A stretch of DNA of 64,000 nt from Mesorhizobium sp. (GTDB lineage: Bacteria; Pseudomonadota; Alphaproteobacteria; Rhizobiales; Rhizobiaceae). A program made the position numbers and the translations under genes. Location: the NCBI GenBank assembly GCA_022833215.1, contig JAIPUZ010000084.1, positions 1-64,000 on the forward strand. The letters are read 5' to 3'. The notes below the pieces were generated by a model, which was not told where the DNA came from, searched no databases, and saw only the letters and a list, made by a program, of their open reading frames with translations. This document shows, one piece after another, positions 1 to 64,000 of the stretch (its first letter is position 1; each line of letters opens with the position of its first letter).

Positions 1-112
1 GCCATCATCTGGCCTGCGACAGCATGCGGGTCAGCGCCATCACCTGCCCAGGCGATGGCCCAAAAGCCCATCATGCATTAAGACTGAAACCGGACCACCC
101 CATGGGGTCAGA
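1..112. other. junction upstream of truncated glycosyltransferase
   Basis: No frame in this stretch reads like the N-terminal half of a family-4 glycosyltransferase, although the downstream gene clearly needs one. One frame on the plus strand stops at 79-81, another at 123-125, and the third stays open into the glycosyltransferase without recognisable family sequence. A CCCCATGGGG palindrome sits at about 97-106. The simplest reading is a rearrangement or insertion junction, perhaps the end of a mobile element lying outside the window. I could not identify the element. Confidence 0.3.
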
Positions 113-868
113 CCAATCTTCCTGACGGAGTACGCCAAGTCGGCCGTATTGGCCGTCACCGGCCCGCTGGACGCCGCCACCGCTATCGTCCCGCATGGCG
201 TCGATGACCGCTTTCGAAGCGCGTCGGCCAGCCAGCGGACCGGGGGTGTCAGGGGTGTACCCCCGACTTTTGTCTATGTTTCTCCGTTCGAGCCCTACAA
301 GCATCAGCAAAAGGTGATGCAGGCCGCCAGCGCCGTGCGGCAACGCGGTCTGGACATCAAAATGCGCTTTGTCGGTCCCGCTGGAAAGTCCTTCGGCGAC
401 TTTGAGGCCCGGCGCCAGGAGATCGATCCGGCAGGCACATTCGTGGAGGTCGTGAAGGGCGTGCCTTTCTCCGATATGCCGTCGATCTATCACCGGGCCG
501 ACATATTCCTGTTCGCTTCGAGCTGCGAGAACATGCCGAACATCCTTCTGGAAGCGATGGCTGCGGGCCTGCCGATCATATGCTCGCGAATGGGCCCTAT
601 GCCCGAGGTTTTGGGCGATGCCGGCCGATATTTCGATCCCGAGAGTGCTGAAAGCATAGAAGCGGCTATGTATGAGATGGCTACTTCTTCATCGATGCAG
701 ATGGAAATGGCGCAGGCTGCTCACGAGCGCGCCAAACCGTTCACATGGGCGCGTTGCGCCCATGAAACCTTCGATTTTCTCGCCCACGTAGCCCGAAAGC
801 AGGAAACTATCCAAAAGTTCAGCAAATTCCCGCCCGAAACTCAGAAAGCTCCACTCTCTCCAGCATGA
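2..868 (+). CDS. glycosyltransferase family 4 (5'-truncated)
   Basis: This is the C-terminal half of a GT-B fold, family 4 glycosyltransferase that would transfer a sugar from a nucleotide donor during polysaccharide repeat-unit assembly in the cytoplasm. Recognisable sequence starts near base 116 with FLTEYAKSAV, a conserved stretch before the IVPHGV hinge. It continues through the FVYVSPFEPYKHQ donor-domain start and the E-x7-E region around SSCENMPNILLEAMAAGLP. Family members have about 350-400 residues; only about 250 are here. The frame is open to the window edge, but residues encoded before base about 113 do not resemble the family, so the gene is either continued after a rearrangement or is a remnant. 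A TTG at 149 is the first usable in-frame start. The stop overlaps the next start by four bases (ATGA). Confidence 0.72.
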   Translation, partial: PSSGLRQHAGQRHHLPRRWPKSPSCIKTETGPPHGVRPIFLTEYAKSAVLAVTGPLDAATAIVPHGVDDRFRSASASQRTGGVRGVPPTFVYVSPFEPYKHQQKVMQAASAVRQRGLDIKMRFVGPAGKSFGDFEARRQEIDPAGTFVEVVKGVPFSDMPSIYHRADIFLFASSCENMPNILLEAMAAGLPIICSRMGPMPEVLGDAGRYFDPESAESIEAAMYEMATSSSMQMEMAQAAHERAKPFTWARCAHETFDFLAHVARKQETIQKFSKFPPETQKAPLSPA

Positions 869-2997
869 AACAAATCCTCCAGTCTCTCAAAACCGGGGCC
901 ACCGAAGTCGCGGATGTGCCTTGCCCGGCGCCTGCGCGCGGGCAGGTGTTGATCCGCACTTCCCGCACCCTTGTCTCCGCCGGCACCGAGCGCATGCTGG
1001 TCGATTTCGGCAAGGCCGGGCTGATCGGCAAGGCGCGACAGCAGCCGGACAAGGTCCGGCAGGTTCTGGACAAGATCAGAACCGACGGGCTGGCTCCGAC
1101 GCTCGAAGCCGTCTTCAACAAGCTCGACCAGCCCTTGCCGCTGGGCTACTGCAATGTCGGCCGCATAATGGATGCAGGGCCGGGCGTTTCGGGCTTTTCG
1201 GCCGGGGAGCGCGTCGTTTCCAACGGCAAGCATGCCGAGGCGGTTGCGGTGCCCGTCAACCTGTGCGCCTGCGTTCCCGATGCGGTTCCGGACGACGAGG
1301 CCGCCTTTACCGTGCTCGGAGCCATCGCGCTTCAGGGCATAAGGCTTGTCCAGCCGACGCTGGGGGAAGCGGTCGTGGTCACCGGTCTCGGCCTCATCGG
1401 GCTGATGGCCGTGCAATTGCTGCGTGCGCATGGCTGCCGGGTTCTCGGGATCGATTTCGACCCGGAAAAGCTGCGTCTGGCCGAAAGCTTCGGTGCGGAA
1501 ACGGTCGACCTGTCGGCCGGTGCCGACCCGGTCTCTGCCGCACAGCGTTTTTCGCGTGGGCGCGGGGTGGATGCCGTGATCATCACCGCCTCCACCAGCA
1601 GCAGCGAGCCCGTGCATCAGGCCGCGCTCATGTGCCGCAAGCGCGGCCGCATCGTGCTGGTCGGTGTCGCCGGGCTGGAATTGTCCCGTGCCGATTTCTA
1701 CGAGAAGGAGCTGACCTTCCAGGTTTCCTGCTCCTACGGACCGGGCCGTTACGATCCGGCTTACGAGGAGAAGGGGCAGGACTATCCCGTGGGCTTTGTG
1801 CGCTGGACCGAGCAGCGCAATTTCGAGGCCGTGCTCGACATGATGGCCGATGGTCGCCTCGATGTGAAACCGCTCATCTCGCACCGCTTTCCGCTCGATC
1901 GGGCTCCGGCGGCCTATGAGATTGTCACGGGGAGCGAGCCTTCCCTCGGCATCCTCCTCGATTATGGGGCGGCCGGGGAGGCGGACGCGCAGGTTGTCAG
2001 GCAACGGACGGTGAGCCTGAAACCGGCCCCGGCTGACAGCGCCGGCAAGGCCGCGGTGGGGTTTATCGGCTCGGGCAATTACGCCGGGGCGGTGCTCGTC
2101 CCGGCGTTCCGGGAGGCCGGGGCGCGTCTGGTGAGCGTTGCGTCCAGTGCCGGCGTCAGCGGCCTGCATGTGGGGCGCAAGTTCGGCTTCGAGAAAACGA
2201 CGACCGACGTGGCGGAATTGCTCGAAGATGCCACCATCAACGCGGTGGTGATCGCAACCCGGCACGACACCCATGCCGGCCTTGTCTGCCGCGCGCTTCA
2301 GGCCGGAAAGCATGTGTTCGTGGAAAAACCGCTGGCGCTGTCACGACAGGAACTCGACGATGTCGAAGCGGCTCGCAATGCTTCCGTCGAAGCCGGCAAG
2401 CCTGCAACGGTCATGGTCGGCTTCAACCGGCGGTTCGCGCCCCAGATCCAAAAGATGAAAACCCTGCTGGAAGGAGCTTCCGGGCCGAAAGCGTTCGTGA
2501 TGACCGTAAACGCCGGAGCGATTCCGGCCGAGCACTGGACTCAGGACAGGCAAACCGGTGGCGGCCGCATCGTCGGGGAAGCCTGCCATTTCATCGACCT
2601 GCTGCGGTATCTGGCCGCCGCCCCGGTCGATCGGCAAGGCGTGGCGATGATGGCTTCGCCAACCGGCGACACGGCCACGATCACGCTCACATTCGCCGAT
2701 GGCTCCGTCGGTTCCATCCACTATTTCGCCAACGGCTCGAAGAGTTTTCCCAAGGAGCGGCTGGAGGTGTTTTCCGGCGGCCGGATACTCCAGCTCGACA
2801 ATTTCCGGAACCTGCGCGGGTTCGGTTGGCCAGGCTTCCGCAAGATGAACCTGTGGCGGCAGAATAAGGGCCAGAAAGCTTGCGCGGCGGCCTTCGTGCA
2901 TGCCGTTGAACAGGGAGGCGATGCGCCGATCCCATTCGATGAATTGCTTGAGGTCGGCAGGGTAACGCTGGAGATCGCGGAGGCAACGCAGCAGTGA
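865..2997 (+). CDS. bi-domain oxidoreductase (MDR dehydrogenase + Gfo/Idh/MocA)
   Basis: A 710-residue fusion of two NAD(P)-dependent oxidoreductase folds. Residues 1 to about 370 are a zinc-type alcohol-dehydrogenase (MDR) domain with the Rossmann motif GLGLIG at 174-179. Residues about 390-710 are a Gfo/Idh/MocA domain with GFIGSGN near 398 and the family EKP motif near 485. Such fusions are known in polysaccharide clusters, usually beside heparinase-like proteins and sugar epimerases, exactly as here. The substrate is unknown; a nucleotide sugar or polysaccharide-derived sugar is an inference from context. The ATG overlaps the stop of the preceding gene (ATGA), and the stop overlaps the epimerase start, so the genes are probably translationally coupled. 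Confidence 0.85.
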   Translation: MKQILQSLKTGATEVADVPCPAPARGQVLIRTSRTLVSAGTERMLVDFGKAGLIGKARQQPDKVRQVLDKIRTDGLAPTLEAVFNKLDQPLPLGYCNVGRIMDAGPGVSGFSAGERVVSNGKHAEAVAVPVNLCACVPDAVPDDEAAFTVLGAIALQGIRLVQPTLGEAVVVTGLGLIGLMAVQLLRAHGCRVLGIDFDPEKLRLAESFGAETVDLSAGADPVSAAQRFSRGRGVDAVIITASTSSSEPVHQAALMCRKRGRIVLVGVAGLELSRADFYEKELTFQVSCSYGPGRYDPAYEEKGQDYPVGFVRWTEQRNFEAVLDMMADGRLDVKPLISHRFPLDRAPAAYEIVTGSEPSLGILLDYGAAGEADAQVVRQRTVSLKPAPADSAGKAAVGFIGSGNYAGAVLVPAFREAGARLVSVASSAGVSGLHVGRKFGFEKTTTDVAELLEDATINAVVIATRHDTHAGLVCRALQAGKHVFVEKPLALSRQELDDVEAARNASVEAGKPATVMVGFNRRFAPQIQKMKTLLEGASGPKAFVMTVNAGAIPAEHWTQDRQTGGGRIVGEACHFIDLLRYLAAAPVDRQGVAMMASPTGDTATITLTFADGSVGSIHYFANGSKSFPKERLEVFSGGRILQLDNFRNLRGFGWPGFRKMNLWRQNKGQKACAAAFVHAVEQGGDAPIPFDELLEVGRVTLEIAEATQQ

Positions 2998-4103
2998 AAA
3001 ACCAACCAACCGCCGTTGTCGACATCATCGCCGGCGCGCGTCCCAATTTCATGAAGATCGCGCCGATCATACATGCGCTGAAGAAGCGGCAGGCCGGGGG
3101 AGGTCACCTGCGTTACCGGCTTGTCCATACCGGCCAGCACTATGATGCGCGCATGTCGGGCGATTTCTTCACCCAGCTCGGCATTCCCGAGCCCGATGTG
3201 AACCTGGAGTCCGGGTCCGGCACCCAGGCCGAGCAGACGGCCGCGATCATGGTGCGGTACGAGAAGCTGCTGCTGGAGGCGCCCGCCAGCCTGTGCCTGG
3301 TCGTCGGCGACGTCACATCGACAATGGCCTGTGCGATCGCCGCCCAGAAGCTCAGAATTTCGGTGGCCCATGTGGAGGCGGGAATTCGCTCCGGGGACTG
3401 GGCCATGCCGGAAGAGATCAACCGCATGGTGACGGATGCGATCACCAACTGGTTTTTCACCACCAGCGAACAGGCGAACGAGAATCTCAGGCGCGCCGGC
3501 ATAGAAGAGCGACGCATCTTCTTCGTGGGCAACACGATGATCGATACGCTGCTGGCCAATATGGACAGGCTCCGTCCACCGCCGTTCCGCGACGAGTTGA
3601 ACCTGTCGCCGGGCGGCTATTTCGTGGTGACGCTGCATCGGCCGTCGAATGTGGATGCATCTGCTTCCTTCGAGCGCTTGTTGAAGGCGATCGGCGAGGG
3701 CGCGCGCGGAATGCCTGTCGTATTCCCCGTGCATCCGCGCACGGCAAAGACGCTTGAAGCCGTGCCCGGCCTGCCGCCCACGATCCGTTTTGTGGAACCG
3801 CAGCCCTATCTGGAATTCAACTGGCTGGTGAAGAATGCGAAGGCCGTAATCACGGACTCCGGCGGCATCACCGAGGAAACGACGGTGATGGGCGTGCCGT
3901 GCATGACGTTGCGAGACACGACGGAGCGGCCTGAAACGGTAACGACAGGCACGAACGAGATATTGGGAACGGATCCCGCTGCACTTGCGCAAGCGCTCGA
4001 ACACCTGTTTGCCGGGCGCTGGAAGAAGGGCGGCATCCCGGAAAAGTGGGATGGCCGCACCGGCGAGCGCATCGTTGCCGCGCTTGAGGGATTGCTGGCT
4101 TGA
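2994..4103 (+). CDS. wecB: UDP-N-acetylglucosamine 2-epimerase (non-hydrolysing)
   Basis: Interconverts UDP-GlcNAc and UDP-ManNAc, or performs the equivalent 2-epimerisation on a related UDP sugar, supplying a donor for the surface polysaccharide. The 369-residue length is normal. Family signatures are visible: GARPNFMK near residue 15, HTGQHYD near 43, HVEAGIRSGD near 125 and DSGGITEE near 288. The start is GTG, overlapping the previous stop as GTGA. The next gene encodes a heparinase-like protein, followed by a WbuB-like glycosyltransferase. In enterobacterial L-FucNAc pathways a WecB-like epimerase (FnlC) is paired with WbuB, so this protein could also act on a 6-deoxy sugar; the sequence alone does not decide. 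Confidence 0.88.
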   Translation: MKNQPTAVVDIIAGARPNFMKIAPIIHALKKRQAGGGHLRYRLVHTGQHYDARMSGDFFTQLGIPEPDVNLESGSGTQAEQTAAIMVRYEKLLLEAPASLCLVVGDVTSTMACAIAAQKLRISVAHVEAGIRSGDWAMPEEINRMVTDAITNWFFTTSEQANENLRRAGIEERRIFFVGNTMIDTLLANMDRLRPPPFRDELNLSPGGYFVVTLHRPSNVDASASFERLLKAIGEGARGMPVVFPVHPRTAKTLEAVPGLPPTIRFVEPQPYLEFNWLVKNAKAVITDSGGITEETTVMGVPCMTLRDTTERPETVTTGTNEILGTDPAALAQALEHLFAGRWKKGGIPEKWDGRTGERIVAALEGLLA

Positions 4104-5740
4104 GGGGAAGTATCGGGCAGGCTGGCCTGCTCTGGCATACTGTCCGCCACCTGAAGCCGATCCAGATCGGCGGGCGAATCTGGTTTCGCCTTCATCGACC
4201 GAAGCCGGACTTGCGGGCTGCACCGGTCCTGCGGGAGCCCCGTGGGCCGTGGGCCGTGCCGGCTCGGCGGCGGCAAAGCCAGACGGGGCCTGAGAGCTTT
4301 CGCTTCCTCAATCGCGATGGCGATCTTTCCCACGGGTGGGACGATCCCGAACTTTCGAAGCTCTGGCGCTACAACCTCCACTATTTCGACGACCTGAATG
4401 CCGAGGGTGCACAGGGCAGGGCGCAATGGCATCGAACCCTGATCGGCCGCTGGGTCGAGGAAAATCCGCCCGGCGAGGGCAGCGGATGGGAGCCTTACCC
4501 CGCCTCGTTGAGGATCGTGAACTGGGTGAAGTGGGCGCTGGCCGGCAACGGGCTTTCCCCGCAGGCTCTTCACAGTCTTGCCGTGCAGGCGCGCTGGCTG
4601 AGGAAGAGGCTGGAACATCATCTCCTTGGCAACCATCTTTTCGCCAACGCCAAGGCTCTGGTGTTCGCAGGCTGCTTCTTCGAAGGCGCGGAGGCCGAGG
4701 ACTGGCTTTCCATCGGACTTCGGATTCTGGAGCGCGAAGTGCCCGAGCAGATTCTGGCAGATGGTGGCCACTTCGAGCTCAGCACCATGTATCACGCGCT
4801 GGCGCTTGAGGACATGCTCGACCTCGTAAACGTCATGCGTTGCGCAGCATTGCCTGTGCCTGCTCTCTGGGCAGGCAGGATTTCAACGATGCGCAACTGG
4901 CTCGCCGCCATGTGTCATCCGGACGGAGAAATTTCCTTCTTCAACGACGCCGCGATCGGGATAGCGCCTTCTCCGGCCGAGCTTGAGCAATATGGGGTCC
5001 GTCTGGGCTTTCCTCCTCTCGGCGGCATCGGTGATGGATGCACCTTGCTGAAGGACAGCGGCTATATCCGACTGCAGAACGCGCGTGCAGTGGCGCTGAT
5101 CGACGTGGCGCGGGTGGGCCCCGATTACCTGCCCGGCCACGCCCACGCCGACGCCTTGTCCTTCGAGCTTTCGGTGGACGGGCGCCGTGTCATCGTCAAT
5201 TCGGGCACTTCAGTCTACGGCACCGGACCCGAGCGGCTTCGCCAGCGTGGCACGGATGCGCACAATACGGTGACGGTGAACGGTCAGAATTCTTCGGAAG
5301 TCTGGTCGGGCTTCCGGGTCGCGCGGCGGGCGAGGCCGCACGGGCTGTCTTTAAAGCAGGAAGGCGGCAGGCATATCGTGGCATGCGCCCATGACGGCTA
5401 TGTTCGGCTGTCCGGCAGGCCCCGCCATCGGCGAACCTGGGTTCTTGAAGACGACTGCCTTGTCGTCCGCGACACCGTCGATGGCCTTTGCCTTCATGCC
5501 GAGGCGCTGTTCCATTTTCATCCCGGTTGCACGGCAGCGATTTCCGGGGACGGCCGGTCAGGTTCTGTTTCGGCAGGCTCGGTGCCTGTTTTGTGCTGGC
5601 AGCTTCGCACAGGAACCGCGCGCGTCGAACCGTCCAGCTGGCATCCTGAATTCGGTTCCGGCGAACCGGCCCACCGATTGGTCATCGGCCTTGTTGAAGG
5701 TCGCAGCGACATCGCGTTCCGGTGGGCGGCGGCTGACTAA
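4100..5740 (+). CDS. heparinase II/III family protein
   Basis: A 546-residue protein of the heparinase II/III (alginate-lyase-like) family. The N-terminal half is an alpha/alpha toroid-like region with WRYNLHYFDDL near residue 90 and HLLGNHLFANAKAL near 175. The C-terminal half carries the heparinase II/III beta-sandwich with GHAHADALSFEL near 345 and RGTDAHNTVTVNG near 385. Members in polysaccharide clusters may trim or remodel uronate-containing glycans. No clear signal peptide is seen, so cytoplasmic or atypically exported action is possible. It starts at a TTG overlapping the epimerase stop (TTGA). It belongs to a coupled set with the bi-domain oxidoreductase and the epimerase, a grouping seen repeatedly in other bacteria. 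Confidence 0.82.
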   Translation: MRGSIGQAGLLWHTVRHLKPIQIGGRIWFRLHRPKPDLRAAPVLREPRGPWAVPARRRQSQTGPESFRFLNRDGDLSHGWDDPELSKLWRYNLHYFDDLNAEGAQGRAQWHRTLIGRWVEENPPGEGSGWEPYPASLRIVNWVKWALAGNGLSPQALHSLAVQARWLRKRLEHHLLGNHLFANAKALVFAGCFFEGAEAEDWLSIGLRILEREVPEQILADGGHFELSTMYHALALEDMLDLVNVMRCAALPVPALWAGRISTMRNWLAAMCHPDGEISFFNDAAIGIAPSPAELEQYGVRLGFPPLGGIGDGCTLLKDSGYIRLQNARAVALIDVARVGPDYLPGHAHADALSFELSVDGRRVIVNSGTSVYGTGPERLRQRGTDAHNTVTVNGQNSSEVWSGFRVARRARPHGLSLKQEGGRHIVACAHDGYVRLSGRPRHRRTWVLEDDCLVVRDTVDGLCLHAEALFHFHPGCTAAISGDGRSGSVSAGSVPVLCWQLRTGTARVEPSSWHPEFGSGEPAHRLVIGLVEGRSDIAFRWAAAD

Positions 5741-5762
5741 GGCAAAACGGCTAACTGTTCAC

Positions 5763-7046
5763 ATGCACATTCTTTTCCTGACAGACAATTTTCCCCCGGA
5801 AGTGAATGCTCCGGCCAGCCGAACCTTCGAGCACTGCCGGGAATGGGTGGAAGCCGGCCACAAGGTGACGGTCATCACCTGCGCCCCTAATTTTCCCGCG
5901 GGAAAACTGTTCGAGGGGTACAGGAACCGGCTCTTTGCGCGGGAAACGATGGCGGGAATCGATGTGGTTCGGGTCTGGAGCTACATCACCGCGAATGAAG
6001 GCTTTTTGCGCCGCACCCTCGACTATGTGAGCTTCATGCTCACCGCGACGCCGGCCAGCCTTGCAATCGGCCGGCCGGATATCGTGGTCGCCACATCGCC
6101 GCAATTCTTCACGGCCTGCGCGGGCTATGCCGTCAGCCGCCTGCGACGGGTGCCGTTCATGTTCGAGTTGCGTGACCTGTGGCCTGAATCGATCCGGGCG
6201 GTTGGAGCCATGAAGGAGTCGGGCCTCCTGACTGCACTGGAGAAGCTCGAGCTGTTCCTTTACCGGAAGGCTGCGACGATCGTGCCGGTAACACATTCCT
6301 TCAAGGCAAAACTGTGTGAGCGTGGGGTCGATCCCGGCAAGATTCATGTGGTGACCAATGGGGCGGACCTGCAGCTGTTTCAGCGCGTAACGAAAGATCG
6401 GGAACTTTCCGAAGCGCTCGGCATCCAGGGAAAGTTCGTCGCAGGCTATATCGGCACTCATGGCCTTGCCCACGCGCTCGACACCCTGCTCGATGCGGCC
6501 GCGCTGCTGCGCGACGAGGGCCGTGACGATATTCATCTGCTGTTTCTGGGGGGCGGGGCAACCAGGGCTGCGCTTGCCGAACGGGCCGAAATGTTGAAGC
6601 TCGATAATGTCACCTTTCTGGATTCGGTGCCGAAAGCGGAGGTGGTGCGCTACTGGTCTCTGCTCGACGCCTCGGTCATTCATCTGCGCAGAACCGACCT
6701 GTTCACGACAGTCATTCCCTCGAAACTCTTCGAAAGCATGGCGATGGGCATTCCCGTTCTTCACGGGGTGCGCGGCGAATCGGCCGACATCGTCGAACGG
6801 GAGGAGGCAGGGCTTACGTTCGAACCGGAAAATCCCGCCGAATTGCGTGACAGGCTCGTGCGGATGGCTGATGACAAGCAGCTCTGCGAACGTCTTGCGC
6901 AGAACGGGATGGCGGGAGCCAGAAAGTATGACAGGAAGTATCTGGCCGGAAACATGCTTCAAATCATAGAAGATTGTGCGATGAAAAACTCATCTCGTCA
7001 TAAAATGAAAAAGGCGCTGTCCGATTCCGGTATTCGTCGGAAATAA
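5763..7046 (+). CDS. glycosyltransferase family 4, WbuB-like
   Basis: A complete 427-residue GT-B glycosyltransferase. It opens with MHILFLTDNFPPEVNAPASR, typical of the WbuB group (L-fucosamine or related amino-sugar transferases). It has FELRDLWPESI in the N-terminal domain, the VTNGADLQLF hinge, and a donor-binding region around SKLFESMAMGIPVLHGV. The ATG at 5763 is preferred because family sequence begins there; the frame remains open far upstream through the heparinase gene but is meaningless there. It would act on the cytoplasmic face of the inner membrane. It lies 22 bp after the heparinase gene and 20 bp before a small exported protein, consistent with one transcript. Confidence 0.87.
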   Translation: MHILFLTDNFPPEVNAPASRTFEHCREWVEAGHKVTVITCAPNFPAGKLFEGYRNRLFARETMAGIDVVRVWSYITANEGFLRRTLDYVSFMLTATPASLAIGRPDIVVATSPQFFTACAGYAVSRLRRVPFMFELRDLWPESIRAVGAMKESGLLTALEKLELFLYRKAATIVPVTHSFKAKLCERGVDPGKIHVVTNGADLQLFQRVTKDRELSEALGIQGKFVAGYIGTHGLAHALDTLLDAAALLRDEGRDDIHLLFLGGGATRAALAERAEMLKLDNVTFLDSVPKAEVVRYWSLLDASVIHLRRTDLFTTVIPSKLFESMAMGIPVLHGVRGESADIVEREEAGLTFEPENPAELRDRLVRMADDKQLCERLAQNGMAGARKYDRKYLAGNMLQIIEDCAMKNSSRHKMKKALSDSGIRRK

Positions 7047-7065
7047 TATCGATTGCGGATTTTCG

Positions 7066-7527
7066 ATGAGTATGAAGAAAACGGCATTTTTGCTTGTTGC
7101 CGTGCTCAGCTTCGCGACCCTCATGCTGTATATGCTGACCGGGCATGATCGCGTGGCAACGCCTTCACGCACCGAAACCGCAAGGGAGGCGATTGTGTTC
7201 AGCGGCAAGCTGGATATCCGCGCAATGGACGATCTGCGTGTTGGCGGGCGCAAGGTCTTGTTGTGCGGGGTTGCTTTCACCAGGCCGCGTAGTCTTGAGC
7301 CTATTGTCCGTGATCAGGCGCGCAGGGCATATCAGGGGCAGCAGCTCGACTGCATCCAGGTTGGCGGGGGAACGCCTTGCGACGGCAGGGCATCGCCCGT
7401 TTTCGGTGATGCGGTCGTAGCGCAATGCCGGACTGCGCAAGGGGCCGACCTTGCGCATCAACTTAGTAGCGACGGCTATTTGTGCGATCTGCCCGCCCAG
7501 TCGGGAAGCATTTACAAAGGCTGTTAG
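7066..7527 (+). CDS. small exported protein with degenerate staphylococcal-nuclease-like fold
   Basis: A 153-residue protein with an N-terminal hydrophobic segment (about residues 6-26) that acts as a signal peptide or membrane anchor. The mature part resembles a thermonuclease (SNase) domain: DDLRVGGRKVLLCGV near 48-62 matches the DTLRVGG-RVRLWGI strand pair, and DLAHQLSSDGYLCDLP near 128-143 matches the family C-terminal helix. The usual catalytic DGDT and APE residues are missing. Six cysteines in the mature region suggest disulfides in the periplasm. Rhizobial succinoglycan clusters carry the SNase-like ExoI, so an SNase fold in a polysaccharide cluster has precedent. Nuclease activity is unlikely; a structural or glycan-binding role is inferred. 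Confidence 0.6.
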   Translation: MSMKKTAFLLVAVLSFATLMLYMLTGHDRVATPSRTETAREAIVFSGKLDIRAMDDLRVGGRKVLLCGVAFTRPRSLEPIVRDQARRAYQGQQLDCIQVGGGTPCDGRASPVFGDAVVAQCRTAQGADLAHQLSSDGYLCDLPAQSGSIYKGC

Positions 7528-7612
7528 ACGATTGAATTTTTTCTCTTCTAGGTTGCATAAGCTGTCTGGTGATGGTATTCACCGGCCTGCTTTTATATGA
7601 TGCGGGGTTAGA

Positions 7613-8125
7613 ATGCGCATGTCTTCTTGGGGATTGTTTCGGTCGGCAGCGGGTGGCGCCGTCCTGACAGCCGCTTTGGCCGCTGCATGTGGTTTTGCCA
7701 GTGCGCAGCCGGCAACCGGTAACTCGCAGCAGGCGGCCGCTTGTGCCTGTCAGCTTCCTGCCGAAGCATCCGGCATTGTCGAAAGCGTTTCCGGAAACGT
7801 GTTCGTGAGTCAGGCGAATGGCTCGACTCCGGCCCGCCCTTCCATGCGGCTTCGTTCCGGGGATGCCGTGCTGGTCGGCCCGCAGTCAGCCTCAACTGTC
7901 GTTTTCGGTGAACGGTGCAAGTTGCATCTGCGCGCGAACACCACTTTCGAAGTGCGTTCGCAGGGTGAGCTTCTGTGCCTTGCCGTCAATGGAAACGGTG
8001 CGGAAGCCGGGGCTGTGGCTCAGGCGGGCCGCAGTTTCGTCGGCCCGGCGATCCTCGCCGGTGGCATTGGAGCCGGGGTTATTGCTATCGCGGCGTCCGA
8101 CAAGGACAAGGCAGTCAGCAAGTAA
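7613..8125 (+). CDS. exported FecR-like domain protein
   Basis: A 170-residue protein with a signal peptide (cleavage probably after the ASA near residue 31) and a short FecR-like beta domain. The domain shows SVSGNVFVSQANG near 59-71, then RLRSGDAVLVGPQSASTVVF and a strand ending in LHLRANTTFEV. It ends in a hydrophobic, glycine-rich stretch (about 143-162) followed by a lysine-rich tail, resembling a C-terminal membrane segment. FecR-like domains often bind envelope glycans or act as sensors. Similar small proteins occur in rhizobial polysaccharide clusters, without assigned function that I can name. It sits between the SNase-like protein and the tyrosine phosphatase, so a periplasmic accessory role is an inference. 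Confidence 0.6.
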   Translation: MRMSSWGLFRSAAGGAVLTAALAAACGFASAQPATGNSQQAAACACQLPAEASGIVESVSGNVFVSQANGSTPARPSMRLRSGDAVLVGPQSASTVVFGERCKLHLRANTTFEVRSQGELLCLAVNGNGAEAGAVAQAGRSFVGPAILAGGIGAGVIAIAASDKDKAVSK

Positions 8126-8188
8126 TCCGGTGCCTGTCCGGTTCGGCCTCTTATCCGGGTCGGGTCGAAAGTATCTGGAAATTCTTTC

Positions 8189-8219
8189 GCGCCAATGAGG
8201 CTGGCAGCTTCATTGGCGC
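8189..8219. repeat. strong hairpin upstream of phosphatase gene
   Basis: Two 14-base arms (GCGCCAATGAGGCT and AGCTTCATTGGCGC) flank a GGC loop; 13 of 14 positions pair and the remaining one is a G-U wobble. It lies 64 bp after one gene and about 110 bp before the next. No T-tract follows, so it is not a classical intrinsic terminator; an attenuator, RNA stabiliser or protein site is possible. Confidence 0.6.
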
Positions 8220-8328
8220 TGTGTGGCTTGGGGTGGCTCCAGACAAGGTGGGGTTGCTGTAAGGGGATTGGGGGTTGAGTGGCTGCTGTGGCCATTGTTG
8301 TGCCTCCGCGATGCCGACTTTTCTGTAG

Positions 8329-9156
8329 ATGATCGATCTGCACTCGCACATCTTGTCCGCTCTCGATGACGGTGCAGCCGATGTGGCTGCGTCGATCGAG
8401 ATGGCTCGCATCGCGGTCGGGGACGGCATCACACACATGGCATGCACCCCGCATGTGGTTCCGGGCAAGTACGAGAACTCGGTCTCCACGATCCTGCCTG
8501 CGATGCACACGCTTCAGGCCATGCTGGACGCGCAGTCCATTCCCCTGACGCTGTATTGTGGGGCCGATGTTCATGTGGCTCCGGATCTTGTCGAACGTCT
8601 GAGGGACGGCGAGGTGCCAACACTGAACCGCACGCGCTATTTCCTGTTGGAGCCGCCGCATGAAATCCTGCCGCCGCGGCTGAAAGATTTTGCGGGCCGC
8701 TTGCTGGAGGCGGGATTCGTTCCCATCATCACGCACCCGGAGCGGCTTTTATGGGCGAGCCGGCATTTTGACGTGATCCAGCGCCTTGCCGACCTCGGTT
8801 GTCCGCTCCAGCTCACCGCGGATTCGCTCACCGGCGCTTTCGGAGCCGCAGCCAGGCAGTTGTGCGAACGCATCCTGAGCGAGGGCAGGGCGAGCTTCTT
8901 TGCCAGTGACGCGCACGGCGTTTCCTGGCGCAAGCCTGTCATGTCCGGTGCCCGGACCATCGTTGCAGAGCGGCTTGGGGAGGACGTTGCCGATCAGATG
9001 TTCGAACATCGGCCTGCCGCTATCCTGGCCGATGCGGAGCCGTCAGCCGTGTTGCCATCATCTCGCCGGACGGTTGGTGCCCCCGCATCGTCCGGGTTCG
9101 CGCGACGCCTTGCCGGTCGGGTTTTCAGGGCCGATCGAATTTTCAGGAATGGATAG
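8329..9156 (+). CDS. PHP-type tyrosine-protein phosphatase (CpsB/YwqE-like)
   Basis: A 275-residue metal-dependent protein tyrosine phosphatase of the PHP superfamily. It would remove phosphate from the tyrosine-rich tail of the downstream ExoP/Wzc-like kinase and so set polymer length and output. Metal ligands are visible: DLHSHIL at residues 3-9, the TPH near 42, THPER near 138 and a C-terminal SDAHG near 191. CpsB/YwqE enzymes are about 250 residues, so the length fits; the last 30 or so residues are a basic, low-complexity extension. It is immediately followed by the Wza-like exporter and the kinase, the canonical cps/exo neighbourhood. ATG at 8329 begins exactly at the family N terminus; no strong ribosome binding site is seen. 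Confidence 0.87.
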   Translation: MIDLHSHILSALDDGAADVAASIEMARIAVGDGITHMACTPHVVPGKYENSVSTILPAMHTLQAMLDAQSIPLTLYCGADVHVAPDLVERLRDGEVPTLNRTRYFLLEPPHEILPPRLKDFAGRLLEAGFVPIITHPERLLWASRHFDVIQRLADLGCPLQLTADSLTGAFGAAARQLCERILSEGRASFFASDAHGVSWRKPVMSGARTIVAERLGEDVADQMFEHRPAAILADAEPSAVLPSSRRTVGAPASSGFARRLAGRVFRADRIFRNG

Positions 9157-9160
9157 AGCC

Positions 9161-9919
9161 ATGGTCGCGCCCAGAATCCTGTCTGTGATCATGCTTGTGG
9201 TTCTTTGCTTCATCGCAGGCTGCACCAGCACCGCCAATACGGGGGCAGCCCCTTCCGATGTGCTTTCGCTGCAATCGGGAGCCGGCGCGGCCGCATCGGA
9301 CGGAAGCCTGCGTCTGGTCAAAAGCTTGCCTGCGCCTGCGGGCACGCGTGACGGAGCCGAGCAGCTGCTGTCGGCGAACGATGTTCTGGAAATCAACGTC
9401 TACAATGCCGACTCCCTCAACCGCACGGTTCAGGTCGATTCCTCCGGCCTTATCTCCCTGCCCCTGATCGGGGTCCGGACCGCAGCCGGAAAGTCCGTCC
9501 GCCAGCTGGAGCAGGAGCTGGAAAAGGCCTATGGCGCTTCCTATCTGCAATCCCCCGATATCACGGTTTTCCTGAAGGAATCGGCCAGCCAGCGGGTTAC
9601 CGTCGATGGCGAGGTCGCCAGATCGGGCCTTTATCCCGTCTCGGCCGGCACCACGCTGCTCGATGCGATAGCCCTGGCGGGAGGCTTCCGCGACGTGGCC
9701 GATCAGAGCAAGGTCTATATCTTCCGGGACGTGGGCGGCAGCAAGCTCGTGGCGAACTACAATGTCGAGCATATTCGCAGCGGCCGGCTGGCCAATCCGC
9801 GCATTTATGGCGGCGATGTGGTCATGGTGTTCACTTCGCAAAGCCGGGTGGCTATCAACAATCTGAAAGAGGCGCTGGGCATCGCAGTCAATGCGAGCCG
9901 GTTGGCTGTCATTCCCTGA
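9161..9919 (+). CDS. polysaccharide export outer-membrane lipoprotein (Wza-like)
   Basis: A lipoprotein of about 252 residues with a hydrophobic leader and lipobox ending FIAGC (Cys about residue 19). It has a Poly_export (PES) domain around LSANDVLEINVYNADSLNRT and SLPLIGVRTAAGKS, and SLBB-type beta-grasp repeats around VTVDGEVARSGLYPV. It would form the outer-membrane or periplasmic channel for polysaccharide translocation, partnering the ExoP-like protein. ATG at 9161 is chosen because it gives the compact lipoprotein leader and has a GGA box about 7 bases upstream; ATG at 9149 is the alternative and would overlap the phosphatase stop. The C-terminal region is shorter than in E. coli Wza, as usual for rhizobial ExoF-type exporters. 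Confidence 0.87.
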   Translation: MVAPRILSVIMLVVLCFIAGCTSTANTGAAPSDVLSLQSGAGAAASDGSLRLVKSLPAPAGTRDGAEQLLSANDVLEINVYNADSLNRTVQVDSSGLISLPLIGVRTAAGKSVRQLEQELEKAYGASYLQSPDITVFLKESASQRVTVDGEVARSGLYPVSAGTTLLDAIALAGGFRDVADQSKVYIFRDVGGSKLVANYNVEHIRSGRLANPRIYGGDVVMVFTSQSRVAINNLKEALGIAVNASRLAVIP

Positions 9920-10066
9920 TGCAGGATTGCAGGGAACGGGCAGAACGGCACCGGGGAGTTCAGGCGGGACTTTCACCGGTATCGGAAGAGCGGCATCGGG
10001 TAGCGGGTACCCAGCAGTTGCAGCAGGGGCAGGCCACCCACCGGTGGCGGGGATTGGAATACAGGC

Positions 10067-12439
10067 ATGCTTGATCGTCATCGCCAGGTCGGCCCGGATC
10101 ATCCCGGAAGCGGAGCGGTTGCCGTACCGGGGACCTGGTACGATCCGCGCCTGCACATTCAGGACTATGCCTATGAGCCTCCCCCGCAGGAGGAAGGCAT
10201 CGATATCCTGCGGCTGTTTCTCTATGTCGTGCACTATCGCTGGCTTCTGGCCACTCTCGTTGCCGTCGGCATAGTGTGCGCACTGGCCGTCACGATGATG
10301 ATGACGCCTCAATACCGTGCCACGGCGCGGCTGGAAGTGCTGGTGCCTTCGGCGAAGGTTTTTCAGGACATCGAAGTCACTTCGGAGGGCAGCGACATGC
10401 GCTCCTACCTGACGGCGCGTGAAAAACTCAAGAGCCGCTCCCTCGCACAGCGTGTGGTGTTCAATCTCGGCCTGGGCGAACGCGAGGACTTCCTGTTTCC
10501 AAGGCCCAGCTTCTCGCCCCTGAACATACTCAACCGCGCCTTCGGCAGGTCGCCGGGCGGGGATATCTCCCAATATTCCGCGGATGAGCGCGCCAACATG
10601 GCTGTCAACAGGGTGCTCGCCAATCTCTCCGTCGATCCGATCACCAACACCAGCCTTCTGTCCATCAGCTATTCCGACCAGCAGCCCAGATACGCTTACG
10701 AGATCGCCAATCAGGTCGCCCAGAGCTTTATCGACCAGCGTGTCGACCAGGCCAGCGATACGTCCTCGCAGGCGCGCAAGTTCATTCAGGAACAGGTGTT
10801 GCAGGTCAAGGAGCGGCTTCAGCAGTCGGAGGAGGCGCTGGTCGATTACGCCAAGAGTGCCGGCATCACCATCACCGGCAGCGACAGTTCGCTGATTGCG
10901 GCGAACCTGACGGAGATCAACAAGGCGCTGGCGCTCGCCATGCAGGAAAGCCTGGATTACGGCCGGCTGGTGCAACAGATCGACAACGGGCAGGGCGCCA
11001 GCCTGGAACAGGTGCTCAAGAGCGAAGGGCTGGAGAAGCTGCGGGGCAAGCTCGCCGAGCTGAATGCCGAATATCAGCAGAAACTGGCGTTCTTCAAGCC
11101 GGGCTTCCCCGAGATGCAGCAGCTTCGTTCGCAGATCAGGGAGATCGAGAACCAGTTGAACCTTGGCATAGCCGCCGTGACGGATTCCATCCGCATCAAG
11201 CACACGGAGACGCTCGCCAAGGTTCAGGACCTCAGGAACAAGCTGGCGGAACTGGAAGCCGAGCAGGTCGCCTATCAGGACAAGAACATCAGGTACACGA
11301 TCCTGAAGCGGGAGGTGGATTCCAACCGCTCCCAGTATGAAAACCTGATCGCCAAGCTGAACGAGGTCGCTGTCGGCTCGGAACTGAGGAACCAGAACGC
11401 CGCCGTGGTCGACATGGCGGTGATGCCCCGTTCTCCATACTCGCCGCGACTGCCCGTCAATCTGGCGATCGGGCTGGTCCTGTCCATGGTGATCGGCGCG
11501 GCCGCCGTCTACGTTCTTGAACTGCTCAACAACACCTTCACCAATCCCGAGCAGGTGGAGAAGGAACTGCGGCTGCCGATCCTTGGCATCCTGCCGGCGA
11601 TCGATGACAAGGAATTCGTTCAGGCGGTGGCGGACCCCAGGTCTGGCCTGTCGGAATCCTACCGGTCGCTGCGCACCTCGCTTCAGTTTTCTGGTGAACA
11701 GGGCGCGCCGCGGGTCCTGCTCGTCACCAGTTCCGAGCCCTCCGAAGGCAAGTCGACGACGGTCTTCAAGCTGGCCGAGGATTTCGGTGCCCTTGGCGCA
11801 AAGGTTCTGGTCGTGGATGCGGACCTTCGCAAGCCGGTGGTGCATCGCATATTCAAGGTCGACAATATCGTCGGCCTTAGCAACGTCCTGACCAACACGA
11901 TCCGCCGTGACGATCTGCCGAAGCTCATCAAGCCGGTCGGAGGGAATGTCAGCGTCATGACGGCCGGCATGATCCCGCCGAACCCTGCGGATCTCCTGTC
12001 CTCCTCCCGCATGGGGCTGCTGCTGCAAAAGCTGTCCCGCAGCTATGATCTGGTCCTGATCGATTCGCCGCCGATCATCGGCCTTTCCGATGCGCCCATC
12101 CTTAGCCGCCTGACCGAGGCCACGCTTCTCGTCGTCTCCTCAAATCAGGTGACGCGAAAGGCCGCGCGCGCTGCGCTCAAGCGCATTCAGGCTGCCGGTT
12201 CCAATGTTCTGGGTGTTGCAATGACCAAGTTTGCGGTGCGCAAGCTGGACTACAACTACAGCTACAAATACCTCAGCTACAACTACTACAGCTATGGCGA
12301 TGAAACGCCGAAGCTGGAAAGCAAGGGCGGTGAGGGGGGCTCATCAACACATGCGAAAAACTGGTCGCTTGCTTCTGTGTCTGGGCGCGTGCGCAAGCAT
12401 CTTCGCGATCTTGGCGATCGCATCAAGTCGGCATCTTGA
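10067..12439 (+). CDS. polysaccharide co-polymerase / tyrosine autokinase (ExoP/Wzc-like)
   Basis: A 790-residue inner-membrane chain-length determinant fused to a BY-kinase. Transmembrane segments lie near residues 53-76 and 463-485, with a long, coiled-coil-rich periplasmic Wzz/GNVR region between them. The cytoplasmic kinase has Walker A' SSEPSEGKST near 556, Walker A DADLRKP near 584, and DSPPIIGLSDA near 666. A tyrosine cluster (YNYSYKYLSYNYYSY) near 728-743 is the autophosphorylation site. A further 45 or so residues follow this cluster, which is more than in typical family members. The segment encoding the last 29 of them also encodes the start of the next gene. It would control polymer length with the adjacent phosphatase and exporter. 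Confidence 0.92.
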   Translation: MLDRHRQVGPDHPGSGAVAVPGTWYDPRLHIQDYAYEPPPQEEGIDILRLFLYVVHYRWLLATLVAVGIVCALAVTMMMTPQYRATARLEVLVPSAKVFQDIEVTSEGSDMRSYLTAREKLKSRSLAQRVVFNLGLGEREDFLFPRPSFSPLNILNRAFGRSPGGDISQYSADERANMAVNRVLANLSVDPITNTSLLSISYSDQQPRYAYEIANQVAQSFIDQRVDQASDTSSQARKFIQEQVLQVKERLQQSEEALVDYAKSAGITITGSDSSLIAANLTEINKALALAMQESLDYGRLVQQIDNGQGASLEQVLKSEGLEKLRGKLAELNAEYQQKLAFFKPGFPEMQQLRSQIREIENQLNLGIAAVTDSIRIKHTETLAKVQDLRNKLAELEAEQVAYQDKNIRYTILKREVDSNRSQYENLIAKLNEVAVGSELRNQNAAVVDMAVMPRSPYSPRLPVNLAIGLVLSMVIGAAAVYVLELLNNTFTNPEQVEKELRLPILGILPAIDDKEFVQAVADPRSGLSESYRSLRTSLQFSGEQGAPRVLLVTSSEPSEGKSTTVFKLAEDFGALGAKVLVVDADLRKPVVHRIFKVDNIVGLSNVLTNTIRRDDLPKLIKPVGGNVSVMTAGMIPPNPADLLSSSRMGLLLQKLSRSYDLVLIDSPPIIGLSDAPILSRLTEATLLVVSSNQVTRKAARAALKRIQAAGSNVLGVAMTKFAVRKLDYNYSYKYLSYNYYSYGDETPKLESKGGEGGSSTHAKNWSLASVSGRVRKHLRDLGDRIKSAS

Positions 12440-13586
12440 GACCGATCATCCGGACGTTGCTCTGGCGCTCTATCCGCTGAATGCGGAAGCGTTTATTGCC
12501 GACACCGTCGTCCGCCTGAACCGGCAGGACGCGGACGCTCGCCTCGAGGAAATGGAAGCGCAGGTCCGCCGGGCGGTGCCTGCCAATGCCGGCGATGCCC
12601 GCATCTACAGCCTGCTCGGCGAAATTCTGCGCAGGCGCGGTGAGGCCGATACCGCCTATGCCATGTTCGATCATGCCCTGGCGCTGGCAAGCACCGAAAT
12701 CCATGCCCTGAACTGGACCATTCAGCGTGCCGTGGCAGCCGCGGAGTATGACAAGGCGGCTGAGGCGCTGGACCTGATGTTCCGCCGCTGGCCCGGCCGG
12801 ATCGGGACGTTCGCCGCGGCGGTGCCGCAGGTGTTTTCGCAGGCCGACAGCTATGAGGTTCTGCTTGAAATGCTTGCCGCAGCTCCGCCATGGCGCTCCC
12901 GGCTGATCTCGGCCCTCGCCCGTGGTGAGAGCGATGATCTGGCCTTCACTGCGCGGCTCTTGCAGGATCTGGCTCTGGGGTCCTCGCCCCCGTCGCCGTC
13001 CGAAACGGCTCAGCTGATCGCCAGCCTATTCCGGTACAAGCAATACGATCTGGCATATCGTACGTTCCTGCTCACGCTGGCGCCGCAGGAACGGGAATTG
13101 TCGGGTTTCGTGTTCAATGGCCAGTTCCGCCAGGGGCCGTCGGGCAGACGGTTCGACTGGGGCGTGCGACAGCAGCCGGGAATGGTGCTCAGCCTGCCGT
13201 CCGGACCCGCAAGCGGCTCATCGGGCTATGGGTTGTCGCTTGAGTTCAGCGGGACGCCGGTCCTGCGCATCGGGCTGGAGCAGTATCTGTCTCTGCCGTC
13301 CGGGGCTTACGAGATCGAGTTCAACGCTTCCGCCACCGCGGCCGAACTGCCCAAATCGTTGATGTGGGCCATAGATTGTGTCGATCCGGGGCAGCCGATC
13401 GTGCGGGTCGAGGTGCCGGCCGGGACCTATCAGGACCGTAGCGTTCGCGACGTATTCACCATTCCGCAGAACTGTCCCGTGCAGACCCTTACACTGAGAA
13501 CCAACGCCATGGTGGAGAGCTGGAGCAATCGCTACACCGGCAAGGTGCTGTTCCACGATATTCGTATCCTGGCGGTGCAATCATGA
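12351..13586 (+). CDS. membrane-anchored TPR-containing polysaccharide cluster protein
   Basis: A 411-residue protein whose function I do not recognise. It starts with a basic N terminus and one hydrophobic anchor (about residues 6-25). Helical TPR-like repeats follow, around DARIYSLLGEILRRRGEADTAY and AEYDKAAEALDLMFRRWP (residues 80-150). The C-terminal part is beta-rich and rather like a carbohydrate-binding module. The ATG at 12351 has a GAGGGG box about 12 bases upstream and lies 89 bp inside the kinase gene in another frame. The downstream alternatives would remove the anchor, so the overlap is probably real. Its stop overlaps the next ATG (ATGA). A periplasmic scaffold or glycan-modification role in assembly is inferred from position only. 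Confidence 0.7.
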   Translation: MRKTGRLLLCLGACASIFAILAIASSRHLETDHPDVALALYPLNAEAFIADTVVRLNRQDADARLEEMEAQVRRAVPANAGDARIYSLLGEILRRRGEADTAYAMFDHALALASTEIHALNWTIQRAVAAAEYDKAAEALDLMFRRWPGRIGTFAAAVPQVFSQADSYEVLLEMLAAAPPWRSRLISALARGESDDLAFTARLLQDLALGSSPPSPSETAQLIASLFRYKQYDLAYRTFLLTLAPQERELSGFVFNGQFRQGPSGRRFDWGVRQQPGMVLSLPSGPASGSSGYGLSLEFSGTPVLRIGLEQYLSLPSGAYEIEFNASATAAELPKSLMWAIDCVDPGQPIVRVEVPAGTYQDRSVRDVFTIPQNCPVQTLTLRTNAMVESWSNRYTGKVLFHDIRILAVQS

Positions 13587-14932
13587 CGACGCTCGAAACA
13601 GGGCTAGCGAAGGGATGGCGCGGCAAGCGCAACCTGCTCGGTTTCTGTCTGCTTGCCTGCCTGCTGGTGGGGGGCGCCACACAACGGGGTGTTTTGATCG
13701 ATGCGGTCCTGCAATCGATCGTCATAGCCGGTTCAGCCTTTGCGCTGATGTCGGCGCAGATGACGAAGCCGATGCGTGCCGGCATCGTCCTGCTGGTGCT
13801 GATCCTTGCGCTCGGCATCATGCAGCTTCTGCCGCTGCCGCTTTCCCTGCTGGAAATGGCGCGCCCGGCTGGTCTGCTTCCGTTCGCCGGAGGCGATCCA
13901 TCTGCAGCCTTCGAAGCCGCTCCGGTCAGCCTCGCCGTGTCGCGCACCATCGAGGCCACGATCTTTGCCCTGGTGCCGGTCATTTTCTTCATCGCAGCCG
14001 TGAGCCTGCCGCAGGACAAGTTCGCGGACCTGCTGCCCTTCTTCGTCATCGGTTTTGTCTGCAACCTGATAGCCGGCGGCCTGCAATATTCCTTCAGCAC
14101 AGGCGCCACGCTTGGCGATCTTCTGGGCTACGGCGTCATGGTCGGCATGTTCGCCAATGTGAACCATTTCTCCACACTGGTTTTCTCAAGCCTGCCGCTG
14201 ATCATCTATTTCGGCTTTTTCCACGGTCGCGCGGCCATCGCCACGCTTCTCCTGATCCTGACGTTCCTCGTGCTGCTGGCTGCCGGGTCGCGCGCCGGCA
14301 TCCTGATCGGGCTTTGCGTGGTCGCGATCTCCGTCGCCTCGCTCATCTGGCGCGGCCGTGTCGGGACCATTGCGATGGTGGTTCTGTTCGCCAGCCTGGT
14401 CGTCTATGGCTACGGCGCGCTGGTGCAGATCGGTTCCCAGCAACTGGACCCGGATTTCGGGCGCAGGGAATTTGCCCTTACCACATGGCAAGCCATACAG
14501 GACAACTGGGTATTGGGCACGGGCTTCGCCACATTCGATCTCGTGTACCCGGCCTATGAAAAGCGCGACATGGTGCATGCCCTGTACGTCAATCATGCGC
14601 ACAACGATTTTCTCGAGCTGCTGCTCGAAGGCGGGGCGGGGGCGATGGTGATCTTTGCCGTCTACGTCGCAATGGTGATCGCGCGCGCCGTGCAGGTCTA
14701 CAACCGCCCGCTCCAGCGACTGGCGCTGTTGTCGATCGCCGTTATCCTGCTCCACTCCATTGTGGATTATCCCTTGCGGACCATGTCGATCGCCATGACC
14801 TTCGCCTTCTTCAACGTGCTGTTCTTTTCCGACATCGGTGCGCGGCCGGGATCGCCGGAGAGCGGCCTGAAAGGAAAAAAACCTCAGCCCCGGGAAGAGG
14901 TTCTGCTTCCCGCCCCGCAGCACGGTGGGTGA
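13583..14932 (+). CDS. O-antigen ligase / polymerase family membrane protein
   Basis: A 449-residue polytopic protein of the Wzy/WaaL (O-antigen ligase) superfamily with about 11-12 hydrophobic segments. The large periplasmic loop before the last membrane segments carries a conserved basic and aromatic region, with WVLGTGFATF near residue 310 and the NHAHNDFLELLLEGG motif near 338; the His is a hallmark of this superfamily. In this cluster it probably polymerises repeat units in the periplasm, working with the ExoP-like chain-length protein. The start overlaps the stop of the TPR gene as ATGA. It is the last gene of the plus-strand polysaccharide group; the next gene is convergent with only 16 bp between. 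Confidence 0.87.
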   Translation: MTTLETGLAKGWRGKRNLLGFCLLACLLVGGATQRGVLIDAVLQSIVIAGSAFALMSAQMTKPMRAGIVLLVLILALGIMQLLPLPLSLLEMARPAGLLPFAGGDPSAAFEAAPVSLAVSRTIEATIFALVPVIFFIAAVSLPQDKFADLLPFFVIGFVCNLIAGGLQYSFSTGATLGDLLGYGVMVGMFANVNHFSTLVFSSLPLIIYFGFFHGRAAIATLLLILTFLVLLAAGSRAGILIGLCVVAISVASLIWRGRVGTIAMVVLFASLVVYGYGALVQIGSQQLDPDFGRREFALTTWQAIQDNWVLGTGFATFDLVYPAYEKRDMVHALYVNHAHNDFLELLLEGGAGAMVIFAVYVAMVIARAVQVYNRPLQRLALLSIAVILLHSIVDYPLRTMSIAMTFAFFNVLFFSDIGARPGSPESGLKGKKPQPREEVLLPAPQHGG

Positions 14933-14948
14933 AGGTTGTCTGGCGTGG

Positions 14949-15266
14949 TCAGGGCTCCTGGCCGGGTGCCAGCGTCATGACATCCGCCCAATCCGGATGC
15001 CTGCGATACTGGCTGCGCACATAGGGGCATAGCGGAAGAATCCTGAACCCGTTGCTGCGGGCATCTTCCACCATGAACGAAACCAGCGCCGCCGCGGCTC
15101 CCGTTCCCTTCATGGTCTCGGGCGCGCTCGTGTGGTCGGCGCTGATCAGCGCCGGTCCCCTTCTGGTGAAGGTGATTTCAGCCTCGCCGTCGATGCCGTC
15201 GATCCGCGCGACATAGCGGCCGCGCCGTCCTTCCAGCTCTTTCCTGACGATCCTGATGTCAGCCAT
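14949..15266 (-). CDS. small GNAT-like N-acetyltransferase (COG2388 type)
   Basis: A 105-residue protein of the compact GNAT group typified by YidJ/YjdJ-like proteins. It shows a beta-strand AEITFTRRG, an ISADHTSAPETMKGTGAAAALV stretch that matches the acetyl-CoA binding loop, and a C-terminal PLCPYVRSQYRRHPDW segment characteristic of the family. The ATG at 15266 follows a good GGAGG box and overlaps the stop of the upstream fusion gene by a few bases; a longer in-frame start exists but has no family sequence. It ends the quinone-detoxification operon. The substrate is unknown. Confidence 0.78.
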   Translation of the reverse strand: MADIRIVRKELEGRRGRYVARIDGIDGEAEITFTRRGPALISADHTSAPETMKGTGAAAALVSFMVEDARSNGFRILPLCPYVRSQYRRHPDWADVMTLAPGQEP

Positions 15267-16827
15267 GTCGGCCTCCTTGACTTGTGCGCAGCCAATCACG
15301 CGCGATGGTTTCGTCCTCCTGCGACAGTTCGTGTCCGGCACCGATGGTGTGCAGGTCCAGCGTCGCGCCCGAACCTTCCAGCCATCGCGCCAGCGGCCTG
15401 CCGAAATTGGAGAAGGGGTCGCGCGCCCCGGCGATCATCAGCACTTCGGTGCCGCCAAGGTCGGTCGCGGGCGGATCTTCCAGCACCATCATGGGGCGTA
15501 GCAGGATCGCTTTTGCGATGTGGCCAGGTTGCAGGCCCATCACCGAAGCGGCAAAGTTCGCGCCATTCGACAGCCCCAGGAAGGTCATGCGGGTGGAATC
15601 AAGCCCGTAGCCCGCGATGGCGCCCTCCACGAATGCCGCGAAAGCTTCCGCCTCGGAGCGGATATCCGCCTGATCGAAGCTGATCGGCCCCAGCCGGCGG
15701 AACCAGCGCGCATTGCCCTCTTCATGGGCGCGGCCGCGCACGCCGAGCAAGGTGGCGCGCGGCGATATGCGGTGCGCCAGCGGCATCAGGTCCGCTTCAC
15801 TACCGCCGCTGCCATGCAGAAGCACCATGGTGCTGCCGTCCGGGTCACCGGGCGTGAAGAAGCGGTGCACGAAAGGCAATTCGCGGCGCGGCGTGCGCGG
15901 CTCGCCCGGCATGGCGAACTGGGGCAGCATGACCCGAAGGTCCTGCGCGCGCAGCTGATCGCCTGGCGGCACCATCAGCGTGGTGCCAAGGGCGCCCGGC
16001 GGCTCATCGACAGCAAAGCCCGGTCCGTCCGTGGCCACCTCCAGCAGTGTTCCCGCCGGTTCGCGGACATAGAGCGAGGTGAAATAGCGCCGGTCATGAA
16101 CGTTGGTCGGCGAGGAATTGAGCGTGGCAAGCTGCGTTTCCAGTGCCTCTATCGCGGCAATGTTGGCCGCCCGTAGGGCGACGTGATCGGCCGTGCCTGT
16201 GCCGGGGATGCCTTCCACAAAGCCGGAGCCATCCCGGATATCGATGGCGTCGGTGTCCGAAAGCATGCGTGTGGTGTTTCCCTCCACCGGTCCCTGCCGA
16301 TAGCCGAAGCGGGTGATGAAGGCAGCGGTTTCCTCCGGCGCTTCCGAAAGGATGGTGACGGCGCGCAGGCGTGCGGGACCGCGCCCGGCATCGCCCCACG
16401 GATGCGGGGCAGGCATATCGACCCCCACCAGCTTGACGATGACGCCATCGGGGTCCTTCAGCCGAAGCACGGTTTCGCCGAACTCGCGTGTCGGGCCCTG
16501 CATGGCGATGCCGTGCTGAAGGCAGCGGGTCATCCACTCGCCAATGCTGGAGGGCGGTATGGCCAGCGCGATTTCGAACACCTGCCCGTGGCCGACCCGT
16601 CCGGTCGCGCCGTCTTCCCATACAAGGAAGGTGATGAGGGTGCCCGGCGAGCCCGCGGCGTCGCCGTAGAACAGGTGAAGCTGCTCGGCGTCCTCATAGC
16701 CGCCGGTGCGCTTGACCAGCCGCAGGCCGAGAAAACCGGCATGGAAGTCGACATTCGCCTGCACGTTGCGCGTGATCAGCGTGACATGATGGATGCCGCT
16801 TTCGGGCTTTCCGGCCTGCTGGTGCAT
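15259..16827 (-). CDS. fused ring-cleaving dioxygenase / alpha-beta hydrolase
   Basis: A 522-residue fusion. Residues 1 to about 315 are a two-module vicinal-oxygen-chelate ring-cleaving dioxygenase of the MhqO type, opening ESGIHHVTLITRNVQANVDF and with LHLFYGDAAGSPGT near 50. Residues about 325-522 are a dienelactone-hydrolase or carboxylesterase-like alpha/beta hydrolase with LLHGSGGSEAD, nucleophile motif GLSNG near 440 and a C-terminal GAGHELS histidine. It would open an aromatic diol or quinol and hydrolyse the product in the cytoplasm. The ATG follows a GAGGCG box. Two genes upstream in the same operon encode the same two activities separately. The open frame continues upstream over the pirin gene but is not coding there. 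Confidence 0.85.
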   Translation of the reverse strand: MHQQAGKPESGIHHVTLITRNVQANVDFHAGFLGLRLVKRTGGYEDAEQLHLFYGDAAGSPGTLITFLVWEDGATGRVGHGQVFEIALAIPPSSIGEWMTRCLQHGIAMQGPTREFGETVLRLKDPDGVIVKLVGVDMPAPHPWGDAGRGPARLRAVTILSEAPEETAAFITRFGYRQGPVEGNTTRMLSDTDAIDIRDGSGFVEGIPGTGTADHVALRAANIAAIEALETQLATLNSSPTNVHDRRYFTSLYVREPAGTLLEVATDGPGFAVDEPPGALGTTLMVPPGDQLRAQDLRVMLPQFAMPGEPRTPRRELPFVHRFFTPGDPDGSTMVLLHGSGGSEADLMPLAHRISPRATLLGVRGRAHEEGNARWFRRLGPISFDQADIRSEAEAFAAFVEGAIAGYGLDSTRMTFLGLSNGANFAASVMGLQPGHIAKAILLRPMMVLEDPPATDLGGTEVLMIAGARDPFSNFGRPLARWLEGSGATLDLHTIGAGHELSQEDETIARDWLRTSQGGRHG

Positions 16828-16841
16828 GATGGGTCGCCTCT

Positions 16842-17798
16842 TCAGTGACCGGACGATCCGATCGCCGGGAATGGAATGAATTCGGCATTGTCGTCCGGCG
16901 GGAGGCGGAAGCGGCCATGCTCGAAATCGCCCTTTATCCAGGCTTCCTTCGCGGCATCGAGCTTTTCCTTCGATGAGGCGACGAAGTTCCACGAGATGTA
17001 GCGCGGGCCGTTCAGCGTCTCGCCGCCGAGCAGCATCAGCCGTGCGCCGCGTTCGCCCGCGGTGACGGTGATGGGATCGCCGGGGCGAAACACCATCATC
17101 TGTCCGGCCTCGAACTCCTGCCCGGCAATCAGCACCGAGCCTTCGGTGACATAGAGCCCGCGGTCTTCGTGGTTGTCGGGCAGAGGCAGCCTGGCTCCCG
17201 CCAAAAGCACGGCGTCGGCATAGAACATTTCCGAGAAGGTCTTCACCGGCGCGCGCTCGCCCCAGGCATTGCCGAGAATGACCCGTACCTGCTTGCCTTC
17301 GCCGGTAATGAAAGGCAGCGCATCCTTGTCCTGATGCTCGAAGGTTGCGGGCCTGTCCTCGTCGGCTTCGGGCAGGGCCACCCATGTCTGGATGCCGAAC
17401 AGGGAATGATGCGGCTGGGCGCGGGTGTGTGCGCTTGTGCGCTCGGAATGGGTTACGCCGTTGCCGGCCACCATCCAGTTCACTTCGCCCGGATAGATCA
17501 TCTGGTTTGTGCCGAGGCTGTCGCGATGCTGGAACTCGCCCTGATAAAGATAGGTCACGGTGGCGAGCCCGATATGCGGATGCGGGCGCACATCGATGCC
17601 GCCTTCGTCGATGAATTCGGCAGGTCCCATCTGGTCGAAGAAGATGAAGGGGCCAACCATCTGGCGCTTGGGTGCGGGCAGGGCCCGCCGCACCTCGAAG
17701 CCGCCAAGGTCGCGCGCACGCGGCACGATCAGCGTCTCGATGTCGTCGATGCTGCCCGCTTCCGGGCATTTCGGTTCGATGTCGGGCATCCAGCTCAT
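16842..17798 (-). CDS. pirin family protein
   Basis: A 318-residue bicupin of the pirin family, often acting as a quercetin-dioxygenase-like or redox-responsive protein. Metal-binding residues of the first cupin are present in RPHPHIGLATVTYLY near residue 80 and in the MVAGNGVTHSER segment near 118, where the second conserved His follows. The C terminus has the family motif GPRYISWNFVASSKE. The ATG at 17798 has an AGAGGA box five bases upstream; an earlier in-frame ATG lacks one. It sits between a carboxylesterase and the fused dioxygenase-hydrolase, in line with a role in quinone or electrophile response. Its precise reaction cannot be read from sequence. Confidence 0.88.
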   Translation of the reverse strand: MSWMPDIEPKCPEAGSIDDIETLIVPRARDLGGFEVRRALPAPKRQMVGPFIFFDQMGPAEFIDEGGIDVRPHPHIGLATVTYLYQGEFQHRDSLGTNQMIYPGEVNWMVAGNGVTHSERTSAHTRAQPHHSLFGIQTWVALPEADEDRPATFEHQDKDALPFITGEGKQVRVILGNAWGERAPVKTFSEMFYADAVLLAGARLPLPDNHEDRGLYVTEGSVLIAGQEFEAGQMMVFRPGDPITVTAGERGARLMLLGGETLNGPRYISWNFVASSKEKLDAAKEAWIKGDFEHGRFRLPPDDNAEFIPFPAIGSSGH

Positions 17799-17929
17799 GG
17801 CGTTCCTCTTTCGCTTGCTGATTGACAATCCGGCTGGCTGTTGGCGGTTCCCTCACACCACGCCGAGCATTGTGCCCGGCGGCTGGCGCGTCAATGCCTG
17901 TTCGGGCCGGCGGACATTTACGTTGCGTT

Positions 17930-18550
17930 TCATGGCGAAGCGGGAACCGACGACAGGAAAGCCGCTATGGCGTGCACTTCCTGCTGCCTCACCTCGTGGC
18001 CGCCGTCATGCAGTTGCAGGTCGACTTTCGCCCCCTGGCCTTCGAGATGGTTCGCCAGCGCTTCCGTGAGCGGAAGCGGACAAATCGGGTCGCGACGGCC
18101 TGCGGTTATCAGGACTTGCCGACCTTTCAGGCCGGGATTGGCGGCGGGTGTCCACGGGATCAGCGGGTGCATCAGAACCACCCGGTCGAACAGATCCGGT
18201 GCCTTGAAGAAAACGGAAGCGAGAATATTCGCACCGTTGGAATAGCCGAGCCCGAATGCGGGAGCGCCCTCTTGCTCTCCACGATGCCCCCGGACGAACC
18301 CGATCATCTTTTCGGTGCGGGCGGTGAGATCCTCCATGTCGTAGACGCCTTCCGCCTTCCTGCGGAAGAAGCGGTTTGCGCCATGCTCGGAAACGTCGCC
18401 TCGCGGCGAGACGATGCCGGCATCGGGCAGGATCTGCTCGATCAGGCCGGTGAACTGGTGTTCGTCGCCGCCGGTGCCGTGAAAGGTGAAGACAAGCGGC
18501 GCGCCAGTCTCGGGCTGTTTGAATGAATGATGATAAGCGTCTCGGGACAT
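17930..18550 (-). CDS. alpha/beta hydrolase, carboxylesterase (MhqD-like)
   Basis: A 206-residue serine hydrolase. It shows the oxyanion-hole segment FTFHGTGGDEHQF, the nucleophile elbow GYSNG near residue 103, an acidic residue after TAGRRDPICP near 155 and a C-terminal HDGGHEV histidine. Length and layout match MhqD/YodD-like carboxylesterases, which act on products of quinone or catechol detoxification together with MhqO-type dioxygenases. It lies 51 bp after the dioxygenase gene on the same strand. Similarity to the hydrolase half of the fusion protein two genes downstream suggests a duplication. There is no signal peptide, so it is cytoplasmic. Confidence 0.83.
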   Translation of the reverse strand: MSRDAYHHSFKQPETGAPLVFTFHGTGGDEHQFTGLIEQILPDAGIVSPRGDVSEHGANRFFRRKAEGVYDMEDLTARTEKMIGFVRGHRGEQEGAPAFGLGYSNGANILASVFFKAPDLFDRVVLMHPLIPWTPAANPGLKGRQVLITAGRRDPICPLPLTEALANHLEGQGAKVDLQLHDGGHEVRQQEVHAIAAFLSSVPASP

Positions 18551-18601
18551 GACGTTCTCCTTGAGGCGGTTCCCCGCCGGGTGGCTCGCCGGGGAGGGGC
18601 A

Positions 18602-19534
18602 TCAGTCGACAATCGGAGGCAGGATTTCCTCGATGCGGCTGCGCAGATGGGCGTGCTGCGCGGGAAGCTTCAGCGCCTCGCCCAGATGCGCGGTGTCTTC
18701 GTCACGGTCGAAGCCGGGTTCGTTGGTCGCGACCTCGAACAGAACGCCGCCCGGCGTGCGGAAGTAGATGGCCCAGAAATAGTCGCGATCGATGACCGGG
18801 GTGACATGGTAGCCGGTGTCCATCAGCGCCTTGCGCACTTCGGCCTGCGCCGCGCGGTTTTCGACCGCAAAGGCAACATGGTGGACCGAGCCGGCGCCCT
18901 GCCGTGCCGCCGGAGCGCCGGGCAGTACTTCGAGATCGACGAAATCTGCGCCATTGCCGCCCTTGATGGCGTAGCGGGTCAGCACCCCCTGACGGTCGGC
19001 CTCCTCATAGCCCATGTACTTCAGAAGCTCTCCGGTCGCGCCGCCGTCCCGCAGCCGCATGGTCACGCCATGGAAGCCATGGACGCCTTCGTTGGCCGGA
19101 ACCGTACCGTTGGCAAATGGCTGGCGCTTGTCGTCATCCACTTCCACGAGCGCGAAGGTATCGCCGTCGGGGCCGGGAAAGCGCAGGCGCTTTTCACCGA
19201 AGGCTTCGCTTTCCTCAAGCCCGCTCACGCCCTGCGCAACGAAGCGCTCCTTCCAGTAGCCCAGAGTGCCTTTCGGCACCGAGAATACGGTTTCCGATAC
19301 TTCGCCGGCACCGCGGCTGCCTTTGACGATGTGCGGGAAAGGAAAATAGGTCATCACCGTTCCGGGAGTGCCGACCTCATCGCCATAATAGAGATGATAA
19401 ACGTCGGGCGCGTCGAAATTGACGGTTTTGTTGACCCGGCGCAGGCCCAGCGTCTTCGTGAAGAAGTCATTGTTCTCCTGCGCATTCGCGGCCATCGATG
19501 TGACGTGATGCAAGCCTTTGATCTGGGTAAGCAT
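18602..19534 (-). CDS. ring-cleaving dioxygenase (MhqO-like)
   Basis: A 310-residue glyoxalase-fold (VOC) dioxygenase with two paired modules. The first opens with KGLHHVTSMAANAQENNDFF and DVYHLYYGDEVGTPGT; the second has VHHVAFAVENRAAQ and a C-terminal GGVLFEVATNEPGFDRDED metal-ligand strand. The His and Glu ligands needed for Fe(II) or Mn(II) are visible. MhqO proteins cleave hydroquinones or catechols during electrophile stress. It is the first gene of the minus-strand operon and is divergent from a LysR regulator, with a palindromic candidate operator between them. Confidence 0.88.
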   Translation of the reverse strand: MLTQIKGLHHVTSMAANAQENNDFFTKTLGLRRVNKTVNFDAPDVYHLYYGDEVGTPGTVMTYFPFPHIVKGSRGAGEVSETVFSVPKGTLGYWKERFVAQGVSGLEESEAFGEKRLRFPGPDGDTFALVEVDDDKRQPFANGTVPANEGVHGFHGVTMRLRDGGATGELLKYMGYEEADRQGVLTRYAIKGGNGADFVDLEVLPGAPAARQGAGSVHHVAFAVENRAAQAEVRKALMDTGYHVTPVIDRDYFWAIYFRTPGGVLFEVATNEPGFDRDEDTAHLGEALKLPAQHAHLRSRIEEILPPIVD

Positions 19535-19619
19535 GGCAGTGTCCTCACATGCGGTTCAATTCGCTGGACCCAAGATAGGACCGCATTCCATTCGCCGGAA
19601 TAACCATAATCTTGCATTT

Positions 19620-19642
19620 ATTATTGCGTTTATCGTAATAAT
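19620..19642. promoter_or_regulatory. candidate LysR operator
   Basis: An AT-rich inverted repeat with arms ATTATTGCG and CGTAATAAT around TTTAT; eight of nine arm positions pair. It lies just ahead of the LysR start and within the divergent intergenic region, the usual place for an autoregulatory LysR site. Binding is inferred from position and symmetry only. Confidence 0.5.
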
Positions 19643-19647
19643 GAGAA

Positions 19648-20547
19648 ATGGGCGAACTCGAATCCGTGCGTGTGTTTCTGGCCGTGGCCGAGCAGGGCAG
19701 CTTCGCCGGCGCGGCCCGCCAGCTTGGGCTTACTCCGGCCTCGGTGACGCGCACGATAGCCGGCCTTGAGGACCAGCTCGGCGTTCAGCTTCTGGTGCGC
19801 ACGACGCGACAGGTGTCGCTGACTTCGGCGGGCGCCGTCTATGCGGCGCGCGTGGCGCCGCTCTCCGAAGGGCTCGCGCGCGCGGCGGAAGAAACTCGCG
19901 AGGCACAGGGCATCGCCTCCGGCAATATCCGCATCAGCGCCCCGATGTCGCTCGGCCTCAAGGTGCTGCCGCCTGTGCTGTCCCAGTTCGCCACGCTCTA
20001 TCCGCAGACGCATGTCTCGCTGACGCTTTCCGACAGCTTCGTCGACATCGTCGAGGAAGGCTACGATCTCGCGATCCGGATTTCCGGACCGCCGGACGAC
20101 AAGTCGACCATCTGGCGCAAGATCTGTGAGGTGCAGCGGATGCTTGTCGCTTCGCCGGCCTATCTGGGCGCGCGCGGGACACCGGCGACGCCGGACGATC
20201 TCGCCGATCATGCCTGCCTGAGCTACCGGTCGGATGCGCGCGACGAAAGCTGGGAACTCTCCAGAGGGCCGAGCCGCCGCGTTCACAAGGCGGTGGGTTC
20301 ATTCAGCGCCAACAATGGCGACATACTTGCCCGGCTTGCCATCAACGGCGAGGGGATAGCACTGCTTCCCCGCTTCATCGTGGATGAGGATATTGCGGCC
20401 GGGCGTCTCGTGGAAATTCTGTCCGACTGGGACGCACCGCAGATCTGGCTCACGCTCTACTATCCGCCCTACGAGCGATTGCCGCTCAGGGTCGCCACCT
20501 TTTCCGATTTCTTCGAAAAATGGGTCACCGACAGCAGCTGCTTTTAA
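19648..20547 (+). CDS. LysR family transcriptional regulator
   Basis: A 299-residue LysR-type regulator. Residues 1-60 form the winged helix-turn-helix with AVAEQGSFAGAARQLGLTPASVTRTIAGLEDQLG. The rest is the co-inducer binding domain, with the CrgA/PecT-like ISAPMSLGLKVLPPVLSQF start near 95. It is divergently transcribed from the dioxygenase-esterase-pirin operon, 113 bp away, and probably activates it in response to a quinone or aromatic electrophile while repressing itself. In Bacillus the equivalent genes are controlled by the MarR-type MhqR, so the regulator class differs here. The inducer is not predictable from sequence. Confidence 0.9.
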   Translation: MGELESVRVFLAVAEQGSFAGAARQLGLTPASVTRTIAGLEDQLGVQLLVRTTRQVSLTSAGAVYAARVAPLSEGLARAAEETREAQGIASGNIRISAPMSLGLKVLPPVLSQFATLYPQTHVSLTLSDSFVDIVEEGYDLAIRISGPPDDKSTIWRKICEVQRMLVASPAYLGARGTPATPDDLADHACLSYRSDARDESWELSRGPSRRVHKAVGSFSANNGDILARLAINGEGIALLPRFIVDEDIAAGRLVEILSDWDAPQIWLTLYYPPYERLPLRVATFSDFFEKWVTDSSCF

Positions 20548-20600
20548 AGGGGCGAACCGCGCCGGATGGCGCTGAAGGGTCAGGGTACAACGAGAAAGTG

Positions 20601-20675
20601 TGGCTGGGGCGCCAGGATTCGAACCTGGGAATGTCGGTACCAAAAACCGATGCCTTACCGCTTGGCGACGCCCCA
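20601..20675 (-). tRNA. tRNA-Gln (TTG)
   Basis: On the reverse strand a 75-base cloverleaf with encoded CCA. The acceptor stem is TGGGGCG/CGCCCCA, the T-loop is GGTTCGAATCC, and the anticodon stem TCGGT/ACCGA encloses loop TTTTGGT, giving anticodon TTG. Confidence 0.95.
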
Positions 20676-20810
20676 ACGGAACTGTCCGGACCGGACAGAG
20701 CGGCCTTATAGGCAGAGACGGCGAAAAGCACAATCCGTCATGTCGAGATTAAAGCATACTCGCTGAATGTGGGCGTGGCTTCCAGGGAAAGCCACAGAAA
20801 ATCATGAGAA

Positions 20811-20834
20811 CCGGATTCGCCGATGCGAATCCGG
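20811..20834. repeat. perfect 10-bp hairpin
   Basis: Arms CCGGATTCGC and GCGAATCCGG pair perfectly around CGAT in the space between tRNA-Gln and the VOC gene. No T-run follows. It could act as a processing signal or terminator-like structure between the LysR/tRNA region and the minus-strand VOC gene, or be a repeat unit. Confidence 0.5.
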
Positions 20835-20890
20835 AACGACAGAATGCTGGACCGACCATGCCGGCAATCGGGAGCGGAGCCCCTACGGCT

Positions 20891-21235
20891 CTACTCTCCC
20901 CAGACCGCCAGTTCATTGCCGGCGGGGTCGGCAAAATGGAAGCGCCGTCCACCGGGGAAGGAGAAAATGGGTTTGACGATCCTGCCCCCGGCTCCCGTCA
21001 CCGCCCCCAGCGTTTCCTCCAGATTTTCACTGTAGAGCACCGGCAAGGGCTTCAATGATCCATCGGCAGCGTCGGTATGGAAACCGCCGTCCAGCCCTTC
21101 GCTGAAAGCCGAGTAGCTCGGGCCGTAATCTGTGAACGACCACGAGAAGGCTGTGCTGTAGAAGGCCTTGACGCTGTCCAGCGTACCGCCGGTGGCGGGC
21201 ATTTCTATATAGTCGAGCTTGCCTGTCTGTCTCAT
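20891..21235 (-). CDS. VOC family (glyoxalase-like) protein
   Basis: A single-module vicinal-oxygen-chelate protein of about 114 residues. It opens KLDYIEMPATGGTLDSVKAF and ends FHFADPAGNELAVWGE; the latter is the family metal-ligand or C-terminal strand. The expected first His of the metal site is replaced by Tyr in DYIEMP, so metal-dependent catalysis is uncertain. ATG at 21235 is preferred over 21247 because an AAGGA box lies just upstream. The family covers glyoxalase, resistance and dioxygenase roles; nothing in the neighbourhood narrows it. Confidence 0.75.
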   Translation of the reverse strand: MRQTGKLDYIEMPATGGTLDSVKAFYSTAFSWSFTDYGPSYSAFSEGLDGGFHTDAADGSLKPLPVLYSENLEETLGAVTGAGGRIVKPIFSFPGGRRFHFADPAGNELAVWGE

Positions 21236-21512
21236 AGCGTCCTTCATGTTCTCTTTATATTCTATTGGATTTCTCCTGGTCCGGCAACAGGGTGGCGCGG
21301 CCCTGGCAACTGGTTTTCACAGGAGCAGGCCATCGGGGTGTTGTTTTCCACGGCAAACGGAAAGTGAGCCGACGCATGTGCCGGGACCTTTAATCGATAT
21401 AGATTGCGGGCAGGACAAGCGCGCGCTTGCCTTTCGCTTTTCGGCACCTTATCGCTGCCCCCATTCCAGCCCCGGCCGGGGTTGATCGACCACAGCAAGC
21501 CGGGGAGAAGGC

Positions 21513-24179
<2,667 letters not shown>

Positions 24180-24187
24180 GCGGGCAG

Positions 24188-24544
24188 TTACGCTGCGGCG
24201 TTCAGCGCATCCATGAGGGCGGCATAGGAAGCGGCGATCCCGGCGAGCGGACTGCCGCTTTTCGAGGCTGTCTCGACCTTCAGCGGCCCGCCGGAAACCG
24301 GCTGGGAAAGCAGCAGGAACTGACGGCTGTCACCGTCGCCGATACAGCCGGCGGCGACATGCTCCTCCGCCTCGCCGTTGCCGGTGCGCACCTTGAAGAG
24401 CAGCCGGCCGCCGACCGTTTCCAGCGCATCGGCCGCTATCTGAGCGAATTCCTCGTCCGAAACCGAAATTGCCTCGGGCGCGATCTCGGCCAGGCTTTCC
24501 GCCAATGTCTCTTCCAGCACCTTTTCGTCGAGCTGTGCTTCCAT
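24188..24544 (-). CDS. hypothetical acidic protein
   Basis: A 118-residue acidic, probably cytoplasmic protein that I do not recognise. The N-terminal half is helical and rich in Glu/Ala (EKVLEETLAESLAEIAPEAI). The middle is a two-strand segment (GGRLLFKVRTGN, then RQFLLLSQPVSG). The C terminus is another Ala-rich helix. No signal peptide, membrane segment or known motif is visible. Codon composition resembles neighbouring genes, and the start ATG is the only reasonable one. It is convergent with the dikinase gene, with 8 bp between stops and no room for a terminator. Confidence 0.6.
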   Translation of the reverse strand: MEAQLDEKVLEETLAESLAEIAPEAISVSDEEFAQIAADALETVGGRLLFKVRTGNGEAEEHVAAGCIGDGDSRQFLLLSQPVSGGPLKVETASKSGSPLAGIAASYAALMDALNAAA

Positions 24545-24660
24545 GCCGATGGCCCTGTCTTCGCCAGTTTAAGAAAGCATTTACCGTCAGCATGGCTGCA
24601 TTGTGGCGTGCCGGGGCGGGGTGGCTGCCGGTGAGGAGCGCGGCGCATCAACTTTGATGA

Positions 24661-24735
24661 AGAGCGCCTGAAAATCCTTGAGCGGATAGCGCAGTCTCCT
24701 GAAAAGCGGATTCCCCTTTTCGGCCGGATGCTCTA
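24661..24735. repeat. degenerate RIME-like dispersed repeat
   Basis: A palindromic stretch bounded by AGAGC and GCTCT, with an inner GAAAAG/CTTTTC pair. Its last 20 bases match 18 of 20 bases at 32769-32788, showing a dispersed family within the window. The arrangement resembles Rhizobiales intergenic mosaic elements. It lies in the 225-bp space between two divergent genes. Confidence 0.5.
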
Positions 24736-24769
24736 AGTCTGTCACCCGGAAAGACTTCGATGGCGGGCA

Positions 24770-25537
24770 ATGACGGCATTTCCTGAACGGCGGACCACCA
24801 TGGCGGCAGGCTGGTCGCGCCGCACGGCAGCATTTTCGGCGGTGCTCCTGCTCACGGCATGGACCGGCCACCATTTCGGTCTCGTCGAAACGCCTGCCTT
24901 CCTGTGGGTTCTGGCGCTGGTCGCGCTTCTGGCCGCATTTGCCCTGCTTTTTTCAGGCTGGGCCTTTGCGCGCCTGTGGAATTTCGGCGACCGCGGTGGA
25001 CGCGATCTGACCGTAGGAGCGCTGATTGCGCTGGCCGTGCTGGCACCCTATGCGGTTGCGTCCTACTGGGCGCTGACATTCCCGCCTCTGCGTGACATTT
25101 CCACCGACCTCGAAACCGCGCCGGCGTTTGCCGATGGCCGCGTTTTTGAAGCGACGCCCGGCGAGCGGCGGCTTCAGGCGGAAACCTATCCGCTGGTCAA
25201 CGGCCGGCGCTATGACCTGCCGTTCCCCGAGGCCGTGAGGATGGTTCAGAACGTGCTTCGCCGGCAAGGCTGGAACAGTTCCACCATGCCAGCTCTGGAT
25301 GATGGGGAACTGCGGGAGATGCTCGTCACGGCAACCGCAACCAGCTTCGTTCTTGAACTCCCGGTCGATGTCGCCATCCGTGTCACCGGTGACGGCGAGA
25401 CGAGTTTCGTCGACATGCGCTCTGCATCTCGCTACGGCCGCCACGATCTCGGCGACAATGCCGACCGCATCGTCAGGTTTCTCAGGGAACTCGATCAGGA
25501 GGTCACGGGCCAGACCGGCGTAGAGCAGGGACAGTAG
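24770..25537 (+). CDS. DUF1499 domain membrane protein
   Basis: A 255-residue protein with three hydrophobic segments in the first half (about residues 18-36, 44-64 and 81-102) and a C-terminal DUF1499 domain from about 140, marked by TYPLVNGRRYDLPFPEAVRM and the FVDMRSASRYGRHDLGDNADRI ending. DUF1499 proteins are widespread in alphaproteobacteria and have no firm function. The soluble domain probably faces the periplasm or the membrane surface. The start could also be the ATG at 24800, which has a better GGA spacing. The following gene is convergent. Confidence 0.83.
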   Translation: MTAFPERRTTMAAGWSRRTAAFSAVLLLTAWTGHHFGLVETPAFLWVLALVALLAAFALLFSGWAFARLWNFGDRGGRDLTVGALIALAVLAPYAVASYWALTFPPLRDISTDLETAPAFADGRVFEATPGERRLQAETYPLVNGRRYDLPFPEAVRMVQNVLRRQGWNSSTMPALDDGELREMLVTATATSFVLELPVDVAIRVTGDGETSFVDMRSASRYGRHDLGDNADRIVRFLRELDQEVTGQTGVEQGQ

Positions 25538-25639
25538 GGCATTCCGGCACGGGTGACATGTCATGTCCGCAATCGCGCGGAACCGGGAGCCGGAGCGTTT
25601 TTGGCGTTTCGGCGAAGCGGAATTGTCTGTCCGGCCAGC

Positions 25640-26548
25640 TTACCTTCCCGGTTCGTAGATACCGTCGATTGCCGGTGCGCCGTGGGTCGTCGCCAGCCCA
25701 CGGCTGACAAGATCTTCCAGATGCGCAAGGATTGAGAGGCCGGCAGCGCCGTGCAGGCGCGGATCGGTTTCGCGATAGATGACCCTGACCATGTCGCCGA
25801 TGGTGCGGTCTCCTTGTTGGAGACGCTCGAGGATGGCGCGTTCGCGCATCTTTCGATGCGCTTTCAACCCTCTCATGAACGCTTTCGGCTGGGTGACGGG
25901 ACCGCCATGGCCGGGCAGCAGCAGCCGGTCGTCCCGTTCCAGCAGCCTTTCGAGCGAGGCCATGTAGTCCGCCATCGCCCCGTCGGGCGGGGCGACGATG
26001 CTGGTGGACCATGCCATCACATGATCGGCGCTGAACAGGATGCCGGTGTTTTCGAGGGAAAAGGCCGCATGGTTGGCCGCATGGCCGGGTGTGTGCACGG
26101 CACGGATCGACCAGCCGTCGCCATCGACGACCGCATTGCCGGGCAGGGCGATGTCGGGCATGAAATCGGTGTCGTTGCTCTCGTCCAGCGCATTGACCTC
26201 GCCGATCGCCAGTTCGCGCGCCGGGCGGTGAGGGCCTTCCGCGAGCACGAGGGCGCCCGTTGCAGCCTTGAGGCGCCTGGCGAGCGGGGAGTGGTCGCGA
26301 TGCGTGTGGCTGACGAAAATGTGGCTCACCGGCCGTCCGGCGATGGCATCGAGCAGGGTCTTCAGATGGCGCTCGTCGTCGGGACCGGGATCGATGACGG
26401 CAAGCGTATCGCGCCCGACAATGTAGCTGTTGGTTCCGTGGAATGTGAAGGCCGAGGCGTTCGGCGCCGTGACCCGCAGAATGTCGGGTGCGACGGTTAC
26501 GAAAGAACCGTGGGCCGGCTCGAAACCCGTGTCGAATTCTAGTGCCAT
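25640..26548 (-). CDS. MBL-fold metallo-hydrolase
   Basis: A 302-residue zinc hydrolase of the metallo-beta-lactamase superfamily. It has the metal motif SHTHRDH near residue 92, further ligands in VHTPGHAANHAAF near 157 and FSADHVMAW near 180, and LLLPGHGGPV near 221. A C-terminal winged-helix-like tail (from about 240) with ERLQQGDRTIGDMVRVIYRE matches the LACTB2/glyoxalase-II-like subgroup. The substrate is unknown; this subgroup includes thioesterases and RNA or nucleotide hydrolases. ATG at 26548 starts where family sequence begins; an in-frame extension of 20 residues is possible. It is divergent from bioY, 128 bp away. Confidence 0.85.
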   Translation of the reverse strand: MALEFDTGFEPAHGSFVTVAPDILRVTAPNASAFTFHGTNSYIVGRDTLAVIDPGPDDERHLKTLLDAIAGRPVSHIFVSHTHRDHSPLARRLKAATGALVLAEGPHRPARELAIGEVNALDESNDTDFMPDIALPGNAVVDGDGWSIRAVHTPGHAANHAAFSLENTGILFSADHVMAWSTSIVAPPDGAMADYMASLERLLERDDRLLLPGHGGPVTQPKAFMRGLKAHRKMRERAILERLQQGDRTIGDMVRVIYRETDPRLHGAAGLSILAHLEDLVSRGLATTHGAPAIDGIYEPGR

Positions 26549-26676
26549 GGAATGTGCCGTCCGGTATGCTGCGCTGCGAAACCATTTGCCGCATAGCACG
26601 TAAGACAATATAGGGGAAACGTGCTGCGCGATGACCGCACCTGCCCAAACGCCTGACCAACGGAATGAGGAAGATC

Positions 26677-27270
26677 ATGGCAATTGCAACGACGATGCGT
26701 CCGCTTGTTTCTCTGGCTTTGCCCGAAAAGGGCGCTGCACGGCTGGCCGCGCAACTCTTCCTCGCCATCGGCGGCACGCTGTTGCTGACGGTTTCCGCCA
26801 AGACCAAGGTTTTCCTCGGCCCGGTCGATATTTCGCTGCAGACGCTGGCTGTTTTGCTGATCGCGTCCGCCTTCGGCATGCGCCTCGCCGTCGCAACCCT
26901 GCTGCTCTACATGGCGCAGGGCGCAATGGGGCTGCCCGTTTTCCAGAGTTCGCCTGAGAAGGGTGTCGGCATTGCCTATATGCTTGGCACCACCGGCGGT
27001 TATCTGGCCGGCTTCGTCGCGATGGCCGCCATTGCCGGCTGGGCCGCCGATCGTGGCCTCGACCGCAACCCCTTCAGGCTGTTCGGCGCCTTCATGGCTG
27101 CCGAGGTCGTCATGATGGCGATGGGTTTCGCATGGCTCGCCCTGCTGATCGGTGCCGACAAGGCCTGGCAGTTCGGTGTGGTGCCGTTCATTGTCGGCGA
27201 TCTGATCAAGGTCGCGCTGGCCGCGAGCCTCGTTCCGGCCGTCTGGTCCATCGTCGCGCGCTTCCGCTAA
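26677..27270 (+). CDS. bioY: biotin transporter BioY
   Basis: A 197-residue S-component of an ECF-type vitamin transporter with about six membrane helices. The family signature is visible in GPVDISLQTLAVLLIASAFG and LLYMAQGAMGLPVF, with a TGGYLAGFVAMA helix after it. BioY takes up biotin across the inner membrane, alone or with BioMN; no bioM or bioN is seen nearby. ATG at 26677 is preceded by AGGA five bases upstream, and a second in-frame ATG 12 bp earlier is less likely. An intrinsic terminator follows directly. No BioR-type palindrome was recognised upstream. Confidence 0.92.
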   Translation: MAIATTMRPLVSLALPEKGAARLAAQLFLAIGGTLLLTVSAKTKVFLGPVDISLQTLAVLLIASAFGMRLAVATLLLYMAQGAMGLPVFQSSPEKGVGIAYMLGTTGGYLAGFVAMAAIAGWAADRGLDRNPFRLFGAFMAAEVVMMAMGFAWLALLIGADKAWQFGVVPFIVGDLIKVALAASLVPAVWSIVARFR

Positions 27271-27295
27271 TCGACGCAGTCGCAAGAAAATCAAG

Positions 27296-27327
27296 CGCCC
27301 GGCATGTAAAAGTGCCGGGCGTTTTTG
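27296..27327 (+). terminator. intrinsic terminator after bioY
   Basis: A perfect 9-bp stem CGCCCGGCA / TGCCGGGCG with an 8-base loop is followed by TTTTT. It lies 25 bp after the bioY stop and probably also limits read-through into the convergent gene. Confidence 0.85.
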
Positions 27328-27347
27328 TTGTCCGGCAAAGGAATGGT

Positions 27348-28673
27348 TCAGCGGGCTTGCCTCTCATCGTCCGGGATCGACGCGGCGATCAGGATCGAGA
27401 AGAATACGAAGAACGAATCCATGATGTCGTGCTTGAACATGATCTGGGTCATGCCGCACAGCGCGTAGGAGCCGCACACGATCAGGGCTGCGAACAGACG
27501 CGTCCGGTAGCTGGCATCGCGTGGCGCGCGCCATGCCAGCACCACCGGCATGCTCAGAACGCCGATCATGGCGCTGAGCACCAGAACGCCGCCGTCCAGC
27601 ATGAAGGTCAGCACGCTGTTATGTGCGTGGGTGAAGCCGCGGATTGCATTCCCGTCGAGCATGAGGGTCGGAACCAGCGCATCCATCCGGTTCTGGATGC
27701 CGTAACCCAGGATGGGGGATTGGCGGATCGCCTCCAGTGCGGCATGCCACAATCTCACGCGTTCGCCGATAGGACCGTCGGTGTTGCCGTTGTGGAGCAG
27801 GATACCCAGTTCGCCCACGGTTTCCTGAAAGCGCGCATCAAGCGCATCCTGTATGAAGTACAGGATGACGAATGCGGCCACAAAAGCCAGAATTGTGGCC
27901 GGGCGCAGGATTACGGCGCGCAATTTCAACGGCGCGAAAACAGCGAGCAGCAGCAGGACGGGTATGGCTGAAAGGGCGACACCCCGGGTCAGGGACATCA
28001 GGAGTGCAGCCAGACCCGCCCCGATGGCGACCAGTCCCAGAACTACGCCAGCGCGCGTGTCCGACCCGATTTTGAGCCCGCCCAATCCCATCAGGCAGAG
28101 CGACATCATGCCAAAGACGGCCTCATTGCCGGCGCCACCGGCCGGCCGCACGTCGAAGATGGCCAGCTGGACGAAGGCGATCAGGCAGGCCGCGATTGCG
28201 CCGACGGCCGCGCCGGTAATGTAAGGCGACAGGTAGTCGACACCCTCGCTGGCGCGCAATCGCGGGATGATCGCCCATGGGGCGAGGAAGGTAAGCAACC
28301 AGACAAAGGAACGTGGCGCCTGTGAGCTGTTTTCTCCGACAAGCGCCGTGAGCACGATCAGGCCCACGAAAAGAGTGCATGTCCATGCCAGCAACCGGTC
28401 CGAACGGGTCATTCGGAACGCGAAGCGTCCGAAAGCCATGGAAACAAGCGCCCAAACGAAGAATGTATAGAACAGCACCGAAATGGCGCTGCCGGCCGCT
28501 GGCGGCAAGGCACCCATCAGAAAAGCCGAAATCGCGTTGTTGCGCGCGATCCCGTCTTCGGGCAGCGATGCCAATGGCAAGCGAAGCCCGCTATGGGCAA
28601 AACCGAATTTCCGCAATATCTGCACTGGTCCCGTTCCGATCACGGCGAGCAACCTGTTCGCCGGCCTCTCCAA
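27348..28673 (-). CDS. O-antigen ligase family membrane protein
   Basis: A 441-residue polytopic protein of the Wzy/WaaL/exopolysaccharide polymerase superfamily with about 10-11 hydrophobic segments. The superfamily periplasmic loop shows SPILGYGIQNRMDAL near residue 318 and FTHAHNSVLTFMLDGGVL near 345, with the conserved His. It stands alone, far from other polysaccharide genes in the window, and may be the lipopolysaccharide ligase while the gene at 13.6 kb is the polymerase; this split is an inference. The start is uncertain: TTG at 28673 gives the full frame and GTG at 28643 is an alternative. It is divergent from cysD. Confidence 0.82.
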   Translation of the reverse strand: MERPANRLLAVIGTGPVQILRKFGFAHSGLRLPLASLPEDGIARNNAISAFLMGALPPAAGSAISVLFYTFFVWALVSMAFGRFAFRMTRSDRLLAWTCTLFVGLIVLTALVGENSSQAPRSFVWLLTFLAPWAIIPRLRASEGVDYLSPYITGAAVGAIAACLIAFVQLAIFDVRPAGGAGNEAVFGMMSLCLMGLGGLKIGSDTRAGVVLGLVAIGAGLAALLMSLTRGVALSAIPVLLLLAVFAPLKLRAVILRPATILAFVAAFVILYFIQDALDARFQETVGELGILLHNGNTDGPIGERVRLWHAALEAIRQSPILGYGIQNRMDALVPTLMLDGNAIRGFTHAHNSVLTFMLDGGVLVLSAMIGVLSMPVVLAWRAPRDASYRTRLFAALIVCGSYALCGMTQIMFKHDIMDSFFVFFSILIAASIPDDERQAR

Positions 28674-29027
28674 AGCGGTCCGGCCCGCCGGGAACGGGCT
28701 CCGTCTCGGACCCGGTGCCAGACCGTAGCGCCGTCTTTAGACACCGAAAATGATGCCTATTTGATGGCAGGGGACCAGGCCAGAGCTTGCTGCACGATTC
28801 TTCCCTGGATCGTCCTTCCTGTAGAAAAATCATCGCATCCTCAACATGCAATGAGTTTCCGTTACGTTGGTTGTGAGCGCCATGACCGCTAGAAAACGAG
28901 CCGCAGACGCAGATTTCCGACGCAGGCAAAAGTCAGTCCCGGGCAGGCTCTTCAGAGCAGGTCCCCACGGCGGGCCACGCGGCATCCGGAGGTCGCTTCT
29001 GGTCGGTTGAAAGGAAAGCAGGCTGAC
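28674..29027. other. intergenic region between ligase gene and cysD
   Basis: This 354-bp divergent region has no coding sequence with support on either strand. It must contain the promoters of both neighbours, but I could not assign clear -35/-10 pairs or a CysB-type site. Confidence 0.5.
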
Positions 29028-29933
29028 ATGGCGCCGGTGCTCACCCATCTCCAGCGGCTGGAGGCGGAATCCATCCACATCTTCCGGGAGGTCGCCGCAA
29101 GCTTTTCCAAGCCGGTGATGCTCTATTCGGTCGGCAAGGATTCATCCGTGCTGATGCATCTGGCGTTCAAGGCCTTTTATCCGGCCAGGCCGCCTTTCCC
29201 GTTCCTGCATGTCGATACGACATGGAAGTTCCGCGAGATGATCTCGTTCCGCGACGAGATGGCGGCGCGTCTGGGCTTCGATCTGATCGTCCACGTCAAC
29301 GAGGACGGGGTCCGCGATGGCATCAACCCGTTCGACCATGGTTCCAACACGCACACCCATGTCATGAAAACGGTGGCGCTGCGGCAGGCGCTGGACAAAT
29401 ACGGTTTCGACGCGGCCTTCGGCGGCGCGCGACGCGACGAGGAGAAATCGCGGGCGAAGGAGCGGATATTCTCCTTTCGCAACGCAAGCCACGCCTGGGA
29501 TCCGAAGAACCAGCGCCCGGAGATGTGGAACATCTACAACACGCGCATTTCGCCCGGCGAATCGATCCGCGTGTTTCCGCTCTCCAACTGGACCGAACTC
29601 GATATCTGGCAGTACATATTGCAGGAGAACATCCCAATCGTTCCCCTCTACTTTGCGAAGCGGCGTCCCGTCGTGCAGCGCGACGGCATGCTCATTCTCA
29701 AGGATGACGAGCGTATGACGCTTCTGCCCGGCGAGCAGGTGCAGGAGCGCCTGGTGCGCTTCCGCACGCTGGGCTGCTACCCGCTGACCGGTGCCATCGA
29801 ATCCGGCGCCGATACGCTGGAGGCCATCGTCGGCGAGATGCTGACCGCCCGCACATCCGAGCGGCAGGGGCGGCTGATCGATCGCGACGAATCCGGTTCC
29901 ATGGAAAAGAAGAAGCGCGAAGGGTATTTCTGA
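29028..29933 (+). CDS. cysD: sulfate adenylyltransferase subunit 2
   Basis: A 301-residue ATP-sulfurylase small subunit of the PP-loop PAPS-reductase-like family. It forms adenosine 5'-phosphosulfate from ATP and sulfate with CysN. The PP-loop SVGKDSSVL is near residue 34. Other family motifs are [24 protein letters not shown] and the C-terminal REGYF tail. ATG at 29028 starts at family sequence; an upstream TTG is less likely. One base separates its TGA from the cysNC ATG, so they are translationally coupled. The product feeds cysteine synthesis and sulfation of surface glycans. Confidence 0.97.
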
Positions 29934-29934
29934 G

Positions 29935-31872
29935 ATGCGGCATGTGACGCCAGACAATCTCGGCGCAGTCGAGGGCGTGCGCGCCTACCTCGCCTCGCAG
30001 GAGAAGAAGTCGCTTCTGCGCTTTCTGACCTGCGGTTCGGTGGACGATGGCAAGTCCACGCTGATCGGACGGCTGCTGTCAGATACGCGCCAGATCTTCG
30101 AGGACCAGCTGGCGGCGCTGGAGCGCGATTCACGCCGTCACGGCACGACCGGAGACGAGGTGGACTTCGCTCTGCTGGTCGACGGACTGGAGGCCGAGCG
30201 CGAGCAGGGAATTACCATCGACGTTGCCTATCGCTTCTTCGCCACGCCGAAACGCAAGTTCATCGTTGCCGACACGCCCGGCCACGAGCAATACACGCGC
30301 AATATGGCGACCGGCGCCTCGACCTGCGATCTTGCCATCGTGCTGGTCGATGCGCGGCAGGGCGTGCTGCGCCAGACGCGGCGCCACACCGTCATCGCCT
30401 CGCTGCTTGGCATTCGTCACATCGTGCTGGCCGTCAACAAGATCGATCTGGTCGGTTTCGACCGGGGCGCGTTCGAGCGCATCGTGGACGACTACCGTGC
30501 TTTTGCCGCCCGGCTCGGTTTCCGTACCATAGAGGCCATTCCGATCTCGGCGCGCTATGGCGACAATGTCAGCCAGCGCTCCGCGCGTCTGGACTGGTAC
30601 GAGGGACCCACGCTGGTCGAGCATCTGGAAACGGTTGTGGTGGATGACGAGGCGGTCGAACTGCCGTTTCGACTGCCGGTGCAATATGTCAACCGCCCCA
30701 ACCTCGACTTCCGTGGCTTTGCCGGCACCATAGCTTCCGGAGCGGTCGCTCCGGGTGACGAAGTCGTCGTCGCCAAATCCGGGAAACAGGCGCGGGTGAA
30801 GCGCATCGTCGCGCAAGGGGGAGATCTCGAAAGGGCCGTCGCAGGGCAGGCCGTGACGCTGGTGCTCGACCGGGAGGTCGAGGTGTCGCGCGGCAATGTG
30901 CTGGTAACTCCGGGGTCGCGCCCGCAGGTTGGCGACCGGTTCTCTGCCTCGGTGGTGTGGTTCGACGAGAAGGCGCTGCGGCCGGGTGCTGCCTATGTTC
31001 TGCGCACGGCGACGGACCAGGCAAGCGCCACGGTCGATGCCATCAGCCACCGGCTCAACGTCAACGACTTCACGGAGGAAGAGGCACGCACGCTCGAGCT
31101 CAACGAGGTCGGCGTGGTTACGGTCTCGCTCCGCTCGCCAGTGGCTTTCGATCCGTTTGTCGAAAATCGTGCGACCGGCGCCTTCATCCTCATCGACCGC
31201 ATAACCAATGCCACTGTCGGGGCGGGCATGATCCGCCACGGCGTCAGGCAGGCCAACAACATTCACTGGCAGTCGCTCGATGTCAGCCGCGATGCGCGCG
31301 CGGCGATCAAGCACCAGCGCGCGGCGGTGCTGTGGTTCACGGGATTGTCCGGTTCGGGCAAGTCGACCATCGCCAATCTGCTTGAAAAGAAGCTCCATGC
31401 CGCCGGGCGGCATACATATGTCCTCGACGGGGACAATGTTCGCCATGGCCTCAACAGGGATCTCGGGTTCACCGGGGAGGATCGGGCGGAGAACATCCGG
31501 CGGGTTGCCGAAGTTGCAAGGCTGATGGCCGATGCCGGGCTCATCGTCATCGTTTCCTTCATCTCCCCGTTCCGCGCCGAGCGGCAACTGGCGCGCGATC
31601 TGACGAAGAAGGGCGAGTTCGTGGAGGTGTTCGTCGACACTCCGTTCGAGGAATGCGTGCGACGCGATCCGAAAGGATTGTATGCGAAAGCGTTGAAAGG
31701 CGAGATCGACAACTTTACGGGAGTAGACTCGCCTTACGAATCGCCGGAGAACCCCGAGGTACGCCTGCAAACCCTCGGCCGCACCCCGGAAGAGATGGTT
31801 GAGGCGGTGGAACGGTGGTTGACAGAGCGTGACATTGCCCAGGACCAGTACGAAAGCGGCGGCGGAATCTGA
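29935..31872 (+). CDS. cysNC: bifunctional ATP-sulfurylase subunit 1 / APS kinase
   Basis: A 645-residue fusion. Residues 1 to about 440 are the CysN GTPase, with Walker [10 protein letters not shown] near 34, [12 protein letters not shown] near 114 and NKIDL near 170. Residues about 455-645 are APS kinase (CysC) with P-loop GLSGSGKST near 472 and the FISPFRAER motif near 541. It couples GTP hydrolysis to APS formation and then phosphorylates APS to PAPS. NodPQ-type fusions are the normal form in rhizobia. PAPS is also the donor for sulfated surface polysaccharides. The cysQ start lies inside its 3' end, 44 bp before the stop. Confidence 0.97.
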
Positions 31873-32665
31873 CGATACGCAAGTCCTTGCCTTGTTCGAG
31901 ACACTCGCGCTCGCGGCCGGACGCGAGATCATGCGCGTGTTCGAGGCCGGCTGTGCCGTGGAGGACAAGGCCGACAGTTCTCCTGTGACCGAGGCCGACC
32001 GGGCAAGCGAGCGCATCATTCTGGAAGGGCTGCGCGCCAGCTTTCCCGATATCGTCTGCGTGGCTGAGGAAGAGACCTCCGCAGGCGTTCGCCCGGGCGC
32101 GATCGGGCGTGAATTCTTTCTGGTCGATCCGCTGGATGGAACCAAGGAATTCGTGAACCGCCGCGCCGACTTCACCGTCAATATCGCGCTGATCCGCGAC
32201 GGGGTGCCGGAAGTCGGCGTCGTCTTTGCCCCGTGCAGTGGTCGTTTCTTCTCGGGGCGGCCAGGGTTGGCGGAAACGCTGTGGGTCGGTGACGATTACA
32301 CCATTTGCGCGCGCCAGCGTGTCAGTTCGCGTGAGCCGGCCATGCCGCCCACCGTGGTGGCCAGCCGCTCGCACAATACGCCCGAGACGGAAGACTACAT
32401 CGCGCGCCTCGGCATGGCCGAGATCGTTTCGGTCGGCTCGTCGCTGAAGTTTTGCCTGCTGGCTGCCGGTGAGGCGGACCTGTATCCGCGTTTCAGCCGC
32501 ACCATGGAGTGGGATACCGCCGCCGGCGACGCCGTTCTTCGCGCGGCCGGGGGCATGACGCGAACCGTGGACGGCGCCCCGCTCACCTATGGCAAGCGCA
32601 ATCGCGACGGCGATGTGGATTTTTCCAATCCGTTCTTTATCGCACGGGGCAGGGAGCCCGCCTGA
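31829..32665 (+). CDS. cysQ: 3'(2'),5'-bisphosphate nucleotidase CysQ
   Basis: A 278-residue lithium-sensitive phosphatase of the inositol monophosphatase superfamily. It recycles 3'-phosphoadenosine 5'-phosphate made when PAPS is used. Metal-site motifs are VTEADRASE near residue 53, AEEETS near 78, DPLDGTKEF near 99 and the C-terminal [15 protein letters not shown] near 229. The likely start is the GTG at 31829, overlapping the end of cysNC by 44 bp. The tight link with cysDNC suggests one operon for making PAPS and removing its by-product. Confidence 0.93.
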
Positions 32666-32685
32666 CAGGCCAGCTTTGCGCATCT

Positions 32686-32788
32686 AGAGCGCCGTGCGTC
32701 CTTTCGGACGCACAAAGGGCGCTCCAACATTTTGTTTGAGCATCGGAATAATCCGAAAACCGAGTACACTTTTCGGTCCGATGCTCTA
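32686..32788. repeat. RIME-like intergenic mosaic repeat
   Basis: Two adjacent stem-loops. The first has GAGCGCC/GGCGCTC outside and GCGTCC/GGACGC inside, around TTTC. The second has GAGCATCGGA (32738-32747) and TCCGATGCTC (32777-32786) enclosing a smaller CCGAAAA/TTTTCGG pair. This double palindrome with TCTAGAGCGCC at its start matches the RIME class of repeats known from Rhizobiales. It fills the gap between cysQ and the convergent aminotransferase gene and supplies the latter's stop codon region. Confidence 0.75.
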
Positions 32789-33925
32789 TTCCGCAGCCGC
32801 TGCCGAGTTCGAGCCGATATAGTTGCGGATCGTCTCGATGATGCGGTCCTGATCGTCTTCCGACAGATAGGGATGCATCGGCAGGCACAGGATGCGCTGC
32901 GGCAGGCCCTCCGACACGGCAAGCCCGGTGGGCGTGCGCGGGAAGTCGCGATAGGCGACCTGCGTGTGCAGGGGCTTCACGTAATAGATGACCGAGGGAA
33001 TGCCCTTTTCCTGCAAATGCGCCTTTAGTCCGTCGCGCTTCGGCGTCTCGATGGCGTATTGCGCCCAGGCAGAGCGGCCCTGATCGGGATTGGCCGCGGC
33101 CTTGACGATGTCGCCGAGCCCGTCGGCATAGCGCGCGGCGACCTTGCGGCGGGCGTCCATCTCTTCTTCCAGAATGGCGAGCTTCTCGATCAGGATCGCG
33201 GCCTGAATGGTGTCGAGGCGCGAATTGATGCCGACATGGATGTTGTCGTACTGGGTCTCCCCCTTGCCGTGGAATGCGAAGGAACGCAGCCGCTCGGCAA
33301 GGTCGCCATCGTCGGTGAACATGGCACCGCCATCCCCGTAGCAGCCGAGGGGTTTTGCCGGGTAGAAGCTGGTTCCGGCGACATGGCCGAACGCGCCGCA
33401 CATCCCGCCGTCCGCAGACCCGCCGATCGACTGCGCGGCGTCCTCGATTACAAGGAGGTTCTCGCGTCTGGCGATCTGCATGATGGCGTCATAGTCGGCG
33501 CACAGGCCGAACAGGTCGACCGGGATGATCGCCTTCGGTTGCAGGCGCCCCTCCTTCTTCACCATCGCGATTGCCGCCTCGAGGCTGGCGATGTCGATGT
33601 TGTAGGTGTCCGGGTCGACATCCACGAAGACGGGCTCGGCCTTGGCAAGCGCCACCACCTCAGCCGTCGCGGCAAAGGTGAAGCTCGGCACGAACACGGC
33701 GTCGCCGCGCCCGATGCCGGAGGCGTAGAGCGGCAGCAGCAGCGCATCGGTGCCGTTGGCGCAGGCGACGACATGCTTCGTGCCCACATAGTCGGCGAGT
33801 TTCTGTTCCAGTTCCGCGACCTGCGGCCCCAGAATGTAACGGCCATCGTCAACGACGCGGTCGATGGCGGCTTTGAGCCGGTCGCGGATGCGTTCGCGCT
33901 GTGCGTTGAGATCGATGAACTGCAT
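32786..33925 (-). CDS. DegT/DnrJ/EryC1/StrS sugar aminotransferase
   Basis: A 379-residue PLP-dependent aminotransferase that would convert a keto nucleotide sugar into an amino sugar. Family features are ILGPQVAELE near residue 33, ACANGTDALLLPL near 55, DAAQSIGG near 163 and the PLP-lysine in SFYPAKPLG near 190. The closest named relatives by motif are WbpE/WlbC-type enzymes acting on UDP-3-keto-GlcNAcA, but the substrate is not fixed by the sequence. No partner oxidoreductase or acetyltransferase is adjacent. Together with the EPS and ligase genes it points to an amino-sugar-containing surface glycan. The stop codon lies within the RIME-like repeat. Confidence 0.88.
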   Translation of the reverse strand: MQFIDLNAQRERIRDRLKAAIDRVVDDGRYILGPQVAELEQKLADYVGTKHVVACANGTDALLLPLYASGIGRGDAVFVPSFTFAATAEVVALAKAEPVFVDVDPDTYNIDIASLEAAIAMVKKEGRLQPKAIIPVDLFGLCADYDAIMQIARRENLLVIEDAAQSIGGSADGGMCGAFGHVAGTSFYPAKPLGCYGDGGAMFTDDGDLAERLRSFAFHGKGETQYDNIHVGINSRLDTIQAAILIEKLAILEEEMDARRKVAARYADGLGDIVKAAANPDQGRSAWAQYAIETPKRDGLKAHLQEKGIPSVIYYVKPLHTQVAYRDFPRTPTGLAVSEGLPQRILCLPMHPYLSEDDQDRIIETIRNYIGSNSAAAAE

Positions 33926-34068
33926 GATTGCTCCAATGCGGATGAGCCGTTAACAGGGCGCAAGTACCAGAGTTGACGTGCTCGGGGAAGGCGCAAGCCC
34001 CGGCGATCCATGCGGCCAGAATCACATTTCGCTGCCGGAGTGCGGCTGAAATTTGATGACGTCCGAAA

Positions 34069-35004
34069 TCAGCCGAGTTCCCTGCGCCAGGGCGGGTTTG
34101 CCCCGGCGCGTGAAACGGTGACGGCGGCAGCGCGCGCCGCCATGTCGAGCGCGGTGCGCAGATGTTCGGCGGAGAGCGAGGCAATGCCGCTTCTGGTCAG
34201 CAGCCTCTGTTCGCAAAGGGATGCGAGCACCCCGGCATTGAAAGTGTCGCCGGCGCCGACCGTGTCCACCACATCGGCTGGAGGCGGTGTGACAGACACC
34301 TTGCCTGCCCGCGTATAGCCGGTCGCCCCCCTGCTGCCATGCGTCAGGATAATCAGGCCGGGACCACGAGCCAGCCACGACCCGACGAATTCCTCCGGCG
34401 AAGCCGTTTGCCCGAACCATGCCCCGAACCATGCAAGGTCTTCATCCGACAGCTTGACGATGTCTGCCATGGCCATCATCGCCTCGATGCGGGCGAGGTG
34501 CTTCGCGCGGTCGGGTATGAAATTCGGCCTGATGTTGGGATCGAGCATCATCACCCTGTTTGTGTGCTCGCGCCGCATGAATGCTTCATACGCAGTCCCG
34601 GCGGGCTCGGAAATGAGGCTGATGGCTCCGAAAAGCATGGCCTCCACGTCGCTGCCCAGAGCGGGCAGGTCCGCCTCGGTCAGCATGCGGCCGGCTGTAT
34701 TCTCGTCGTAGAACATGTAGCTGGCCTGCCCGTCGTCGAGCTGCACGAAGGCGAGCGTGGTGGGACGCGGGGAAATGTGAAGATAGCGGCAGTCGACGCT
34801 GCTGGCCTCGAGCTCCTTACGCAGCATTTTGCCGAACATGTCGCTGGAAACGCCGGAAAAGAAACCCGTGCTCACGCCCAAACGCCCAAGTGCGATAGCT
34901 GTGTTGAACACGGCGCCGCCGGCATAAGGCGCGAAAGCGGCCTCGCCAACTGTGGAATGGCGCGGCAGCATGTCAATAAGAGCCTCGCCGCAGCAGAGTA
35001 TCAT
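34069..35004 (-). CDS. PfkB-family carbohydrate kinase (fructokinase-like)
   Basis: A 311-residue sugar kinase of the ribokinase/PfkB family. It begins ILCCGEALIDMLPR, has the lid region GAVFNTAIALGRLG near 31, and carries the ATP/anion-hole motif DTVGAGDTFNAGVLASL near 247 with the catalytic Asp. Given the neighbouring fructose-type transporter, fructose is the likely substrate and the gene is the functional equivalent of frcK; the assignment is by context. It follows the ROK regulator gene by 38 bp on the same strand, so regulator and kinase are probably co-transcribed. Confidence 0.88.
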   Translation of the reverse strand: MILCCGEALIDMLPRHSTVGEAAFAPYAGGAVFNTAIALGRLGVSTGFFSGVSSDMFGKMLRKELEASSVDCRYLHISPRPTTLAFVQLDDGQASYMFYDENTAGRMLTEADLPALGSDVEAMLFGAISLISEPAGTAYEAFMRREHTNRVMMLDPNIRPNFIPDRAKHLARIEAMMAMADIVKLSDEDLAWFGAWFGQTASPEEFVGSWLARGPGLIILTHGSRGATGYTRAGKVSVTPPPADVVDTVGAGDTFNAGVLASLCEQRLLTRSGIASLSAEHLRTALDMAARAAAVTVSRAGANPPWRRELG

Positions 35005-35042
35005 TCGTCTTCGCTCCGTGGTGTTTTTTGGGGCGTGACCGC

Positions 35043-36269
35043 TCAGGTGCCGCGCGCGGGAATGGTGGGGCCGATCAGGAAACGCTCCGACAGCGGCAGG
35101 CTGGCCGCTCCCAGCGCACGGGCATGAACGCCGACCGTTCCCTCCCGGATGCGCGGCAGGAGCAGGCCCTCGGCATCGATTTGCCGGATGGCCTCGCGCA
35201 CGGCTTCGACCAGCCGCCCCCTGATGGCAGCAGGCATCCAGCCGTCGATGACCGCGGCTTCGAAGTCGATAACGGCGGTTGACGAAGCTATGGCGTAGGC
35301 AAGCGCGGCGGCTGCATCTTCAATCCACTCGTCGACGGCAGGCCCCAGATCACCCCATTCTTCCGGCGTGGTCCAAAGATGCGGGGCCTCGATGCCTCTT
35401 GCGTTGAGCCGCTTTTCAAGAACCGCGATGGACGCGATGTCGATGAGCTGGGTCGGCCTGTTACCGTTGCCGGGCACCAGCATGGAGCCAAGCGCACCGG
35501 CATTGCCGGTCGGGCCGCTGTAGAGACGACCGTCGAGCACGATGCCGCCGCCGGCGAAGGCGCCGATGTAGAAATAGACGAAGTCGCGCAGCGCGCCCGT
35601 CTGGCCGAATACCAGTTCGGCCCCGCAGGCGGAGGTGGCGTCGTTTTGCAGATAGACCGGAAAATCGCACAGGAGCTGGATTTCCGTGCGCATGTCGCGA
35701 TGACGCCACTCGTCCATTACTTCGCGCGGTGCGCCCGCCGTATCGGCCCAGCTCCACAATTCGAAGGGCATGGCGATGCCGAGGCCGGCAATGCGCTTGT
35801 GTTGGGATGCGGTGAGGCTGCCACGCAGCTTCTCCATGCCCGTCGAAACGAACTCCACCGTGTCGCGCGGAACCGGGTAGCGATAGGAGAGCTGGAGGGA
35901 GGCGCGCGGTGTGCCGAGAAAATCGATCAGCACCAGATCGGAACTGCGCCGGCCGATCTTGAGGCCGATGAAGAAGGCGCCGTCCGGATTGAGCGACATG
36001 GGAACCGAAGGCTGGCCGATCTTGCCGCGCTGCGGCGCCTGTTTCAGAAGAAGCCCGTCATGCTCCAGCTCCCGCATGATGACCGACACGGTTTGCGCGG
36101 AAAGGCCGGTCATGCGCGCAATATCTGACTTTGACAGGCTGCCATGCAGGCGCACGAGCGACAGCACGAGCCGCTCGTTGTGGTCGCGCATTCCACTCTG
36201 GTTGGTGCCACGGTGAAAACGGCTTTCCGCCGCCTCGGGCGAGCCATGCTTTGCAGTGCCGGTTTCCAC
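35043..36269 (-). CDS. ROK family transcriptional regulator (FrcR-like)
   Basis: A repressor with an N-terminal winged helix-turn-helix (about residues 25-80, HGSLSKSDIARMTGLSAQTV) fused to a ROK sugar-binding domain. The ROK part shows GLGIAMPFELW, the VYLQNDATSACGAEL segment and GAFAGGGIVLDGRLYSG. The canonical zinc-binding CxCGxxGC cluster is absent, as in several regulator-type ROK proteins. It would respond to a sugar, probably fructose or its phosphate, and control the divergent frcBCA genes. A GTG at 36269 with a GGGAG box eight bases upstream is my preferred start; a TTG at 36308 would add 13 residues but lacks a ribosome binding site. Confidence 0.87.
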   Translation of the reverse strand: METGTAKHGSPEAAESRFHRGTNQSGMRDHNERLVLSLVRLHGSLSKSDIARMTGLSAQTVSVIMRELEHDGLLLKQAPQRGKIGQPSVPMSLNPDGAFFIGLKIGRRSSDLVLIDFLGTPRASLQLSYRYPVPRDTVEFVSTGMEKLRGSLTASQHKRIAGLGIAMPFELWSWADTAGAPREVMDEWRHRDMRTEIQLLCDFPVYLQNDATSACGAELVFGQTGALRDFVYFYIGAFAGGGIVLDGRLYSGPTGNAGALGSMLVPGNGNRPTQLIDIASIAVLEKRLNARGIEAPHLWTTPEEWGDLGPAVDEWIEDAAAALAYAIASSTAVIDFEAAVIDGWMPAAIRGRLVEAVREAIRQIDAEGLLLPRIREGTVGVHARALGAASLPLSERFLIGPTIPARGT

Positions 36270-36330
36270 CGTAACAGGTCTCCCGCCAAATCTCCCGTCC
36301 TTTGGCAAGAATGTTAAATCGGCGCAATGG

Positions 36331-36366
36331 TGTCAATAATAAATAAGAGTGATTTAATTATTGACA
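36331..36366. promoter_or_regulatory. ROK operator / divergent promoter palindrome
   Basis: A perfect 10-bp inverted repeat, TGTCAATAAT and ATTATTGACA, separated by 16 AT-rich bases. Each arm contains a TTGACA -35 hexamer, one pointing to frcB and one to the ROK gene. Clear -10 boxes at the right spacing were not found, so the arms may be a repressor site, promoters, or both. Confidence 0.65.
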
Positions 36367-36479
36367 GCCGTCCGCAACCTGTGTTTGGTTTTGCGCTGAG
36401 GGCGCGGCTGGGAGGCAGCGTGAGCGCTCGCATCATGGCCCGGCTTCTGTCCGGAGCCATAGTCATCTGGGAGGATGGA

Positions 36480-37511
36480 ATGACGATTTCCGCGTTGAAA
36501 ACCGCTCTGTTTTGCGCGACCGCTTTTGGCGTCGCCGCGCTTGCCGCGCCAGCCTCGGCTCAGGAGGTGGGCGCCTGCCTGATCACCAAGACCGACACCA
36601 ATCCCTTCTTCGTCAAGATGAAGGAAGGCGCGACCGCCAAGGCGCAGGAACTGGGCATCAACCTGAAATCCTATGCTGGCAAGATCGACGGCGACAGCGA
36701 AAGCCAGGTGGCGGCAATCGAAAGCTGCATCGCCGACGGCGCCAGGGGCATCCTCATCACCGCCTCCGACACGGCCGGCATCGTGCCTTCGATCAAGAAG
36801 GCGCGCGACGCGGGCATTCTCGTCATCGCGCTGGATACGCCGCTGGAACCGGCGGATGCCGCCGACGCCACCTTCGCCACCGACAACCTGCTGGCCGGCG
36901 AACTGGTCGGCAAATGGGCGGCGGCGACGCTGGGCGAGGGCGCAAAGGATGCGAAGATCGCCTTCCTCAACCTGACGCCTTCCCAGCCCACTGTCGACGT
37001 GCTGCGCAACCAGGGCTTCATGAAGGGTTTCGGCATCGACACCAAGGACATCAACCGCATCGGTGACGAAGACGATGCGCGCATCGTCGGACACGATGTC
37101 ACCAACGGCAACGAGGAAGGCGGCCGCAAGGCCATGGAGAACCTGCTCCAGAAGGACCCCTCGATAAATGTCGTCCATACCATCAACGAACCGGCGGCGG
37201 CCGGGGCCTATGAGGCGCTGAAGGCGGTCGGCATGGAAAGCAATGTGCTGATCGTCTCGGTCGACGGCGGCTGCCCCGGCGTCAAGAATGTCGAGGCGGG
37301 TGTCATCGGCGCGACCTCCCAGCAATATCCGCTGCTGATGGCTTCGCTCGGCATCGAGGCGATCAAGAAGTTCGCGGAGACCGGTGAGAAGCCGGAGGCC
37401 ACGGAAGGCAAGAGCTTCGTCGACACGGGCGTGGCGCTGGTCACGGCCAAGCCGGTCGGGGGCGTCGACTCCATCGATGTCCAGAAGGGGCTGGAGCTGT
37501 GCTGGGGTTGA
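36480..37511 (+). CDS. frcB: sugar ABC transporter substrate-binding protein (FrcB-like)
   Basis: A 343-residue periplasmic binding protein of the ribose/xylose/fructose (PBP-1) class. A signal peptide ends near residue 26 (PASA-QE). The mature protein begins [22 protein letters not shown], typical of FrcB, and continues with [21 protein letters not shown] and a C-terminal [15 protein letters not shown]. It captures fructose and possibly ribose or mannose for the FrcC/FrcA importer. The ATG at 36480 has a GGGAGGA box seven bases upstream; the longer in-frame extension upstream is non-coding. The upstream palindrome probably controls it. Confidence 0.92.
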
Positions 37512-37595
37512 TCTGACCGTGCCTGGGCACACTATCGCGGGGCGCGCGGGAAATCCGTGCGCCTCAGGTGAAAGCGCTCCGGGAAGGAGAGCCGG

Positions 37596-38677
37596 ATGAC
37601 CGAGGCGTCGGCACGCGGCGGGCAGCCGCAGGAATTCGAGAAGGTTCTGGCGGGCAGCGACACGGCTGTGGCGCAGTTCGAGAGCCACGACCGGACGGCG
37701 GTGGAGCGGCTCCAGCATTTCCTGCATTCGAGCCCGGCGGCGGTGCCGCTGATCGTGCTCATCGCCTCGCTGGCGGTCTTCGCCTTCGTTATCGGCTCGC
37801 GTTTCTTTTCGCCATTCTCGATGACGCTCATCCTCCAGCAGGTGGCGATCGTCGGCATCATCGGCGCGGCGCAGACCCTGGTGATCCTGACCGCCGGCAT
37901 CGACCTCTCGGTCGGCGCCATCATGGTGCTGACCTCCGTGGCGATGGGCCAGTTCACCTTCCGCTACGGCCTGCCGGCGCCGGTCGCCATCCTGTGCGGC
38001 TTCGGCGTCGGTGCCGCCTGCGGCTTCCTCAACGGCTGGCTGGTTGCACGGGTCAAGCTGCCGCCCTTCATCGTCACGCTTGGCACCTGGCAGATCATTC
38101 TCGCCGCCAACTTCCTGTATTCGGCCAATGAAACCATACGCGCGCAGGACATCGAGGCGCAGGCGCCGCTTCTGCAATGGTTCGGCAACAATATCCGCAT
38201 CGGCAACGCCGTCTTCACCTATGGCGTCATCGCCATGGTCGTGCTGGTTCTGGTGCTCTGGTACGTGCTCAACCACACGGCATGGGGCCGGCATGTCTAT
38301 GCCGTGGGCGACGACCCGGAGGCGGCGGAGCTTTCGGGCGTCAACGTCAACCGCATGCTGTTGTCGGTCTATGTGCTGGCCGGGCTGATCTGCGCGCTGG
38401 CGGGCTGGGCGCTGATCGGCCGGCTGGGCTCGGTGTCGCCGACCTCCGGCCAGTTCGCCAATATCGAATCCATCACGGCGGTGGTGATCGGCGGCATATC
38501 GCTGTTTGGCGGGCGCGGTTCCATCCTCGGCATGCTGTTCGGCGCGCTGATCGTCGGCGTGTTCTCGCTGGCGCTGCGCCTGATCGGCACGGACCCGCAA
38601 TGGACCTATCTGCTCATCGGCGTGCTGATCATCGCCGCAGTCACGGTGGACCAGTGGATCAGGAAGGTGGCCGGCTG

Positions 38678-38678
<1 letters not shown>
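37596..38678 (+). CDS. frcC: sugar ABC transporter permease (FrcC-like)
   Basis: A 360-residue inner-membrane permease of the ribose/xylose/fructose CUT2 class with about nine or ten membrane helices. After an N-terminal cytoplasmic segment of about 50 residues it shows TLVILTAGIDLSVGAIMVL near 93 and the EAA-like GVNVNRMLLSVYVLAGLICALAG near 249; the first motif is a CUT2 hallmark. It ends VDQWIRKVAG. It follows frcB by 84 bp and its last base is shared with the frcA start (ATG overlapping TGA), so translation is coupled. Confidence 0.93.
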
Positions 38679-41205
<2,527 letters not shown>

Positions 41206-41211
41206 GTGAAG

Positions 41212-42987
41212 TTACTGCACCAGAACGGAACGGCCGCATGTGGCCCCGGTAACGCGCACGTCGGCTTGCCCGAGACTGACGCCCAGAAGGCTGAGCAGAT
41301 TGTGGAGCAGCTTGTCCAGTGCCGGCGTGACAGCGCCAAGGGACAGTTTCACAGGCGGCTTGACCACACCCAGAAGCGAGTTGATGTTGATCGGCAGTCC
41401 CAGCGGCTCGACTGAAAGGCTGAGATCGTCGATCAGGCTGGATGTAAGCGATTCCGTATAGTCGCTGGTGGTGGCCGTTTTCGCAGTTTTGCTCAGAATA
41501 TCGGCATGGGTGAAGGTGAGGGGGATGGGGGTTGTGTTGCCCATCCTGGCATGTGCGTAGCCCTTGATCTTGAGCAGATCGAGCTTGATGACGTACAGGA
41601 TATTGAGACTTACGTCGGCCACAGCCACGGGACGGAAAAGCAATTTTCGGGTGAAGTCGGCGAAGCCGGAGCCATAGGCTTCCGCGATGTAGACTTCGGC
41701 AATGCCGGGGGTCGCGTCGACCTTTACCCTGAGGCTCTCCGGCCGGCCGGTCGGGCATTCGATCGACTTCAGCCGTGCCTCGGCATAGGCGACCTCGACA
41801 TGCAGCGGCAGGTGGATCGACAAAAGATGGATGCCGCCGCCCAGGTTGGTCGCAAGAGGGCTGACGGTGGCGACGAGGCTTACGCGCGTCTGGGCCGTTC
41901 GCACGACCTTGCCCTCTTCGCCGACCGCCAGCCATGGCGAGCGCTGGGGTGGCTCGCCGATTGCAATATTGAGTTTGAGACCGCCGAGGCCCGGCAGCGT
42001 GCCGCCCAGACTGGCATCGACCATGTGTTCGCCATTGGCTATTGCCAGGCTGGCGGTCAGCATGGAAAGCACATTGGCCATTATGTCCAGACCGGCAGGA
42101 CGCTGGCCGATGCCGAGCTTGCCTACCGAGCCGAGGTCGATCAGTGCGTTGAGCGACACGAGCAGGCTGGTGCTGGATTCCGCACCCAGCGTTTGCAACG
42201 CAATGCGACTGACGCTGTCGAGGCCGGGAACGTCGGCCATGGCAGCCGCGATCTGCCCGACCGTGGCTTTCGTGGACAACAGATCGGAATAGGTGACGGC
42301 GGTGGCCCCCGTGCGTATGGCTAAAGCATCGAGGAACGACAGAACGCTGACATCGGCCGATGCCAGCGCTTTGTAGTCCATGATGTCGAGGTTGATATTG
42401 CCGCCAAGCAGCGCCCCGAGCAGGGCATTTGCCAACCCGCCGTCCAGATTGACCAGACGTGAGCCTACGGAGAAGGCGGCCTCTGTCGTGGTGCTGGCAA
42501 TGGCGGTGGTGCCGATTACCGGGGCAGGCATGACGCTGCCGCCAAAATAGAGGCTGCCGATCTTGCTCAGTGAAACCTGTACGGCATTGTAAGGCTGCTT
42601 GCCGGGTTCGAAGCGACTGGAACGCTCTCTGGACGGGTCGGGCGTGTAACGGCCGCGAACGACATCGGCCACCGGGCGGTTCGGCGAGGGTTTGGTGGTG
42701 TTTCCGGGGCTGCGGACCAGAACCTGACCGAGACCGTTGTCGGCAAATGTCGCCGCTACCGCTGCCTCCGCCTTGCTTATATTGCTCGTGGCTGCGATGG
42801 CCGCGATATCGGTTATGGCCTGCGCATGGCGACGTTCGGTATAGAGCGAGCCTTCATCGACGGCGAAGGCGGTGAGCACGATGGCGAAGGGCAGGGTGAG
42901 TGCGGTCATCACCGCGAAATTGCCATTTCTGCTGTTCAGGAACCGCTTTCCGGTGCGTTTTTTTAGGGGCAGCCCGTTGTCCATCAT
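41212..42987 (-). CDS. TadG-like pilus assembly protein
   Basis: A protein of about 591 residues with a short cytoplasmic N terminus, the type IV prepilin-like hydrophobic segment GNFAVMTALTLPFAIVLTAFAVDEG (residues about 22-47) and a large extracytoplasmic domain. The N-terminal third, with TERRHAQAITDIAAIAATSN, is the TadE/TadG (putative Flp pilus assembly) region. The remainder is long, Leu/Ile-rich and Ala/Gly-rich, without a recognised domain. The start ATG overlaps the stop of the upstream TadE-like gene. No tadA ATPase, tadBC or flp pilin gene is within the window, so its system must be elsewhere or it works in another envelope process. Confidence 0.75.
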   Translation of the reverse strand: MMDNGLPLKKRTGKRFLNSRNGNFAVMTALTLPFAIVLTAFAVDEGSLYTERRHAQAITDIAAIAATSNISKAEAAVAATFADNGLGQVLVRSPGNTTKPSPNRPVADVVRGRYTPDPSRERSSRFEPGKQPYNAVQVSLSKIGSLYFGGSVMPAPVIGTTAIASTTTEAAFSVGSRLVNLDGGLANALLGALLGGNINLDIMDYKALASADVSVLSFLDALAIRTGATAVTYSDLLSTKATVGQIAAAMADVPGLDSVSRIALQTLGAESSTSLLVSLNALIDLGSVGKLGIGQRPAGLDIMANVLSMLTASLAIANGEHMVDASLGGTLPGLGGLKLNIAIGEPPQRSPWLAVGEEGKVVRTAQTRVSLVATVSPLATNLGGGIHLLSIHLPLHVEVAYAEARLKSIECPTGRPESLRVKVDATPGIAEVYIAEAYGSGFADFTRKLLFRPVAVADVSLNILYVIKLDLLKIKGYAHARMGNTTPIPLTFTHADILSKTAKTATTSDYTESLTSSLIDDLSLSVEPLGLPININSLLGVVKPPVKLSLGAVTPALDKLLHNLLSLLGVSLGQADVRVTGATCGRSVLVQ

Positions 42988-43430
42988 AGTCCTCCCAGTC
43001 TGATGGTGGATTGCCGCCTGATCGTCTTGCCCGGCATGTGAATGCCATGAAACAGTCCCCAGATCGGCAGGCTGGATGCGTCGTAGCTGACGGAAACCAC
43101 GAACTGGCTTCCGTCTGCCATGCTGTCGCGGGCCTCGACTGTTAGCCTTGCCGGATTGATGAAGGCATAACCTGCGCCATTGCGGGCAATGAAATCCGTG
43201 GCAAGGGCGTTGCGTTCGCTGGCGGAAAGGCCGCTCATCGCAATCCGTGCTGCATCGGCGGCAAGTTGCTGCACCGAATGGCTCGCGCCGAAATAGATGC
43301 CATAGGCAATCATTCCGAGAAGCAGCATCAGGAAAATCGGTGAGAGGATCGCAAACTCGACGGCGGTTGCCGCCCGGTTGCATCGGCGAAATCGACCGAA
43401 ACGGTCTATATGAAGCGAATCGTAGACCAT
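42984..43430 (-). CDS. TadE-like pilus assembly protein
   Basis: A 148-residue pseudopilin-like protein. Residues 17-45 carry the hallmark CNRAATAVEFAILSPIFLMLLLG, with the conserved Glu after AAV, and a membrane helix. The extracellular remainder is predicted to be beta-rich. TadE/TadG-type pseudopilins are matured by a TadV-like peptidase and assist Flp/Tad pilus assembly. It forms a coupled pair with the TadG-like gene (overlapping ATGA). A pair of 10-bp direct repeats lies upstream of its start. Confidence 0.82.
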   Translation of the reverse strand: MVYDSLHIDRFGRFRRCNRAATAVEFAILSPIFLMLLLGMIAYGIYFGASHSVQQLAADAARIAMSGLSASERNALATDFIARNGAGYAFINPARLTVEARDSMADGSQFVVSVSYDASSLPIWGLFHGIHMPGKTIRRQSTIRLGGL

Positions 43431-43452
43431 GGGACAACCTATCTCGATTCAT

Positions 43453-43491
43453 CTTTAAGATGCGTGAATCAATATATGCAACTTTAAGATG
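43453..43491. promoter_or_regulatory. paired direct repeats upstream of tadE
   Basis: CTTTAAGATG occurs at 43453-43462 and again at 43482-43491, 29 bp apart, in an AT-rich region between the divergent tadE and binding-protein genes. The first copy also forms a CATCTT/AAGATG palindrome and lies inside a GATTCA/TGAATC inverted repeat. A regulator site is inferred. Confidence 0.4.
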
Positions 43492-43600
43492 AAGAGGTTT
43501 ATAGAGGGTTGCAATCTCCGAAGTCTCGCCGATCGCCCTTGCCCGATATGTTCAAGCTTATATAACCGTGGCGATGACACCGTTCTCCGGGATGCCCGTG

Positions 43601-44644
43601 ATGCGCTTTTTCAGGTTTCTGCTCGTTGCCCTCGCCGGTCTGACTCTTCTGCTTGCGCCGGCTGTTGCACATGCCGCCCGCCAGTTCGTCGACGCGACCG
43701 GCAGAACCGTTGAGGTGCCCGACAAGATCGGGCGCGTGCTTGCGGCCGGCCCGCCCGCTTCGGTGCTGCTCTATGTGCTCTCGCCGGAAAAGATGGTGGG
43801 ATGGGTGCGCAGCCCTTCCACCGCAGAGAAGGAGTTTCTGGCCGAACCCTATCGCGATCTGCCCGAAACCGGCCGCCTGACCGGACGCGGCAACACGGCC
43901 AACATCGAAATGGTGTTGTCGATGAAGCCGGACATCATCATCGATGTCGGCAGCGTCGATGCGACCTATGCCTCGCTGGCCGACCGGGTGCAGGAGCAGA
44001 CCGGCATTCCCTATGTGCTGATCGATGGCGCGTTCGCGCGCACGCCTGAAACCCTGCGCGAAGTGGCCGTTCTGCTTGGCGTGGAGCAGCGTGGCGAGGA
44101 ACTCGCTTCCTATGCCGCGGGCACAATGGACTGGCAGAAGGAGACGGTGGCCGACGTGGCAGACGAAAAACGTCCGCGCGTCTACTACGGTCGCGGGCCG
44201 GACGGGCTGGAGACCGGCGCAGCCGGATCGATCAACATGGAAATCCTCGACGTGGTGGGCGCGCGCAATGTTGCCGCGCTTGCCGGGTCGGGCGGCTTGT
44301 CAAACGTATCGATCGAGCAGGTGCTGGGCTGGAACCCGGATGTGATCCTGACGCTCAGCCCCGATTTCCACAAGTCGGTGATGAGCGACCCGACATGGGC
44401 CAATCTCGCGGCAGTGAAGGAGGGCAGGGTTTATCGGGCGCCGACGCTGCCCTTCGGCTGGTTCGACTCTCCCCCCGGGGTCAACCGCCTGATGGCGGTG
44501 ACCTGGCTGACGGCGATACTCTATCCGGAAAAGGCGGAGTTCGATTTGCGCGAGCGCACCCGCGAATTCTATCATCTCTTTTATCAGGTGGACCTGACAG
44601 ACGCCCAGCTTGACCGGCTTCTGGCGGATTCGGCAGCGCGATGA
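43601..44644 (+). CDS. iron-siderophore-type ABC substrate-binding protein
   Basis: A periplasmic binding protein of the FepB/BtuF class-III fold, about 347 residues. A signal peptide ends near VAHAARQF. The mature protein opens FVDATGRTVEVPDKIGRVLA, a typical start of this family, and has NIEMVLSMKPDIIIDVG and GYNP-like LGWNPDVILTLSPD segments. It binds a metal chelate, possibly a ferric siderophore, haem or other metal complex. ATG at 43601 begins just before the signal peptide; in-frame starts 9, 27 and 33 bases earlier are possible. It overlaps the permease gene by four bases. Confidence 0.85.
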   Translation: MRFFRFLLVALAGLTLLLAPAVAHAARQFVDATGRTVEVPDKIGRVLAAGPPASVLLYVLSPEKMVGWVRSPSTAEKEFLAEPYRDLPETGRLTGRGNTANIEMVLSMKPDIIIDVGSVDATYASLADRVQEQTGIPYVLIDGAFARTPETLREVAVLLGVEQRGEELASYAAGTMDWQKETVADVADEKRPRVYYGRGPDGLETGAAGSINMEILDVVGARNVAALAGSGGLSNVSIEQVLGWNPDVILTLSPDFHKSVMSDPTWANLAAVKEGRVYRAPTLPFGWFDSPPGVNRLMAVTWLTAILYPEKAEFDLRERTREFYHLFYQVDLTDAQLDRLLADSAAR

Positions 44645-45690
44645 GCAGGGGCGAGGCGTTGTCCGCGATCGAAAAGCCGCGACGCGCCTCTCGTATGAAG
44701 GCGGTCTTGCCGGCTGTCCTGCTGGTGGTCGTGGTCGTGCTGGCGCTGTCGGCGGGAAAGTACGACGTTTCGCTTTCCGAGACAGGTCTGGTCGTCTGGT
44801 CACGCCTGACCGGAAACCCCAGCGGCCTCGACGCCACCATGGAAACGGTGGTGTGGAACGTGCGGCTGCCACGTGTGCTGGCCGGCCTGCTGGTCGGTGC
44901 CTCTCTGGCGGCCGCCGGCGCCGTCTATCAGGGCCTGTTCCGCAACCCGCTCGTCTCGCCGGACATTCTCGGCGTGTCGGCGGGCGCAAGCCTCGGCGCG
45001 GTCGGCGGCATTTTCTTCTCCTTGCCGGTTCTGGCGATACAGGGCATGGCCTTCGCGGGCGGGCTCGCGGCCGTGGCGATGGTCTATCTGGTCGGCTCCG
45101 TAGCGCGCGGCCGCGACCCCGTATTGGTGCTGGTGCTGGCGGGGGTGGCGATCGGCGCGCTTCTGGGCGCGTGCATCTCGCTCCTGAAAGTTCTGGCCGA
45201 TCCTTACAATCAGCTTCCGGCCATCACCTTCTGGCTGCTCGGCAGCCTGGCCAGCATCACCCGCGGCGATGCGATCTCGATCCTGCCGGCCGTTCTTCTC
45301 GGCTTGGTGCCGATGGTTCTGCTGCGCTGGCGCATGAACCTGATGACGCTGGACGAGGAGGAGGCCCGCGCGCTAGGGATCGAGACCGGCCGGCTGCGCC
45401 TTTTGCTGATAGCGGCCGCAACGCTGATGACGGCGGCAGCCGTTTCGGTGTCCGGCATCATCGGCTGGGTCGGTTTGGTCATGCCGCACATTGCCCGCAG
45501 TCTTGTCGGGCCGGATTTCGGCCGCCTTCTGCCGGCTTCCCTGATGCTGGGCGGGGGCTATCTCGTCGGCGTCGATGCGCTGGCACGGACCGTAGCCCAG
45601 ATCGAGGTGCCGCTCGGCATTCTGACGGCGGTGATCGGCGCGCCGTTCTTCCTGTGGCTGCTGGCAAGCGGCAGGCGCGGCTGGCAATGA
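44641..45690 (+). CDS. iron-chelate ABC transporter permease (FecCD family)
   Basis: A 349-residue BtuC/FecCD-type permease with about ten membrane helices. Family motifs are visible: RLPRVLAGLLVGASLAAAGAVYQG near residue 77, NPLVSPDILGVSAGASLGA near 103, and GIIGWVGLVMPHIARSLVG near 275, the ATPase contact region. The start overlaps the binding-protein stop and the stop overlaps the ATPase start (both ATGA), giving a tight binding protein-permease-ATPase order. A single permease gene implies a homodimer, as in BtuC. Confidence 0.93.
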   Translation: MSRGEALSAIEKPRRASRMKAVLPAVLLVVVVVLALSAGKYDVSLSETGLVVWSRLTGNPSGLDATMETVVWNVRLPRVLAGLLVGASLAAAGAVYQGLFRNPLVSPDILGVSAGASLGAVGGIFFSLPVLAIQGMAFAGGLAAVAMVYLVGSVARGRDPVLVLVLAGVAIGALLGACISLLKVLADPYNQLPAITFWLLGSLASITRGDAISILPAVLLGLVPMVLLRWRMNLMTLDEEEARALGIETGRLRLLLIAAATLMTAAAVSVSGIIGWVGLVMPHIARSLVGPDFGRLLPASLMLGGGYLVGVDALARTVAQIEVPLGILTAVIGAPFFLWLLASGRRGWQ

Positions 45691-46475
45691 TGATGGCGGC
45701 GCAGGACCTCGCTTTCGGCTACCGGGGTACTCCGGTGGGGCAGGGGGTGACGCTCGCCGTTGAGGCGGGGCGGGTACTCTGCCTTCTGGGGCCGAACGGT
45801 TGCGGAAAGACAACGCTGTTTCGCACCCTGCTCGGCCTGCTGCCGCCGCTGGGCGGTAAGCTGGAACTGCATGGGCGGCCGGTCATGGAGTTCAGCCGTT
45901 CGGAATTTGCCCGTCACGTCGCCTATGTGCCGCAGGCCGGGTCCAGCTACTTCCCGTTCAGCGTCATCGATGTGGTGACCATGGCGCGCGCCAGTCGCAT
46001 CGGCGCCTTCGCCACGCCTTCCGCTCATGACCGGCAGATCGCGCAGGACGCTCTGGAACGCCTTGGCCTTCAGCATCTTGCCCGGCGATCCTTTACCGAG
46101 ATCAGCGGCGGCGAGCGGTAGATGACGCTGATCGCGCGGGCTCTGGCGCAGGAGGCGGAACTCGTCATCATGGACGAACCGACCGCCAGTCTGGACTTCG
46201 GCAACCAGGCAAAGGTTCTGGACTGCATCAACGAACTGCGCGGCTCCGGCCTTGCAATCGTGCTCTCCACGCACGATCCCGGCCATGCCTTTGCCTGCGC
46301 CGACAACGTGGCGTTGATGAAAAGAGGGCAGATCGTGGGCGAAGGGGCGCCACAGGCCGCCGTCACGCCGGTCGCGCTGCACAATCTTTATGGCGTCGAG
46401 GTTGCCGTGGAATTCATGGCGGGAGCCGGGCGCAGCATATGCGCGCCGGCACTCGGCCGCTTCAGGCAGGAGTGA
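45687..46475 (+). pseudogene. iron-chelate ABC ATPase, interrupted by amber codon
   Basis: This frame encodes a FecE/FepC-type ATPase of about 262 residues. Walker A is LGPNGCGKTTL near 35, the Q-loop is YVPQAGSSYFPF, and Walker B is [14 protein letters not shown] near 158. The frame is broken by TAG at 46119-46121, directly after the signature motif SGGER; the next residues [10 protein letters not shown] continue the family sequence exactly. Related proteins have SGGERQ, so one C-to-T change of CAG explains it. No frameshift or deletion is present. It could be a true nonsense mutation, a suppressed amber, or a sequencing error. The 3' part could also be translated from the ATG right after the TAG, but would lack the P-loop. 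Confidence 0.85.
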
Positions 46476-46480
46476 CGGGA

Positions 46481-46972
46481 ATGGTAAGGGAAAACGAAAT
46501 CCGCCCGGGCGAGCGAGCCGTGGACGTGCCGCCCGCCACCGATGCCGGGCTGGTGTTCATCGGGCGCATCCACACACCCTGGACCTCGCGCATGGCGACG
46601 CCGCGGCAGGGGCGTCGCGACGGGCCCATCTGCCGCATCGAGGTTTTCGAACCATGGGTCGGGGCGCTGGCGAATATCGAGGAGTTCGAGGAACTGGAGG
46701 TGCTCTACTGGCTGCACCTGTCGCGGCGCGATCTGGTGCTGCAAAGCCCGGCGAGCGACGGAACGACACGCGGCACCTTTTCCATCCGTTCGCCAGCGCG
46801 GCCCAACCCCATCGGCACTTCCATCGTCAGGCTGGTCGGGTGCGAGGCGAATAGCCTGCTTGTGCAGGGAATGGATTGCCTGGACGGCACCCCCTTGCTG
46901 GACCTGAAGCCCGAACGCACCGGCTTCAAGCCAATCGCCCCGCCTCAGCCGGGCGATTTCGAGACCGGCTGA
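46481..46972 (+). CDS. TrmO-like tRNA methyltransferase domain protein (TsaA/VirR)
   Basis: A 163-residue protein of the TsaA/TrmO family; E. coli TrmO is a SAM-dependent methyltransferase for N6-threonylcarbamoyl-adenosine-37 in tRNA, and Agrobacterium VirR is a relative. Family motifs are [18 protein letters not shown] near residue 29, [24 protein letters not shown] near 57, [18 protein letters not shown] near 100 and a C-terminal [10 protein letters not shown]. It lacks the longer C-terminal domain of E. coli TrmO. ATG at 46481 has a GGAG box upstream and follows the ATPase by only five bases, so it belongs to the metal-uptake operon. Confidence 0.85.
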
Positions 46973-46990
46973 AGGCGTGTGAGCCCCTGA

Positions 46991-47026
46991 AAGAACTGCC
47001 GGCAATCGATATTGGCGGCAGTTCTT
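46991..47026. terminator. bidirectional intrinsic terminator
   Basis: Arms AAGAACTGCCG and CGGCAGTTCTT pair perfectly (11 bp), extended by CAAT/ATTG after one mismatch, around a CGAT loop. T-rich tracts follow on both strands. It lies between the convergent trmO-like gene and the receptor gene. Confidence 0.8.
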
Positions 47027-47039
47027 CTTGGCGCGCGTT

Positions 47040-49220
47040 TCAGAACGTCACACGCGAATTGAGGTAGAAAGTGCGTCCCGGCTCGGGGAACCCGTCAGCC
47101 AGCTCGTAGTTGCGGTCGAAGATGTTGCGAACGCCAGCGGTGAACGACATCTGATCGTTGAACTCGTAGTGGACATTGAGGTTCGCGAGACCAAAGCCGG
47201 GCTTGGTTGCAAATTTACCTCCGCTGATGCTCGCCCAGCGTGAGCTCGACAACTCGACGCCCGGGGTGATGGTCAGCTTCTCGACCGGACGCCAGTGCGC
47301 ATAGAGATAGGCGATATGTTCTGGCCGGCCATCGGGTTTCAGGTCCGGGTTTCCAGGGTTGCGTAGCTCGCTTTTGAGGAGGGTGTAGTTTCCGCCCAGC
47401 GTCAGCCACGACAGCATGTCCCATTCGCCCGAAACCTCGAAGCCATAGTAGGTGGCTTTGCCGATATTCTGAGACTGTTTGCAATCTTTCGTTTCATCTT
47501 CAGGGCATGCGAAGCCGCCGATGGATTCAATGGCATTTCCAACCCGGCTGTAGAAAACAGCGCCGCCAGCTCTTGCATCGCCGTTCAGCAGGTTGGCGGA
47601 GCCGCCGATCTCGTAGTTGACCGCACGTTCCGGCCCCAGATTGGGGTTCTCGATATAATTGCCCCGGCGCGAGCTGTAGCGCTCGAACAGGGTTGGAAAA
47701 CGCGTGCGATTGGAAATGCTGGCATGCAACTCCGTGTCAGCTGTCGGACGCCAGATAGCAGCTCCCTGCCAGTTGAAGGCGTGGTTATCGAATAGGGGAA
47801 ACTCGCCGAATTCCTTGTTGGAATAGTATTCTGCGCGCCGTGTCTTGTACCAGTCGTAGCTGACGCCTCCCACCAGATCGAGCGTATCCGTGGCGTGAAA
47901 AGTGTTCTCGGCAGCCACCGACCACGTGTCTTCGATCCGGCGCTGCAGGGGGAATATGTCCGCCGGCGTGACATCCGGCGCATAGTGGCTCCACCGCCTG
48001 TGAACGTCTCGGCGATAGTGGAAAGCCGTCTTCAGCGTATTCATGGGGATCAGTTCAGTTCCGCCTTCGATGCTGAAGCCATAGGCGTAGTCGTTGTAGT
48101 AGCTGTTTTCCGAATCCTTGGTCTTCTGCTCGCTAAACGTCGAATCGTCGAAGAAGGCACCGCGGTTGTCGAAGGTATTATAATAGGACTTCGTTTTGAT
48201 GTAGGACGCATCGCCTATCTGCGTATGCGAGTTGAACGATGCCGTCGAAACGTCCCACTGGGGCCAGGACCAGTTGTTCTGATACTTGCCGGTTATCGGT
48301 GACGGGGTGATGCCGCGCACATTGTCGCGAACGTGATAGGGGGCGCCTTTGTCGCCTTCCTGCTTCGTATAGCTGACAACATATTCATCTGTGTCGTTTG
48401 GCGTGAAACCTGCCTTGAGGTTGATGCGCCAGTCTTTCGTCTGGCTGAAATCGCGTTTTCCGGATTCCTGCACAGGATCACCGTTGCCGACGGGAACAGG
48501 ATCGTACTTGCGGGACAGGAACCAGCCGTCACTGTCACGAAGAGAACCGCTTGCCTGCAGGTAGAACATATCCTGACGGGTGCCGACGGCACCGAACAGG
48601 TTGTGGGCGGAAAGATGCCCGGTGTTGCCGAACTCGACACCCGCGCGCAACTCGCCTTCAAGCTCCTTTGTGGGCTTGCGTGTTACAAGATTGATCTGGC
48701 CCCCCATTCCGCCGGGCCCATTCAGCACTGAGGCATAGCCTTTGTGAACCTGAATTTCGGCAAGATCCGGGGTCAGGAACCTGCCGTAGTCGAGCCGGTT
48801 GTCGGCAGGCAGGTAGATGCGGACGCCATCGATTGACAAAGGTACGCGCCAGCGGTCGAAACCGCGCACATACACCATGCGCTCGTTTCTCTGGCCGCCG
48901 GAGTTGGTGGATTCCACGCCGGGAACGGTGCGTAGTGCATCATCCAGCGTGTTGCGGTTCTGGCCACGTACGTCTTCTGCGGAAACCACGCTCTGCGAAA
49001 CCGCCTGACCGCTGGTTCCTCCAGCCTGCCGGTCGCCATAGACGTCGATGCGCCCCAGAACGAAAACGTCCTCATCGGCCTTTCTGGCGCGAGGCTTCTT
49101 GTCCTTCTCGTTGGACCGCACCCCGGAAATTTCTTCGCCGGCTGGCTGCGCCGAAGCGCTCTGAGCGGACAGGATCGTTGCCAACGCGGTTATCGTTGAC
49201 CCAATCAGGATATATCGCAA
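47040..49220 (-). CDS. TonB-dependent outer-membrane receptor
   Basis: A 726-residue receptor. A signal peptide ends near SASAQPAG. A plug domain follows, with VVSAEDVRGQNRNTLDDALRTVPGV near 83, VYVRGFD and the GGQINLVTRKP motif near 177; then a 22-strand barrel ends in an aromatic residue (SRVTF). It would import a metal chelate across the outer membrane using TonB energy and hand it to the neighbouring binding protein and FecCD-type permease. The start is TTG with a GGGGAAG box seven bases upstream. A candidate iron-type regulatory site and AT-rich promoter region lie upstream. The ligand is not predictable from the sequence. Confidence 0.9.
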   Translation of the reverse strand: MRYILIGSTITALATILSAQSASAQPAGEEISGVRSNEKDKKPRARKADEDVFVLGRIDVYGDRQAGGTSGQAVSQSVVSAEDVRGQNRNTLDDALRTVPGVESTNSGGQRNERMVYVRGFDRWRVPLSIDGVRIYLPADNRLDYGRFLTPDLAEIQVHKGYASVLNGPGGMGGQINLVTRKPTKELEGELRAGVEFGNTGHLSAHNLFGAVGTRQDMFYLQASGSLRDSDGWFLSRKYDPVPVGNGDPVQESGKRDFSQTKDWRINLKAGFTPNDTDEYVVSYTKQEGDKGAPYHVRDNVRGITPSPITGKYQNNWSWPQWDVSTASFNSHTQIGDASYIKTKSYYNTFDNRGAFFDDSTFSEQKTKDSENSYYNDYAYGFSIEGGTELIPMNTLKTAFHYRRDVHRRWSHYAPDVTPADIFPLQRRIEDTWSVAAENTFHATDTLDLVGGVSYDWYKTRRAEYYSNKEFGEFPLFDNHAFNWQGAAIWRPTADTELHASISNRTRFPTLFERYSSRRGNYIENPNLGPERAVNYEIGGSANLLNGDARAGGAVFYSRVGNAIESIGGFACPEDETKDCKQSQNIGKATYYGFEVSGEWDMLSWLTLGGNYTLLKSELRNPGNPDLKPDGRPEHIAYLYAHWRPVEKLTITPGVELSSSRWASISGGKFATKPGFGLANLNVHYEFNDQMSFTAGVRNIFDRNYELADGFPEPGRTFYLNSRVTF

Positions 49221-49249
49221 TTGATTCTTCCCCTAAGAAAATTCAAATA

Positions 49250-49271
49250 GATAATGATAGTTCGATACGAA
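49250..49271. promoter_or_regulatory. candidate iron-responsive site
   Basis: GATAATGATAG resembles half of a Fur box and is followed directly by the palindrome TTCGATACGAA. It lies about 30 bp upstream of the receptor start within an AT-rich region. Fur, Irr or RirA control cannot be told apart here. Confidence 0.4.
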
Positions 49272-49414
49272 ATTTCATCCTTCAGAATCGAATTGTTATA
49301 TTCATAAAAATATATCGATGCCCTGCGCAAGGGCAGTTGATTGGACCAGAGGGTGCGGTGGATTGTCACCCGCAGGACCATTGCGGATGATTGGGCGCTT
49401 CTCTATATCGATAG

Positions 49415-49434
49415 CACCCTACTAAATAGGAGTG
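49415..49434. promoter_or_regulatory. candidate MarR operator
   Basis: An imperfect inverted repeat CACCCTA...TAGGAGTG lies 8 bp before the MarR start, overlapping a likely transcription start area. Autoregulation is typical of MarR repressors of efflux operons. Confidence 0.4.
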
Positions 49435-49441
49435 TTTTTAA

Positions 49442-49879
49442 ATGGACGCTGGCGAGCAGTTCGCCGTCGAGCTGGCTCGTGTGAGCCGGCAATGGCGCAA
49501 ACGCATCGATGAGAGATTGCGCCATCTCGATCTCACGCAGGCGCGCTGGATGGTGCTTTTGCAGCTTTCGCGCATGGGCGCGCCGGTGTCGCAGCGCGAG
49601 CTGGCGGACATCATCGGCGTCGAGGGGCCCACATTGGTGCGGGTTCTGGACAATCTCGAACGGCAGGGCCTCGTGGAGAGGCGCGCTTGCCAGGCCGACA
49701 GGCGCGTCAAGCTGATCGAACTGGCGGAAGGCGCCGGGCCCGTGATCGCCGAGATCGGTCGCATTGCCGCCGGCCTGCGACAGGAATTGCTGGAAGGTGT
49801 GCCCGCCGGGGAATTGGAACGGGCGCGCGAGCTTTTGAAAATCATTGCGGATCGTTTGGAGTCTGGACCCCGTGGATAA
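49442..49879 (+). CDS. MarR family transcriptional regulator
   Basis: A 145-residue winged-helix regulator of the MarR/SlyA type. The DNA-binding core shows LTQARWMVLLQLSRMGAPVSQRELADIIGVEGPTLVRVLDNLERQGLVER, where the recognition helix and wing are clear; N- and C-terminal helices form the dimer interface. It probably represses itself and the EmrAB-type efflux genes that follow, with release on binding a phenolic or lipophilic ligand. Its stop overlaps the start of the HlyD-type gene, so the three genes form an operon. Confidence 0.92.
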   Translation: MDAGEQFAVELARVSRQWRKRIDERLRHLDLTQARWMVLLQLSRMGAPVSQRELADIIGVEGPTLVRVLDNLERQGLVERRACQADRRVKLIELAEGAGPVIAEIGRIAAGLRQELLEGVPAGELERARELLKIIADRLESGPRG

Positions 49880-51059
49880 GGTTGTGGAACTGCGCAAGGA
49901 CGAAGAAGTGGCCGAGGCCGGACAGCAGGAGACCTCCAGCGCTCGCCCCTCTTCCCCTCCGAGGAGGGTTCGCGGGCGTATCGGTGGCGGCAGGGCGAAG
50001 CTTGCTCTGCTGATCGTGGCGCTGGTCCTGGCGACGCTGACGATATGGCCATGGCTGTCACATCGCTGGACCCATGTCGCGATCAACGATTCCCGCATCG
50101 CGGCCAATCTCGTCACTGTTGGCAGTGAGGTCAGCGGCAGGGTGTCCTCGATCGAGGTCATTGCCGGCGACAAGGTCAGGAAGGGCGATCTTCTGGCTTC
50201 GATCGACAGCGAGAACGCCACCCTCGAACTGGCCGCGCTGGATGCCCAGATCGACGGTGTGAGCGCACAGCAGGCGCAGCTGCGCGCCCAGCAGGATATG
50301 GTTCGCACCCAGGTGACGGCCAGACTGGCGGCCGGTGAAGCGCAACTGACTGCGGCCGAGGCCAACCATCGCGCCAGCGAAGCCGGTCTCGTGAATGCCC
50401 GCAGCCGTTTCGAACGTGTGAACCGGCTTGCCAGCAGCAAGATCACGTCCGAGCAGGTTCTGGAGGAGGCGCAGGCGGCGCTCTCCACGGCCACGGAGCA
50501 GGAGAAATCGGCAGCCGCCGCCATTGCCACCGCCCGGGCCAATCTGGACGTGGCAAAGGCCGAGGAAGCCCAGATCGCGGTGCTTGAACGCCAGATCGCC
50601 GTTCTGGAAAGCCAGAAGGCGGCTCTGGCCGCCCAGCGTGGCCAGAAGGAGGTCGATCTGCGCAAGCGGGAGATCCGCGCCCAGTTCGACGGTGTCATCG
50701 ACAGCACCTTCATCGAGGCCGGCGAATATGTCGGACCGGGCACGCGGCTGCTCATCTATCACGACCCGAACGTGATCTGGGTCGATGCCAATGTGAAGGA
50801 AACCGATTTCGGCCGCGTGAAGCTCGGTGCGCCGGCAGCCATCACGGTTGATGCCTATCCGCAGCTCAAGGTCGAAGGCAAGGTGGCGCGCATCGGCGAG
50901 GCGGCGACCAGCCAGTTCGCTCTGCTGCCGAGCCCCAATCCCAGCGGCAATTTCACCAAGATCACCCAGCGCCTGCCGATCCGCATCGAGATTGACCAGC
51001 GGGACGGGCTGTTGCGGCCGGGAATGATGGTGGAAGTGAGCGTCGATGTCGTCAATTGA
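49872..51059 (+). CDS. HlyD/EmrA-type membrane fusion protein
   Basis: A periplasmic adaptor of about 395 residues that links an inner-membrane exporter to an outer-membrane channel. One membrane helix lies near residues 43-62. A biotinyl-lipoyl-like half (RIAANLVTVGSEVSGRVSSIEV), a long alpha-helical hairpin from about 115 to 255 rich in Ala/Glu/Gln, the second lipoyl half (IRAQFDGVIDSTFIEAGEYV) and a beta-barrel follow in order. GTG at 49872 overlaps the MarR stop and is preferred over an upstream TTG. It overlaps the MFS gene by 14 bp. The adaptor-MFS pairing matches EmrAB. Confidence 0.9.
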   Translation: MDKVVELRKDEEVAEAGQQETSSARPSSPPRRVRGRIGGGRAKLALLIVALVLATLTIWPWLSHRWTHVAINDSRIAANLVTVGSEVSGRVSSIEVIAGDKVRKGDLLASIDSENATLELAALDAQIDGVSAQQAQLRAQQDMVRTQVTARLAAGEAQLTAAEANHRASEAGLVNARSRFERVNRLASSKITSEQVLEEAQAALSTATEQEKSAAAAIATARANLDVAKAEEAQIAVLERQIAVLESQKAALAAQRGQKEVDLRKREIRAQFDGVIDSTFIEAGEYVGPGTRLLIYHDPNVIWVDANVKETDFGRVKLGAPAAITVDAYPQLKVEGKVARIGEAATSQFALLPSPNPSGNFTKITQRLPIRIEIDQRDGLLRPGMMVEVSVDVVN

Positions 51060-52602
51060 AGGTCTTTTTGACCGCTATGGGCCGTCCTACCGGTGGTTCG
51101 CTACCGGAACGGTGATGATCGCGACGATCGCGGTCGTGCTTTCGACGACCATAGTCAACGTCGCCATCCCCGATGTCATGGGGGCATTCGGCATCAGTCA
51201 GGTGCAGGCGCAGTGGCTGTCCACCGGCTTTCTTGCCGCTATGACGGCAACCATGCTGGTGACCGACTGGGCCGACCGCGCCTTCGGCCAGCGCGCGACC
51301 ATGGTGGGGGCTCTGGCGATCTTCATGGCCGGCTCGGTGCTCGGCGGCATAGCGCCGAACGAGACCGTGCTGACGATCGCGCGCGTCATTCAGGGAGCGG
51401 CGGCAGGCGTCGTGCAGCCGCTTGCCATGATCCTTCTCTTTCAGGTCTTTCCGCCGAACCAGCGCGGCGCGGCCATGGGCATTTTCGGCATCGGCGTGGT
51501 GCTTGCTCCGGCACTCGGACCATGGATCGGCGGTCTGCTGATCGACGCGTTCAGCTGGCGATATGTGTTCTATCTCGGCATTCCGTTCGCCATCGTGGGC
51601 ATCTTGCTGGCCAACCTTTTTCTGCCGGTCAGGAAAGATACCGGCCCCCGCCCGGGGTTCGACTGGGGCGGTATGGTTCTGCTGTGCATATTCCTCGGGA
51701 CGTTGCTCAATGCGCTGACCAATGCCCAGCGCCTTGGCTGGTCTTCCGACCCGATCCTCATCCAGTTCGCCGTTGCCGTGGCGGCCCTGGCAGGCTTCGT
51801 CTGGTGGGAAATGACGACCGGCAGGCCGATGCTGGATCTTCGCCTGTTCGCCAATGTGCCCTTTTCCTCGGCCTCGCTGGTCGCCTTCATCATGGGCGCC
51901 GGCCTGTTCGGCTCGACCTATCTGGTGCCGCTTTTCGTGCAGACCATTCAGGGCCTGACTCCCACGCAGGCCGGACTGCTGCTGATGCCTTCGGGCTTCG
52001 TGCTGGTGTTGATCTTTCCGATCGCGGGCCGGCTGTCCGACAAGGTGCCCGCCGGCTATCTCATCGGGGCGGGCATGCTGATCTTCGCATGGTCCTCCTG
52101 GCTGACCGTTTCGGTGAGCGTGGACACCGCTTTCTGGACACTTGCATGGTGGGTGGTCATTTCGCGGATCGGGCTCGGGTTGCTTTTTCCCTCGCTAACC
52201 GCAGGATCGCTCAAGGTGTTGCCCCGCGAACTGGTGGCTCAGGGATCTGGTGCGATCAACTTCATCCGGCAGCTTGGCGGGGCTTTCGGCGTCAACCTTC
52301 TGGCCGTCTTTCTGGAACGGCGCACCGTCTACCATTCAGACGCATTGACGGCCACGCAGACGAGCCACAACCCCGCCACCATGGACCTGCTCCAGACTGT
52401 CGCGGGGATGGCGAAGGCCGGCGGGCTTCCCGACTATCAGCAGCTTCCCGCTGCGATCCAGTTCCTCGGGCAGGTGATCTCGATTCAGGCCAACACGCTG
52501 GCCTTCCATGATGGCTTCCTGATCGTCACACTGGTGTTCCTGGTTGCGCTGATCCCGACATGGATGCTGCATCGCGCGCAACGCAAGCCGCACGGTATCT
52601 GA
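51046..52602 (+). CDS. MFS drug exporter, DHA2 family (EmrB-like)
   Basis: A 518-residue major-facilitator drug/proton antiporter with about 14 membrane helices. DHA2 features are VNVAIPDVMGAFGISQVQAQWLSTGF in helix 1-2, IARVIQGAAAGVVQPLAMIL, and the motif C segment GIGVVLAPALGPWIGGLLID. It would export toxic hydrophobic compounds with the upstream adaptor. The start lies 14 bp inside the adaptor gene. Helix-rich C-terminal sequences end before a basic tail. The substrate range is unknown. Confidence 0.92.
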   Translation: MSSIEGLFDRYGPSYRWFATGTVMIATIAVVLSTTIVNVAIPDVMGAFGISQVQAQWLSTGFLAAMTATMLVTDWADRAFGQRATMVGALAIFMAGSVLGGIAPNETVLTIARVIQGAAAGVVQPLAMILLFQVFPPNQRGAAMGIFGIGVVLAPALGPWIGGLLIDAFSWRYVFYLGIPFAIVGILLANLFLPVRKDTGPRPGFDWGGMVLLCIFLGTLLNALTNAQRLGWSSDPILIQFAVAVAALAGFVWWEMTTGRPMLDLRLFANVPFSSASLVAFIMGAGLFGSTYLVPLFVQTIQGLTPTQAGLLLMPSGFVLVLIFPIAGRLSDKVPAGYLIGAGMLIFAWSSWLTVSVSVDTAFWTLAWWVVISRIGLGLLFPSLTAGSLKVLPRELVAQGSGAINFIRQLGGAFGVNLLAVFLERRTVYHSDALTATQTSHNPATMDLLQTVAGMAKAGGLPDYQQLPAAIQFLGQVISIQANTLAFHDGFLIVTLVFLVALIPTWMLHRAQRKPHGI

Positions 52603-52908
52603 GCTTCATCGCTTCCGGCGGGGGAACGGCATGGCTCGATCTGAGGCGGGGTGTTAGCCTTGAAGCCCGTCGGACGGGTGATTCCGTATCAATTCAGCAC
52701 AATATCCATGGCATGAGATGTGCATGTCCTGTCATGCCGGCCTTGCCGGTGGCCTGACGCAGAGCGGGCCGGCTGTCGGGGTGGCTGGGCTTGGGCACCC
52801 CGGCAGTCGCACATTAACAAACGGGAGCTGCAAGCGCCTTGCGGCAATCATTTGTTAACCATAGCGACCTAACCAATTCAGACAGATAAACTGAATTCGG
52901 ACGGGTCG
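52603..52908. other. intergenic region with nested inverted repeats
   Basis: No gene is supported in these 306 bp. TTAACAAA (52814-52821) and TTTGTTAA (52851-52858) form a perfect inverted repeat enclosing a small GCAAG/CTTGC hairpin, about 50 bp before the L,D-transpeptidase start. A regulator site is possible. Confidence 0.5.
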
Positions 52909-53514
52909 ATGTCAATTTCACGCAGAGGTTTCATTATTGGCCTGCCATTGTTCATGGCCGGGTGCGCGACCTCTCAATATGCCAGCTATGGCCCCATTCA
53001 GGGCGAACGCTTCCCGGTTGCCGCGATACCCGCATCCGAGATCAGGCCGGAACTGCGGCGCAGCGAAGTTGCCTTCGGCGGCGACTATCCTGCCGGTACC
53101 ATCGTGGTGAACACGCCTGAGCGCCGGCTTTATTATGTTCTGGGGAACGGGCGGGCGATCCGTTACGGCATCGGCGTTGGCCGCGAGGGTCTCGCGCTGC
53201 GGGGCAACGCCACGATCGGACGGAAGGCCGAGTGGCCGAGCTGGACCCCGACGGCGAACATGATGCGCCGCGACCCCCGTAACCGGCGATATGCCGGCGG
53301 TGTCCCGGGCGGACCGAACAATCCGCTGGGCGCGCGGGCGCTATATCTCTACCGCGATGGTCGCGACACGATGTTCCGCATCCACGGCACCAACCAGCCG
53401 AGCACTATCGGCAAGGCGGTTTCCAGCGGTTGCATCCGCATGCTCAATCACGATGTGATCGACCTCTACGCACGCGTCGCGCCGGGCACGAGAGTGGTCG
53501 TCATCCAGGCCTGA
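52909..53514 (+). CDS. L,D-transpeptidase lipoprotein (YkuD family)
   Basis: A 201-residue cell-wall enzyme forming 3-3 crosslinks or attaching proteins to peptidoglycan. A Tat-like/hydrophobic leader with lipobox FMAGC (Cys near residue 19) predicts a lipoprotein. The YkuD domain starts near 65 with TIVVNTPERRLYYVL, and the catalytic region is FRIHGTNQP followed by SSGCIRM near 171-177, with His and Cys in place. ErfK/YbiS-like paralogues of this size are numerous in Hyphomicrobiales, which rely heavily on L,D-crosslinks for polar growth. Confidence 0.93.
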   Translation: MSISRRGFIIGLPLFMAGCATSQYASYGPIQGERFPVAAIPASEIRPELRRSEVAFGGDYPAGTIVVNTPERRLYYVLGNGRAIRYGIGVGREGLALRGNATIGRKAEWPSWTPTANMMRRDPRNRRYAGGVPGGPNNPLGARALYLYRDGRDTMFRIHGTNQPSTIGKAVSSGCIRMLNHDVIDLYARVAPGTRVVVIQA

Positions 53515-53522
53515 ACGGCCAT

Positions 53523-53798
53523 CTATTTCATCTGGCCGACCATTCGCGTCAGTGCCGAAAAGGCCGGAAGCTCCGTTTCCGGCTGGCACTGGTTGGCGAG
53601 TTGCAACAACCGGATGGGAAAAGCGATCGCCTCCCTGTGGGAAGGCGGCAACTCGTTCGACCGGTTTTCGCTGGCTTCGGCGGCCTGAAGGGCGGCATCC
53701 AGCTCCTCGATGGTCAGGACGCCCTTCTGAACAAGCAGATGATTGATGGCGGCAATCGCCATCAACAGCCCTTCAAGTTGCAAGTTGGCTACATTCAT
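53523..53798 (-). CDS. hypothetical protein
   Basis: A 91-residue protein that I do not recognise. The sequence is mostly helical: LQLEGLLMAIAAINHLLVQKGVLTIEELDAALQAAE, then FPIRLLQLANQCQ. The middle part resembles the helix-turn pattern IEELDAAL found in nitrile-hydratase-like and other small accessory proteins, but this is too short to assign. No signal peptide is present. The ATG at 53798 has an AAGGGAG box upstream; the frame extends beyond it but runs into the tRNA. It is convergent with the L,D-transpeptidase gene. Confidence 0.6.
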   Translation of the reverse strand: MNVANLQLEGLLMAIAAINHLLVQKGVLTIEELDAALQAAEASENRSNELPPSHREAIAFPIRLLQLANQCQPETELPAFSALTRMVGQMK

Positions 53799-53954
53799 GG
53801 CCGTTGCTCCCTTCAGGGAAGCATACAACGGAATGCTGCGGCTGCCGATTCCAACGTTGGAGGACACAAACCTGGCCTGAGGCGCGGTCGGATCAACGGT
53901 AGCGGGAAGATCTTCGGGAAGGTGTGAAGAGAGGTCTCTAACCCTCTGATTTTC

Positions 53955-54031
53955 TGGTCGGAGTGGCAGGATTTGAACCTGCGACCCCATCGTCCCGAAC
54001 GATGTGCGCTACCAGGCTGCGCTACACTCCG
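53955..54031 (-). tRNA. tRNA-Pro (CGG)
   Basis: On the reverse strand a 77-base cloverleaf with CCA encoded. The acceptor stem is CGGAGTG/CACTCCG, the T-loop is GGTTCAAATCC, and anticodon stem CATCG/CGATG encloses TTCGGGA, giving anticodon CGG. Confidence 0.95.
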
Positions 54032-54216
54032 TGACCAGTGGCCGGGCTTATAGCGCTGCGATTTCAATCCTGCAAGCGTCAATGACACGACAATTCGCCG
54101 GTTTGTGACGATTGTTTGTGCAAGAGCCGGGAAGGTGAGAGGATAACCCCCTTTAAAGGCTTTGCTGCTAGGCAAGCTGACACAATTGCATATGAAAGGT
54201 GCGGGGAGCCTCTCAA

Positions 54217-55737
54217 GTGAAGCTGACCATTGTGGAACAGGCGCGGCCGAATACCTTCGAGTTCGAGACCGCGGCTTTGATAAAGCCGACCGGCTTTCGC
54301 GAGTATGACGCGCGCTGGTGGTTCGGCAGGCCGGGCGCGGAAAAGGAGCCGGAGCTGAACCTCATCGGCGTGCAGACGCTGGGCATGGGGCTCGCGACGC
54401 TGATCCGGCGCATGGGCATCGCCCCCGAGATCGTCACGGGACATGACTTCCGCGAATATTCGCTGGCCATCAAGCTGGCGCTGGTGTCGGGCCTGATGGC
54501 TGCCGGCGCGAAGGTGAAGGACATCGGGCTCGCCCTTTCCCCCATGGCCTATTTCGCCCAGTTTGCGCTCGATACGCCTTCGGTGGCCATGGTGACCGCC
54601 TCGCACAACGAGAATGGCTGGACCGGCGTGAAGATGGGCGCGCAGCGGCCCCTAACCTTCGGCCCGGACGAGATGACGGCGCTGAAGAACATCGTGCTGG
54701 GCGGCGATTTCGATCTCGTTGGCGGCGGTTCCTATGAGATGATACGCGGTTTTCGCGAAACCTATCTCGACGACCTCGTCTCCGGAAAGCGAATCGGCCG
54801 CAAGCTCAGGGTTGTCGCCGCCTGCGGCAACGGCACGGCTGGCGCTTTTGCGCCCGAAGCGCTGGAGCGGATCGGTTGCGAGGTCATCCCCCTCGACGTG
54901 GAACTCGACCACAGCTTCCCGCGCTACAATCCAAATCCCGAGGACATGCAGATGCTGCATGCGATCCGCGACAAGGTGCTGGAAACGGGCGCCGATGTCG
55001 GCCTCGGCTTCGATGGCGATGGCGACCGCTGCGGCGTGGTCGACAATGAGGGCAACGAGATCTTCGCCGACAAGGTGGGCGTGATGCTGGCGCGCGACAT
55101 TTCGCGGCTTCATCCGGGCTCGACCTTCGTGGTGGACGTGAAGTCGACGGGCCTGTTCAAAACCGACCCGCAATTGCAGGCGCAAGGGGCGACAACGGAT
55201 TACTGGAAGACCGGCCATTCCTACATCAAACGACGGGTGGCCGAACTCGGGGCCATCGCCGGCTTCGAGAAATCCGGCCACTTCTTCTTCAATCCGCCCA
55301 TCGGGCGCGGCTATGACGATGGGCTGGTGACGGCGATTGCCGTGTGCGGCATGCTCGACCGCAATCCGGCCAAGTCCATGGCCGACCTCTATCGCGACCT
55401 GCCTGTCACCTACGGCACGCCGACCATGTCGCCGCATTGCGACGACGAGTTGAAATATGGCGTGGTCGAGCGCGTGCTCTCCGATTTCGAACGCATGAAG
55501 GCGGCCGGAGAGCGCTTCGCCGGGCAGGCCATCTCCGACCTGGTGACCGTGAATGGCGTGCGCGTCGTGGCCGAAGACGGCACATGGGGGCTGGTGCGGG
55601 CCTCGTCGAACAAGCCGGAACTCGTCGTGGTGGTAGAAAGCCCGGTCTCGGCGGAAAGGCGGCGCGAAATGTTCGAGGCGCTGGACGCCGTGCTGCGGCG
55701 CAGTCCGGAAGTCGGCCCCTACAACCAGACTTTCTGA
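54217..55737 (+). CDS. phosphomannomutase / phosphoglucomutase
   Basis: A 506-residue alpha-D-phosphohexomutase. It is likely to convert mannose 6-phosphate to mannose 1-phosphate, the substrate of the guanylyltransferase encoded next. The phosphoserine loop is VTASHNENG near residue 126, the metal loop is DGDGDRCG near 265, the sugar loop is AGFEKSGHFFF near 347 and the phosphate loop lies in LVRASSNKPEL near 467. GTG at 54217 with a GGGGAG box eight bases upstream is preferred over a GTG 18 bp earlier. Six bases separate its stop from the following ATG. Confidence 0.9.
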   Translation: MKLTIVEQARPNTFEFETAALIKPTGFREYDARWWFGRPGAEKEPELNLIGVQTLGMGLATLIRRMGIAPEIVTGHDFREYSLAIKLALVSGLMAAGAKVKDIGLALSPMAYFAQFALDTPSVAMVTASHNENGWTGVKMGAQRPLTFGPDEMTALKNIVLGGDFDLVGGGSYEMIRGFRETYLDDLVSGKRIGRKLRVVAACGNGTAGAFAPEALERIGCEVIPLDVELDHSFPRYNPNPEDMQMLHAIRDKVLETGADVGLGFDGDGDRCGVVDNEGNEIFADKVGVMLARDISRLHPGSTFVVDVKSTGLFKTDPQLQAQGATTDYWKTGHSYIKRRVAELGAIAGFEKSGHFFFNPPIGRGYDDGLVTAIAVCGMLDRNPAKSMADLYRDLPVTYGTPTMSPHCDDELKYGVVERVLSDFERMKAAGERFAGQAISDLVTVNGVRVVAEDGTWGLVRASSNKPELVVVVESPVSAERRREMFEALDAVLRRSPEVGPYNQTF

Positions 55738-55742
55738 GTGAC

Positions 55743-57983
55743 ATGATGAGCGAACGCATTGCCTGTTTCGTGATGAGCGGTGGCGTGGGTTCGCGCCTGT
55801 GGCCACTCTCGCGCGAGGATAATCCCAAGCAGTTCCATGACCTGTCGGGCGATGGCTCGATGCTTGCCAAGACGTTGCGCCGCATGACCGGGCGCACTGC
55901 CGGTGCTGCCCCGGTATTCCTGATCGCATCCGAACGCCATGCCGGGCGTGTGCACGGCGACATAAACGGAATCGATCTTGCCGGGGGCGGGGTGCTGTTC
56001 GAGCCGGTGGGGCGCAACACCGCCGCTGCCGTGGCGCTGGCGACATTGCGCACGCTGGCGGATTTCGGCGACAGCCTCATTCTGGTGGTGCCGTCCGATC
56101 ACGAGATTTCCACCACCGCGCAGTTCTGGCAGACGGTGGAGCAGGGCGTGCCGGCGGCAGGCGAGGGGCGGCTGGTGGTGTTCGGCATTCGCCCCGACCA
56201 GCCCGAGACCGGCTATGGCTATATCGAGGTTGGCGCGGAAAATAGCGGCGTCTTCGATGTTTCGCGCTTCGTGGAGAAGCCGGATCTCGAAACGGCGCAG
56301 AAATATGTCGCAGCAGGCAATTACTACTGGAATGCCGGCATTTTCCTGTTCCGGGCGAGCGTCATGCGCGACGCCTTCCTGCGCTTCCAGCCGGAAATCT
56401 GGAAGGCCACGGAAAAGGCTTTCGAGGCAGCGACCAGCGACCTTTCCGGTCTCTACATGCCGGAAGAGCTCTATGCGGCAATCCCTTCCGATTCCATCGA
56501 CTATGCGGTGATGGAGCGTGCCGAGGGCATCGCCATGGTGCCGGCAGGTTTCCGCTGGAACGACCTCGGTTCATGGCAATCCCTGCTCGATGTCGGACCT
56601 TCGGATGAAAACGGCAATGTCATTATCGGCGATGTCGTCGCCATCGATTGCCAGAATTCCTATATCCGCAGCCACGGGCGGCTTCTGTCGGCGGTGGGGC
56701 TGAAGGACACGGCGGTGGTCGCTACCGCGGACGCGACCTTCGTGGCCCCGGTGTCGCACAGCCAGAATGTGCGCAAGGTGGTGCAGCAGCTTGAAAAGAG
56801 CGGCCGGCTGGAAACGCGGTTCACGCCCTCGCACGACCGGGTGGTGGAAAGCGGCGCATGGCGCGGGCGGGTGCGGCACTGGCTGTTCGAGGAAGCGCTG
56901 CCGCTTTGGTCCACTGTGGGGGTCGATGATCGCCACGGCGGGTTCCATGAGGCTCTGGGCCTCGATGCGGTGCCGCTGGCCAGACCGAAGCGCATGCGCA
57001 CCATGGCGCGGCAGGTCTATGGCTTTGCCGTGGCCAAGGCACGCGGCTGGGACGGCCCCGCAGACCTGCTGATCTCCCATGGGCTGGACTTCATGTCGCG
57101 CGGCCGCACCGACCGGGGCGGCTGGGCTCGAACCTTCAACGTGGACGGTTCGGTGAGCGATGCGACGGAAGACGCCTACGACCATTCCTGCGTGTTGCTG
57201 GCGCTGGCCCACGCTCATATGTGCGGCAATCCGGATGCGTTGCAGCTCGGCCGTGAGACATTCGCTTTCCTTGACGAGCATCTCGAAGACAGCAGCCTTG
57301 CCGGTTTCCTCGAGGCGCCGGAGGGGGGCAGCCTGCGCCGCTCCAATCCGCACATGCATCTGCTGGAGGCGTTTCTCGCCTGGCATGAGGCGACCGGCGA
57401 CCGAACCTACCTGCGTCGCGCGGCCCGCATCGTCGACCTGTTCCGCAGCTACTTCTTCGATGCGGACAGCTGGACCGTGGGCGAATATTTCGGGGATGGC
57501 TGGGCCCCCGCGCCGGATGGCAAAGGCGACTGGACGGAACCGGGCCACCATTTCGAATGGGCGTCGCTGCTGATAGACTTCTCCAATCGCAGCGGCCAGA
57601 CCAGCCTGACAACCTATGCCCGCAAGCTCTATGCCTCGGCCGTCGCCAATGGTCTCAACAGGGCGACGGGGCTCGCCTACGGCGCGGTATCGAAGCAGGG
57701 CATGCCGCTCGATCTGGTGTCGCGAAGCTGGCCACAGACGGAGGCGATCAAGGCTTCCATCGCGCTCGACAGGGCGGACGGGCCTGACCTGAAGCCGGAG
57801 ATCGAGGCGCGCGTGGGCCGCCTGTTCCGCTGGCATATTGATCCGGCGCCGGTCGGGCTGTGGATCGACCGTATCGACGAGCGCGGCCGCTCGGTGGCGA
57901 CCGAGGTGCCGGCTTCTATCTTCTACCACCTCGTCTATGCCCTGATGCAGTATCTGGATGCGACGGTGGAGAACGGTCAGTAG
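55743..57983 (+). CDS. fused mannose-1-phosphate guanylyltransferase / AGE-family isomerase
   Basis: A 746-residue fusion. Residues 1 to about 290 are a nucleotidyltransferase with the signature [21 protein letters not shown] near 11-31 and RFVEKPDL near 177; a short beta region follows to about 360. Residues about 370-746 match AGE (N-acylglucosamine 2-epimerase / mannose isomerase) proteins, with [19 protein letters not shown] near 463, [14 protein letters not shown] near 539 and [12 protein letters not shown] near 599. Typical ManC enzymes end in a cupin-type isomerase; here an AGE (alpha/alpha)6 barrel takes its place. The pair would make GDP-mannose from fructose 6-phosphate and mannose derivatives. 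It overlaps the convergent betB gene by seven bases. Confidence 0.9.
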
Positions 57984-59440
57984 GGGCTGTCGACGTCGCC
58001 GGTCTCCACATAGACCGACTTGATCTGCGAATAGTGCTGGAGCGCGGCCAGAGAGTTTTCGCGCCCGATACCAGACTGCTTGTAGCCACCGAACGGCATC
58101 TCGACCGGGGTGAGATTGTAGGCGTTGATCCAGCAGGTGCCCGCCTGCAATTCGCCGATAACACGGTGGGCGCGTGCCATGTCGCCGGTGAAGACGCCGG
58201 CGGCGAGGCCGAACTCCGTGCCGTTTGCGCGGTTTATCACCTCGTCCTCGTCCGCGAAGGAAAGAACGCTCATCACCGGCCCGAAGATTTCCTCGCGCGC
58301 GATGCGCATGTCATCGGTCACGCCGGTGAAGACGGTCGGCTCCACGAAGAAGCCGCTGTCGAAACCTTGCAGGGCAGGCGCGTTGCCACCGCAGGCGAGT
58401 GTCGCGCCATCATGCTTGCCGGCCTCGATATAGGACAGCACGCGCTCATGCTGGGCCTTGCTGACCAGCGGCCCCATCTGGGTTTCGGGATCGAGCGGAT
58501 CGCCGATGCGGATTTTCTTGGTGCGTTCGACAAGGCGCTCGACGAAGCGGTCGTGCAGGCCCTTCTGGACGAAAACGCGGGTGCCGTTGGAGCAGACCTG
58601 TCCGGTGGAATAGAAATTGCCGAGCATTGCCCCGCCGATGGCGTTTTCGAGGTCGGCATCATCGAAGACGATGAGCGGCGACTTGCCGCCGAGTTCCATG
58701 GTGGCGTGCTTCATCTCCGCGCCGGCCTGCGCCAGAACGCGCTTGCCGGTGGCGACCGAGCCGGTGACCGATACCTTGGCGACGGAGGGATGGCCGACCA
58801 GTGCCGCGCCGACCTCGCCATAGCCCTGCACCACGTTGAACAAGCCATCGGGCAGGCCGGCCTCGGAATAGATTTCGGCCAGCGCCAGCGCCGAAAGCGG
58901 CGTGTTCTCGGACGGCTTGAAGACCATGGCGTTGCCCATGGCGAGCGCCGGGGCCGATTTCCAGCCGGCGATCTGGATCGGATAGTTCCAGGCGCCGATG
59001 CCGATGCAGACGCCGAGCGGTTCGCGCCGCGTATAGGCGAAGGGGCCGCCGAGGTCGATGAACTCGCCATTGAAGCTGGCGACGGCGCCTGCGAAATATT
59101 CGAGGCAATCGGCTGCGGAAGGGGCGTCGGCGACCAGCGTTTCCTGAATGGCCTTGCCGGTGTCGAGCGTTTCGAGCCGCGCCAGCGCCTCGTTGCGCTC
59201 GCGCAATATGTCGGCGGCGCGGCGCAGGATGCGGCCGCGCTCGACCGGCTTGATGCGTGCCCATTCGGCCTGCGCGGCGCGCGCGGATTCTATAGCCAGC
59301 TCTATGATGTTGGGCGTCGCCGCATGAAGCGTGGCGATGCGCTCGCCGGTGGCCGGATAGATGACGGCGATTTCCACGCCGCGGTCGTCGTCGATATAGC
59401 GTCCGTTGACATAGTGGGAGGCGGTTGGCTGGGCGCGCAT
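57977..59440 (-). CDS. betB: betaine-aldehyde dehydrogenase
   Basis: A 487-residue NAD-dependent aldehyde dehydrogenase oxidising betaine aldehyde to glycine betaine. Motifs seen are [19 protein letters not shown] near residue 151, the Glu in MELGGKSPL near 252, the catalytic Cys in [10 protein letters not shown] near 286, and the C-terminal [17 protein letters not shown] typical of BetB. ATG at 59440 has a GGAG box seven bases upstream; MELPEPA-type upstream starts are possible. The product is an osmoprotectant and carbon and nitrogen source. It is last in betI-betC-betA-betB, a different order from the betICBA of Sinorhizobium. Confidence 0.93.
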
Positions 59441-59487
59441 GGCAGGCTCCGGTAATTCCATCTCGGATCGGGTGGAGGGACTTTGGC

Positions 59488-61140
59488 TTATCTGTCCGAC
59501 TGTTGCCAGCGCGGATTGATCCACGGCTCCTGATTGGACGGCGGCAGCGGGGTGCGGCCCAGAATATGATCGGCGGCTTTCTCGCCGGTCATGATCGAAG
59601 GTCCGTTGAGATTGCCGTTGGTGATGCGCGGAAAGATCGAGGAATCCGCCACCCGCAGCCCTTCCACGCCGATGACCCGGCATTCCGGGTCCACCACACT
59701 CATGGGATCGTCGGTGTGGCCCATGCGGCAGGTACCGCAAGGATGCAGCGCGCTCTCGGCATGTTCGCGAATGAAGGCATCGAGTTCCTCGTCGGTCTGC
59801 ACATCGCTGCCGGGAGAAATCTCCTTGCCGCGGTAGGGGTCGAAGGCGGATTGGCCAAAGATCTCGCGTGTGAGGCGGATGCAGTGGCGGAACTCCGTCC
59901 AGTCGTCCGGATGGGACATGTAGTTGAAGCGGATGACTGGCTTGTCCCATGCATCGGGCGAGCGCAGCGTGACGCTGCCGCGCGATTTGGAACGCATCGG
60001 TCCGACATGGGCCTGGAAGCCGTGCGTGTTGGCCACCGCCTTGCCGTCGTAGCGCACGGCGGCGGGGATGAAATGATACTGGATATCGGGATAGTCGATG
60101 CCCGCAGCCGAACGCAGGAAAGCTGCCGCCTCGAAATGGTTGGTGGCGCCGAGCCCGCTCTTGAACAGCAGCCACCGCGCGCCGATGAGCGCCTTGGAGA
60201 AGGGATTGAGAACGGAGTTCAGCGTGATCGGCTGTGTCGATTCCTGCTGGATGTAAAGTTCGAGATGGTCCTGCAGATTGGCCCCGACGCCGGGCCGGTC
60301 GGCAACCACGGCGATGCCGTTGTCCTGCAGGTGTTGGGCAGGGCCGATGCCCGACAGCATCAGGATTTTCGGTGAGTTGATCGACGATGCTGCGACGATC
60401 ACTTCACGCCGTGCCTTAACGACTTGAATCTGTCCGCGAGCTTCGATCTCGACGCCGGTGGCGCGTTGATTCTCGATGACGATTTTCCGCGCGAAGCCGC
60501 TGATCAGGTTAACGTTTTTCCGTTTCAGGGCAGGGCGCAGATAGGCATTGGCGGTGGACCAGCGGCGGCCGCGATGGATGGTCTGTTCCATCGGCCCGAA
60601 ACCTTCCTGCTTCGAGCCGTTGTAGTCGTGCGTCAGTTCGAAGCCCGCCTGCCGGCCGGCCTCGATGAAGGCGGCATAGAGCGGGTTCTCGCGCTTGCCG
60701 CGCTGGACGTGCAGCGGCCCGTCGGTGCCGCGCCAGCCTTCCTCGCCGCCATGCGAATGCTCCATGCGCTTGAAGTAGGGCAGCACATCCGCATAGCTCC
60801 AGCCGGTCGCGCCTTCCTCGGCCCAGTGGTCGAAGTCATGGGCATGGCCGCGCACATAGACCATGCCGTTGATGGAGGAGGAGCCGCCCAGAACCTTGCC
60901 GCGCGGGGTGGCGAGAACGCGTCCGCCCAGATGCGGCTCCGGCTCGCTGGCGAAGCCCCAGTCGTAGAGCGGCATGTTGAGCGGGATCGACAGGGCGGAC
61001 GGCATCTGGATCAGCGGTCCGATGTCGGTGCCGCCATACTCGATGACGATGACCGAGTGCCTGCCGTCTTCGGAAAGTCGGTAGGCCATGGCCGAGCCGG
61101 CCGAGCCGGAACCGATGATGACGAAATCAGCTTCGAGCAT
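59488..61140 (-). CDS. betA: choline dehydrogenase
   Basis: A 550-residue FAD-dependent GMC oxidoreductase oxidising choline to betaine aldehyde, and possibly further. The dinucleotide motif is [21 protein letters not shown] near residue 6. The GMC signatures [26 protein letters not shown] near 83 and [13 protein letters not shown] near 250 are clear, and the C terminus has [10 protein letters not shown] near 465 and the [17 protein letters not shown] ending. Length matches BetA. It lies 2 bp before betC and 47 bp after betB in transcription order. Confidence 0.95.
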
Positions 61141-61142
61141 CG

Positions 61143-62669
61143 CTATTCACCTCGCGGGAAGCGTTTCTGTTCCTCCAGTACATTCAGATCCATGTGATTG
61201 CGCATGTAGCGTTCCGACGCTTTTTGCAGCGGCTGGAAATCCCATGGGAAGTAGGCGCCGTTGCGCAGTGCGGGATAGATCACCCAGCGCTGCGCCTGGC
61301 TCTGGCGCACGGCCGCGTCGAAGCCTGCCATGTCCCAGCGGGCGCGGACCTTTTCCATGAAGCCGGCAACGAGGCCGGCATGTTGCGGGTCGGCCGCAAG
61401 ATTGGTCAGTTCGAGCGGATCCGATTCCAGATCAAAGAGTTGCGGCGGGTCGATCTCGCAATGCACGAACTTGTATTTGCCATCGCGGATGGCGACCAGC
61501 GGGGCGTAGGAACCTTCCGCCGCATACTCCATCAGCACGGGTTCGCCGCGCTCGCCGCCTTGCATGAGCGGCTTGAGCGATTGCCCGTCCGTCCACGGCA
61601 TGATGCCGGAAATGTCGATGCCGGCGAGGTCGCACAGCGTCGGGCAGATATCGAGATTGGATACCGCCGCGTCGATGCGGGCCGGCTCGATGCCCTTGCC
61701 GGCAATCATCAGCGGCACGCGGCAGGAGCCTTCGAAGAAGCTCATCTTGAACCACAGGCCGCGCTCGCCCAGCATGTCGCCATGGTCGGAGCAGAACAGG
61801 ACGACGGTGTCGTCCAGCATGCGCGTGCGTTCGAGCACGGCAAGCAGTTCGCCGACCTTGTCGTCGATATAGGAGATGTTGGCGAAATAGCCGCGGCGGG
61901 AGCGGCGCACCTGCTCCGGCGTGATGTCGAAGCTTGCATAGTCGCTGGCGACGTAGAGGCGCTGCGAGTGCGGGTCCTGCTCGTCATAGGTGATGAAGCC
62001 GGTTTCCGGCTCCAGTTGCGGGCAGTCCTCGTAAAGGTCCCAATACTGGCGGCGCGCGACATAGGGGTCGTGCGGGTGGGTGAAGGAGACGGTCAGGCAC
62101 CAGGGGCGGCGGCCGGCATCGTCGGATTGGCGCGACAGGTCGTAGAGCTTCTGGCCGGCCAGGAAGGCGACCTCGTCGTCATATTCCATCTGATTGGTGA
62201 TCTCGGCGACGCCCGCTCCGGTGACGGAGCCGAGGTTGTGATACCACCAGTCGATGCGCTCGCCGGGCTTGCGGTAGTCCGGCGTCCAGCCGAAATCGGC
62301 CGGGTAGATGTCGGTGGTCAGCCGCTCCTCGAAGCCGTGCAACTGGTCCGGCCCGACGAAATGCATCTTGCCCGACAGGCAGGTGTGGTAACCGGCGGCG
62401 CGCAGGTGATGGGCGAAGGTCGGGATCGACGAGACGAATTCGGATGCGTTGTCGTAGACGCCGGTGCGCGACGGAAGCTGGCCGCTCATGAAGGAGGCGC
62501 GCGCCGGCGCGCAAAGCGGCGAGGCGGTGTAGTTGTTGCGGAAACGAGCCGAGCGCGCTGCCAGTGCCTTGAGGTGCGGCGCATGCAGGAAGTCGGCCGG
62601 ACCGTCCGGGAACAGAGTTCCGGCAAGCTGGTCGACCATGAGGATGAGGATGTTCGGACGAGCGGTCAT
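61143..62669 (-). CDS. betC: choline-sulfatase
   Basis: A 508-residue type-I sulfatase hydrolysing choline-O-sulfate to choline and sulfate. The formylglycine site is CAPAR with the Cys near residue 53. It begins [19 protein letters not shown], characteristic of BetC, and has [20 protein letters not shown] near 305 for metal and sulfate binding. Its four-base overlap with betI (ATGA) couples repressor and sulfatase. The presence of BetC shows use of choline-O-sulfate as in rhizobia. Confidence 0.95.
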
Positions 62670-63259
62670 GGTGTGTTGGCCTGCTGCCTGAGCTTCGCGT
62701 CGACATAATCCTCGACAAGCGCGGTGGCGCTTGCCGGATTGGGAAGGCCATCGCGCAGGGCGCGGCGGATGTAGAGCCCGTCGATCATGGCGGCGATGGC
62801 CTCAGCCATGCGCTCGGCCTCCGGGCGGGAGGCGAGGGGAGCGAGCCCGCTCATCAGGTTGGAATGCAGGCGCCTTGCATAGACGCGCAGCAGGCGGCGC
62901 AGCGGCGGCGAGTTCTGCGCCTCGACGTAGAAGGCCAGCCAGGCATGCACGGTTTCCTCGCGGAACTGGCCGGCATTGAAGTTGACGGAGATGACCGCCG
63001 ATACCCGCTCGCGGGGTGTAGCGGACCTGCTGAGGGCGGAAACGGCATCGCGGCCGAGATCGGCCAGCAATTGTCGCATCGTGGCCTGCAAAAGCTCTTC
63101 CTTCGGGCCGAAATAGTGATGCGCCAATGCGGACGACACGCCCGCCCGCCCGGCTATCTCGGCCACGGTGACGTTGAGTGTGCCGCGCTCGCCTATGGTT
63201 GAGATGGTGGCGTCGATCAGTGCCTTTCGGCGCAGCGGTTCCATTCCGATTTTGGGCAT
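62666..63259 (-). CDS. betI: TetR-type repressor BetI
   Basis: A 197-residue TetR regulator. The N-terminal helix-turn-helix reads [48 protein letters not shown], the standard BetI layout; the C-terminal domain with [21 protein letters not shown] matches BetI ligand-binding helices. It represses the bet genes in the absence of choline. The stop overlaps the betC start. A palindrome ahead of its start is a probable operator. Confidence 0.95.
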
Positions 63260-63293
63260 GTCGTATTCTCCCTCGGACAGATGTTATTTTTAA

Positions 63294-63309
63294 TTGACTG
63301 ATCAATCAA
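63294..63309. promoter_or_regulatory. BetI operator palindrome
   Basis: TTGACTGATCAATCAA is a 16-bp near-palindrome (TTGA, TGATCA, TCAA symmetric, one mismatched pair) about 35 bp upstream of betI. Its place and TetR-like symmetry fit BetI autoregulation; DNA binding is inferred. Confidence 0.6.
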
Positions 63310-63414
63310 CAAAAATATCAAACTGGCCGCAGGAGTGCCGGCCGGCTTGAGTGGCACCGGCATTGACGGCTATGTCTCTTCCACTGGTTTGCCGATTGCT
63401 GAGGACGGAAAAAC

Positions 63415-64000
63415 ATGACGAATCCGGTTCTGGTCGAGGTGCTGCGCGGCTCCATCGTGGAGAGTGCGCATCGTGGCGCGATTGCCGTTTACGATGCGGC
63501 GGGCAGGGCGGTCTGGGAGATTGGCGATACCGCAAAGCCTGTCTTTCCTCGCTCGGCCGTGAAAGCGATACAGGCGCTGCCGCTGGTGGAAAGTGGCGCG
63601 GCCGATGCCTACGGCTTCGGCAATCGCGAACTGGCGCTGGCCTGCGCCTCGCATTCTGGCGAGCCGGAGCATGTCGAAACGGCGCGATCCATGCTCGCAA
63701 AGGCCGGGCTGGATGAGGTGGCGCTGGAATGCGGCAGCCACTGGCCGGGCAATCATGGCGCGACCGTAGCGCTGGCGCGCAGCGGCGGCACACCCAATGC
63801 GCTGCACAACAACTGTTCCGGCAAGCATTCGGGGTTTCTGTGCACATGCTGTCATTCCGGGATTGCTCATCGCGGCTATGTGGCCGCCGGGCATCGATTG
63901 CAGGACATGGTGCGCGATGCGATGGAGGCGGTGACGGGCGCGGCGCATGACGTGGACCATTGCGGCACCGACGGTTGCTCGATTCCCACCTATGCCGCGC
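63415..64000 (+). CDS. L-asparaginase, rhizobial type (3'-truncated by window edge)
   Basis: The first 195 residues of the class-3, ReAV-like L-asparaginase family, which hydrolyses L-asparagine to aspartate and ammonia. The catalytic Ser-x-x-Lys pair is S47/K50 (RSAVK). The Cys/Lys metal and activation site is C134/K137 in NNCSGKH. The next conserved Cys is 188 in CGTDGC. These match the spacing of R. etli ReAV (Ser48, Lys51, Cys135, Lys138, Cys189) with an offset of one. ATG at 63415 follows GAGGACGGA. The rest of the gene lies beyond the window. Confidence 0.93.
   Translation, partial: MTNPVLVEVLRGSIVESAHRGAIAVYDAAGRAVWEIGDTAKPVFPRSAVKAIQALPLVESGAADAYGFGNRELALACASHSGEPEHVETARSMLAKAGLDEVALECGSHWPGNHGATVALARSGGTPNALHNNCSGKHSGFLCTCCHSGIAHRGYVAAGHRLQDMVRDAMEAVTGAAHDVDHCGTDGCSIPTYAA

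Follow-up and report, generated by a model that had tools for sequence, protein, structure and literature searches.

MolBC-A of Haemophilus influenzae (HI1470-HI1472; PDB 2nq2, 3psa) has been described as importing molybdate with low affinity, alongside ModBC-A (PMC4031551). In S. aureus, the ATPase FhuC powers several importers whose operons are without an ATPase of their own (PMC10147376). Where translation restarts after termination, stop and start codons were reported in E. coli and H. volcanii to require overlap or a very short distance, and in three E. coli gene pairs a distance of 2 nt cost restart 5, 20 and 70% (PMC10666635). Searches of the literature found no paper on MolBC in Mesorhizobium among the 8 listed of 114, and none tying TrmO/TsaA to such importers among the ten titles and abstract openings listed of 19.

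The 64,000-nucleotide stretch of DNA analysed here (the window) comes from a Mesorhizobium-related soil bacterium. Genes encoding a periplasmic binding protein, a FecCD permease, an ATPase and a TrmO/TsaA-like protein follow one another on its plus strand (Table 1). The binding protein was of the Peripla_BP_2 class (PF01497, E = 1.2e-20), and the FecCD permease domain was matched over positions 1-310 of 311 (PF01032, E = 1.1e-87). Of the components of a Type II (FecCD/BtuCD/MolBC) importer, the permease and the binding protein were therefore present and an uninterrupted ATPase was not. The importer appears to be of the MolBC/FecCD type, with a putative tie to molybdate or tungstate that comes from sequence similarity only.

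The ATPase frame runs from an ATG at 45687, a start placed by alignment with relatives and overlapping the permease stop (ATGA), to a TAG at 46119-46121; it reopens at the ATG at 46122 and continues to a TGA at 46473-46475 with no further stops. The letters GPNGCGKT, SGGER, VIMDEP, SLD and STHD were read in the two pieces, and we take these to be the Walker A motif, the signature, the Walker B motif, the D-loop and the H-loop, respectively, together with a Q-loop. The motifs of a single ATPase chain were thus all there, split by the TAG. ABC_tran was found in the first piece (Pfam, E = 2e-20), while the sole Pfam match of the second piece was to the weak AAA_21 model (2.3e-06). In NCBIfam, both pieces matched FecE-, heme- and B12-type importer ATPase models, below the whole-protein cut-offs among the matches listed. 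A first-pass annotation, made from the letters of the window, had described the frame as kept except for this TAG, in agreement with the frame and the motifs found in both pieces. It had also placed an amber codon inside the ABC signature; the codon is amber, but it sits where the Gln codon after SGGER would be and so lies one codon past the signature.

Table 1. Features of the importer locus, with positions in the window.
Feature	Positions	Strand
Periplasmic binding protein (Peripla_BP_2), intact	43568..44644	+
FecCD-type permease, intact; 4-base overlap (ATGA) with the binding-protein stop	44641..45690	+
ATPase first piece, 144 aa: Walker A, Q-loop, SGGER	45687..46118	+
TAG; Gln in 84/84 alignable relatives	46119..46121	+
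ATPase second piece, 117 aa, its ATG abutting the TAG: Walker B, D-loop, H-loop	46122..46475	+
TrmO/TsaA-like gene, intact; start 46439 or 46481	46439..46972	+
TonB-dependent receptor, convergent with the operon	47040..49220	-

The permease was searched for in 61 genomes (the strain's own, 36 of the genus and 24 of the order) and in a named scan (best 80 of 583 relatives), and the two scans together gave 109 comparison loci. Both ATPase pieces could be aligned with exactly one codon between them in 84 cases. The residue after SGGER was Gln in every one of these 84 ATPases, as the first-pass annotation had expected; none kept a TAG, contrary to what recoding would predict. The remaining 25 of the 109 loci stood outside this scoring (22 had no such pair and three were without one or both pieces), and frameshifted copies would also be omitted by it. 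Eighty of the 84 aligned ATPases had an ortholog-like permease no more than 200 bases away, no internal stop was found in the 80 ortholog-like operons compared, and four of the 84 aligned frames had a stop only close to their natural ends. As a base rate, a stop flag was seen on at least five permease matches in other genomes, among the matches listed.

In the nearest relative, G085 (permease 87%, first piece 75%, second piece 83%, TrmO 88%), and in Mesorhizobium sp. Root552, which is listed under the genus of the window and to which the relative G112 is identical over 8000 bases, the ATPase was intact and had the Gln. When 146 genomes of the genus were searched (18 candidates scored per listed genome), nine ATPases had at least 59% identity to that of G085, G085 included, and a TAG was present in two of the nine: those of the window and of another genome, G114. 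Across 394 genomes of the family (6 candidates scored per listed genome), 30 had a match at E<=1e-50, and a stop occurred in that of the window only. The TrmO/TsaA-like gene was seen in 16 of the 80 named loci, either preceding the transporter genes or following them. A transporter set with TrmO was also annotated on some plasmids of Rhizobium and Paracoccus, at approximately 66-70% DNA identity; no plasmid copy with more than 90% identity was found in the 142 plasmid records with a match, from which near records were possibly left out.

The TAG of G114 is a separate one, at codon 95 of the orthologous ATPase (L200:2266-2268), where Root552 has Glu. At the site of the window's TAG, G114 has Gln; the comparison with near relatives that the first-pass annotation had proposed therefore returned Gln at this site in G085, Root552 and G114 alike. 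The TAG of G114 is directly followed by ATG, as in the window (distance 0), and the binding protein and permease genes are open in both. Among the stops that could arise in one step, those directly before an ATG numbered 2 of 54 in G085, 3 of 57 in Root552 and, with the TAG itself excluded, 1 of 48 in the window's own pieces. The product for two ATG-abutting stops by chance was approximately 0.002, or 0.012 when GTG and TTG were also counted, for a pattern spotted after the fact. Since both ambers of this clade abut an ATG, which is rare for one-step stops, restart may matter. The first-pass annotation made no remark on the abutting ATG of the window, and the amber of G114 was beyond what could be seen from the window's letters.

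Relative-rate tests were carried out on the window against G085, its intact sister, with up to four outgroups. With Root552 as the outgroup, the changes on the window and G085 sides were 7 v 14 in the first ATPase piece and 3 v 7 in the second. The lowest p value across every segment and outgroup was 0.108; an excess on the window side was never significant, and with some outgroups it was slight in the permease (13 v 10), in TrmO (8 v 6) and, with G036, in the second piece (5 v 4). Between the window and G085, dN/dS was approximately 0.21 in the first piece and 0.16 in the second, and 0.11-0.12 for the binding protein, permease and TrmO. At positions 95% conserved in the other sequences, the window departed at 1 of 26 in the first piece and 0 of 19 in the second, counts identical to those of the intact Root552; the single departure ranked the first piece 75th of 81, with many ties at 0. 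The divergence of the first piece between the window and G085, relative to that of the permease, exceeded 94% of 156 pairs, while the second piece was ordinary (40%); the excess of the first piece sat on the G085 side, although not significantly.

Synonymous divergence between the window and G085 was approximately 0.85 in the second piece, so that a second piece under no selection at any point of the window branch would, by a rough estimate, have gathered replacements on the order of a hundred. Since only 3 window-side changes were counted there, the unselected time would be at most roughly a tenth of the branch. Hidden decay in the second piece was considered and rejected, the conserved-position, relative-rate and divergence comparisons having given no sign of it. 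Neither relaxed selection nor further decay was detected, as is expected if a pseudogene is very young. Given that neither piece is accelerated compared to the intact G085, the TAG either arose recently, is an error or is tolerated. The conserved-position and relative-rate tests also upheld the statement of the first-pass annotation that the flanks are free of other decay, with the permease and binding protein intact.

The main rival to a genuine mutation is a sequencing or assembly error in a strain that truly has a sense codon at this site, which we regard as possible but rather unlikely. The genome is a draft of 4.55 Mb in 131 contigs with 4.43% contamination, there is no decay in either ATPase piece, and a second conserved transporter gene of the draft has a lone TAG, all of which fit an error. 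This second gene, on the minus strand of contig C93 (L196), encodes a BPD_transp_1 permease, and its in-frame TAG, at C93:5007-5005, is followed by TGG. Against an error, no homopolymer or repeat was seen by eye at the TAG of the ATPase, G114 has this gene broken at a different codon, and internal stops are rare across the families scored in the genome of the strain. For ABC_tran, 150 matches were scored out of 252 candidates and one, this ATPase, had a stop; the figures were 1 of 136 for BPD_transp_1, 0 of 30 for SDR and 1 of 35 for MFS, the last with two TGA codons in a match overlapping a second MFS match. A search of the same genome with the ModC model flagged 3 of 138 matches, namely this TAG and two TGA codons (C8, C5); the latter probably reflect matches overrunning natural ends, as the ABC_tran search has those ATPases free of stops. 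Genome-wide reassignment of TAG was rejected on the rarity of internal stops in the four families (1/150, 1/136, 1/35, 0/30). Amber suppression or recoding, which would put an amino acid at the TAG and which the first-pass annotation had listed among its options, can be given almost no credence. The intact frame on either side of the TAG would suit it, but the tRNA search that was to reveal a suppressor, with 45 Infernal matches in an incomplete draft and anticodons assigned by ARAGORN, named no CTA anticodon among them, one weak match at a contig end being left unnamed. The Trp, Ile(GAT) and Ala(TGC) anticodons were also not named among the 45 matches, which indicates that the draft is incomplete and that some of its tRNAs are missing. 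No tRNA-Trp was found in this assembly by family search or pattern. A first suppressor pattern gave five matches (60 in the backwards control), two of them tRNA-Glu genes and three without an ARAGORN tRNA, and a second pattern, for a Trp-type suppressor, had no match in the draft. The fold 3' of the TAG was ordinary (z 0.41) and no Rfam family matched within 43400-49400, on which grounds a readthrough-promoting RNA was rejected as well, and relatives do not keep the TAG. With no CTA anticodon and no unusual fold, suppression is unlikely, and this suggestion of the first-pass annotation was not supported.

Two further readings accept the stop as real and keep the importer working. The ATPase could be made as two polypeptides, through restart at the abutting ATG, with the halves assembling into a working nucleotide-binding domain; we consider this minority reading improbable. 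As a split gene would require, a start codon lies at the stop (TAG|ATG): no base separates the two in the window, and the same arose independently in G114, which suits the overlap or very short distance needed elsewhere (PMC10666635). ATGA overlaps already occur at both upstream junctions of the operon, and both ATPase pieces are conserved. However, the cut would fall at the signature helix, and pairing with the anti-Shine-Dalgarno sequence appears unremarkable before ATG 46122 (-4.3 kcal/mol, a value equalled or surpassed at 3 of 20 internal ATGs) and is weaker before the ATG of G114 (-2.1). A literature search for split-gene restart gave no paper. The window and G114 also have their breaks at different codons, so they share no conserved split form. 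It is likewise doubtful, and again a minority reading, that an ATPase from a different FecCD operon drives the permease and keeps uptake going. Six other loci of the genome combine a FecCD permease with an ATPase, at 27-41% identity where a piece matched (the first piece at five of the six, the second at all six). The permease was without an adjacent ATPase at 4 of the 80 named loci (L095, L108, L114, L116), and at L095, L108 and L116, although not at L114, a second complete binding protein-permease-ATPase set was present in the same locus. That the ortholog-like binding protein and permease lack a neighbouring ATPase at L095, L116 and L108 suggests ATPase sharing, as reported for FhuC, which serves several ATPase-less importer operons in S. 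aureus (PMC10147376). Against borrowing, none of the other FecCD permeases among the matches listed is on this contig, the ATPases of the six loci resemble this one only distantly, and their binding to this permease is putative. The first-pass annotation had foreseen that, with a real stop, uptake would be lost or need another ATPase: the six FecCD loci make the latter possible, but a second copy of the window's ATPase was not seen at E<=1e-50 (6 and 18 of 187 candidates scored). Because the same gene is broken twice at ATG-abutting stops while the binding protein and permease stay open, it could be that a small clade tolerates two separately translated ATPase pieces or that another operon's ATPase replaces them; this we hold to be unlikely.

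The locus is probably best explained by a nonsense mutation, real and recent, that altered a single base in the gene for a dispensable ATPase within a MolBC/FecCD-type importer. The TAG base would then be real in the organism and not an error. The in-frame TAG is an inactivating change of the kind that defines a pseudogene, with inactivation itself presumed, and the recent loss proposed by the first-pass annotation is the best fit, given that Gln is retained here by the nearest relatives and that evolution is no faster in either half than in the intact copy. A single-base nonsense change would recently have created the TAG; the ribosome would halt after SGGER, so that no full-length ATPase would be made, and import through this binding protein and permease would be lost or strongly reduced, with loss of transport presumed. 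The ATPase seems dispensable in this lineage because of a ModC-type importer gene, the other FecCD loci and the independent break in a near relative. The canonical ModC of the genome scored 451 bits against a cut-off of 285, and with it and six FecCD loci with ATPases the loss could be bearable. A recent nonsense mutation fits less well with both pieces looking selected, as if still used, and with two ambers that abut an ATG in one clade, a first piece ranked 75th of 81 and its divergence beyond 94% of pairs; moreover, the base rests on one draft assembly of one genome of the species. A lone nonsense change in a transporter ATPase is ordinary, and the amber of G114 and the ATPase-less loci lift this case modestly above an everyday pseudogene. 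Since the same subunit is repeatedly broken or missing while the permease is kept, ATPase sharing among Gram-negative FecCD importers, or tolerance of a split ATPase, becomes directly testable.

Compared to MolBC-A, the best solved match of the permease was HI1471/MolB (E = 3e-68), that of the first ATPase piece was HI1470 (8.7e-26), and the binding protein also matched HI_1472 (3.6e-24). In contrast, the binding protein was nearer to the solved structures 4pag (6e-47) and 4ovk (7.9e-26), both entitled 'periplasmic binding protein', and the second ATPase piece matched other ATPases (best DppD, 1e-16) better than HI1470 (3.6e-10). Furthermore, a TrmO-like gene and a TonB receptor lie alongside the operon here, and the ATPase is interrupted. 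S. aureus FhuC sets a precedent by serving permease operons that contain no ATPase gene (PMC10147376); there, sharing is reported, whereas here it is putative. The locus resembles young nonsense-interrupted transporter pseudogenes in its single stop and in the intact state of the remainder, the neighbours and the relatives. What sets it apart from them is the separate amber that a near relative carries in this gene, with an ATG directly behind each of the two stops.
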